Positions 1 to 64,000 of a DNA stretch of 64,000 nt are shown here, piece after piece (the stretch's first letter is position 1; every line of letters begins with the position of its first letter). The stretch comes from Caenorhabditis elegans (taxonomy: Eukaryota; Nematoda; Chromadorea; Rhabditida; Rhabditidae): the NCBI RefSeq assembly GCF_000002985.6, contig NC_003279.8:10602001-10666000 (forward strand), given 5' to 3'. The translations under genes were made by a program, and so were the position numbers. Below the pieces are notes generated by a model that was given only the letters and a program-made list of their open reading frames with translations, was not told the origin of the DNA and made no database searches.

Positions 1-360
1 TTGAATTATCCTCCTTTTTTACATAGAAATCGGTAGAAAAAATAAAATTTCTATTATAAAATTACATTATTGCTCGTCTTCTCCTATGGCTGTAAAAGAA
101 TTTCCGTGTTGACGTTGGTTTATGGCTTTGGTTGTAATAATCTTGATAATTGCCACTTTTGGGAAGATATTTGAACTATTAACCAAAAACGTCCACCGCA
201 AGTTCTTTTTCCTTTTTTGTTATAAATAGTTTCCCACTTTTGGGAAGATATTTGAATTATTGACCGAATAATTTTGATAAATGTAGCGGCATATACTTGA
301 TTTTAAAAGTCATTCACAAAAAAAGGAGAAAAGAATTTGCTGTGGACGAGATTCGAAAAA
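1..360. repeat. Degenerate copies of the tRNA-linked element seen at 1831-2773
   Basis: Bases 1-160 closely match 2536-2690 (same orientation) and the reverse complement of 1905-2070. Short pieces resembling the 3' end of the tRNA at 2135-2216 occur at 191-199 (plus orientation) and 339-356 (minus orientation, mutated). The stretch is therefore a decayed, partly rearranged copy of the element in the long pash-1 intron. No gene is seen here; it probably lies in an upstream pash-1 intron. Confidence 0.7.
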
Positions 361-1062
361 AAAAAGACGATTCAGAAATTTATTTTCTTAAAGAACTGAA
401 ATTCTATGGTGCTGTTTGACAACTTTTTAAAAAATATTTTTAAAAAAATCAGATTTGAAGAGAAATTCGAAATGAAATTTGAAAGGCCTTCAGGTTTTGA
501 AAGAAATGCGGAACGAAATAAAAAAGTTGAGAAATTGAACATCGAAAAACGAAATTTTGCGAGTTAAAAAATCGAAAAAAAAATGTTAAAAATTAACAAT
601 AAAATTCAATTCTTGATCGGATTTTGTACATGAAGAAAAAAAACATGACAAAATATTTGAAAGTCTTCAAAAAAAGGACCAACAAATTGAGCTGTTATTT
701 TTTTGAAAAATTGTAAAACTAAAATTATTTGATTTATTTTGAAAATCGAAAAATCGAAATACTTGTAGCGTAAAATCACTCATGCAGTGCTAAAATGCCC
801 AAATATCGTAGTACAACTTTTGAAAATTCTTTAAAATTTGGTTATTTACAATTAAACATGTGAAATTGCACAGTTTTTCCCACATAATTTTTTAAAAAAA
901 TTTTGATTTCAATGATTTTGGCGAACTTTCATAAATTTAACTTGAATTTTAAACAATCTGAACCATTTGTTTATGATATTTGATCATTTTAGACTATTAT
1001 GAGTGCATTTAGCATATTAAAATTGTGTTTCAATTCGAAAAATAATATATTTTCAATTTCAG
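361..1062. other. AT-rich non-coding sequence, probably pash-1 intron
   Basis: There is no coding exon, RNA gene or clear repeat that I can support. The stretch ends in a TTTCAATTTCAG acceptor directly before the first pash-1 exon of the window, so it is most simply intron sequence. Confidence 0.5.
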
Positions 1063-4000
1063 GTGCATCGATACATAAATCCAGCTGAAAAAGAAGGTGT
1101 TGTTCTGAAAAAAAGAATGAATACAATTCTGAAAAAGCGAGGATTCGATGCAGATTATGATCAATTGAAAAAGAATAATAAACCTGGAGATGTACTACTT
1201 TCATCATCAACTGGAGCAATTCTTATTGATTTAACACCATGTCCAACGAATATAAATAAGCGAAGTGGATCTAAAAAACCATATTTATTAAATCCTATGG
1301 TAAAAAATTAAAATTTGTAGTTTCTCAGAAACCTGATTCATTTTCAATTTCCAGGGAAAAACCACTGTCGCTGTATTGAACGAATTTGTGCAGCGACTTG
1401 CAAAAGGGACACTTTTGTATGAAATTGAAGATACTCGTAATATTCATTGCCCGTACAAAGCAACTGCTCTTCTTACAATGAAAATGTGCACACTCCGTGA
1501 AATGGCTGGTCAATGTAAAGAAAGTCTTGTGGTTCTTAGTGAGATTGCAGCGAATGATGAGAACAGTACGACGTATTCACAAGGTCTTCTGCCTGATTTG
1601 AGTGAGTATTTTATTTACTTGGATAGAAATTTTATTTGGAAAAAAGTAAAATTTTCAAATTATTTGGTCTATTTGAAGTTTTCCTAATAGTTTTAAAAAA
1701 ATTAAATATGCCAGAAGAAAATCCTACTTTTTGAATTTATAAATTAAATTTTTAAATGTTGATATTAAAAGTTAATCACAAAAAAAAAGGAAAAAAAGAA
1801 TTTGCGGTGGACGGGAAGGTGGGTGGGTGGAAAACAGAAAAAAACCGATACATTTACCAAAACCCTCGATAAGTCTTCGGTCAATAATTCAAATATCTTC
1901 CCAAAAGTGGCAATTATTAGAAAAAAACATAACGACCAAAGCCATAAAACAACGACAACACGGAAATTCTTTTACAACCATAGGAGAAGACGAGCAATAA
2001 TGTAATTTTATAATAGAAATTTTATTTTTTCTACCGATTTCTATGTAAAAAAGGAGGATAATTCAAACTTAATTTAAATTTTAAAATTATTTCCAATAAA
2101 AATCTGCATCACAAAAAAAAGGAAAAAAGAATTTGCGGTGGACGGGATTCGAACCCGCGCTCTGTTACCAGAATAGGATCGGGAGTCCTACGCCTTGACC
2201 GCTCGGCCACCACCGCGCGGATTCTGAAAAATAGTAATTAATTGAAATCTAGAACGCTTGGCGGATATTGATAGATTTACAGTTTATAGTGTTTCTAGTA
2301 AAATAGTGAAGAATAATTATAGAAGATTTAAGAGAGTTGTAAATTATTTATATTTTTCTTTCAATAATTATTTAGTTAGGTTTTCCAGAAGGTTTTGTTT
2401 TCATCAAAGGCGTAGGACTCCCGATCCTATTCTGGTAACAGAGCGCGGGTTCGAATCCCGTCCACCGCAAATTCTTTTTTCCTTTTTTTTGTGATGCAGA
2501 TTTTTATTGGAAATAATTTTAAAATTTAAATTAAGTTTGAATTATCCTCCTTTTTTACATAGAAATCGGTAGAAAAAATAAAATTTCTATTATAAAATTA
2601 CATTATTGCTCGTCTTCTCCTATGGTTGTAAAAGAATTTCCGTGTTGTCGTTGTTTTATGGCTTTGGTCGTTATGTTTTTTTCTAATAATTGCCACTTTT
2701 GTGAAGATATTTGAATTATCGACCGAAGACTTATCGAGGGTTTTGGTAAATGTATCGGTTTTTTTCTGTTTTTTTAAAGTTAATGTTTGGCAATAATAAC
2801 GTTTTGTTATTCGAAAATTATGATTTTCTTCGAAGACTGTGCGTTTTTTTAAAATGGTTTACCAATACAAAAGTTAATTTTAATTTTAAAATTCTAACTT
2901 TTAATTATTTCAGGGCGATTTCCAGTAGGAAGTGGAGTTGGTGCAAATAAAAAGACTGCTCGGCTGGTTGCTGCACGTGATGCTCTTTTGAAATTAATTC
3001 CAAAATTGAGAGTATCAGAAGATAATGTGTGTGATGGAATGGTTGAGGAAGATGGAACACAACAAGGATTCGAAGAACTCTTCAAAAAAGTGAAAATCGA
3101 TTCTCCGAATCTTGTTCAAATGTGCACACAATGTGCTATTCCAAAACCATATAATTTATTACGAGACGCAGTTAGTAGATCACTACGTTGGAATGGAATG
3201 GAATTAGTGATGAAAAAAGAAATGATTGGAAACGGAAGTCAACTGTCGAAAGTTATACTTATTCTTGGAGATATACAGGAAGAAGCTGAAGCTGTTGGTG
3301 TCAAACAGGCAACTCAGATGGCATCTCAGCGATTATTCAAGAAAATGCATCCGGAACTATTGACATATGGAAGTTTTTTGGAAATCTACGGAAGACTTGA
3401 TGATAAATCGAAAATTGATAATGCGAAGAAACAACATGACGAGGTAAAATTATTTTCAATTGATTCGAAATTTTTGAAAAAAATTGTTCAAAAATCCTGA
3501 AAAAAATCCGGAAAAATGTATGAAAAAAATAAGAAACCTGTAATTTTCCATGAGAAAAGATACACATTTCTTTTAAAAAAATAGAGAAATTGATCGGAAA
3601 TTATGAAAAATGAAGTTGTTCAAAATCAAAAAAACAGCAAACCGAAAAAAGAAAATTTCAAAAATATAAAATCATAAATTAATACAGGAAAAATATTAAA
3701 AAGAAAACGAAAATGTTTGATTGATTTTTAAATAATATATATTTTGTTGCAAAGTTTGATAAAAATCTGGAAAGCTGGCTAAACATTTTTATTTGCTGAA
3801 AAGTTGTTTGCGCTTTCAATTTTCCGCCAGTTTTTCAGATTCTTTTCGAATTTTTCAACTACAACAAATGTGTTTTCTTTATTTCTAATTTGAAAAGTTT
3901 GGATTACCATGCTGAAATAAGCGCTGTTGTTCAACATTCAAAATCTTATTTTCAGGTCGTACGTCTCCCAGATACTGGAAATCTGCTTGCTCCAAACTTC

Positions 4001-4348
4001 ATCGTACTCTCCAAACTTTCGGAAGAAATGAAGAACATCTCACTAGTCTATCCACCTAGAAAGTTTCTCTATGGTCTCGCAACGAATTCTACTGGAATCA
4101 AACATGACATACGAAATGTGCTAACTCAAACATTGATGGCAACTCTGCCTCCACCACCACCTCAATTCTTTCCAATGATTGGTGGTCCTCCATTGATGCA
4201 TCCAACATTTTCCACGTCAGCACCACCACCTCCTCCACCGCCTCAACCAATGGAATACGGGTATAATCCGATGAAGCAGATGCCTTCGAGAAAACGGGGA
4301 AGACATGACGATTCATCATCCCCATCACATCAGAAACCACACAAATAG
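1063..4348 (+). CDS. pash-1: PASH-1 (DGCR8/Pasha), Microprocessor dsRNA-binding subunit, 3' part
   Basis: This protein partners Drosha in the nuclear Microprocessor and positions it on primary microRNA hairpins. Exons seen: 1063-1299, 1355-1601, 2914-3443 and 3956-4348 (TAG); phases agree at every junction. The first exon starts in phase 0 at an acceptor with no start codon, so the N-terminal part (including the haem-binding region known in DGCR8) lies upstream of the window. Visible domains: the core entry motif LLNPMGKT, a first dsRBD closing with FPVGSGVGANKKTARLVAARD (helix-2 lysines present), a second dsRBD across exon 3, and a C-terminal tail with proline runs and the basic patch SRKRGR. 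The 1.3-kb intron 1602-2913 contains a tRNA and a large inverted duplication, unusual in a gene with otherwise short introns. The family is certain; the symbol rests on that plus remembered location next to lam-3. Confidence 0.93.
1804..1815 (-). repeat. Isolated copy of the tRNA 3' end
   Basis: GCGGTGGACGGG matches the last 12 bases of the tRNA at 2135-2216. It is preceded by the same A-rich stretch that precedes the true gene on the plus strand. It is a broken copy at the outer edge of the inverted duplication. Confidence 0.7.
2135..2216 (-). tRNA. V-arm tRNA with anticodon CCC (nev-tRNA-Gly type)
   Basis: An 82-nt class II tRNA read from the minus strand. The 7-bp acceptor stem is perfect (GCGGTGG with CCACCGC). 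The D-arm is GCC/GGC with the box A-like GGCCGAGCGGTC. The anticodon stem TAGGA/TCCTA encloses the loop CTCCCGA, so the anticodon is CCC (glycine GGG by the standard code). A long variable arm has stem TCTG/CAGA and loop GTAA, and the T-arm contains TTCGAAT. The base after the acceptor stem is A, as in leucine tRNAs. Ordinary glycine tRNAs are class I with a short variable loop, so this matches the nematode-specific V-arm-containing (nev) tRNAs known from C. elegans, whose CCC members were reported to accept leucine in vitro. A T-run terminator follows on the minus strand (2130-2100). It lies antisense inside a pash-1 intron. Confidence 0.9.
2407..2468 (+). pseudogene. 5'-truncated copy of the CCC V-arm tRNA
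   Basis: This 62-nt stretch is identical to the 3' three quarters of the tRNA at 2135-2216: anticodon stem and loop with CCC, variable arm, T-arm and 3' acceptor strand. It lacks the 5' acceptor strand and the D-arm, including box A, so it should not fold or be transcribed as a tRNA. Its left edge is the breakpoint of the inverted duplication. Confidence 0.9.
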
Positions 4349-6492
4349 TATATTCACCTCATATGTTTGTTGTTTTGTTGGTAGTTTTAATTTTTAAATA
4401 TGTATTGTTTAGAAATAGAAAATCTCCGAAATGGGAGCCAAAGATTTTCGGAGTTCGATTTTATTGTAATACCTGATTTCCAATTTATTTATTTGTATTC
4501 AACTTGCCCCTTTCTTTCATGTTCTCACGTTTTATAGCACAGTTCTCTCTTTTCATTGTTATATTTCGAATTTTTGATGTGATTTTATTCCAACTCTATA
4601 TGAAGCATAATGCTCCTTGTTGCAACTTGTGTTCCCTTCTGTTTGCCTCTCTAGCTCTCTATGGAGAACATTGAGGCAAAGAGATCGAGGTTAGACAAAT
4701 AAAAAAGATGATGATGGGAAGGATGGTAAATATAACAAAACAGTAGAGCGAGTGGCCCCTACTGTTGAGTTAGCCATCCGTCCCGTTCCTGCCTTCCCAC
4801 AGGCAACTTTTGGATCATCTATCCGTATATTACGTAATTTGATGACCTTTTTCGGGTACCATATAGCTCTCACATTTTACCTCCTCATGTTTATCGATTT
4901 GGAAGAAGAAGAAGAAGAGAGGAGTCGGAAGAGATATGATGAATGTGATAAGAAATGATTATTATTATTTGAAGGTCATGTCTCTCTCGTTTGAACATTC
5001 GAACGGTCATTTTGGTCATGTACTATACAATTCAATGATTCATCTTATTTTATACAAGATTTCTGGGATTTCTAGATTTTCCAATTTTCTCGTAACTTTT
5101 CTCTCAAGCTGTAAACCTGACCATTTCCACATTACCCAGACCCGAAGTTTTGCGATTTTTGCCTCTTAATTACGGTACCCGGTCTCGACACGAAATGTTT
5201 TTTTGTTAAATACAAACGGGTAAGCGTCTTTAAAGAGTACTGTAATTTCAAAATTTCGATGTTGCGGATTCCTCAGTTTTTTTTAAACGTTTGTCAAAAT
5301 TTGTATGTTATTTTTCAGAAAATGTTCTAATGCCTTAAAAAATTGGAGTAATTGAAATTTTGTCAATTTTCAAATTTTAAAATTGAAAATTGTAGCTTTT
5401 TCGACTCACACTTTAAAGGAGCACACACTCATATTTTGTAGATTAATAAAGTGTTTTCTAATTATTCGCAAAATTTTATTTGAAGGGACATGCCGTTTTC
5501 TCGATGGGTCTCGCCACGATCTCACTTAAATTTTCATAATTGGAGCTACAAAATTTTATCCTAAAAAGATTAATTTAATATCTAAATCGGAAGTTATTTA
5601 GATTTTACAAAAAAACAATTATTTCATTTAATTTATCAGTTTCTGAAGTTAAACTTAAACTTAAAAAAAAAGACTGACCTAGGAGTAGGCGGTAAACGAT
5701 TTTTTTTTCGGCAAATCTGCAAATCGGCGAATTGCCAGAATTGAAAACATACGGCAAATCGGCAATTTGCCAACAATCGAAATTTCCTGCAAGTCGGCAA
5801 ACTGGCAATTTGCCGATTTACCGAACGGCAATTGTCTCCTGCTCTGACCCCCATTTTATATATGAGATGGTCCTGCACTATATTGACTCGAAAGTGTCAT
5901 TCACTTTTATCATGTTACAACAAAAAGCGACCGTACCCCTTTTCCTGTCCTCCTTCTATCGACTGGTCATTCATACAATATTTGTCCACTTCTTACCATT
6001 TGACCGATGCTCTTTACTCCAAATGGCCTCTTAAAGTTTGCGTAAGATTAGAAAGAGGTTCTGGCATAACTCTCTCTCTCTCTTTCTGTTCCCACTCAAA
6101 TTGATTCTACTTCACAGTATTACGCTTTGAGAGAGCAAGAGTTGTATAGTTTATTTGGTTTTAGTGGTGTTATTTTAGAATCAAAAGTATAGTAATTTTA
6201 AATTATAATCTTATAGGTTACACTACTAGTTTGACCTTGTGTTACCAAAAAAGACGGATTTTCAATCAAATTACAGTCAAAACTTTCTGTTTCAGATGTA
6301 TCTGTGATTTTTTATTAAAGTTGAATTATCATTTAATTAAACAATTGTTAAAGATTTTCCTAAATTACCCATTTTAGGAATTAAAAAAATCTATTTTATC
6401 TGTTTTCTTCTATCTGTCCGTATTGTTCTATCGCCTTGTTATGTTTTCCTAAATTCCCCAATTTCAATTTCCAGAAACCCAGGAATTTTTCA
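4349..6492. other. pash-1 3' UTR and lam-3 upstream region
   Basis: About 2.1 kb between stop and start codons. It holds the pash-1 3' UTR, a TCTCTCTC-rich tract near 6070-6085, a dispersed 'GTACCCGGTCTCGACACG... TTTAAAGAGTACTGTA' element at about 5171-5250, and a 'GGCAAATCGGCAATTTGCC' type repeat at 5695-5835. A TTTCCAG just before 6477 is a plausible trans-splice acceptor for lam-3. No other gene is seen. Confidence 0.6.
5695..5835. repeat. CGGCAAATCGGCAATTTGCC-type foldback repeat
   Basis: Several overlapping, mutually inverted copies of a CGGCAAAT / ATTTGCCG motif occur within 140 bp, giving a self-complementary cluster. This is a common kind of dispersed palindromic repeat in Caenorhabditis; none of it is coding. 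Confidence 0.7.
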
Positions 6493-9400
6493 ATGCGGCT
6501 CTGGCTAGGTCTCCTAGCTGTGAGCAACATTGCTCTTGGTGGTTGGAATACTTCAGAAGATGCATCAATATGGGAAAATTATGTGGAAGATTCTAATTAT
6601 CACGAGTTTATTAGCTCGGAAAGCGGTAAGCTAATTTTGAAGAATTTTGGAATTTTTAAGGAAAATCGAAAGCTCTAAATTTAAATCATCTCATCACATA
6701 AGATTATTACTTGATTATAAACCATCATGCCTACGGGTTTTGAAGTTAGGGTCCCGCCGCGAATAGTGATATTACTGTACTAGTTAATTAACACTTTGTC
6801 AAAAATTGAATAAGCCCTTGGCAGGCACTCACTTTCCTTCAGTTTTTGCGCATATTTTGCATTTTCAGCGCCAATTATACCGTACCCGGTCTCGATGCGA
6901 CACTTTTTAATGCATAAGGCTGTGCGCCTTTAAAGATTACTGTAGCTTCAATCATAGGTTTTCTCTCAATTGGTGGAAAAGTATGTATTTTTATTCTGTT
7001 TTAATTTTAAAATCAAGTAAGAATTCTTTTTATCGAAAAACGATGAAAATTCCGCAGCACCGAGAGTTTGAAACTACAGTACTCTTTAAAGACTCACATA
7101 TTTTCTAACTCTGCAACAATGTTTCTTATCGAGACCTGGTACCGTATTTTTGGCTGAAAATTTGCAAAATTTTGCGTCTCCACAATATTAAAATATTCAA
7201 GAATTGACAGTACATATCTCGCTTATTCTCGTATTTCTCGAAAGTTTTAGGTTTTACAAGAATCTCTGGGAAATTTTAAAAAAACATATTACAGACTATT
7301 ATTTTGAAAATGTATTTTTCCAGAACGAGGACTCTTCCCGAACATTTTCAATTTGGCTACCAACTCCTTAATCACTGCGACAGATACCTGTGGTCAATAC
7401 ACTGCTGAAGAATATTGTAAACTAGTAGAACATGTCCTTCTACGAAAAACAACAAATACTCAATCACCTCAATGTGATATTTGTGATGCAAATAATGTTC
7501 ATAAGCGACATCCAATTGAGTATGCAATTGATGGAACACGTAGATGGTGGCAGTCACCATCACTGGCAAATGGATTGAGATTCGAAAAAGTAAATATTAC
7601 AATTGATTTGAGACAAGAATATCAAGTTGCATATATTATTCTTAAAATGGGAAACTCTCCACGCCCTGGAACATGGGTTTTAGAGAAATCATTGGATGGA
7701 GAATATTATGAGCCATGGCAATATTATGCAATGCAAGATGCTGAATGTATGAGACAATTTGGAATTCCTGCAACAACGGGAGTACCTAGATTTCAAAAAG
7801 AAGACGAAGTACATTGTACATCTGAATATTCAAAGATCACACCACTTGAGAATGGAGAAATTCATACATCTTTGGTAAATGGAAGACCTGGAGCTGAGAA
7901 TACAAGCCTTGAACTACAAAAGTTTACGAGAGCTCGATTTGTGAGGCTACGACTTATCTCGCCAAGAACTTTGAATGCTGATCTAATGATTATCAATAAA
8001 AAGTCGGATTCATTGGATAAATCTGTAACTATGAGGTTTGTTAGAGTGATCAAATTAAAATTATTTCTATTTTTCAGATATTTCTATTCAATTTCGGATA
8101 TTTCAATCGGAGGTCAATGTATTTGTTATGGTCACGCTGAGAGTTGTCCAAGTGATCCTGTTACCGGGGTAAATCAAATAACATATTTGATAAGTTAAAG
8201 ATTAATATTAAAAATATCTTGAGTACCCAAATTAACACAACGTAAAGGGAAAAATCAATAAAAAGCTTTTGATTTCGAGTATTTTAAACATCTGGCGAAG
8301 TTATTTTCTGTAAGGAAATATTATATTTCTAAAAATATATAAAAATGTCGGAAACGATTTTTTGTAAGTAATTACTTTTGTTGAGTGGAAAATCAAAAAA
8401 TAAAAAAACAAGTTTTGGTTTTAACCCAGTACAACTCTTTCAAACTTTTAAAGTACCTCTTTTCCAGCAATTCAAATGCGAATGTCGTCACAACACTTGC
8501 GGAGAGTCATGTAATCGTTGTTGTCCACTTTTCAATCAACTTCCATGGAAACCTGGTACCAATTCTCATCCGAATGTATGTCAACAGTGTCAATGTTTCA
8601 ATCATGCTCATTCATGTGTTTATGACGATGAATTGGATCGGAACAAGTGGTCAATAACTCCAGAAGGAGTCTATGAAGGTGGAGGTAGATGTCTGGAATG
8701 TGCACATAATACTGAAGGATTCAATTGTGAACGGTGTAAAGATGGATACTACAGACCTTCTGGATTATCACATTACAGGTAATTTTTAGACAAATTAAAA
8801 TAGGAATAGCTGTTGTGTGTCTGTGCTCTGAATGTTATAGTATCGTTCGATTTCCAGTAAGGGTGGACAGGCATTGCGTAGGCAGGCGTATTGTTGGTAT
8901 GCTTTAGGCGAATATGTAGGCAGGCATGGCGTTGCCGTGTACCTACAGAAAAGAAGTAAGCATGTATGCCGAAAGGGTACAAAGTAGGCAAGTTTATCAG
9001 GAATGATATAGGGCTAACGGTGTGCTTAAACTAGGCATGGCGTGACGTAGAAACATACTTCGGTAGGTACCCAAAAATGTTTCTGCCTGTTAAAATGTGC
9101 CTGTCTACAGTATTTGAACATTATTCTGTTTAGGCAATATCATTAGATTTTTAAAGTTCATGCCTAAAAACCCAAAAACATGCAATATCTTAAACTTTCA
9201 ATTTTCAGAGAAGACGCATGCCGTACCTGTGAATGTGACCCTGTTGGAAGTGTCTCTGATGCTTGTGTCCGTGATGATCAAAGCGCTGAAAATGGTCAAA
9301 AGCCAGGTGATTGCATCTGCAAACCAGGATTTGGAGGTCGTAGATGCGAGAGATGTGCTCCAGGATACCGTAATCATCCAACGTGTGAACCGTGTCCTTG

Positions 9401-12400
9401 CAATCGTGCTGGAAGTGTCAACTTTGATACATGTGATGGAGCAAGCTGTCAGTGTAAGGCCAACGTTGAAGGAATCTATTGTGATAGATGTAAAGCTGGA
9501 ACAATTCATTTATCGGCTTCCAATCCTTTGGGTTGTCAACCATGCTTCTGTTTTGGTCACTCGAGTACTTGTACCCAAGGAAAATGGAATAAAGCTCAGA
9601 TAATCAATAATATTGGTTGGCATTTGACTGACTTGACTGGAGGCAAAGATGTGAAGCCTGAAGTGGAAAATGGAGAAGTTCTGATGTTCAATGCAAATCA
9701 AAATCAAGATCGAAGCTTATACTACTGGAAGGCTCCTGATAGTTTCAAGGGGAATATGTTAAATAGTTATGGAGGATATCTTCATTATGATGTCTATTAT
9801 GTTCCTACTGAACAAGGTGCAACAGTTTTTGTAGCAGATGTTGCAATTGAAGGAAATGGAATCAAGATTGAATATCACTCAAGAATCGAATTCCTTCCAC
9901 GAGAGAAAATGACAGTTGCAATTCCAATGAGTGAACTGAGTGGATGGTACAATGCTGAAGCAAGAAGTCCAGTTGATAAAGCTGATATGATGAGAGCTCT
10001 CGCAAATGTTGACAGATTCACAGTTCGTGCAACATACCATCAACCTCAGTTACAATCCAGCATTTTTGGATTATCACTGGACACTGCTGTTCCTGCTCCA
10101 GATGAGATTGTTGAGGAGGACACATCACTCAAAGCACTCGCCTATCATACTCAAGATACTTTGATGGGTGGAGTAGAAGTATGTGAGTGCCCTGAAAACT
10201 TTGCTGGAAATAGTTGTGAATCTTGTGTGCCTGGATATCGAAGAGTCAACAATCAGCTGTATGGTGGAAGATGTGAGAAGTGTGATTGTCATGGAAACTC
10301 TGAAGAATGTGATCCATTCACTGGAGAATGTCTCAATTGTAGACATAATACCACTGGAAGTCGATGTGAACTCTGTAAACCAGGACACGTCGGAAATCCA
10401 TCTCGTGGAGGAGAACTCGGAGCCTGCGAGCAATGTGAATGTCCAAGTCTCGACTTGAATCCAAATCCTGAATGTATTTCAACTGAACTAGCAGTGTTAG
10501 GATCAGTTGCATCGAATGAAGACAACTATGTTTGTATAAACTGTCCACTTGGTTACGAAGGAAATAAATGTGAATACTGTTCCGATGGATTCTTCGAAGA
10601 TCCATTGACCGGAAAATGCATCGAATGTACCTGTAACGGGAATATCGATCCAATGGGAATCGGAAATTGTGATTCTGAAACCGGAAAATGCCTGAAATGT
10701 ATTGGTCATACAACAGGAGATTCCTGCGAGAGCTGCAAGGAGCATCACTGGGGAAATGCTCAACTTCACACTTGCAAACCATGCGGATGTCATACCCAGG
10801 GAGCTGTGAATCCACAATGTAGTGAGGAAAATGGAGAATGTGAGTGCAAGGAGAACTATATTGGAGCACAATGTGATCGATGCAAAGAGAATCATGGAGA
10901 TGTGGAGAATGGATGTCCAGCTTGTGATTGTAATGATACAGGAAGTATTGGAAGTGATTGTGATCAAGTCAGTGGACAGTGTAACTGTAAGCAAGGAGTT
11001 TTTGGAAAACAATGTGATCAGTGTAGACCTTCGTATTTCAATTTCACTGATGCAGGATGTCAGTTTTGTCATTGTAATATTTACGGATCGATTGAAGATG
11101 GAAAATGTGATCAGACAACTGGAAAATGTGAATGTAGAGAGAATGTTGAAGGAACAATGTGCGAAAAGTGTGCGGATGGATACTTCAATATTACCAGCGG
11201 AGATGGATGTGAAGATTGCGGATGTGATCCAACTGGATCCGAGGATGTCTCTTGTAACCTTGTCACAGGACAGTGTGTCTGCAAACCAGGAGTCACCGGG
11301 CTCAAATGTGATTCTTGCCTTCCGAACTTCTACGGACTAACATCAGAAGGATGTACTGAATGTGAACCGTGTCCTGCTCCAGGACAAGTCTGTGATCCAA
11401 TCGACGGAAGCTGTGTATGCCCTCCAAACACTGTTGGAGAAATGTGTGAGAATTGTACAACGAATGCATGGGATTATCATCCATTGAATGGATGTAAACT
11501 TTGTGATTGTTCGGACATTGGAAGCGACGGTGGAATGTGCAACACGTTTACAGGACAATGTAAGTGTAAGGCAGCATATGTTGGACTGAAGTGTGACTTG
11601 TGTACTCATGGATTCTTCAACTTCCCAACTTGTGAACCATGCGGATGTAATGCTGCAGGAACTGATCCATTGCAATGTAAAGATGGACAATGCTTGTGTA
11701 ACGAGATTGGTGAATGTCCTTGCAAAGTAAGTTTTTTTCAAATATAGTTCTTTCGGATAGTGACAAATGATTATAAACTAATTCCGCTCAAGATCATAAA
11801 AATTAAAATAATCTGCCCACTTTTGCACGATTTTAAAAACTGGCATCTGATATTATTAAAACCCTTCTATTGAATTCAAGATCAAGAAACTTTCATTAGA
11901 AGTTGGTTCCAATATGAACCGAAAAATTTACTGCGAACTCAAAATAAGACTGAAACTTCCAGAAAAACGTGCATGGAACGAAATGCGACCAATGTGGAGA
12001 AGGAACATTCAGTTTGGATTCATCAAATCTCAAAGGATGTACTGAATGCTTCTGCTTCAATCGAACCTCAAATTGTGAACAATCTGATCTTGTATGGCAA
12101 CAAATGTACGCAGAAGATCGTCGAGCTGTATTCCAAGAACCTTGGGAATTTTATACAAAGAAGCACAACATTAATCTATTGAGAGTAAGTTTGTCTCTGG
12201 ATCTCAGTTTAATTCATTTTAACTTTAGGAGAAGCCATCACATTTCAACAGTTATCCAACAGATGCTACACCACTTTATTGGCCTCTACCATCCACTATG
12301 CTTGGTGACAGAACCGCTAGTTACAATGGATTTTTGAGATTCAAAATTTGGAATGAGGATAACAGAAGAGGATTACATGGAATTCGACCGGATCAACAGT

Positions 12401-15400
12401 ATTTCAGACATTTCCCACAAGTCATTATTTTCGGAAATAATCGAATCGAATTGGAACATATTCCGATGGAAATTAATGATGACGGAATTTATAAGGTGAG
12501 GCACTAAAACTTTGACATTTTCAAAAATTCAAAGCATTTCCAGATCCGACTCCACGAGTCTGAATGGCGAGTTCGTCACTCTCCAGAGCTCACACTTACC
12601 CGAAAGCAAATGATGGTTGCTCTACAAGACACCCAAGGAATATATATCCGTGGAACCTACACATATCCAGCAAGAGGTGATGCTATCAATATTCAAGAGG
12701 TTTCCCTTGACGTAGCTGTTCCTGAATCAAAGATTGTTGCTGGTCTGTCTACTACAAAAGCGATCGGAGTTGAGAAATGTCTGGGATGTCCACAAGGATA
12801 TACTGGATTATCGTGTCAAAATCCAGAAGTTGGATATTATCGAAAGAAGCATCGAGAGTACTTGAATCAAGCTGATGATATTGCATTGATCGGCTGGAGT
12901 GAACCATGTTCTTGTCATGGACATTCACAGACTTGTAACCCTGATACAAGTGTCTGTACTGATTGTGAACACAATACTTTCGGTGATTTCTGTGAGCACT
13001 GTCTACCTGGATACATTGGAGATGCTCGGGAAGGTGGAGCAAATGCGTGTACAAAGTGTGCATGCCCACTTGTTGAAAATTCATTCAGTGATTCTTGTGT
13101 AGCTGTTGATCATGGTAGAGGATATGTCTGTAATTCTTGTAAACCAGGATACACTGGACAGTACTGTGAGACATGTGTAGCTGGATATTATGGAGATCCG
13201 CAGCACATTGGGGGAACATGTAGTCCGTGTGATTGCCATCCAGATGGATCACTTCACGGAGCATGTAATCCACTTTCTGGGCAGTGTGAATGTAAACCTG
13301 GAGTTACTGGAAGAACTTGTTCCATGTGCCAAGAGAGACATGCATTTATAAATCGAGTATGCACATCTTGTGATCAAGGATGTTATCTTCCATTAATGGA
13401 GACAATGGATACAATGGAAGAACATCTCGGACGACAGAATTTCTCTGGATTAAAGCCAATTCCTTGGAAACGAGTATGGAGAATTGGAAATGAGTCTCAA
13501 GATTTATCAACATTTGTTGGAGGAATTGATAAAGATGGAGAAATTGTTAAGGATAGTAAGTGGGCAAAAGATGCATTTGCACTACTGGACGAGGTTAATT
13601 TCCAAATGGGAAGATCCAATAAATCAGCTGTTTCAATCAAACAATTCACTGGAATCGCTGAACAATTGATCCTAGATGCTCAAATCCATTATGCCAATGC
13701 ATTCAACACTACAAACTTCCTCAAGATGTTCGCAGAGCATGGAGCAACTACTGTAGGTGGAGCAGCACTTGATGGAATGCTTATGGAGGCAGAAGCTCAT
13801 TTAAATGCGACAGTTGAACGGGGAGAATATGTTGAGAAGCGCCTGAATCGGGCACAGCAGGAGCACAAAAAGGCGGAGGAGCTTTTGAAAATGGTCACTG
13901 CTCAGAAGTTGAATGAAACTATTTTCGAGGATTTGAAGAATCGGATTGACGTTTTGGAACAATGGATGAATGATTATAGAGAGACAATTTATGATGTTTC
14001 AAAGAAAGATACAGCTGATGCAGAGAGAATGAGTCTTGTTGTTGGAAAAAGAATTAATAGATATAAGGAAGTATCGAATGAAATTGAAAAATTACGAGTT
14101 GAAGCAGAAGATCAGATTGCTTATTCAAGGAATTCGATTGAAAAAGCAAGATCTGAAGAGTTGATGAATATGTTTGAGGATAAGGAAAAGATCAATATGA
14201 CACTAGCTGAACTGCCAGATTTAGTGGAGCAGTGTCAGAATATTACACTTTTGTGAGTTTTTCATTTAAATGATAACAGAAATATGAATTGATAGAAGAG
14301 TGTAGAAAACTGCCAATTTTGGTATGTTAATCCAATTTTAAAAGGAACAACTTTTTTTTGGCTGGAAAGTTTGAAAAGATCTTCAAACACTACCTAAAAA
14401 ATTAGTTTTTATTTAAAAAATGTTTGAATGAAACAATCTAAAGTCATTCAAACTCTTTTGCAATTTTCTAATTTTCAGGTATTCCCAACTTATTGATGAG
14501 TACGACGAGGAATATGTACAGACTGCAGGCCGTCATGCGGAAAAACTCGAAGTTCAGGCTCAAAAGATTGTTGATCGATTTGTGGACACTCGAACTGAGA
14601 CTGAGAATCCACTGAAAGCATCGCATGCTTATGAGAATATTGTTGAGGCTTTGAAGAATGCGACGGAAGCTGTTGATTCAGCTGCGGAAGCATCGGAAGC
14701 CGTGTCCAAGATGTTAGGGTCGGAAGGATCAGAATCTGGAGATGCGAATGAAGAAAGTTTGAGAAGCCAGTTGGAGAAATTGAAAAATGAAAGTTCATTA
14801 AGCAATGTGGACAATTCGAATGCTGTGAAGATAGTTGAGGAGTTGAAAAAAGAAAAGAAAGATTTGACGGATCGACTGGGACACTTGAATGAGTTGAAGA
14901 CGAGTATTGTAAAAAGATTGGGAGTTATCAAGAATGAAGCATCATCTTGGGATGATAAGCATGATAGAATGCATTCCATTTTGAAGAATGGAGCAAAAAC
15001 AGCTCATGAAAGATCTGCAAATGTTAAGAAAGAATCTGAAGGCATCAAAACAGAAGTGTCAGCAATCAAAGCAGAGGTTGAGAAGCTGATGAACAGTACT
15101 TCGAGTGGAGTTCAAGAGGATATGGAGAAGATTCGAGCATCAAGAACTGGAATGGAGTATGGAGCACAGAAACTGACAAAGGTCAATAAATTGAGTACAG
15201 CTAATCAAGGAAGAACTGATAAGATGGCTAGAAATATTGCAATTCTCAAGGCAAAGATTGAGCAAGCAAGAGAAAAGGCTTATCAGATTAGACTTTCCTT
15301 GAACTCAGGAGAGCGTGGTCTTTGCAAGAGATCTTATATTTCTCCAGCATCTCCATCCCCAGTCAACACTTTCCATGTATCATACCGCCCATTGCAACAA

Positions 15401-18400
15401 GTATCAGATGCAGTTATATTGGTTAGTAAGACAAAAGGTAGAAGAACTCAACCATCAGAACATCTAGCTGTCGAGATTAGAGATAAAAGAGTTGTTGTAC
15501 ATTGGGATATTGGATCTGGAAAGAAGATGATAACAAATAGTCATCCGATTAATTATGTACCATCAAATGATAGAGTTACCTGGTATCATATTGATGTGCT
15601 CAGAATTGGAAACGCCGTTAACTTGACAGTGGCTCTCAAGGAAAGCTATGATGGAGGATTCAAACCTCGAGGTGCTCCAGTTTCAGTTTTCGTTGGAAAC
15701 TCGAAGGATGATAACTCAATCTTTAACACAATTCCTGGAGAAACTACAATTGATGTTGGAACAGATGAAACAGTTGCATCAGATATTGGATTAACGACTC
15801 ATAAATTCAGTGGAATAGTTGGAGGATTGAGAATTGATGAAGTTCCATTGCCACTGTGGTCATTTGAATCAACAACGGGAGAGTGTGAAGGCGCAACATC
15901 TCCACCGAAGACTTCACAGAGAGGCCACCTCTTCAGAGATGGATTTGCAAATGTTTCAATGTCAGTATCAGAAAGAACAATGTCTGCTATCACTGTTATC
16001 TTCAATGCATTCTCTCCAAATGGATTACTGTACTTCCGTGGAAGTGAGGCAAGTGGAGACTTTGTTGCGATCTATTTGAACGATGGAAAGGTTATGTTCA
16101 AAATCAATCTGGGAGGAGGATCCGTAGCTGAGTTGACATCTCAGAATGTATATAATGATGGAAAAGAGCACACAGTGAAGGCAATTCGTACTGGAAGTGA
16201 AATGTATCTTCAAGTCGATTCAGATGCTGATCGTTTTAATACAGTAATCACTGGAGAGAATACTGCATTGAATATTGAAAATGAGAACCATTATGTTGCC
16301 GGAGTCCCTATGACATTGAATAAAGAAGTGTTTGGTGATATCAATTGGAATGGATTTATTGGATGTATTCTTACAGTGAAACCATCCCAAGTTGGAGAAC
16401 TTGACCTTGATCATCCAGAACACTCTCAAGGAAAGACTGATGGATGTTCCCAAGTCTCTGGAGTAACAGACAAAATTATTGGATTCCCGAAACCAGGATA
16501 TCTGATAACAAAGGGAATTTCCATCGATAACAGTTCAACATTTGCCTTCTCATTCCGAACTCGCGAGGAAAATGGAACACTTGTGTATCAATCATCGAAA
16601 CTTCAAAAAGTATCAAAAAGAGATTCAGAGGATGATGGAAAAGGGTACATCGCCTTCTATTTATTCCGTGGTTATCTTGTTCTTCACTTTGGAAAAGATG
16701 CTTCATCGAGAAAGGAAGTTGTGACATTCCGATCATCTCATCCATATAATGATGGACAGGTTCATGCAGTGTTTATGGAAAGAAACGGGAAAATGTGAGT
16801 TTTGAGTTCTAATCTTTTTGATGTTCTGCCTTTGACCCCTATCCGGTGTTTTCGTTTAAATTTTCACTATTAAGGATTTTCAAAAAGTCCATGGAAAAGG
16901 ATCAGTTTGAAAAGTTTTTCAAAATCTATTCTAATCCTAATCTAATTATCCCAAAGTTCATGGCCCGAAGTAGGTGTAATTTGAGCAGATCGACAATTAC
17001 AGAAATGTTCACGGGCTTAAAACTCCCATTGACACCCCTATTTTAAGGAATAGGAAAAAAAACATCAAGTCAGGGGTTTGGAAAGCCTGGAAAATTAAGA
17101 TCCCAAGACTAGGAAAACCAAAGAGGATCAGTGTTAAGAAACCCTAAAAATAGTTGTTCAACAACCTTGATGTGTGATACAATTTTCAGAATCTCCGTGA
17201 AAGTAGACGACAAGGAAATTGGAGACAGTCAATCACTATCTGATGAAACATCAGTTGGCACTACATCTGGACGTCTGATCCTTGGAGGATTCAGTGATGA
17301 TTTGAAACCACCAAACAATGAAATTCCAATCACTTCATTCTTTATCGGATGTATTTCTGATGTATTCCTGAACATGAAACGTGTCTCATTGGCTCCTGAA
17401 AAGCATAATGCTCAAATTGGAATGTGCTCAATGGATGATACGCAAGGATTGTCACCAATTGATGATCCCATCGATGGAAATGGACATAATGGACATCGAA
17501 AGTCTTCGAAATTGAGTTTTGAAGCGACGAATAGAAATTATTATGGTAAATAAAAAAGCTTTAAAATAACAAAATGCAATTTCTTTTTTTTTCAGAAGTG
17601 TCAACCCAATCCTCCCATCTTGTAATGAATCCGAACGGTGAAGAAACTGTAGAAAAAACATGCGAAACATCTCTAGGATCTCTCCAAGGAGCTGTTAGAT
17701 ACGGTCTATCAAAGTCATCACATAGTAGAATCAATTTTGAAGCTCCATATCCAAATATCACAGAGTAAGTTTTCAGGTGGAAAAAAGGTTTTGAAAACAT
17801 TTTGTTAGCGATAGTACATCACTTTATTCTGTACAAAACTCAATCTAAACAAATTTTCAGTTCAGTTTTTCAATGCTTTCAAGGCTCGTAAAAGTTCTCG
17901 AAAAACTGATTTTTGCAGACTTTTGATAATTACTTAAGTTTAAGTGTGTCTAGCAGGCCGGGAGTAAAAATTATTTTAAACTTAAAATATTTAATTTTTC
18001 TGGTTTAATTTAAAACTGAAAATGGTATAAATTCAAAGAGTAAGCTCTATTTCAGAAACAAGTTCATATTTAATACATATTGATACCGTATATTCTCTAT
18101 TAGTGCTGCATATCCAGTAGTACTGCAGTCTCTAATAGTGCTGCATTCAAAAAGGGTCCGAAAAATAGTGCTGCAGTCTCTATTAGTACTGCACCCCATT
18201 TTTATTGAAAGAGTCACTTGTCAGTTTCGATATTTTTGGGTATTTTTTTGTATATTTTTGATGATTTTTTTTATAATTTCCGAAAGTAATAGAATTACTG
18301 GGTCTTTTTGTTACAAAAGTTTGCAATTTTTATGAATTTCTGCTTAAAAATGAGCTTTTGTGACTAAAAACTAGTGATCTATAATTGAAAATAGCCGTTC

Positions 18401-19313
18401 GAAAATTAATTCTGCAGTCTCCAGTAGTACTGCAGTCTCTAATAGTGCTGCACTAAAATAGGGCCTGGAAATTAGTGCTGCATGCACTAATAGAGAACAT
18501 ACGGTAATTGTACTTTTGGGGGAAAAAAATAATGAAAAGCTTTTACTTTATTTGATTTTAAAAAATTTAAATTTTTTTTGGAATTTTTGGTCTAAAAATC
18601 AAAAAAAAAAACACATTCCTGGTGTGTAGGAGTGGGCAAACATTCTGGAAAATTTTTTTAATTTTCTGTTGGAAAAATCTGAATTTTTTTACTGATCTAG
18701 GTTGCTTTCCTTGGAAGTTCATACCGTTCCTAGCAAGGTTCTATAAATTCAATTTTCAGTTTCACCGTCAAACTATCCCTCCAAACCGAAACTTCAAATG
18801 GAATGATTTGGGCTTGGGCCAACTACAAAAACTACACTCGCTACATTTTCCTTGATATAATTGATGGATTCGCAACACTTGAAGTAAAAGGACATAAACA
18901 ACCAAAAATTCTGAAACATTTGGGAAATCGTATAAATGATGGACAATGGCATGACATTACTGTTGAAAAGAAGAATCGATCTTTGAAATTAATAATTGAT
19001 TCACTTGGACCAGTTGAAATGACAGATTGTCCAACACCAAAAGTAATGAAAAAGAGAGTATATGTGGGTGGAGTCATCTCAAGACACAGAAGACAATTTG
19101 GATTGACAACTCCTGGATTAGATGGATGTATTAGAGATTTTGAGGTGAGAAATCATATGGAAAACTTTATTTTTTATATTAATAGTATTTTAGATGAACA
19201 ATAGAATATTCAATAACCTGGATGAACCATCAACTTCCAAGAATGTAATGCCATGCGCCAAAGCATGCAAACTTAAGAGATCATCAAAAAGAAAGCGTAA
19301 TTCGAAAAATTAA
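6493..19313 (+). CDS. lam-3: LAM-3, laminin alpha subunit (alpha1/2 type)
   Basis: A secreted basement-membrane protein, the alpha chain of a laminin trimer. Thirteen exons: 6493-6625, 7324-8035, 8078-8168, 8468-8778, 9209-11726, 11963-12184, 12229-12495, 12544-14252, 14479-16794, 17190-17545, 17596-17764, 18760-19144, 19194-19313; together 3102 codons plus stop, all phases consistent. Order: hydrophobic signal peptide (MRLWLGLLAVSNIALGG); LN domain about residues 45-290; Cys-rich LE repeats; laminin IV domain about 545-715; a second LE run; a second laminin IV domain about 1350-1485; LE repeats; coiled coil about 1697-2262; five LG modules to about 3060; and a basic tail (KRSSKRKRNSKN). Two L4 domains indicate the alpha1/2 class rather than the other nematode alpha chain, EPI-1. 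An RGD tripeptide is at 12673-12681. AATAAA at 19409 is a likely poly(A) signal. Confidence 0.96.
6878..7147. repeat. Foldback element in lam-3 intron 1
   Basis: The left end has CCGTACCCGGTCTCGATGCG followed by GTGCGCCTTTAAAGATTACTGTA; the right end has the inverted counterpart TACAGTACTCTTTAAAGACTC ... CGAGACCTGGTACCG. The inverted arms enclose a short non-coding centre. Related copies are at 27812-28014 and 53364-53620, so this is a multi-copy MITE-like family. Confidence 0.8.
8860..9140. repeat. GTAGGCAGGC-type low-complexity repeat in lam-3 intron 4
   Basis: Many imperfect copies of GTAGGCAGGC(A/G)T and related words are scattered through the intron between exons 8468-8778 and 9209-11726. 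A similar patch occurs at 47890-47985. No coding potential. Confidence 0.6.
18084..18506. repeat. MITE-like element with TACCGTATATTCTCTATTAGT ends
   Basis: The left end TACCGTATATTCTCTATTAG and the right end CTAATAGAGAACATACGGTA are inverted copies. Inside, inverted subrepeats of GTGCTGCA / TACTGCAGTCTC occur near both ends. It lies in the lam-3 intron between 17764 and 18760, which it accounts for much of. Related ends occur at about 20468 and 41304. Confidence 0.8.
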
Positions 19314-19408
19314 ATTTCTATATTTGTAACATTTTCTTCCTGAATTTGAATATGATTCTCAAAAAAGCCCCTTGTTGATTGCCAATTTTAATTTAATTTT
19401 TTTCTTCG

Positions 19409-19414
19409 AATAAA
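19409..19414 (+). promoter_or_regulatory. lam-3 poly(A) signal
   Basis: A canonical AATAAA lies 96 bases after the lam-3 stop codon in AT-rich sequence. Confidence 0.7.
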
Positions 19415-19689
19415 CTATTTTAAATTTAAAAAAAAGTGAGTTTGCACATTTTTTGGAACCAGCTTTTGCTGAAAAAAAATGTGTCCCACGATTTTGAACG
19501 TCGCTCACTGTATCAATTTTCGAAATTCTTTTCTCTCTACATGAAACAATACTACGTCCATTTCAAGCTCTCAAAATCTAACAGCACAGTTTCAAATTCA
19601 AAAACACGAAATGATTGAGAAATAGAGATGCTCTTTTCAGATGGATTACTTTAATTCAATCTCTGCAGCTTTACTTAAACAACGCAGGT

Positions 19690-20400
19690 AGGAGGCAGAT
19701 ACTGTCGATCAGAGCGGAGCATTGAGCTTCACGTAGCCTGGCTGTCAAATTGTTTCAGTTGTCCATCCATGCACCATGTCTCCTCCGCCGTCGACACAGT
19801 AGGGTTTCCAGTCACTTCCAGCTACTTGTTCCAATCCACATCCTGACGTTAATTTCCAATCGATTCAGTTGTACTTCCTGAAATAAACACCAATATGACA
19901 TTATTTGTAAATGTATTGAGGCAAGCCATCTACAAGCTTATGAGTTTAACAACAAACTTACAAAATAGCTCCCACTTTGGAGTTGTCTTCTTTTTCCTCT
20001 GTCTCCTCTATTTATCCTTTGAACGTTTCGTCTTGAGTAGTTTGTCCGGGGGGTTTTTGTGACATATGCCAGTATGAGTATCTGAAAAAAAAGGTTCATA
20101 CTCTCAATACTCAAAAAGCTGTAAACTTTATGTTTTATAACATTTTAAAACATCAGATTTACACCTCTGACCCGCACTCACTTTAATATTCCGTTTGGTT
20201 GAAGTGAACTGGTTTCCAATTCACACACGACTGTAGGTAAATCGGCTCCATCGTCCGAGGTCCACTCGGAGGTTCCTTGCATACTCATATCTTCGTTCAC
20301 AGCATCGGAATTGTTGAATTGGCATCATCTTCCCATCCTTCTTGGCAGACCATTTGTTGAAAAGTTGAAGACTGAACACTATGACTAAAACTACTTGCTC
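19690..20400 (-). pseudogene. Decayed multi-exon gene for a Cys/Trp-rich protein
   Basis: On the minus strand three exon-like blocks keep splice signals and a common phase: one ending at about 20183 (donor AA|GTGAGT, reading ...PTVVCELETSSLQPNG), one at about 19968-20080 (after TTTTTTTTCAG, ending TT|GTAAG), and one from about 19877 down (after TTTATTTCAG, reading SDWKPYCVDGGGDMVHGW). The block upstream of the first shows GKMMPIQQFRCC in a different frame from the rest. Reading through requires passing stop codons in the second and third blocks and a frameshift in the first. Conserved-looking Trp, Cys and Gly residues suggest a former extracellular domain, but I do not recognise the family. 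No intact start codon or full frame is left. It lies 377 bp downstream of lam-3 on the opposite strand. Confidence 0.6.
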
Positions 20401-20467
20401 ATATACCAGTCCTTATCAAGATGTACGTGGTCGTTCAAATAAAAATATTTTTTTAAATTGTTTTCCG

Positions 20468-20897
20468 TATACCGTATATCCTCTATTAGTAAGACGTGCA
20501 AAACTAATTTTCGGACACCTAATTTGATGCAAAACTAATAGAGGGTGCAAAACTAATTTTCAAACAGGTTTTTTCTCATGTTTCCCATTAAGTTATAGCA
20601 AATATCATCAATTTCAGTAACACCTTATGAACCAAAATGGACTAATTAATTCCACTAAATTCTTGTATTGAATATAAAACTTGTGAATCTCATTGCCTTT
20701 TGAAAATTTGATTTGAAACTTGTTAATTTTTTAATCTAAATATTCCTGATTCTGTCATAAATGGTCGTGTTATTTCGTTCTCTAGACCCCTGTGACATCA
20801 ATTATTTGAAAATCTAGTTTTGACTATAGTTTTTAATTGCAAAACGACTTTCGAAGCGAAATTTAACAAATTTCATTTTACCCCCAAGGTATACGGT
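20468..20897. repeat. MITE-like element, same end type as 18084-18506
   Basis: It starts with ATACCGTATATCCTCTATTAG and ends with GTATACGGT in inverted orientation. Inside are repeats of 'GCAAAACTAAT' and 'CTATTAGT'. No coding sequence is seen. Confidence 0.6.
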
Positions 20898-21177
20898 AGA
20901 CAAGTACGCAAACACCAACAACAATATTGCACACATTACACAGAAGTTGCCGACAGTTTGCTAAATCAATGGGATTTTTTTACAGCAGTTTTTCCTTTCT
21001 TCACGATAAATCGTTCTGAAAAAGTAATTAAAATTGTTATTTTAGTGTAAAATTTAAAAATTAAATTATTGTTTTCAAAATGCGCGATTTTAAATATTGC
21101 AATCTTCATTACGTAGGATTTTTCCGCACTTGAATTCTCCAAATGTTCTCGAAATTTATTGAAAAGCTTTAGAAGCC

Positions 21178-22065
21178 ATGAAGTTTCTGGAAAGCTCCGA
21201 AATGGATGTTTTTTCGCAGACACTCGTTACGGGAGCAATCGATTGTGTTATTGATTTCAAGTGAGTCATTTATCTCAATATTAAGAATAAAACAAATCGT
21301 TCAATTTCAGATTAGAAACGTATTCGTCGAAAATGGTTACTAGCGAAAAGAAACAATGGAAATCGAACGATAAATCTGTGATATGGGGTGAACGCCAGCC
21401 TCTAGGATCTTACGAGGAAATGGTGATGAGTGCATCGCCCAGTGTTGGTCACAATCATCGGCTTCGCCATTTATCGGAACGCTCGTGCTCAGGAGGATCA
21501 GACAACGATTTCGACGTGAATGACTACCTGATAAAAGACTCAATTTCGCGAAAGAAATTGTATGATCTGACTCAAGTTCTGAACTGTTCGTTTCCGGATC
21601 ACGATTTCAGTAATGCCAACAGTGAAGCGTTTGCTCTCGTCAATTATTCGGTTAGTAGCTTCTTACAGCTAAATAACATTAACGCGCATGATTTTTCAGG
21701 ACCTGAGCCGTCTCGTTGATATGAAGCTTGAGACAATTGTCAGAGACTATCACGTGAGAAGAGAAGAGCTATGGGGAATTATTGATGAGGCAATTGTGCC
21801 CGGTGACTGTCAAATATACAGGTATTCCGTTTGATTTGAGAGGATATTTTATATAATTTCCATATTTTTCAGCTTCAAGTCCCAATTCGAAGACGATCCG
21901 TTTACCGAAGACGGTTGCATTTGGGCACTTGCCTTCATTTTCTACAACAAAGGACTCAAACGTTTTGTTCTTCTCACAATTCGTTGCCTATCGAAACAAG
22001 CCGACACGTCCATCGAAATTTTCCCCGATTTCAGTGAAGACGAGGCGGAACCACAAGAGAAATAG
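21178..22065 (+). CDS. mafr-1: MAFR-1, Maf1-family repressor of RNA polymerase III
   Basis: Maf1 binds RNA polymerase III and represses tRNA and 5S rRNA synthesis in response to nutrients and stress. Four exons (21178-21260, 21311-21650, 21700-21821, 21873-22065) give 245 residues, near the family's usual length. Visible conserved blocks: the N-terminal FLESSEMDVFSQTL, the central serine-rich stretch expected to be the phosphorylated linker (SERSCSGGSDNDFDVNDYL), and the C-terminal core with ALAFIFYNKGLKRFVLLTIR. The acidic tail FSEDEAEPQEK is typical. The start chosen is the first ATG of the exon, directly before the conserved N-terminal motif. It is followed 405 bp later by archease on the same strand, so an operon is possible. 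The name mafr-1 is recalled for the single C. elegans Maf1. Confidence 0.95.
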
Positions 22066-22470
22066 AGTGCAGATTATTCATGTAGAACGCTTAGAATAGA
22101 CTAATATTCAAGGCGATATAGTATTAGTCTTGCCGGCCAAGCCTCTTTCCCTCTTGTAGTTCTTCTCTTGTAAATAGATTCCATTTCTCATCAATCCTCA
22201 ACCTCCTCCTTCACCTCTCGAGTTCGCATTTAATTTGCCACTTCCCACACACCTACCGCTAGATTAAAGGAACAAATACTTCGATTCTCATTCCTTTTCG
22301 TGGCTCGTAGATATCAATTTTCACAAAAACCGCATCATAAATACATAAAATTGTTTTTTTTAAGTTAATCAAAATCGATTATTTTTTGGTTTCAACCGTT
22401 CTGATATTTTAATCAATTTTTCCTCAAATTTATTTGGTTAAGTTCAGTTTAATTTATTTTCAGTGAAATA

Positions 22471-23274
22471 ATGCCGAGCACATCAATGATCGAAGATCGT
22501 TCTGAGATCGAACGTCGGCGATTCGAATATCTCGATCATCCGGCAGATATTCAACTTCACTCTTGGGGATCCACAATGGAAGAAGCCTTCGAAGCATGCC
22601 TCGTATCAATGTTCGGCTATATGACGGATTTGGCCAAGGTTGATGAGGTAATTTGAAATTGAATTAGATCGCCTCTTGCGCCTTTTAAGAATTTTTCCAC
22701 TTTCCTCTGTTTTGTCTAATTTTTCTTACTTCACTTGAAATATGCTTATGAACATATGAAATTGCAATTTAAATCGATATCTTGTAGAAATTTTAGCTTT
22801 TGTTCGTGTATTCTCTAGTTTTGAAGCTGCTCCCAGAAAAAAGCTCAATTTTTGCCTTCTTGACTTCATTTTCGAACAAAACCCACAATTTCTACAAGAA
22901 ACTGATTAAAATAAAATTTTAATTTTGCATTATTTCAGATGTACGAATTCTACTGGAAAGCTTCTGGCGATAGCTTAGATGGTCTCCTATTTCAGTTTCT
23001 AGACGAAGCGCTCAACTCATTCCACGCTGAACCATGCTTTGTCGCGAAACGGGTTGAAATATTGCGATTTGATAAGAAAAAGTTTGAGGTATTTGATAAA
23101 AAGTTTCTGAAAATTAATCTAAATTCTATTCAGATCGAATTCCGAGGATGGGGAGAATCATTTGATACTTCAAAGCATGAAACAGAGGCTGATATCAAGT
23201 CTCCAACTTATTCAAACATGCAAATCAACGAGAAGCCGGAGAGATGCGATATCTATGTCATTGTTGACATTTGA
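22471..23274 (+). CDS. arch-1: Archease, cofactor of the RtcB tRNA ligase
   Basis: Archease activates the RtcB ligase that joins tRNA exons and, in metazoans, xbp-1 mRNA halves. Exons 22471-22647, 22939-23088 and 23134-23274 give 155 residues, the normal archease size. Diagnostic motifs: [18 protein letters not shown] near the N-terminus, matching the family's DHTADVQLHAWG metal-binding strand, and the C-terminal [10 protein letters not shown] with the terminal aspartate. TTTTCAG precedes the ATG by a few bases and could be a trans-splice acceptor. The helicase gene begins 121 bp after this stop codon, a spacing typical of C. elegans operons. The symbol arch-1 is from memory and less certain than the family. 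Confidence 0.93.
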
Positions 23275-23394
23275 TTTTTATTTTACAACTTCTTTTTCAC
23301 CTTTTCTCGCTTAATTCCTTTGTGATTTGCTTCCGATTATCGTGTCTTTTCCCTTCTGGTTGCTCATAAAATTTGTTAATTTTGCAGGTAAAAA

Positions 23395-26223
23395 ATGGGC
23401 ATTGACGTCAAGAAGAAGGTGCTCAAGCGAAAGCTGAAACAGATGAAGGATGGACATGAGAAGAAAAAGGCTAAGGAGGTTGTAGTTGAAGAACCAATGG
23501 AGGAAGAAGATGAGGAGGAAGTGGAAGAGGAGCAAAAGCATCAAACGGAGGAGTCAAGTGAAACCAAAGTGTCTGAGTTCTTGACGAAGACTACATTTGC
23601 ATCGCTTGAAGGAAAAGTTAACGCGAATTTGCTGAAAGCCGTACAAGGATTGGGATTCACTACAATGACAGAAATTCAGGCAAAGAGTATTGATCCGTTG
23701 TTGGAGGTAGACTTTATAACTTTTTTCTTTTTTTAATAAGTTTCAATTTCTCAGGGAAAAGACGTATTGGCATCAGCAAAAACTGGTTCTGGAAAGACGC
23801 TTGCCTTCCTGCTCCCTGCTATCGAACTTCTTCACAAACTCAACTGGAAACAACACAATGGAACTGGTGTCATCATTGTGTCTCCAACTCGTGAATTGTC
23901 GATGCAAACTTATGGAGTTTTGTCCGAACTTCTTGAAGGATCCAATTTGACGTATGGATTAGTGATGGGTGGTTCGAATAGAAGTGCAGAGAAGGATAAG
24001 CTTGCGAAGGGAGTTTCGATTTTGGTGGCCACTCCTGGACGACTTTTGGATCATCTTCAGAATACTGACAACTTTTTAGTCCGCAACATGAAGTGTTTGA
24101 TTATTGATGAAGCTGATAGAATTTTGGATATCGGATTCGAGATAGAAATGCAACAAGTTCTCCGTCATCTTCCAAAACAACGGCAGTCAATGCTCTTCTC
24201 GGCAACTCACTCTCCAAAAGTTGATGAGCTCGTGAAATTGGCTCTTCACTCGAATCCAGTTCGCGTTTCTGTACACGAAAAGGCCGAAGAGGCAACAGTT
24301 GAAGGATTACAGCAGGGTTATATTGTTGCTCCATCTGATAAGCGTCTACTTCTTTTGTTCACATTCTTGAAGAAGAACAAGACGAAAAAAGTGATGGTAT
24401 TCTTCTCATCGTGCAATTCAGTCAAATTCCATCATGAGCTTCTCAACTACATTGACATTCCGTGCATGTCTATTCATGTAAGGATTTTAAACGATTATTT
24501 TATGAACACTTTTATCAAAGATCGCAAAATGAATCTTTTGAGACGGCTTCACATATCCTTAAAATTGTTAATGGCGGTTCGAAATTTCAAAAATAAAGCC
24601 TATTTTAGCTAAAATCTGAAATTCCGACAACTTGACAAAGTCACAACTCGCGGAAATGTTTTTTATTTAATTGTCACAGTTTAGTGCATAATTTGGTAAT
24701 TTATTGCACGTTGTTTCGTTCATTGGAGTAATTTTTAGTCGATGGGGGCAAACAAAGACCGGAAATGAACGAAAAACGAGTAATATACTATCAAAGTTGG
24801 CAATAAAGGGTGATAATTGAATAAAAACAGGTGCTGTGGAGAAATTGAGATTTTTGCTTAAAATGATTTTTTTAAACAGAAATTTTGAACCGCTATAAAA
24901 AGTTTAATGGAGATTTGAAGACGTCTAATAGAGAAATATCTTAAATTTCCCTCAACTAGTAATATAATTAATTTTTGCAGGGAAAACAAAAGCAACAGAA
25001 AAGAACAACGACATTCTTCCAATTCTGTCAAGCTGAAACAGGCATCCTTTTGTGTACAGACGTGGCAGCTCGTGGACTCGACATTCCAGCAGTTGATTGG
25101 ATTGTACAATATGATCCAACTGATGAGCCAAGAGAATATATTCATCGTGTCGGACGTACAGCACGTGGAACAAATGGAAGTGGAAAGGCTCTTCTCGTTT
25201 TGAGACCTGAAGAACTTGGATTCTTGCGTTATTTGAAGGCCGCTAAAGTCACGTTGAACGAATTCGAATTCTCATGGAGCAAGGTATGCACTTTCAATAG
25301 GCGACGTGTTCTTTGAATCAAAAGTTTTTTTTTAATAAAAAACCGGTAAATGATCCTTTGATAAGAAGGTCACACACCCAAGTGCAAGTGAAATAAGATC
25401 CAAAGATTAAAACTTTAGGTATACAGGAAGTGAATGAAATCATTAAAAAGCAGAATTCAAAGATGAATGATCAATAAAAAATTTATTTCCGGAAGTGAAT
25501 TTGCAAAATTTGAAAATAACACTTGAACTTCTCAATTTTCAGGTTGCAAACATTCAATCCCAACTCGAGAATCTCATCAGCAAAAACTACTACCTGAACA
25601 AATCAGCGAAGGAGGCATACAAGTGCTACTTGAGAGCGTATGATTCTCATTCATTGAAGGTAATTCACAAAGTGCAAATGATGACATATGAGACTAATTG
25701 TCATGGAGTTTCAAGATGTCCGGCTACGAAATACTTGAAAGTATACACACTTCCTACGTAAAATCCCTTTTTTTGCAGGACATCTTCGATGTGACCAACA
25801 TGGACTTGACTGCAGTGTCGAAATCATTCGGATTCTCTGTTCCACCGTTTGTTGATCTTCCGATCAGCAATAAGCCAAAGGTATAACTGAAGGAAGTGGA
25901 AAGAAAACAAAGAATTACCAATAGGAAATTTTACAAAATGCAAATTGTTTTTTGATTGATCGAAAAGTTTGGAACTTGTACAAAAAATGCCAGAAATTTT
26001 TCAGTTTTGGAAAATAAATTTTTGTAGCGGTTTTTCAAATATATTTCTGATCAATCCAATATTTTACACTAACTTTCAATAAAAAAATATTGGAACGGCC
26101 TGCAGAATTTCCTAGCCTCATTTTTCTTACAAATCCTTATTCCAGGTTGAGATCCGTTCAAAACTATCCGGAGCTGGCTACCGCAAGAAGAAGCAGTCAT
26201 TCACATTCAAGGCGAAGAAGTGA
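23395..26223 (+). CDS. DDX18/Has1-type DEAD-box RNA helicase
   Basis: A nucleolar ATP-dependent RNA helicase of the Has1 branch, which acts in 60S and 40S ribosomal subunit assembly. Exons 23395-23706, 23755-24477, 24981-25283, 25543-25659, 25779-25880 and 26146-26223 give 544 residues. An acidic and lysine-rich N-terminus (about 1-60) precedes the Q-motif region [13 protein letters not shown]. Then come motif [11 protein letters not shown], Ia SPTREL, Ib [14 protein letters not shown] ([14 protein letters not shown]), [19 protein letters not shown] and [11 protein letters not shown]. The C-terminal region has the Has1-like [13 protein letters not shown] and ends in a lysine-rich tail ([12 protein letters not shown]). 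A TTTTGCAG acceptor is 6 bases before the ATG and 121 bp after archease, suggesting SL2 trans-splicing in an archease-helicase operon. Confidence 0.95.
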
Positions 26224-26816
26224 TGTGTGTTCCGCCTCCAATTATTGTTATATCATTGTTTTCTTTTTCTTTTACTGTTGTCTTTTATTGTTATTCCTAC
26301 AACCACTTCTCCATCCAACTTTATGTCCCAACAATTATTTGTTCTTTTTCTTGCTGTTATTCCCTCATAAACTGTTTCAGAACCGTGTGTGCTTTTCGTT
26401 TCGCTTCAGTAGAAGATGCAGCAATAGGGAAAAAAGCGAAAGCTTCTCGGTCTCGTTTTCACCTTTCCCCTACACCAACACAAAAAAGTGGAGAGACAAG
26501 ATATCAGAAATGTGAAGAAGGAGGCGAATGAGATATCATCTAAAATGTCATATGTATATATGAATATATATGTAAAGTTGTTGCGCAACTGTCATTTCAA
26601 CAACGACTTCTTCTTCTTTTTCAGATGTCACTGGCCTTCCTGTTCCCTCTCTTTTCATGATTTCATGTCATTTGTGGTGACCCCGCCCACATCTCCTCCC
26701 ACTCCTTCCACTTTTTTGCAATTAGGACGCCTACGGGAACTCACGCTGTATAAAAACAGTTGAATTCGAAAAAAATTACCTGAAAATTTGAAATCTCCGC
26801 CCTCTCTCTCTTCCCG
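26224..26816. other. Helicase 3' UTR and ZP-gene promoter region
   Basis: The sequence is T/C-rich, with no coding exon that fits a neighbour. It contains a C-rich CCCCGCCCACATCTCCTCCC patch at about 26682-26701 and the TATA element annotated separately. Confidence 0.5.
26749..26756 (+). promoter_or_regulatory. TATA box of the ZP-domain gene
   Basis: TATAAAAA lies 68 bases upstream of the ATG at 26817, inside TCACGCTGTATAAAAACAGT. The spacing would put transcription start around 26780, giving a very short leader. Strong TATA boxes are frequent in collagen- and cuticle-type nematode genes, which fits the product. Confidence 0.65.
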
Positions 26817-29557
26817 ATGATCTTCGTCTTTGTGCCGGGTTTTCTTTTATTTTTCCATCAGATCTCAGCTATTCCAATTCCGAATGGTCTACTAGGTAAT
26901 GTTTATTATACATTCGCAGAATATTCAGATGCTTTCGAAATACGCTTGTTTTCTAACAGTTTTCTCACGAATAATTCCATTTCCATTTGCTTCTTTTAAC
27001 TGAAAACTCTCGCAACGAACGTAACTTTTTAAAATTGATTCGGCGCGAAAAGCTGTGCGCCTTTGAATAGTACCGTAACCCACTTTGATTTTTCTGTATT
27101 ATTTTGACTCTGCACAGTCAAATAAATTCTGGAACACAGTATTGTGTTCCAGAATTTATTTGAGAGAAAAAAGGGACATTGGAGAATATGAGAAAAAAGT
27201 GGGAGTGGGTTAAATACTGTACTACTTAAAGGCGCATAACTGTGGGTTTTTTTTCTGATAGGTCTCGCAGCGAAAAACTTTATGATTACTCCTTTTTTCA
27301 GATTTCTTATCGCTTTTTTTTTCTTAAACTTTTTCGCTGAGAGACCTATCCAAATAATCCGTGTGCCTTTAAGAGAGGACAGAAATGGAAAATTGAATAA
27401 TCGTGACAAGACCCGCTCGTTTTTCCAATGATTTTCAGTATTGGAAAGTTAGAAAGTTACATTAAAAGTAACTTTCACTACTAATCCTCAAAGATCCCAA
27501 TTAGTCATATGATAATTCTAACTGGCATATAAATTCTAATCAATGTCAAAAGGACAAAAAGAGAAAGAGAAATAGACAAATACTGCTAATAATCTAACAT
27601 TTGACGACGCAGACGATGCGTCAAGTGGTGAAGAAAGTTGAACGAAAATAAAAACTGAGAGATTTTCGACCGATAAAAGGAACATTCATATCAAAATCAT
27701 CATCGATTTTTCAGGAAACGTCGAAGTTGAATGCACTGATACCACAATTGAAGCAGTATTTCTAACGGAAACCAACTTTTTGGGTAGGTTTTTATTATTT
27801 TAAAAATTTGTCCCTAGGTCTCGAAACGACTCATTTTTAAAGTTTAAGTGCGCCTTTAAGGAGTACGGTAGCTCTCAACTCCTTGTTTTGTGGATTTTCT
27901 TAACTCAACATGATTAAAAAACAAGAGAAAAATCCGAAAACAATGAGTTAGAAGCTACAGTACTACTCAGAGGCGCACACACATTTATATATCGTGTCGA
28001 GACCGGCTACCGTATTTTTAAGACAAAAATCATAACAATTCGAAACTTGATAATAGAGAAAATCTAGAAAAATTGGGAAAAAGGGCCATATTCAAAACTT
28101 CACATGCCTACAAAAGGTTATTTTTTGATTCAGAACAGCAAAAACTGATTTTTGCCAAGGAAAACCCATAAAATATAGACAAGCCTTTTAATAATTTTCA
28201 CCCAAAATTTCAGGACGTGTATTCGTATTGGGTCATTCTCAAGACAAAGATTGTGTATCTCGTGAAACTGGAAGACGCACCACATCCATCACAGTTCCAC
28301 GTGACAAATGTGGAGTCGAGACTGTTCAACACGGAAAAGGTGCAGGATATACGTCATCTGTCAATATTGTCATTTCATTCCACGATAAATTTTTGACCAA
28401 AGTTGATCGGGTATGTTGGAATAGATTTACTTTTTTTAGATTTCCAATAAGGGATTTCTACAAAACGATCTTTTATTGCACCATGTTGTTCCAAATTTTT
28501 TTGAAAATAAGTGTGAAGATATATAGATTCACATGATTTATCTATTTTTTCAATTGAAACATTTTGTTCAAAAATGCTCTGAAGGTTTTCAGCTTTGTTT
28601 TTTCAGCAAAATTTTTTGAAAAATATGAGGTTTTGAGGAAATCCAAAGCAATATCGCATGTTCCCTTTTTTTAATACGAATAGTTAAAACAAAATTAAAG
28701 AATAAAAAATGTAGAAACAATTTTTTTGGTCGACTTCCAAAATATGAGTGGCAAAAACTAAGTAATTGTCACTTTTTGGCACTCCACTTTTAAGAATATT
28801 GAAACAACATGGTGCAATAGGACATTTTGTAGAATTACCGCCCTGTTTCCATTGCAATATCAAAAACTTTTCAGGCCTATAACATTACTTGTCTTTATGC
28901 ACCAACTGGAGATGTTGTATCATATGCATTGACTGTTCAGCCATCGGTTTGTTTTTTCTCTAGTTTCTAGTCTCAATGAATTGATATATTTCAGCTTCTG
29001 AAAGATATTCAAGTGCTGGCTGAGCAACCAAGTTGTGAATATGAAGTGTTTGATGTAAGAACTCGTCGTCCAGCAGAAATTGTTCATGTTAATGCACCAC
29101 TTGAGCACGTATGGACTTGTGACGGAACTAATCTTGGTTTGTTTTCCGAAAATTACCAATACATTCGGTCATATTTCATCTTTTTTAAAGAAAATTTTTA
29201 TGGGAAAAAAATCGTCAAAATGAACGAAATTCGATGAAAAATAGATTTTTTTTGTTGGAATTTTTAGGTTTTCTCTGAAAAATTCACTTTTTTGATATTT
29301 CAGATTTGTTCTGTATGACAGTACATGATTGTGTGATCAACGAGGGCAAAAGCAAGCGTCGCTCGAAGATTATTGATTCGGAAGGATGTTCACTTGACAC
29401 AACACGACTTCCAAATCTTCGATATGAGAACAATAAATTGTCAGCTCGTGTGATGTCAAAAGCATTCCGATTTGGAGATGATGTAGCTGTAGAATTCGAA
29501 TGCAACGTTCGTCTGGATCTTCGAAATGGAACTTCGTGTCCGAGACCGAGATGTTGA
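26817..29557 (+). CDS. Secreted ZP-domain (cuticlin-like) protein
   Basis: Zona pellucida (ZP) modules polymerise into extracellular matrices; in nematodes many form cuticle structures. Exons 26817-26895, 27715-27783, 28214-28410, 28875-28946, 28995-29136 and 29304-29557 give 270 residues with consistent phases. A signal peptide is clear (MIFVFVPGFLLFFHQISAIP). The mature part begins NVEVECTDTTIEAVF, the usual opening of a nematode ZP module, and keeps regularly spaced cysteines, YNITCLYAP and DLFCMTVHDCVINEG. The protein stops at RPRC with no transmembrane segment or long tail, shorter than classic cuticlins; it may be a naturally short family member. Two foldback elements occupy its first two introns. 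The exact gene name is not recognised. Confidence 0.9.
27050..27245. repeat. Nested palindrome in the first intron of the ZP gene
   Basis: A perfect 20-bp inverted repeat (27119-27138 and 27143-27162, CAAATAAATTCTGGAACACA and its complement) has only a 4-base loop. Outside it are imperfect inverted arms with GTGCGCCTTTGAATAGTACCGTAACCCAC and its counterpart ending CTTAAAGGCGCATAAC. It belongs to the same general CTTTAAAG..TACTGTA foldback family as the other copies. Confidence 0.8.
27812..28014. repeat. Foldback element in the second intron of the ZP gene
   Basis: The left arm has GGTCTCGAAACGAC ... GTGCGCCTTTAAGGAGTACGGTA; the right arm is its inverted counterpart, TACAGTACTACTCAGAGGCGC ... 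TCGTGTCGAGACCGGCTACCG. Same family as 6878-7147. Confidence 0.8.
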
Positions 29558-29656
29558 TCGTATTTAGACTTAAATAATAATTACTATTTTTCTCGTATCA
29601 AAACAAACCCTCTAATTTAATTGTTGAGTTGAAATATTTGACATGTTAGATTTCAA

Positions 29657-29662
29657 AATAAA
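29657..29662 (+). promoter_or_regulatory. Poly(A) signal of the ZP gene
   Basis: AATAAA lies 100 bases after the ZP stop codon. The next gene is convergent, with its stop codon only 84 bp further on. Confidence 0.65.
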
Positions 29663-29745
29663 TTATATTTTTCTATTCTCGAAATCAATTGTGAATTTTA
29701 TCCGATATTCAGCTTATTAAGCTTATAAAATGTAAATATTAAAGT

Positions 29746-31147
29746 TTAAAAAATGCCAGCTCCAGGCTTCCTTCCTGGCCACGCTTCCTTTGCATATCTT
29801 TTCTTGTGATGATCATCAGCTTCATCTTCAGTTGCAGTCGATGTAACATATTGATGATGTCCTGGCTCGGGAAGCAATTTCCCATATAATTCGAGATCTG
29901 GTGCAGCATTCAAAGCCATTGGTCCAAAAGTTGAAGAAAGCGGTGCAGACATCAATTCACGACCCGGGCGGACAATCTTTCTCGGTGGTTCCGATCTTTT
30001 TGGATCTCCTGGTCGTTTATTCGGATTTGTTGATATAATTGCAGTTGTCACAAGATTTCGGAATCGTCCAACTGATGGATCAACATCTTCCGGATTGATA
30101 ACTTCTTCTTCTTCAAGGAAAGCAACATTTCCACGTGGTCGTTTCTTTCGTCGAGCTTCTTCGACAGATATCGGAAGTTGTGGAATACGACGATTTTGAG
30201 CAGTGTTGTAGGAAGTTTGGTGCTGAAAAAAAGTAATCTGTGATTTCAATTTTTAAGTTAAAGAAGGCTCTGGGTATTTTGAACATATAAGCTCAAAATG
30301 TAAAAATAAACTAATTTTATAATAAAACTTCTCAAAAGCTGTTCAAAAAACTTGAAATTAGCCAATTTCAGCCAAAAATCTTGAATTTTACCTAAAGTTC
30401 CGTGTCGGAAAAATGATAATGAAATAAACGTTAATTTCCAACAGATGTGACTCCGAAAAGTTTGGAAATTTTGGGATTTTGGCTAAAATAGTTAAATTTT
30501 TGAGAATTTCATTAGCGCTTTTTGAGTCTATACATATAAAATATCCTTATTTATAAAAATCCTACATCTAATTGCTCGTCAGAAGCAGCAACAGTTGGAT
30601 CGTCTTCCACGTGGTGCTCAGTTTTCAAACGAACTGAATATTTTCTTGTAGACGCGCCGAGATGAAATTGTGTTCCTGGATCCATAAATACAACCTCAAG
30701 TGGACGAAGTCTCACGTTTCCAAGGAATGTACCGTGACCTGAAAATTCGATTATTTGAAAATTTGCATTAAATTCAACGTTATACATACTGCTATCCATA
30801 TCTATAAGTGCGAATCGTTGCAATAGACCGTGATAAAGGAGAAGTGCGTGTACTCGGGAGCAAGAAGCATGCTCAACAGCGAAATCAACCTGAAAAATTA
30901 GTTTATATAGGAAAATCTTTAAAAAATTAAGTTTTAAACCGAACCTGTTTATTATTTCTCCCGAAATAATACGCTTTCTTGTCATCAATCAATAGTTTCT
31001 GGAAACAAATCATTATTAATTATTTATACTCAATAATCTAACCTGAATCAATGCATCTCCTTTCTGTACATCTAAATGAGCACCGTTTGGAGGTTTGGCA
31101 GCCCAAGAGGGAACTTTAAATTTGCTTTTATCATCAATTTCTTCCAT
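29746..31147 (-). CDS. NIPP1 (PPP1R8)-like FHA-domain phosphatase-1 inhibitor
   Basis: NIPP1 is a nuclear regulatory subunit of protein phosphatase 1 linked to pre-mRNA splicing and chromatin. Exons (minus strand) 31147-31043, 30998-30945, 30889-30790, 30738-30566 and 30222-29746 give 302 residues. The opening FKVPSWAAKPPNGAHLDV is close to the NIPP1 N-terminus. An FHA domain follows, with the phosphopeptide-loop features AYYFGRN, ASCSRVHALLLYH and SSHGTFLGNVRL. The PP1-docking region reads RPRGNVAFLEEEEVINPEDV, then DPSVGRFRNLV, the strongest family signature. The docking core is NVAF where vertebrates have RVTF: valine and phenylalanine are kept, the arginine is displaced. A TTTCAG just before the ATG suggests trans-splicing. 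The gene converges on the ZP gene, with 188 bp between stop codons. Confidence 0.93.
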
Positions 31148-31518
31148 TTTCTGAAATAAACCTAATAAAATTGAGAACAATGCGATAAATTTGCAAAAAC
31201 ATTTAATTCATTCAAATAAAAATAGACAAATTGGGTCGGATGCAAACACGCTCCATGGTGACAAGAAAGAGAGCGAGATTCAAAAGACAACATTTTATTT
31301 AACAAGGTTTTAAAATTTTCTGGTAATTGATAAGTTTTAGTTCTACAAAAAAACATTTCGGTGATGAGAAAGTGGGTTCTCAATTGGCCATAGAAAAATT
31401 AGAATCGATAAAAACATGACGTTGGTGTGAACAGTAGGAAACTATAAAATACGGGGAGATCTGATATATACAGTTTGAAATTTGACAATTTGATTGTATA
31501 TTGCAGTTGAAATTCGCT

Positions 31519-32069
31519 CTATGGGATCTGTTCAGAGCCGGTTGATTGAGTACGTGGCCGAGATTCTAGTGGGACTGAATACGTACGGCTTCGCTTGTTC
31601 CGAGCCACGATAACCGTCTGTTCATCTGAAAAAATAATTAGGTAATTTAGTGAATCAAGATTAAGAAGCAAGTTAAAATACTGGGATTTCAAATGAATCT
31701 TTCAATTAAAAATATGACACACGTCTAAAAACGTAAGGTCTTTTCAATAAAAAACTCACGACAAGCATCAAATTGATTTCCATTCCTTGGAACTCGCAAT
31801 TCGAAGACATCCTGTGAACTATCATGAATCGCATCACCTCTGATTTTCGGCATTTTGAACTTCATTCGAATATTCGGCTCAACGAATTGATTGATGACCA
31901 CTCCATTACTGTCTATTTCTCCTCCCTCATCTTTGCTCCTCAAGCACCAGAAAATTGTGAAGATGAGAGCAACGACATTGATAATCATGACGAGAATGAT
32001 TGCTGTGCAGACGGCGATATTGTTCACGTTCCATTCGAGTGGTGCCGGTGTAATTAGATCATTATACAT
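31519..32069 (-). CDS. Small single-pass membrane protein, unknown function
   Basis: Two exons (32069-31760 and 31625-31519) give 138 residues. A short N-terminal segment (MYNDLITPAPLEWNVNN) precedes one strong transmembrane helix (residues about 20-42, IAVCTAIILVMIINVVALIF), followed by a mostly polar tail of about 95 residues containing the basic RNKRSRTYSVP and ending TGSEQIP. The absence of a cleavable signal before the helix suggests a type III or signal-anchored protein. CTCGCAAAA separates an acceptor TTTTTCAG from the ATG, consistent with trans-splicing. I recognise no domain. It sits 372 bp upstream of the NIPP1-like gene on the same strand. Confidence 0.8.
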
Positions 32070-32622
32070 TTTTGCGAGCTGAAAAATAGACTTTTCGAAG
32101 GTTTAAAAGGATAAGAGCCAAAAGTCAACAAGATAAACGACTGGCTAGATCAAATCAAAAGACGGCCGACAGCGATCCGTGTTTTTCAAAATAAACACAA
32201 AACTTGTTCAATGAGAGGGTCATGTCTGTTTAAAACAATGTCGTATGCTCATATATGCAATAGGAGGAAGTAAATCACGAAAAATTCCTTTACAACGATA
32301 CATTCTACGGTGTGCACAACATTAACAAACGTTTGATTGCTTTACTTATAGCAATTTCTATTTCTATCAAGAAAAACAAAAAGAAAACACTTTTCATTGC
32401 GTCGTCGGCTCAAATTAATTTTGACAGTTAGATGTGCAGGTTCTGGGTTACGGTAGCCGGCAATTTAAATTTTACCATTTATCTCCGCGAATATTGAAGC
32501 TTCATTGATTAAAATAATAATTTTTCTGTTTTATTTGTCCTTATGAAACCCAGAATTAAAAAAACTCATTTAAAATTATCAAAACTTTTATTCATTTGAA
32601 AAAACAAAATCACATTTGATGA

Positions 32623-34006
32623 TCAATCACATTTTTCTTGAGATCTGTACATTAAAAGCGAATAGGAGGGACGGCGCTTGAAAATTCTTACTCGTCGACT
32701 AATTAAAATAAATGCTAAAATCACGATACCAATGCCGCCAAATATATATACCATAATTTGTAGTATTTCGGAGGGGAGACGACAGCTGCTCACTAGTACC
32801 TGGAAATTTAATTATTGAGTTCAAAAATTAAAAACCTATTTAAGTCTCACATTATCTCCATCGATAACAACAAGCAGCATTGCCGGAACATCTCCGTTTC
32901 TCCATGAAAACGAATTTACAGTGTATTCATAAAAATACTCTGAATTGCCAGTTTTATTCCACTTTTTCTTGCACATTTTATGTGTGTGTCCCCCGAAAAC
33001 TGCTTTAGGATTCAGGGAATCAATTATTTGAAGTGAAGATTCTTTGGATAGCGTATCCCATTGTTCTCGATACATCTCTTTCAGATCAATCTCGTGTTGC
33101 TCATCAACTTGGTCGCACTCTGCATCGCTTTTTCTAAAATATAATGAAGCTAGATGAATAAATGAATAAATATCAAAGCCTGATGGCTACCTATAAAGCG
33201 GAAAATGCTGCAGAACAATTGGTCGATTTTTCGGATTTCTGCTCTTTATTTTCTCCAGGATAAGCTCTGCTTCATGACACAATCTACATCCATCTCCATG
33301 CATTGCCATCGAATTTATGAGCACAAATCGGTGCTTTTTGATTTTCATCTCATCAATTAGACCTCTTCGGAACTCTTTTTTGAACATTTCCAAAGTTTCT
33401 GGCATTATTCTGAAAGTTATTAGAATTTGACAGGAATACAAGATTCTGAAGAGAAAAATATCTCGTAGCGAAAACTACAGTAAATAATTCTTTAACTCTA
33501 CTGTGGGCGTCAAATGTGTTGCGAAAGTCTGAACTAACGCGTAGTGAAATCCAAGATCATGATTTCCAGCCAGAGTAATAACTTTCTCATTGTCTCCAAA
33601 CAATTTTTTAAATCTTTCAGCATAAGCTTCAAACACCGGTCGCCCCGCCCATTTTCCTTCATCCATCAGGTCTCCCAAAAAGAAAGTGACGTCAGGAGAG
33701 TGAATCCACGTGGAAATCCAAAAAGACTGATACATTTGCCATTCTCTCTTCAATTTATCCAACCAATGTCCATTAATCTTTCCCAATAAATGTGTATCTG
33801 AGATCATGAATGCTTTTACACTAGATTCGGAACATCTGAAATTGGAGAAAAAATTAATAAAATTATTGAGAATTATATATGTACCTTCCATATTTACAGG
33901 GCCATTGACAACTTGAAAATGCAATAAAAAATATAAAATACTCATTATAAACCACTAATATTATTGCGAGTAAGATTGGAACTCGCAAATTTTTAAGCCA
34001 TATCAT
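32623..34006 (-). CDS. MPPE1/PGAP5-like metallophosphoesterase
   Basis: PGAP5/MPPE1 removes an ethanolamine phosphate from GPI anchors in the early secretory pathway. Exons 34006-33885, 33835-33497, 33409-33191, 33133-32851 and 32799-32623 give 379 residues with matching phases. An N-terminal membrane anchor (VPILLAIILVVYNEYFIFFI) comes first. Calcineurin-type metal motifs follow in order: SDTHLLG (DxH), FFLGDLMDEG (GDxxDEG), LAGNHD (GNHD), VLQHFPLY and FGGHTHK (GHTH). A second transmembrane helix (about residues 325-348) precedes a short basic cytosolic tail ending SQEKCD. This two-helix layout with a lumenal catalytic domain is that of MPPE1. The start codon was chosen because it precedes the first hydrophobic segment and splices in frame to CSESSVKAFMISDTH. 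Confidence 0.92.
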
Positions 34007-34798
34007 ATAGGTTTCTGTAGATTTTTCTCTGAAATTGGATTAATTTTAACAATCGGTTCACGGTGGTTCAGTTGCTAGATGGGTGCAAACGCGCTCCACC
34101 GAACAAACGTGTATAACTTGGCCGGGAAGTACCAAATCGAAAATTCATCACAAATAAAGATAGATAATTTCATTGCGGTCATTTCTTATATGCATCACAA
34201 AATCGATTTTGTGATGGTTTTCGAGATAGTAGCCAATATAGGTTTCCAGGCTGAGTATCATGAACCAACCCATCTAGTTTCTGTGCTACCGTGGGTTATT
34301 ATGAAGACGCAGAATCGCGCTCCACGGCCAATTGAAAAGACCCCACCCCCAAACCATAGGTCTCGCTAGGTATTTGGCGGGAAAAGCGCTTTCAGTTTGT
34401 TTTCAACGACTTTTATGCCAAAATGATATTGTGAAGCTATATATTTTTAAATAAAACAATTTCGGTATAGAAATCATCAAAAGCAATCGGCGAACCTAAA
34501 TGAAAATATTCGAATTCACGGATTTCCCTCCAAATGCCTATCGAGACCCATTGTTGGGGGGGGGGGGGGTGAAGATTTCGGAAAAGAGCATTTTTCTGCG
34601 TCCCTATAATAATTCCTGCAGATTTTATTGAGACATGTAAAGAGAGAACTATGGAAAATTCCAATTTCAAATAACTTAAGAACGACTGAGCCTTATTTAG
34701 AATTGGTTTATATAAAGTTTCAAACAGAAATAGAAAAAAACAAAACAAAAATATTTAAACAAAAACATCCTAACGCTATATTCAATCTACAAATCCAT
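34007..34798. repeat. Repeat-rich spacer with a G14 tract
   Basis: No gene is seen between mrps-30 and the phosphoesterase. The spacer contains CCCCCAAACCATAGGTCTCGCTAGGTATTTGGCGGG at 34345-34381 and an inverted, mutated counterpart (CCAAATGCCTATCGAGACCCATTG, 34530-34553) leading into an uninterrupted run of 14 G at 34556-34569. The same repeat recurs at 52775-52805. GATGGGTGCAAACGCGCTCC at 34077-34096 recurs in mutated form near 31236. Confidence 0.65.
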
Positions 34799-36956
34799 CT
34801 ACTGTTTCATGAGCATCTGAGTGACACGTTCCAACACTTTTTCGTTCAATCCTGGAGCAATCTTTCTCTGAAATATATGTTCTCATTTCTAGTCAACAAA
34901 GAAAAACAAACCTGAACTTTATTCTCCGCATCAATCTCCTCCTGAACACTCAAATATTGTCCATTTTTATCACAATAATCGAAAAGTCGATATGGACCAT
35001 CGATTCGAATGTAGTTTGTTCGAGGATTCACAAATCCATCACATTCTACATTTATAGCAATAGTATTGAGTTGTCCAATCGCAAACCAAAAGTTGATTCC
35101 GTCCGAAAGAACTAGTTGAGAAGTGAATGAACGTGTAATATCTGTATATTGAGTGAATCCATGAGTGTGAGCTTGAGCACATAACGTGGTGAACATGCTG
35201 ATGATGGCTTGGGAGCGGGCTCCGTCGTCGAGCATTTGTTCTGAAAAAGAGATAACATTTATGATTTTCAAATGAAACTATGTAATTTGAAATTTGACTT
35301 TTAAACTATCTCACTACAAAAAATTTAAGAGCACGTTGAACTAAAACTTTGAAAAAAAACTAAATTTTTTGGTGATATCCCTCATTTATAGGCTGTGTAG
35401 GGGTTGGAAAACACTCTGGGAGCTTTTTGGAAGTTAACTGAAACTCTTTTCATAACTCGAGAAAATTTTCAGATTTTTTTGAAAAAAAAAATTCCAAGAA
35501 GCTTTTATAATGTTTGCATACCTCTAAACACTCGAAAAAATATATAAACTTTTGCAAAAAATCCAAATATAGAACATTTTTTTAACGCTGTGAAAAATGC
35601 ACTGACAGCAATTTCAGATTGACTTTTTTTTTCTAGTTCAAAGTGCTCCTCTGTTGCTAAATTTTTTGTAGAGAGCTATTTTAAATATGTTCTTCAAAAT
35701 GAGTCTAAAATGAAAGAAAATCAAAAAACGCTTACTAGCTTCCTCACTACTCTCCAACTCATTCTCATTCTCCCATCCCATCCAATGAGCAATTCGTTTT
35801 CTCAGTGGTCTCAATGATTTCACTCCAAGAATACCATAAGTGTGTGATTCTCCAGAATCTGCATGATATCCAGGGCACTGCCACAATGGTTCCTGGTCTG
35901 GCCACAAATTATACACTTTTGGCGAGAACAATGTCTCTTCGAAATTGTAGTTTGTATCGAAAATTGGAAGTTTTGCATCTTCAGAATCGAATGAATGAAG
36001 TGGTGCTGATGGTTCCTTCGAACGAACTTGAGCTGCTAGTTTATCACGATGCACAAAAGCGAGCTCTCCAAGTTTTCTTCGATCATCGCCAATGAATTTC
36101 GGGAAATTGTTGAGCCTTCTCTTAACGTCACGAGTTCCAATTTCTTCTTCATCATACAAAAACATGAAACCACTTCGTACCCAGAAAGCTTCAGATTCAA
36201 CATCATATGCCACACGATGATCTGCCAATCGGGATACATTATGAGCAATTCCACCCATTGCATCATCAATTAAACTTCCAAATAGTTTTTGTGTGTCTTC
36301 ATCAGAAAAGTTGATTCCATCACCGAATTCCATTGATTTTAGAGTGTTCTAAAAAAAATTAAATTAATGATAATATTTTCATGAAATATTCTTACTTGGA
36401 AACTTGTCTGCAAATCAGCTGTCGGAGGTCTTAATCCATGATAAAAATCATCAAGTGACTCATTTTCTACTCTGGTCTTTGTAAGGTATTTATAATAATC
36501 CAAAGTATCAAAATGTGCCGGTGTCGGTGGAATTCCCCAAGCTTTGCGTGTTGCCATCAACGTTGGATGCCAATCTCTACGCCATGTCTTTTCTGCGCGG
36601 GTCCACGGTCGCTCGTACGGTGAGACGAAATCAATTTTCTCTTTAATTGTTGGCATTGAATGGACCATTTCTGCAGTCTTGTAGTAGTCGAAAACGCGAA
36701 CTCCTGCTCCAGATGCATCGCCAGCGTTCACAAATTCCTCTTGGAGCATATGCTTTGGCTCGTGGTGCTGATGTGGCTTTCGATAGTATGGCGGACGATA
36801 TACAGTTGAAGCGTTCGCTGATTTGGCTGGAACATTTTCTGATTTTGGGGTGGTAACTTCGATTTCTTGTGATGATTGTGGTAGATCTGCTCCTGCAGTT
36901 GTTGCCTTTCCACGGCAGACTGTTCTGATCATCAGACTTCGTTTTAACCCGTGCAT
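34799..36956 (-). CDS. mrps-30: MRPS-30, mitochondrial ribosomal protein (mL65/S30 family)
   Basis: A nuclear-encoded mitoribosome component, historically called MRPS30/PDCD9 and placed in the large subunit as mL65. Exons 36956-36396, 36348-35736, 35240-34912 and 34867-34799 give 523 residues. The N-terminus (MHGLKRSLMIRTVCRGKAT) is basic and hydroxyl-rich, as expected for a mitochondrial targeting peptide. Family features include NASTVYRPPYYRKPHQHHE, ERPWTRAEKTWRRDWHPTL and the region DGINFWFAIGQLNTIAIN. A TTTCAG is 10 bases before the ATG, a trans-splice candidate. cdc-26 lies 430-535 bp upstream on the same strand, so an operon is possible. Confidence 0.92.
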
Positions 36957-37386
36957 CTTGCAATTTCTGAAACAGGGCTGGTGAAGAATTAATGAAATAT
37001 TGGAATTTCAAAAAACAAAGAAAGATAGAAAAATCACAGACTATGACAGTAAATGTAGCATTTCAGAAATATTTGTTTCAAATATTGTACAAATTTATTT
37101 AGTTCGAAAAAAGAAGAAAGCACGCTGAGGAAGTTGGAATTGAAAGGGAGATCAGTAGCAGGGCGTGTAAAACTGCGAATTTCAGTATAACAATCCAAGT
37201 TTTTAAAAAATTAAAAATTGATAAATATAGAAATGTATAAAACGGTTCACTTTTAATGAAAAGCTTGAGAAGACCTCTAAAAGTTTTTCTACGTTTCTAA
37301 ATCAATTTTAGATCAAAAAGTGAATTATTATATTGAAATAAGCGGGTTTTGCACGTTTGCCTAAACACAACCCTGACCAGTAGTTG

Positions 37387-38227
37387 TTAGTGTCTGTGAG
37401 ATCGTGTATTTGAAGAAGGTCCTCCAGAAGTTGAAGTAGGATTGCCGGGAGTAGCTGAAAATAAAATATTGACAATATTCCTCCAACAACTCATTGACCA
37501 CCATAGAGATGAGCATTAGGAGATTCGGGAGAGTCAGAGGGTGTTGGAGATTCGTCATTGATTCCTTGCTGTGGTGTATCATAAGCGTTGAAGAGGAGTG
37601 GCGAATCATTGTCACCAGAACGAGAAGCTCGTGGACGTCGACCTACACGAGGTGGCATAACTCTCAACATTTCAGCTGATGAGACAGGGTTGACTGGCGT
37701 CGAAAGTGTTAGAGTTGGAGCAGCGACAGGAGTTCGAGCAGATGTTAAAGTCTGGAAATACGGAGAATAGCCATAAGATAAATATGAAAAAGTGAATAGA
37801 AATAAGTGTTCGAAACACCAACAACACAAAATTATGTCACCTGCACTTCAGTGAATGACATTTCACATCGATTCTAAAAGGTAATGTTTAAAACATTTAA
37901 TTTAAAAAAAAAAATTACCGGTGCAATGGAAGTACGCGTGCACTCTCCCGTACTTGGTCCTGGAACGTCTCTGTTCTCTGAAAAAGCTAGGTTAGGAAAA
38001 ATTAAATAAATCATCATCTCACTTCTATCCGCCGATCTGAGATTTCTCCTAGTTATGCCACGTGGAGGCTCACTCTGATCCATCGGCTCCATTTCGTCAA
38101 TATCCATCATTTCGCATTTTGGCACGATCACAGCTGGAAGTACCCTCTTGTTCAGTTGATCTGTCAGCCATTGGATATCGTCCTCACACAATTCTAATTG
38201 TGTTAATGGACGCCGTAACATTGACAT
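37387..38227 (-). CDS. cdc-26: CDC-26, anaphase-promoting complex subunit
   Basis: CDC26 is a small APC/C subunit that stabilises the TPR subunit APC6/CDC16. Exons 38227-38023, 37977-37919, 37873-37841 and 37751-37491 give 185 residues ending HLYGGQ. The family-defining N-terminus is [18 protein letters not shown], which matches the MLRRxPTxLELxxDDI helix that binds CDC16. The remaining ~165 residues are a disordered-looking Ser/Pro/Thr-rich extension absent from the ~85-residue vertebrate protein. An alternative last exon is possible: a weak donor at the GGTG/GTCAATG site would join the exon after TTTATTTTCAG (37457 downward), giving ...[16 protein letters not shown]... and a stop at 37387-37389. 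The feature end includes that alternative. Confidence 0.9.
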
Positions 38228-38807
38228 ACTGAAAAAGAGTGAGATAAATTATTTAATTTCATAAAAACTGTGAATTGGCGAAAATGTGTATTTTTGGAGA
38301 TTTAATTTTTAAACGGCAAAATCGAACCTATGGCTTAAATATTTCTGTAATTAGCGAAAAAGTAAGGCAAATTCAACAGAAATGACAAAATATACAGATG
38401 GAAGTGTTTTTCCTCACAAAAAATAATTTCAAACAATTTCTCGGCAACGGCAATAAATATATATTGAAAGGTTTCATAAACCTAGATTCTAACAATAATC
38501 AAACCATGATAAAAGAGAAAATATATTATTTTAACCAATTAGAACCGAACCTCCAGCCCCTGCACTAACGAAAGAAGGGTCAGAGACAACAAAAAGAAAC
38601 AACAGGGATATAAGGAAAGTTTAGAAAAGACAGAATTCGAGTAGTCCTCGTAAAAAACCGAGGAGCTGAACAAATAAGAAAGAAAAATAATACTGAAAAC
38701 TGAGAGATGACAGTCTTAATCTCCGTGTTTGCCACATCTCAATTTTCAGAACAGCATCAGATGAAGAAAAAGGAAAAAACATTCAAAACCGGAAGAACTT
38801 GTAAAGC
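38228..38807. other. Spacer between eif-3.E and cdc-26
   Basis: A/T-rich sequence holding the eif-3.E 3' UTR and cdc-26 leader; no exon or repeat that I can support. Confidence 0.5.
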
Positions 38808-40275
38808 CTAAGTCGCCTTGACTTTGTCTTGACGACCTTTTTCCAATTGAAGGGCGATTTGTTGAGCGCGGAGGGTCAATCTCTTCGTGTTTTCCATGAC
38901 TTGCTCGTGGATGCTGACGGATTTGACACCCATCACCACTTGTCCCAACTTGCTGTCAATTTTAGCTCCTTCGATACGATACGTTCTGATCAAGTCAACA
39001 ATCCAGCGTTCAGCTTCCTCTTGGCTCATATTCAATCGTCGTGCTAGCATTTCTATGGTAATGCACTGATGAATGCGGCAGAACATCTCGAAAATGAGAA
39101 GGCGTGCAGACTCGCGGAAATCTCCAAGGACAGCAGTCAGGAAGAAATCATTGGAGAGAACCTCTTCGCACTTTTGAAGCATCTCTTGAGCCTCGTCGAA
39201 ATCATATTTGATGTAGAGACAGGTGAGGAAATCAGTGACGGGATCCTTGTAACTATGGCGTTCCTGTAGAAAAACAAATAATTAATCATATTTTCATATA
39301 GAAAATAGTTAAACTCACGATGTCAATGACCTTCACCAAATCTTTCAAGCTGTTCTTCTGGCGGCTTTTGCTGGTAACAACGGCAACAGCCAGATAGCGG
39401 AGCAAATGTGGCGCCAAAACTTGGATTGCATTCAAATAAGGTTGCTGGTTCAAGAACATTTCGATAATCTCATCACGCCCTTTTGGATAATTGTAGTAGA
39501 CGAAAAGTGCCCAGTGCATAAGCCACGCACGTTGCGTAACAAGTTCCCATTCCGTGTCGAATGGATTAGCATCGATGTAAGCACGAAGTTTCAGCAAATC
39601 GTCACGAGCATGTTCCCATTCTTGGAGCAGAATTTCACTGGCCAACTTTCCGTAAAGAGCGTTCAAATAGTTTGGATCCGCTTGATTGACAAGGTTGCGG
39701 TAGTAGTAAAGGCACACGGATGCGACGGTGTAATTTCCGCATTCGTACATGAACTTGCTGTACTTGAAGAGGGTATCGACCATGTCTACTGTGAACTGCA
39801 AGAATTAAGATTATTTTCGAAACTGCAAAGCAAAAACGTACATTGTGGTTTTGAGTGAGATGCTCCAAAATACGGACATTTCCATCTCTTTCTCTGTTGT
39901 TATCCATCATTTCCTTGACTTCCGGTATTTCCAAAATGGCAACAACGGAGTCCACCTTGCTTTTCAGCTCATCTCTCTCCTTGATAATTTGCTTCTTCTT
40001 AGCCTCAATTGCAGCCGGAATAGGTTTTCCATTGTAGGTCTCTATAACACTATCAATCATATTGGTCTTGGTCAAAAGCTGGCGGTGCATTTCGGTCAGG
40101 GATTTCTCATCGTAAATCTGCAATTATCATTGATATAAATAAATTCAGCTATTTCAGAATCAACAATTTATTGTTTAAATCTTACTCCTCGTGGTTCGAT
40201 GAACTCCAAGAGCGGAATGATCAAATGAAGATCGAGAAAAGGCGCCATGCGCTGAGTCAGGTCGAATGTCGACAT
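38808..40275 (-). CDS. eif-3.E: EIF-3.E, translation initiation factor eIF3 subunit e (Int6)
   Basis: A subunit of the eIF3 complex that brings mRNA and Met-tRNA to the 40S ribosome. Exons 40275-40186, 40117-39842, 39795-39319 and 39263-38808 give 432 residues, the size expected for Int6. The N-terminus [20 protein letters not shown] and the following PLLEFIE are highly conserved in eIF3e. The helical middle leads into a PCI domain (about residues 220-400) with [20 protein letters not shown], the winged-helix part. It ends with the basic helix [28 protein letters not shown] precedes the ATG on the minus strand. The symbol rests on the single nematode copy. Confidence 0.96.
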
Positions 40276-41016
40276 TTTTACCTGTAAAATAAGCGTATTA
40301 GTATAGTAATATGTTCTAATAAAACTCCAATCAATTTTCTTAACGGAAAACATAAATAAAACAAAAACAATGAAATTGCAGAAAGAAAATCGAGAAATTA
40401 GGAGAAATTCGCCGGGAAAGGAGGAAATGATAAACAACGCGCGCTATGGAATATCGGAGTGTCGTTGCTACTGCCTGCCAACACGAGCCACCAGCGAAAT
40501 GAGAACTGCGAGAAGTAGAACTACGAGAAGAATAACCGAAAACTGCAATTTGCGACATTTGAAAAATATTTCGGAGTTTTTTGGTTCTAAAATTTCAGTT
40601 AAAAGTTTTTTAATTTAAAATATTCAAATTGAGAAATTACGAACGAATCATAATGTTCCTGGGATTAGGAAGAGTTACAAGATATTAAGACCCGAGCCCG
40701 TATCGAGACCCACCCCGAAAAACATTGTGTGGCTTTAAAGCAATGCTTAAATATTGTAATTGTGAAATGTCAGTTTAAAATCACATATTAATTTTTCGAG
40801 TGGGTCCCGCAACGATCTCAATAATAGTGTGCCAAATTTTACCGATGTGTCAGAGACACAAGTTTTATGAAATTTCAAATTTTGAAATGCACAGAAAAGC
40901 GAACAGTAAAATTTAGAATGCTTTATTATTAATTTTTGGGAACAGACGAGACCGTAAATTCATGTGGTGTCAGGTTGCCCCATTTCGGTTTGATCAACAT
41001 TAAATTCGGGTATTTG
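40276..41016. repeat. eif-3.E upstream region with dispersed repeats
   Basis: It contains a diverged 'GTATCGAGACCCACC...GGCTTTAAAG' / 'GTGGGTCCCGCAACGATCTC' inverted pair at about 40701-40820. At 40961-40995 it holds a GTGGTGTCAGG-TTGCCCCATTTCGGTTTGATC fragment related to the palindrome at 55160-55280. No complete gene is seen. Confidence 0.55.
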
Positions 41017-41705
41017 ATGTCAGGAGGAATGCCGAATCTACGAAGAATACGATTCAATTCATATGGACCTCAAAACTATGAAGGAGTAATGCATCGAATT
41101 ATTCACAGACCGTGGAATGGAAAGCGAAGACCAAAAGTGTTCAAGTGAGAATATAAATTATTTGTCGTAGAGCTGGCGAGTGGGCTACATGAAGAGCCCT
41201 GATTCTTGAGGGTAGTGTGCCACCCAGTTGAAACAAAACCTGACTATATAGTTTGACTTGTGGGTCTTGGTTACACATATTGTTTCTAAAGATCTTGACA
41301 TACCGTATTTCCTCTATTAGTTCAACAGACTACTTTACTTTGAAAGGTTATATCTCGGTTCATTTCAAAGATATCATAAAACTATTAACTACAAAACGAT
41401 ATAAAAAGAACTACCAAATATTTCATCAGTTAATTATTTTTGAAAACAACCGAGATATAAGCTCTCAACCGTGAACGATGGGGTGCCATACTAATTGAAG
41501 AAATTCTTGCTACCTATCTACTGTAGAGATTAAAGGAAAAAAGCTAAATTATTTTATTTGAAAAATAATAACATTCAGATACAAAATAGACGAATTGGAT
41601 TGTACACTTGGATGGGATATTGAGAGCGACGATGGACAAATTGCAACCGTCAATTTTATCGAAGAATGCCTTGATTTTGTTGTATGGAAAAACGATAACT
41701 ATTAA
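41017..41705 (+). pseudogene. Remnant resembling the C-terminus of an F-box-associated (FBA_2) protein
   Basis: Two blocks splice in phase: 41017-41144 (donor AA|GTGAGA) and 41579-41705 (acceptor ACATTCAG, TAA), together 84 residues. The second block reads LGWDIESDDGQIATVNFIEE and ends FVVWKNDNY; the pattern D-I-x-x-x-D-G-x-x-A-T plus a terminal VW is what I know from the F-box-associated region of nematode FBXB-type proteins. There is no F-box, and upstream sequence is a dispersed repeat, so the 5' part seems lost. It could instead be a short expressed gene starting at ATG 41017. The intron holds a TACCGTATTTCCTCTATTAGT repeat end at about 41304. Confidence 0.45.
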
Positions 41706-42382
41706 TTCAATTTAAGCCAGTTGCTGTTATGTCAGAATACACTGAAATTGACCAAGATATCAAAATAAAAAAGGCAAACAATTTTTAGATCTCAATTTTC
41801 AAATAACCGCTAAAATTTGTTCAAAACTGTTTTGGTAGATTTCCAGCTGCCAAATCTTAACTTTTTGGGTGCAAACAGTTTTTTTTTCAAGTTGGAATGT
41901 TATATTTTGATATTTGGGTCTTTTCGAATTTTTAAAAATGTCCCCCACTAGCACTACTCCATTTTACCCTCTGTTTTATAAATGTATATGTTATTCAATT
42001 ACTCTCAAATTATCATATTATTTATATTTTCATTCTAATCCATGCTTTTTCAAAGACTTCATTTTAAAGAAACCTATAATATTATCGAATCCAGATTATA
42101 GGAATTAGGCATGTTATGAGGTGTGTAACAGGCGCCAGAAAGCAAATAGTTAGTAGCGAACATTTTTATTTCCCGATAAAATGTTAATTAAACATTTTCA
42201 ACAAAGAAAATTTACGGAGAAATCAAGGAAAAATCGAAAAAAAAGTGACCTTTCGTGAAACGTGAAAATGTCTTGATGAACTGATGAATCGAGAAGAAAA
42301 ATCTATTAATCAATATTCATCGAACCAAAATCGACCAATTTCGCAGTATTTTGAATTCATATTTCTCTGGCAAATTGTTGAA

Positions 42383-43572
42383 ATGGCAACGGAAAACAAT
42401 ACAGGTAAGAATTTTATGCAGATTTTCAGAGAAAATAACTAATTTTCAGATGTTTCTGAGAACCAAGAAGAACCTGATGAACTGAGTCCAAAAACGAAAG
42501 CTTTTGCTCCAACACTCGAGAAGGTCTGGAAGCTCAAATTTGAGAAAGTTCTCGGTAATCATTTGGAAATTAATTCCAATTTATAATTCATTAATTTACA
42601 GGTAGTGGCTCCTATTCCCGTGTGGCACGCGCAACTTTCGGAGAGAAAAAGCTCGAAGTTGCAGCGAAAATCATCAACATTACGCCAACTCGTGAAAAAG
42701 AGGACTACATCAAAAAGTTTTTGCCACGTGAAAAAGAGATTGTCAAGCTCTTGAAACACGATAATATTTGTCGTTTGTACGAGATGATTTCATTTCAAGA
42801 TCACATCATCTTCGTCAATGAGTACTGTGCTGGAGGAGATTTGCTCCGTAAAATGAAGGATATCGTGGCAATGAAAGAGGAAGATGCAAAGTTCACATTT
42901 CGTCAACTTATTGCAGCACTTACTGTAAGTTTTATATCAGAAAACTGTTTTTCTTAAATTTATAAATTCAGCATCTGCAATCCTATAACATTGTGCATCG
43001 GGATCTCAAATGCGAAAATATCTTTATGGATAAACATGGAAATGTGAAGCTCGGCGACTTCGGATTCTCGAGAATTCTGAAACCGGGTGAAAAATCTGGA
43101 ACATTCTGTGGATCGCGAGCATATGTGGCTCCAGAAATTTTTCGTGGCAGAGAATATTCTGGAAATGCAGTTGACGTATGGAGTACTGGGGTCATTCTCT
43201 ACATAATGCTGGCTGGATCAATGCCATTTGATGATCGTGACCCAAGGAAAATGATCGAGAGACAGTTGGCACATAAAATTAAGTAGTTTTTTTTTAAAAG
43301 ACAACTCAAGTTAAATTTCTCATTTCAGATTCCCGAAAAGTTGCACATCATCGGTCTTTTCGAAGGCTCTGGTCCTTGAGATTCTCCAGCCACATGCACC
43401 GAACCGTCCGACCTACAAAGCAATTTGTGAATCTGAATGGCTCCGTACTCAACCGTACTACATGAAACCCAATGAGCCACCAAAAGTATTGGCAACTCGA
43501 ATTGTGTCACCTGCAACTCCGATTGTTCCTGTCTCAGGAAAACCGAAAGAAGTCAAGAGACAGCAAGGATGA
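42383..43572 (+). CDS. Ser/Thr protein kinase of the testis-specific (TSSK) type
   Basis: Exons 42383-42404, 42450-42554, 42602-42924, 42972-43282 and 43329-43572 give 334 residues, with the kinase domain covering nearly all of it after about 35 residues. All catalytic elements are visible: glycine loop GSGSYSRV, lysine in VAAKII, catalytic loop HRDLKCENI, DFGFSR, CGSRAYVAPE and DVWSTGVILYIMLAG. The DLKCEN loop, the glycine-rich activation segment and the short C-tail after the kinase domain resemble the TSSK family of CAMK-like kinases, which act in sperm in mammals; TSSK-type kinases in worms are often sperm-enriched. The fifth exon completes the C-lobe (APNRPTYKAICESEWL). The specific gene name is not claimed. 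Confidence 0.92.
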
Positions 43573-44741
43573 ACGGCATGTGAACTTATTGTGACAGTGA
43601 ATAAAGCATTTTAGTAGATTTATTCTTTTAAAACAAGATTGTAGTTTGTCTGTCATAAAGCGATTTCATGCCTTTGCAGTGTATCAAGAAAAGTACACAA
43701 CCTCTTCAATTGAACATTTCCATTCGATATTAATCGGAAACACATTTCAGATACATTTCAGACAGTGGAAGTGACGCAAGGGAGCTGTGCTGAGACTTGT
43801 GTTTAGGCTTACTATTAGGCTTAGGCTTCAGCTTAGAATTCTATTTAGGATTAGGCTTAGACTTAGGCTTAGGCGTAAGTCTAGTAAAAGCATACTTCAA
43901 CATTTTCTAGATGACAATGAAGATGGCCGAACTGCTCACCAAATTGAAAAATTTAGTTGACACTGTAGTAATTATATTAATTTTCATGAAAACGGTTGGA
44001 ATTAGATAACCTCGATTTACTTATAAATTGATTTCATTAGAGGATGACTGAAAAGTCCAAAATTCTAAAAATACTTGTAAAATAGGTATTATTGCAGCTG
44101 GAGGTGAGTTAATTCTTGGTTGTACATACAATAAACAGATGTTTTGTTAAATTAAAATAGGTTACTTATGTATTATTTATATCCCCTTACTTTGCAAAAG
44201 TAATTTTTTAAATGCAATTTTGAGGAGCATTTGTATATTCAGGCTTCGGAAATGACTATTTCTAAGCCTTAAAAAAATGAAAATTAAATTAAATTCAAAA
44301 ATGAGATAATTCCATAAATATAAATTTTAAAAAAAGTTCACGGGAACAATTTGAAAATAGTTGGGGAAAAATTGCCAAAGTTCATTATTTTATTCGTGAC
44401 CCTATATTCTCCCTCGTTTAAGCTGTACTGCCTCGGTTTTTTTCGCAAATTAAATTTATTTCTCGATATCTCCAGTCTGCGATACACAGCTTTTCTTCTT
44501 GAAAAGCTTTTAAAGTGAGTTTTGGCCATAAAGTTTGTAACTTTATCATTAATGTTTTAGAGTTTTGTCTAATCATGATTTTGAGCTGAATTTAAATAGA
44601 AAATTACACTTTTTGAAAGTTTCGAACCGAAAATATGTACATTTCCTTTTTTCAATTTGTTTTTCTTTCTGTTATCCAAATTTTTCGCTTTGATTGAAGG
44701 TTTTTCTTTAGAAATAATTAAATATTTCAGACAACTTCAAT
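43573..44741. other. Kinase-to-F-box spacer
   Basis: The kinase 3' end (AATAAAG near 43601) is followed by the telomere-like block at 43803-43878, annotated separately. The remainder is AT-rich with no supportable gene. Confidence 0.5.
43803..43878. repeat. Interstitial telomere-like TTAGGC repeats
   Basis: Within 76 bp there are about a dozen exact or one-mismatch copies of the nematode telomere unit TTAGGC, for example CTATTAGGCTTAGGCTTCAG and GGATTAGGCTTAGACTTAGG. The array is degenerate, so it is an old interstitial telomeric sequence. Confidence 0.85.
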
Positions 44742-45777
44742 ATGGCAGGCCAAAGCAAGATCATCGTTGGAGGAGTAATCGGCGGAACATCTGAACAAGA
44801 GTAAATTGAATTAAAAGGTTATCGAAAAATAATTTTTTTCAAATTTCAGGCCAAAAGGATTTCTTGATTTACCGGTGGAACTCTACCAAAAAATTATTGG
44901 AAAACTGGATTTACACGAGAGGTGAATTACAAAACAATGAGTATTGAAATAATTATTATGATTTTTTTAGATTTCGCGTACGAAAAAGCAATCAAACTCT
45001 CCGCCAGTTCATTGATCAAATGGATCCTGCAATTTCACAAATCCGTGTGTCCATTTCTGATAGTGACAGTAAAGAAGTGAAGGTCACGTATTTTCATGAA
45101 TTCAAGGAGAAGCGCAAACAGTATGAAGTTCACTATCAGCAAGAATCAAATGACTGTGTCGTATTGAAGAATGCGATGATTGGGTTTCAAGAAGTGTTCG
45201 AGTTATGGCAGAAATGCTAAGCTCGTCGATATATCCGGATGTGAAAAACATTTCTACTTGTGGACTTCCATCTTCTCAAATTGCTCAAATTCTTCCGAGC
45301 TTCCAGGCTGGAAAGCTGGAAAATCTGGATTTATACTATTGTGGAAAACCGACGGCTGAAGATATGGAAACAATTGTCAACTCTGATCAGTGGAAAAATG
45401 CAAAAAATATTAGCGGATTTCGTGGTTTGAGTAATATTCGAATCAAGGATCTCCTTCATTTCTCACTTGTTTGCGTCGATTATGCAACAATTTCGGTGGA
45501 AACAGCTATTGAAATCAAGGATGTTAGTTTGATAAGTCTAGTTTCGCTGAATTTCACTTTAATATTATTTCAGATTTTGTTGACTTCTAGTAACATCAAG
45601 CATGCATATTTCACCTCGAAAAGTGTCTTGGACGTCAATGTTATTCGAGTTTTTGATCCGAAAGCAGCCAAAGTTCATCGAAAAAGGAATCTTTCCAATT
45701 TGGTGCGAAACACGGATTTTGCAGATTTCACATTTTCGAGCAACCAAAAAGTTCTCCGTTTCAAGAAGAAAAATTAA
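44742..45777 (+). pseudogene. F-box / FTH-domain (FBXA-type) gene broken by a frameshift
   Basis: FBXA proteins pair an N-terminal F-box, which recruits SKP1/cullin ubiquitin ligases, with a C-terminal FTH (DUF38) domain. Exons 44742-44800, 44850-44921 and 44971 onward encode the F-box (FLDLPVELYQKIIGKLDL) and continue until FQEVFELWQKC followed by TAA at 45218-45220. The FTH part continues in the next frame directly from the overlapping ATGCTAAGCTCGTCG, with NISTCGLPSSQIAQILPSF and LENLDLYYCGKPT, to a donor after 45522, then exon 45574-45777. A single lost base near 45210-45216 explains the break; no plausible intron spans it. The gene is thus a recent pseudogene, two proteins, or a sequence error. 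I recall an fbxa gene at this place, but the name is not certain. Confidence 0.8.
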
Positions 45778-46112
45778 TTCCCACTACTAGAACTGTCTTG
45801 TGTTTGAATTGTGTATTTTCAAAATGAAGTGATCAGATTTTTTTTTGATTAACTCCTAAGATGGTAATTATCTTGGAGAGTACATGTGTGTTATACATTA
45901 TTTAGGTAAAGATTTGATAATGTTGCAAAGGTGCGCGCCGTTGGAATAAGGTTTTCAGAATAATTTCTGGGCCCTCCGGCCAGTTCGTGACAAAAGTTTC
46001 CACTATCATCTGCATATTTATTTTTTTTGCCCTTCCTTTTGTTTTGTAGACCGATTAGAGTACACAAAACTTGGACGATGGCAGAACCATCTGCCATTTG
46101 GTGAAAAAAGTT

Positions 46113-46485
46113 TTACCCGTTTCTTTCTTCCTGTTCAAAATTGACATTTGTTGTGGTTGGAGGTGATGGTCCACTGTTCGTGAATCCTGGAGTTGTGATG
46201 TCTTGCCGACGTGCCTGCCTTATACCTTCCTGCATCACATTGACCTTTGCAATCTGCTCGGTCCCCCTTGCCATCGAATCATTGATCAGTGACAGCTGCC
46301 TCACCTTATCGGCAATGCTCTCAATTTCAGAGCTCACACAATTTTTCGCGGTCTCCAAATCGGTGACGCTCTTGCGACGTGAGTAGGATCTTGCAATTTG
46401 GCTTGGTGCCGGATTTGGGGGAAATTGGACGAATTTCACTGATAGATTCTTCGGAGCATTCTGAAAAATACAACAAAAGTGCATG
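46113..46485 (-). CDS. Small coiled-coil protein, or alternative last exon of the gene at 46639-48430
   Basis: A coding block begins at acceptor TATTTTTCAG (exon from 46460) and reads NAPKNLSVKFVQFPPNPAPS, then a helical, heptad-like region with DLETAKNCVSSEIESIADKV and RQLSLINDSMARGTEQIAKV, ending FEQEERNG. Two models fit. First, an independent downstream cistron: another TTTTCAG at about 46576 lies 63 bp after the upstream stop, and the in-frame ATG is at 46484. Second, an alternative 3' exon: the donor at 46797 is phase 0 and this block also opens in phase 0. No known domain is recognised. Confidence 0.55.
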
Positions 46486-46638
46486 TTTGGAGACGTGCAA
46501 GGAAATTGGTGAACCCAGAATCTCTACCATCTACCAAGTAGATTATTCAGGTCACTCTGGAAACATTAAAATCTGAAAATCAACTATAGTCAAAAAAAAA
46601 ATTCAGGAAATGATTTATTGGATAAAGTGTTTCTAGTG

Positions 46639-48430
46639 TTATTTCTTTGAGCTTTTAGTAGTATTCAAAGTGCGATGTTCACTGATTGTCGATCCATTAT
46701 CCTTTTCTGCAGTTGCCTTTTCCATTATTTTAGTATCCAGAAACATTCCCTAAAATATAATTTTTTGTTTCTAGAAAATCCATTTTCCTACTTTACCTGA
46801 CAATCATCCTCTCTTTTTGTCTCTTCAAATGATTTTACATCTCCGGGTCCCAGAATAAGTCCCATCAGAATACCACGATTTCTACGGCGGAAATTTCCAA
46901 CTGAAAACGATTGATATTTGTCTAAATCTGTTGAAATTAAAGCTTACAAGTGTCTTCTGGTCCATCTTCAAATGATTTGTGCTTTGGATACGAGAAGAAA
47001 ACACGGAACCAGTTGATTCCATTCTTTTGCTTTTCGGCTTCAGATTTCCATTCTGTAAAACATTGATTGGGGCTTTGAGCTCAAGAAAAAAGCATACCAT
47101 TGAATTTTGCAGTCCATGTTTTTGGAAGATATTGGGGTGACACCAAGAACTCTTTCATCATTGCTGCTTTCAGCTGGAAACATATAACATTATAATAGAT
47201 GTGAGAACTCTAAAGTTAAGTAGAAACTTCTAGGAAAACAAAACTTCGGAAGTATATTTTTGGTCTTATTAATTTAAAAAAGTTTACCTTATCCCTCTTC
47301 TTCATAACAGCCTTTGTCTCCTCATCAACCGCACAATTATTCTTTTGCAAATAATCAATAATCTTATCCAATGCAGAATCCAAGACAGCCAATACATTTG
47401 AATCCAGCTTCTGCTTTCCTGAGAAGAACTTGGCAAGTACTTCGTTCTCCTCTGGTGTCAGACATTTCTCGATTGCCGCGTGCTTTTTGGCTACTTTAAG
47501 AAGACGTGGCGCCAACTTCAGAATCTCCTTTTCGTCAACATCTGACGTCATCTTCTCAAATTCATCATCATCCAGCTTATCAAATGCTCCAGCTTGATTC
47601 TCAGCAAGTGGCGTAGTGGAAAAGTTCTTTGATACAGAAATTGATGGATTCGAGTAGACAACTGTCAATGGAACATTCTCTCGTTTACTTTTATCGTCTT
47701 CTTTCTTGGCAGCATCTGAGTTGTTCTGAGGAGTTGGCTGAATGTCCACAGGATTCGGAGGCTCTGACGGAGCTTTTGGAACTTCTGGGGAATCGGGAAG
47801 AACTTTTTGTTCCAAGACAGCGGGTGGTTCAATCTGAAATAGTGAGTTTTTAGAGATTTTAGTAGCAAGTAGAAAATAATAATTGGTAGACAGGCATGTC
47901 TTGAGACGTACGTGCCTGCCTATCATCTATTTTCAGAAAGTTACACGCATGTAGGGTTTAGGCAAGGTCGCCTGCAGGTACGCATGAATTTGTTTCCCCA
48001 TTTACTCACCTTGTTCACATTTCCAACTTCCAACTTTTCCTCCGACTTTTGCTCAACAACTTTCTCGTCTTTCTGCTCCTTTCCCTCCAAAACTGGCTCC
48101 ACAAATTTATGCTCTTCAACTTTTACTTGTTCAGGTGCCATCGGCTTCTTCTCCTCTTCAACAGGCTTCTCCATCACCTCATTCGGCTTCAAATCTTCTT
48201 TTTGCACCAAATTTGGATCGGGAGATTTTTTGGCTTTTTCTGGAATTATAGAGATTCACTTCAATTCTGAAAATGTTTTAAATACCTGCAGAACTTCTTT
48301 TCTTTGAAGTTTGAGAAGATTGATCAGTGGCAGAAGATGATGAAGATGGAATGGATACAGTTTCACCCTTTTTCTCAGTTTTTGCCTTCTTCTTTGGTTC
48401 AGATTTGATCGAGGTTTGCGATTTGTGACT
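46639..48430 (-). CDS. Lys/Glu-rich protein with a conserved helical C-terminus, function unknown
   Basis: Minus-strand exons 48430-48286, 48239-48010, 47833-47288, 47173-47098, 47052-46948, 46900-46797 and 46749-46639 splice with matching phases. The first half is low-complexity (SIKSEPKKKAKTEKKGETVS, runs of K, E, P and S). The second half is an ordered-looking helical region starting FDKLDDDEFEKMTSDVDEKE, then LKLAPRLLKVAKKHAAIEKC, followed by GINWFRVFFSYPKH and ILMGLILGPGDVKSFE. I do not recognise the domain. The first exon opens at ATTTTAAG|AGTCAC in phase 0 without a start codon. The minus-strand open frame at 51798-52179 ends in phase 0 at AAG|GTTACT and could be the 5' exon across a 3.4-kb intron; otherwise the start is unidentified. 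Confidence 0.65.
47890..47985. repeat. GCATG/CCTGCCTA-type repeat in an intron
   Basis: Words such as GTAGACAGGCATG, GTGCCTGCCTATC and CGCCTGCAGGTACGCATG recur in both orientations. They resemble the repeat patch in lam-3 intron 4. Confidence 0.5.
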
Positions 48431-48909
48431 CTTAAAATGTTTAATTTACAGATCGGTTTTAACAGGCTGTTCACTGTGGGTCTCGCCACGATCTCAGTCA
48501 CAGTGGTTGTTACAGGAGCCAAATTTTATGTTCATTTAAAGTAGAAAATAAAGCTTATAAATTATCAAACTGTGAAGGGCTCAGAGAACGTTAACCACCG
48601 AACACTCAAGTTTTCAAAAATAGATACGCATAAGTTCAAACCGCCATAACTTAAGCCATAACCACCTATTGTCGCTGAATTTCCACTATTTTGCCACCTA
48701 TTGTCACCAATCTGCCACCATTTTGCCGCCTTTCCCTAACCATTTTTCGCCTTTCTACATTTTGGTGGTAGAAAGGTGGCAAAAAGGTGGGAGAAAGAAG
48801 ACACGAAATGCCGAGTTGGTACATTTCGATGGTTTCAGAAAGTTTTTTACATTTTTTTTTTCATTTTTTTTTTCACCATTTTTTTTCACCACGCGTAACG
48901 TCGTTGTTC

Positions 48910-48999
48910 AAAAGTTACAGTGTCCTTAAAAGTTACAGTGTCCTTAAAAGTTACAGTGTCCTTAAAAGTTACAGTGTCCTTAAAAGTTACAGTGTCCTT
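48910..48999. repeat. 18-bp minisatellite, five perfect copies
   Basis: The unit AAAAGTTACAGTGTCCTT is repeated five times head to tail without a mismatch. Because 18 is divisible by three it creates artificial repetitive reading frames on both strands, which I do not treat as genes. Confidence 0.95.
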
Positions 49000-49355
49000 A
49001 AGATAAACAATGTATTCAGCTTTTGAACAATGCCAAAGATTTTTGAAGTTTTGCAATTTTTCCCAATAGAAACGATCGCTCTCAAGAACAAAATAATGCA
49101 TGTAGCGATGGCTCAGACGTGGGTACGGCTTTATTAAACTACAGTAACCCACTTCTCGTGTTTAGGCGATTTCTTTCACTTTTTCATGTATATAATACGT
49201 ATTTCCACGTATATGATACGTAATACTTATTATTTCTATTTTAACCTATTGTAGAGAAGAAAATGTTCTCAAGAATCGAAGAACAATACAAAGCAGGGTG
49301 ACTGGGTTACTGTAGTTATTAAAGGTGCGTCCATGTCCCGACTGAAAATATATAT

Positions 49356-51730
49356 TCCACGGGGAGGCAAAGCTAACGTGGCCGCGAGAGCTGCGCCGGC
49401 TAGGCCACCGCCTCCTATGGTTAAGAATTTTGATCGAATAAACATTTTTAATTTGACTTATATGCTTATTTTTCTTCGTTTTTTCTTATTTTTTCTTGTT
49501 TTTTTTTGTTACTACGTGGAATAAGCATAATGTTTTCAGCTAATCTACGCAAACCGCTTCGAAATTCGATGGATTAAACCGGACAAAGGTAAGAAACGTC
49601 GAAAAGTAAGTTATTATTCAAAATATCTCGAAAAATTATGGTACAATATTTCTGAAAACCTACTCAAATATGGAAAAATATATGCTGATTCCGGATTGAA
49701 AAGTCTTGAACCTCAATCTCGCGTATTTCTTATTGAGTTTCTCGATTTTAGTGAAAAATTCGAGAAATTCAGTGCAATTTCGAATTAAAAATTAAATTTT
49801 TCCAAGAATTATGGTACAATATTTCTGAAAACCCACTCAAATATGGAAAAATATATGCTGATTCTGAATTAAAAAGTCTTGAACCTCAATCTCGCGTATT
49901 TCATATTTAGTTTCTCAATTTTAGTGAAAAATTCGAGAAATTCAGTGCAATTTCGAATTAAAAATTAAATTTTTCCAAAAATTATGGTACAATATTTCTG
50001 AAAACCCACTCAAATATGGAAAAATATATGCTGATTCTGAATTAAAAAGTCTTGAACCTCAATCTCGCGTATTTCATATTTAGTTTCTCAATTTTAGTGA
50101 AAAATTCGAGAAATTCAGTGCAATTTCGAATTAAAAATTAAATTTTTCCAAAAATTATGGTACAATATTTCTGAAAACCCACTCAAATATAGAAAAATAT
50201 ATGCTGATTCTGAATTAGTAACATTTGAAACTCAATCTCACGTATTTCATAATTTTTTTTTCGATTTTAATGAAAAATATATTCAGTGCAATTTTCGATT
50301 TTTTTTCAAAATATTTTCTCTTAATGTTTTTATAATTTCCAGATATTACGTTGTCGCTGCATTAGAAGATTTCAAGACAAAATTCGAAATATATGCGAAC
50401 AAGAAGAAGCTGTTCGAAGTATTAATAAGGAAGGCTAAGCAGCAATAAGTGCTCTTACAAGGGCTCAAGTGCCGCAGAAGAAGCCAAAGAAAGTAGGACT
50501 GCAAGGTCAACTGCTCAATCAGCCACTATTTAAGAAGAAACTACAAGTCAGATCGGTCCGAAGGCAATCAAAAGTTCCAAGCAGAAGAAGTGAAGCTCAT
50601 GGAAGAGGTTGGAAAGCACAAGTCTGAAGTTCATGAAGCACTCGGCGATTTGGTGGATACAAGATGTGTGATCGAAAATTTCAAAAAAATCTGATCAAAA
50701 TCTTTGAAGCAATTCCACTCAGCAACCAGAATATTGGATTCGTTTCCGAGGATAAGTATGTGAATTTTCTTTAAATTTGAAAATTTAGAAGTTGATTTTC
50801 AGGTGCAATGGTGAAGGAGCTTCAACATCGTTCAACGAGGAAGCCGTTTTCATGCCGTACCTCAATGATCCTGTTCAATTCCGTAAAAAAAAGTTCGCTT
50901 TATTGCAAAGGAGCAAAACTTCGATGGAATTCTTGAGGTGTTACTTATTTTTTAATTTTTAAAAATTAAAAATTTCTAAATTTCCTAGAAATGCGACACG
51001 CTTCGTGAGAGGACCCTCGCTGAATTGGGAGCCCGACTCGTGAATCGAAAGTATCAAACCGTTGTGAAACTCTTCGATCGTGCCACGTTGCTCGGTAGCA
51101 TGATCAGAAGGACGCCGAGAAGAAGTGATAGGATAAGGAGACGACTGCCAAGAAGATCAAGCCATGCTTGTTCTTTCTAATAATGTTTTTTATATTCCGT
51201 TCCTGTTCAGATTTTTATTCACCCCTCCCCATTCGGTTAATGTTCTTCTCTCTCATTTCCTTGTTCAGCATATTTACTTAGTATCCCTCTCTGACGAGTT
51301 TTATATTGGTTTTCGAGACAATGAATGTTTTAAACGTTATATTGATGTTATTAAATGTGTTATTCAGTCAATCGGAAGAAAAACTAGATAAAAACAAACT
51401 ATTCAGCTAAAATTCATCGAAAAAAGAGGAAATTTTCGGTTTTTCTCAGAAAATCAGTGGAAACATAATGAGAAACATAAAATATGCACTTTTTTATTTT
51501 TTAAATTACTATTCTGTATCACAAAACATTTTTTTTCGACTTTTATTCGCTTAAATAATGAGAAAAGCGCTTTTAGCCAGAGCTGATATTGACGAATTGT
51601 CGTCAAATAAAATACGCGTACGCAAAGTACGCAATAGTGTACAAAACTTATTCGCGTTGAATATTCAGTCAGCCAAATGGGACTACTGTAGAAATTTCTT
51701 CAGCCACGTTAGCTTTGCCTCCCCGTGATT
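49356..51730. mobile_element. 2.4-kb segment bounded by about 24-bp inverted repeats
   Basis: CACGGGGAGGCAAAGCTAACGTGGC at 49357-49381 reappears as its reverse complement (GCCACGTTAGCTTTGCCTCCCCGTG) at 51706-51730. Both ends are followed outward or inward by unrelated sequence, and similar CTACTGTAG words lie near each side. The interior has gene-like pieces on the plus strand with splice signals but no continuous product: 49333-49430, 49542-49607 (NRFEIRWIKPDKGKKRRK), 50341-50440, and 50866-51178 containing RTLAELGARLVNRKYQTVVK. No transposase motif is seen. It may be an inserted, decayed element or a duplicated gene fragment between inverted duplications. Confidence 0.5.
49635..50300. repeat. 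173-bp tandem repeat, about 3.8 copies
   Basis: ATTATGGTACAATATTTCTG starts at 49635, 49808, 49981 and 50154, exactly 173 bp apart each time. The first three units are nearly identical; the fourth diverges after about 60 bases. The units are AT-rich and non-coding and lie in what would be an intron of the decayed gene inside the 49356-51730 segment. Confidence 0.95.
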
Positions 51731-51762
51731 CCTGGCGAGACCTCCGAATGTTGCAGATAGTG

Positions 51763-52179
51763 CTATCGCGGCAATACCCAAAAGCAAACTACAGTAACCT
51801 TTTCCAACGGTTTCTTTTCTGTTCGTTGCTTCTTGTGTTTTCTAGTCCCAGTCTTTTTCTTCGAAGTCTTCCAAACCGTTGGCTTTTCAGGTAAAACGTA
51901 TACCATCGGCTGACTGGGACCATCAATCTTTTCCAGAATAGTTGGTGTTTCATCTGGATCATCAGCCTTCACAAATATTCCCCTCTTCCTCATTTCTGCT
52001 CTTTTTGCCTGTTTTCTCTCTTCTGGTGTCAATGTTTTCTTCTTTTCATCTGGCTTGTTTTTCAGAAATTGTTTGTATTGATCTTGAACTACTCCTGCCG
52101 TCACTTTTTTACCTGAGAAGAGCTTCTCTCTGAAATTGGCCTGAAATTTTGTTTGCTTACCGAGATTTGATCCTAACAT
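51763..52179 (-). CDS. Lysine-rich protein or 5' exon of the gene at 46639-48430
   Basis: An open frame of 138 codons starts at ATG 52179 (MLGSNLGKQTKFQANFREKL) and has coding-like composition through PDEKKKTLTPEERKQAKRAE, KADDPDETPTILEKIDGPSQ and KKKTGTRKHKKQRTEKKPLE. After that point the frame reads VTVVCFWVLPR and stops, which looks non-coding; an AAG|GTTACT donor sits exactly at the change (51798). It is therefore probably a first exon whose next exon lies downstream, the best phase-compatible candidate being 48430. A 20-base GTAAGC...TTTCAG at the start is too short to be an intron and is read through. No family recognised. Confidence 0.55.
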   Translation of the reverse strand: MLGSNLGKQTKFQANFREKLFSGKKVTAGVVQDQYKQFLKNKPDEKKKTLTPEERKQAKRAEMRKRGIFVKADDPDETPTILEKIDGPSQPMVYVLPEKPTVWKTSKKKTGTRKHKKQRTEKKPLEKVTVVCFWVLPR

Positions 52180-52370
52180 TGTTCAATTCCACAATGAACA
52201 CGAATTGCAAACGATGGAAAAAACTGAGTTCTTTGAATAATATGGGAATAAATTTGAAAGTTCGTTGTTGTTGTTCCGTGGAAATAATTTTAGAAAAGAA
52301 ATAGAGCATAACGTTTATATATCTTTTCAAAATCACACTAAATGGGAATCACAAGAAGAAACACACAATA
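52180..52370. promoter_or_regulatory. Putative divergent promoter region
   Basis: The 191-bp interval separates the start codons of the minus-strand frame at 52179 and the plus-strand frame at 52371. No specific factor site is identifiable by eye; the call rests on geometry alone. Confidence 0.35.
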
Positions 52371-52694
52371 ATGGGTTCAAAATATACAGATCGGATAGGA
52401 AAAGTACCCGAAACGACTATGGAACATTTAAAAATGAGCAAACAAAAAAGAGATTATGTCAATGCAGGTAGCTCCGATGTTTCCAGTGGTACTGAATCGG
52501 TAGATGAGTTTCCTGTAGTTTCCAAAGGATTTGATGCAGTTGTTGTTGGAAGGGCAGAAGATGATGTTCCAGTCTCTCGATCCCGTTCCCGATCTCGAAT
52601 GTTTGGCGGTGGAATTGGTGGTTTTTTGGGAAATGAAGTACGGGCGGATACGGTACCAGTCACGATTTTTGAGAGGATCAGTACGTCAATATAG
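52371..52694 (+). CDS. Small Ser/Arg/Gly-containing protein, unknown
   Basis: A single-exon frame of 107 codons with coding-like composition: MGSKYTDRIGKVPETTMEHL, a Ser-rich acidic stretch (SSDVSSGTESVDEF), the basic SRSRSRSRMFGGG and a Gly-rich GGGIGGFLGNEV. The last residues (RISTSI) may not be original: a good donor ATCA|GTACGT lies at 52680, and another frame stays open to 52764 (GILVVPGIKDDIMSK), so either splicing to an unseen exon or a frameshift is possible. The opposite-strand frame here is a shadow. No homologue is recognised, and the next 40 bp already belong to a dispersed repeat. Confidence 0.5.
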   Translation: MGSKYTDRIGKVPETTMEHLKMSKQKRDYVNAGSSDVSSGTESVDEFPVVSKGFDAVVVGRAEDDVPVSRSRSRSRMFGGGIGGFLGNEVRADTVPVTIFERISTSI

Positions 52695-52896
52695 CGGGTT
52701 TGGAATTCTTGTTGTTCCTGGAATTAAAGATGATATTATGAGTAAAAATAAATCATCGATGTAGAACGAGCTCCGCCCCCAAACCATGGGTCTCGTTAGG
52801 TATTTGGCGGCATGTCCCGCCTTTTTTGTTATGTTTTCTATTGTTTTGAATGATTTATATGCCGAAATTGAGGAAAGTTGCATTTTAAAAATTATT

Positions 52897-64000
<11,104 letters not shown>

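Follow-up and report, generated by a model that had tools for sequence, protein, structure and literature searches.

The window, by which we mean the whole stretch of Caenorhabditis elegans DNA analysed here, is 64,000 nucleotides long (C1:10602001-10666000), and whole-genome searches covered 100,286,401 bases in 7 contigs. Near its left end lies a single tRNA gene on the minus strand, within a predicted intron of a plus-strand gene resembling DGCR8/Pasha and accompanied by a truncated tRNA copy and the arms of a long inverted repeat (Table 1). A laminin-like gene lies downstream (7308-11747; Laminin_N, EGF_laminin and Laminin_B by Pfam).

The tRNA gene and its host intron

ARAGORN called one tRNA in the window. 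The Infernal search suggested in the earlier note for this locus was performed with cmscan against Rfam, and it likewise returned one tRNA at the same position and on the same strand (RF00005, 63 bits, E 2.7e-11), with a complete alignment to model positions 1-71 (gathering score, 29). The match is not a chance one. A complete class II tRNA with a CCC anticodon, an A discriminator and a structured variable arm had been described from the letters alone, and this description was confirmed by ARAGORN, Rfam and the sequence. The range first given, 2135-2216, placed the tRNA correctly and was one base short, omitting the discriminator.

All 20 of the 20 stem pairs are formed, one of them G-U. The body is not the class I body of an ordinary tRNA-Gly: the Rfam alignment contains an insertion in the variable region, and the variable arm is paired. 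It resembles ordinary C. elegans tRNA-Leu in A-box and D-arm sequence and, by the alignment, in A73, G37 and the long variable arm (best identity, 63.9%), but differs in its anticodon, which ARAGORN gave as CCC rather than a leucine anticodon. The breaks in stems, promoter boxes or terminator that would mark a pseudogene were not found in the window tRNA, where all of these are intact.

Open frames 1355-1601 and 2914 onward joined in frame over the predicted intron, which lies within the region matching the first dsRNA-binding domain of DGCR8. The right-hand frame (2898-3497) matched human DGCR8 with E 2e-10, and its Pfam dsrm match scored under the cut-off. On the left, the match of 1337-1684 to human DGCR8 was weak (E 0.14) but collinear, and a stretch with a WW domain, lying upstream of the window, also matched (E 1.1e-4). 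The in-frame join and the right-hand match support the claim that the tRNA lies antisense in an intron of a Microprocessor gene, which we take to be pash-1. Open frame 1021-1308 was rejected as a host exon, having no DGCR8 match and an unrelated best hit (E 0.15).

The earlier note had regarded the intronic antisense position as an extra oddity. By the figures in the available part of PMC4999229, the position is ordinary for worm tRNAs: of 609 C. elegans tRNA genes, 44% are intronic, a share that does not differ significantly from chance, and of these only 56% run in the orientation of their host. The same part reports that Pol III occupancy is lower at intronic tRNAs than at other tRNAs and, among intronic tRNAs, higher on the strand opposite the host than on the same strand. 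By its description in the available part of PMC12157501, the mir-1829 family is similar in consisting of Pol III type II units in C. elegans gene introns, and differs in that its product is a miRNA rather than a tRNA.

Table 1. Features of the window tRNA locus, its local copies and nev-type loci elsewhere in the genome (window positions unless a contig or locus is named)
Feature	Position	Strand	Basis or remark
nev-tRNA-Gly(CCC), class II, A73, 83 nt	2134..2216	-	ARAGORN and cmscan
Anticodon CCC (34-36), U33 before, G37 after	2181..2183	-	Rfam alignment and sequence
Variable arm UCUG-GUAA-CAGA, paired	2161..2172	-	folding and sequence
Internal A box TGGCCGAGCGG	2199..2209	-	sequence, read against the consensus
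Internal B box GGTTCGAATCC	2145..2155	-	sequence, read against the consensus
Discriminator A (A73)	2134	-	sequence
T6 run, Pol III terminator-like	2123..2128	-	sequence
Leader motif TTTTTCAGAATC, ending 3 nt ahead of tRNA nt 1	2220..2231	-	sequence and genome patterns
Predicted host intron, DGCR8/Pasha-like gene	1602..2913	+	in-frame exon join; DGCR8 matches
Truncated second copy (tRNA nt 21-83), without 5' acceptor strand and A box	2407..2469	+	sequence
Long inverted repeat, left arm, 366 nt, 99% complementary	1831..2196	.	
Long inverted repeat, right arm, 366 nt	2407..2772	.	210 nt between arms
Two other full CCC copies, left of the window	G000:C1:10601851-10601933; 10601133-10601215		2.3 and 3.0 kb leftward
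Second inverted repeat	L009 4334-4893 and 5175-5732		second arm extends to window 231
nev-type loci, Gly(CCC) x3, Ile(UAU) x4 intact			
nev-Ile-like copy, 5-nt anticodon loop, body otherwise 99% identical	C1:9558792-9558874 (L010 2793-2875)		
nev-type locus, CUU, A33 replacing U33	C3:6724135-6724220 (L065 53-138)	-	leader TTCAGAACC
nev-type locus, 11-nt anticodon loop, paired stems	C4:11721149-11721236 (L051 1516-1603)		family leader

Inverted copies of the tRNA

A query of 151 bases found four local copies, three of them full tRNAs and one truncated, arranged as two inverted pairs. The three full CCC copies are identical over 83 nt. The truncated copy had been absent from the earlier note. 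A second inverted repeat, more diverged than the one in the window, lies upstream in the DGCR8-like gene, with the WW stretch on one side and the exon at 1355 on the other, and it carries the other two CCC copies. Its arms are about 560 nt long and 94% identical; another comparison divided the repeat into segments at 97% and 86%. The inverted layout inside the host gene is best explained as the product of local duplication.

Folding of the inverted-repeat region in the window predicted -667.9 kcal/mol over 1051 nt, a value without a shuffle control at that length, and the model suggests that the host transcript could form a very stable hairpin in the intron. A hairpin between 1831-2196 and 2407-2772 is a candidate for ADAR editing or for Dicer.

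The nev-type family and its leader

We searched the whole genome with two A-box patterns that made no use of the leader. They gave 44 and 19 matches, among them at least ten nev-type loci; their reach is limited to class II tRNAs whose D arm has one of two closely similar forms. Odd anticodon loops (5 nt, 11 nt or A33) were present in 3 of the 10. All ten scored above the Rfam tRNA cut-off (53.1-63 bits); the RF00005 genome search scored 63 of 8106 candidates and is not a census. The locus with the 11-nt loop was called Pro or His by ARAGORN, depending on settings. Three stretches on contig C6 that are alike (G000:C6:1744577-1744642, 1993475-1993540 and 1994224-1994289) carry a perfect B box and TCCC, have no ARAGORN tRNA and are perhaps a tRNA-derived repeat.

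Across five distinct nev body types, 100 of 100 cells in the acceptor, D, anticodon and T stems were paired, a count that excludes the variable arm, which was folded but not counted, and 8 of the 20 pairs were altered on both sides. Another nev type, nev-tRNA-Ile(UAU), is like the window tRNA in body (75% identity), in A73, G37 and the variable arm, and in having the leader core at equal spacing. It differs in its UAU anticodon, in its number of copies (four intact, three on C1 and one on C6, with one further copy having a 5-nt loop) and in its acceptor stem, which is another one with compensating pairs. In a quick tree of nev bodies with tRNA-Leu and tRNA-Ser, the nev types did not form one clade: tRNA-Leu(UAA) and tRNA-Ser(GCU) grouped with the other nev types, leaving nev-Gly outside; the sequences are short and the support was mixed. 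The bodies alone thus do not establish that all of them descend from one ancestor.

Upstream of the bodies, TTCAGAA(T/C)C ended at a constant distance of 3 nt from tRNA nt 1 in 10 of 10 nev-type loci, and TTTTCAG was present in 9 of the 10 leaders. The control set comprised 54 A-box loci, less 8 without an ARAGORN call and the nev CUU locus, giving 45 other class II tRNAs, which include one '???' call and seven 'Thr/Ala' calls with introns that resemble intron-containing tRNA-Leu(CAA). TTCAGAA occurred within 40 nt upstream in none of these 45, ordinary tRNA-Leu included, while TTTTCAG occurred in 1 and CAGAA in 3. Genome searches combining the leader core with the B box or the A box returned nev loci in 9 of 10 matches (reversed control, 0) and in 10 of 11 (reversed control, 1). 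Conservation is stronger in the leader core than in the tRNA behind it, since the nev body types, the near-identical Ile pair aside, are only 61-83% identical to one another. Farther upstream of the leader, nev loci of different types show little likeness.

Pairing between leader and trailer was rejected as the reason for the leader, being predicted in only 6 of 10 precursors and with differing pairs. A bacterial promoter and terminator scan was uninformative on Pol III. In most nev members, TTTTTCAG/A also fits the worm 3' splice-site consensus.

Leucine charging, decoding and the retention of nev-tRNAs

A nev-tRNA-Gly(CCC) of C. elegans was reportedly described by Hamashima et al. in 2012 (NAR), a report known here through papers citing it. 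We searched the whole genome for CCC-anticodon tRNAs with a pattern that could miss odd genes, since it requires TGGT in the D loop, a purine at position 37 and a good match to the B box. It gave 7 matches: the three CCC copies and four sites without an ARAGORN tRNA. Because these three copies were the only CCC tRNA genes found by the pattern, the molecule of the window is almost surely the nev-tRNA-Gly(CCC) already published. The two share the class II body and the CCC anticodon, and the tRNA itself has no known difference. The tRNA finding is correct but already known, its class having been described before.

The available text of PMC4300185 (Hamashima et al. 2015) reports that nev-tRNA-Gly(CCC) is expressed at a low level, matures with CCA addition, is exported from the nucleus with about two-fold cytoplasmic enrichment, is charged in vitro with leucine only and is used in an insect cell-free system. 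Mature molecules are not assignable to one of the three identical genes. The placement in the nev-tRNA class and the leucine charging cited for CCC members, both made in the earlier note, agree with this text. The misreading of GGG as leucine, a further idea in the earlier note, was looked for there: neither the proteome of whole worms nor a purified GFP-LacZ protein with 12 GGG codons gave a validated Gly-to-Leu peptide, and the authors state that rare or local events would go undetected. More than 100 nev-type tRNAs in six nematode genomes are given in the available part of PMC4033280. In the available text of PMC4300185 we found no mention of the leader motif, the inverted repeats or the loop variants, and the words upstream, flanking and promoter are absent from it.

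Taken together, the locus probably encodes a weakly expressed, leucine-charged nev-tRNA that is kept out of bulk decoding and has a putative selected role. Pol III would use the internal A and B boxes of the tRNA to transcribe it antisense to the host mRNA, and the start would probably lie in or near the conserved TTTTTCAGAATC leader. The transcript would then be trimmed, receive CCA and be exported, as reported, and leucyl-tRNA synthetase would recognise the class II body and charge it with leucine, as reported in vitro. At normal growth the tRNA may be too scarce, or excluded, so that GGG would still be read as glycine via tRNA-Gly(UCC); the absence of misreading is reported, and scarcity or quality control is its presumed cause. 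Body and leader would be maintained, most simply by selection, for a role that we infer to lie outside bulk decoding.

We compared the Gly copies in pairs and found 0 mismatches over body and leader (83 + 15 = 98 nt) in each of the three comparisons, with flanks differing at 8.0-10.5% of aligned sites. The naive chance of 98 nt free of mismatches is 2e-5 to 3e-4, with sites treated as independent. The window copy and the leftmost copy have 1 mismatch in 91 aligned sites upstream and 37 in 272 downstream, and a conversion or duplication block over the upstream region and body would also explain this pair. Among the four intact nev-Ile(UAU) copies, two of which lie about 1.5 kb from each other, neither the body nor the 15-nt leader varies, and most of the farther flanks are unalignable. 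Selection would be the simple reading of the kept body and leader; gene conversion between the neighbouring Gly copies could maintain their identity without it. Anticodons are unchanged among the CCC copies and among the four intact UAU copies. They are not clearly free to drift, because the four intact nev-Ile(UAU) copies keep an identical anticodon, and the kept CCC and UAU anticodons count against a purely non-decoding role.

The nev-tRNAs might instead be near-neutral duplicates, drifted class II tRNAs tolerated because they are scarce, with a likeness owed to recent duplication or gene conversion and a leader that is a relic of the founder. We regard this as doubtful. The local inverted duplications, at 94-99% identity, show active copying, an Ile-type copy on chromosome I is 99% alike despite its 5-nt loop, and the reported expression is low (PMC4300185, available text), but such a history fits poorly with a leader core common to bodies so different (61-83% identity) and with so little likeness farther upstream, with perfect stems bearing compensating changes, or with the nev-tRNA conservation in nematodes described in the available parts of PMC4300185 and PMC4033280. 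That the gene is a silent tRNA pseudogene, which the earlier note had left open, is extremely improbable: its promoter boxes, terminator-like run and stems are intact, and CCA-ended, cytoplasm-enriched molecules are published, albeit at a low level, in the available text of PMC4300185, unless these come solely from the other two copies. Low expression of the molecule, and the lower Pol III occupancy of intronic tRNAs (PMC4999229, available part), are what such a pseudogene has in its favour.

Reading of GGG as leucine might also be confined to some cells, stages or stresses, as a low and useful mistranslation. The three Gly copies are identical and have a normal anticodon loop with U33 and CCC, which is consistent with it, as are the published leucine charging and insect cell-free use (PMC4300185, available text). 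We consider it unlikely, as the same text validates no such peptide in the worm proteome or purified GFP-LacZ, though low or local levels would escape, and as paired stems and the leader persist at the three loci whose anticodon loops are odd (5 nt, 11 nt and A33). Very unlikely is that the intronic inverted repeat is the real feature, its hairpin affecting the Microprocessor gene through dsRNA handling with the tRNA as incidental cargo. The long arms, 99% complementary and 210 nt apart, their predicted fold, for which the shuffle control is lacking, and the second inverted repeat upstream in the same gene argue for it; against it, the copies differ less in tRNA body and leader than in the rest of the arms, and, as a weaker point, no paper among the matches listed linked the intron to dsRNA or editing.

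We tentatively raise, as a possibility less likely than not, that nev-tRNAs are one co-regulated leucine-accepting RNA family, defined by the body together with the fixed 5' leader. Their selected job would not be decoding, the leader would set a dedicated start, processing or handling route, and the anticodon loop would be unconstrained in some members, where it could vary or break. The tRNA has been published already; what merits further work here is the leader signal together with the mirror-image repeats. The leader would offer a handle on the nev question, as a mutation can be confined to it and as it predicts shared control of genes spread over four chromosomes. The question it addresses is why worms retain leucine-charged tRNAs with foreign anticodons without measurable mistranslation.
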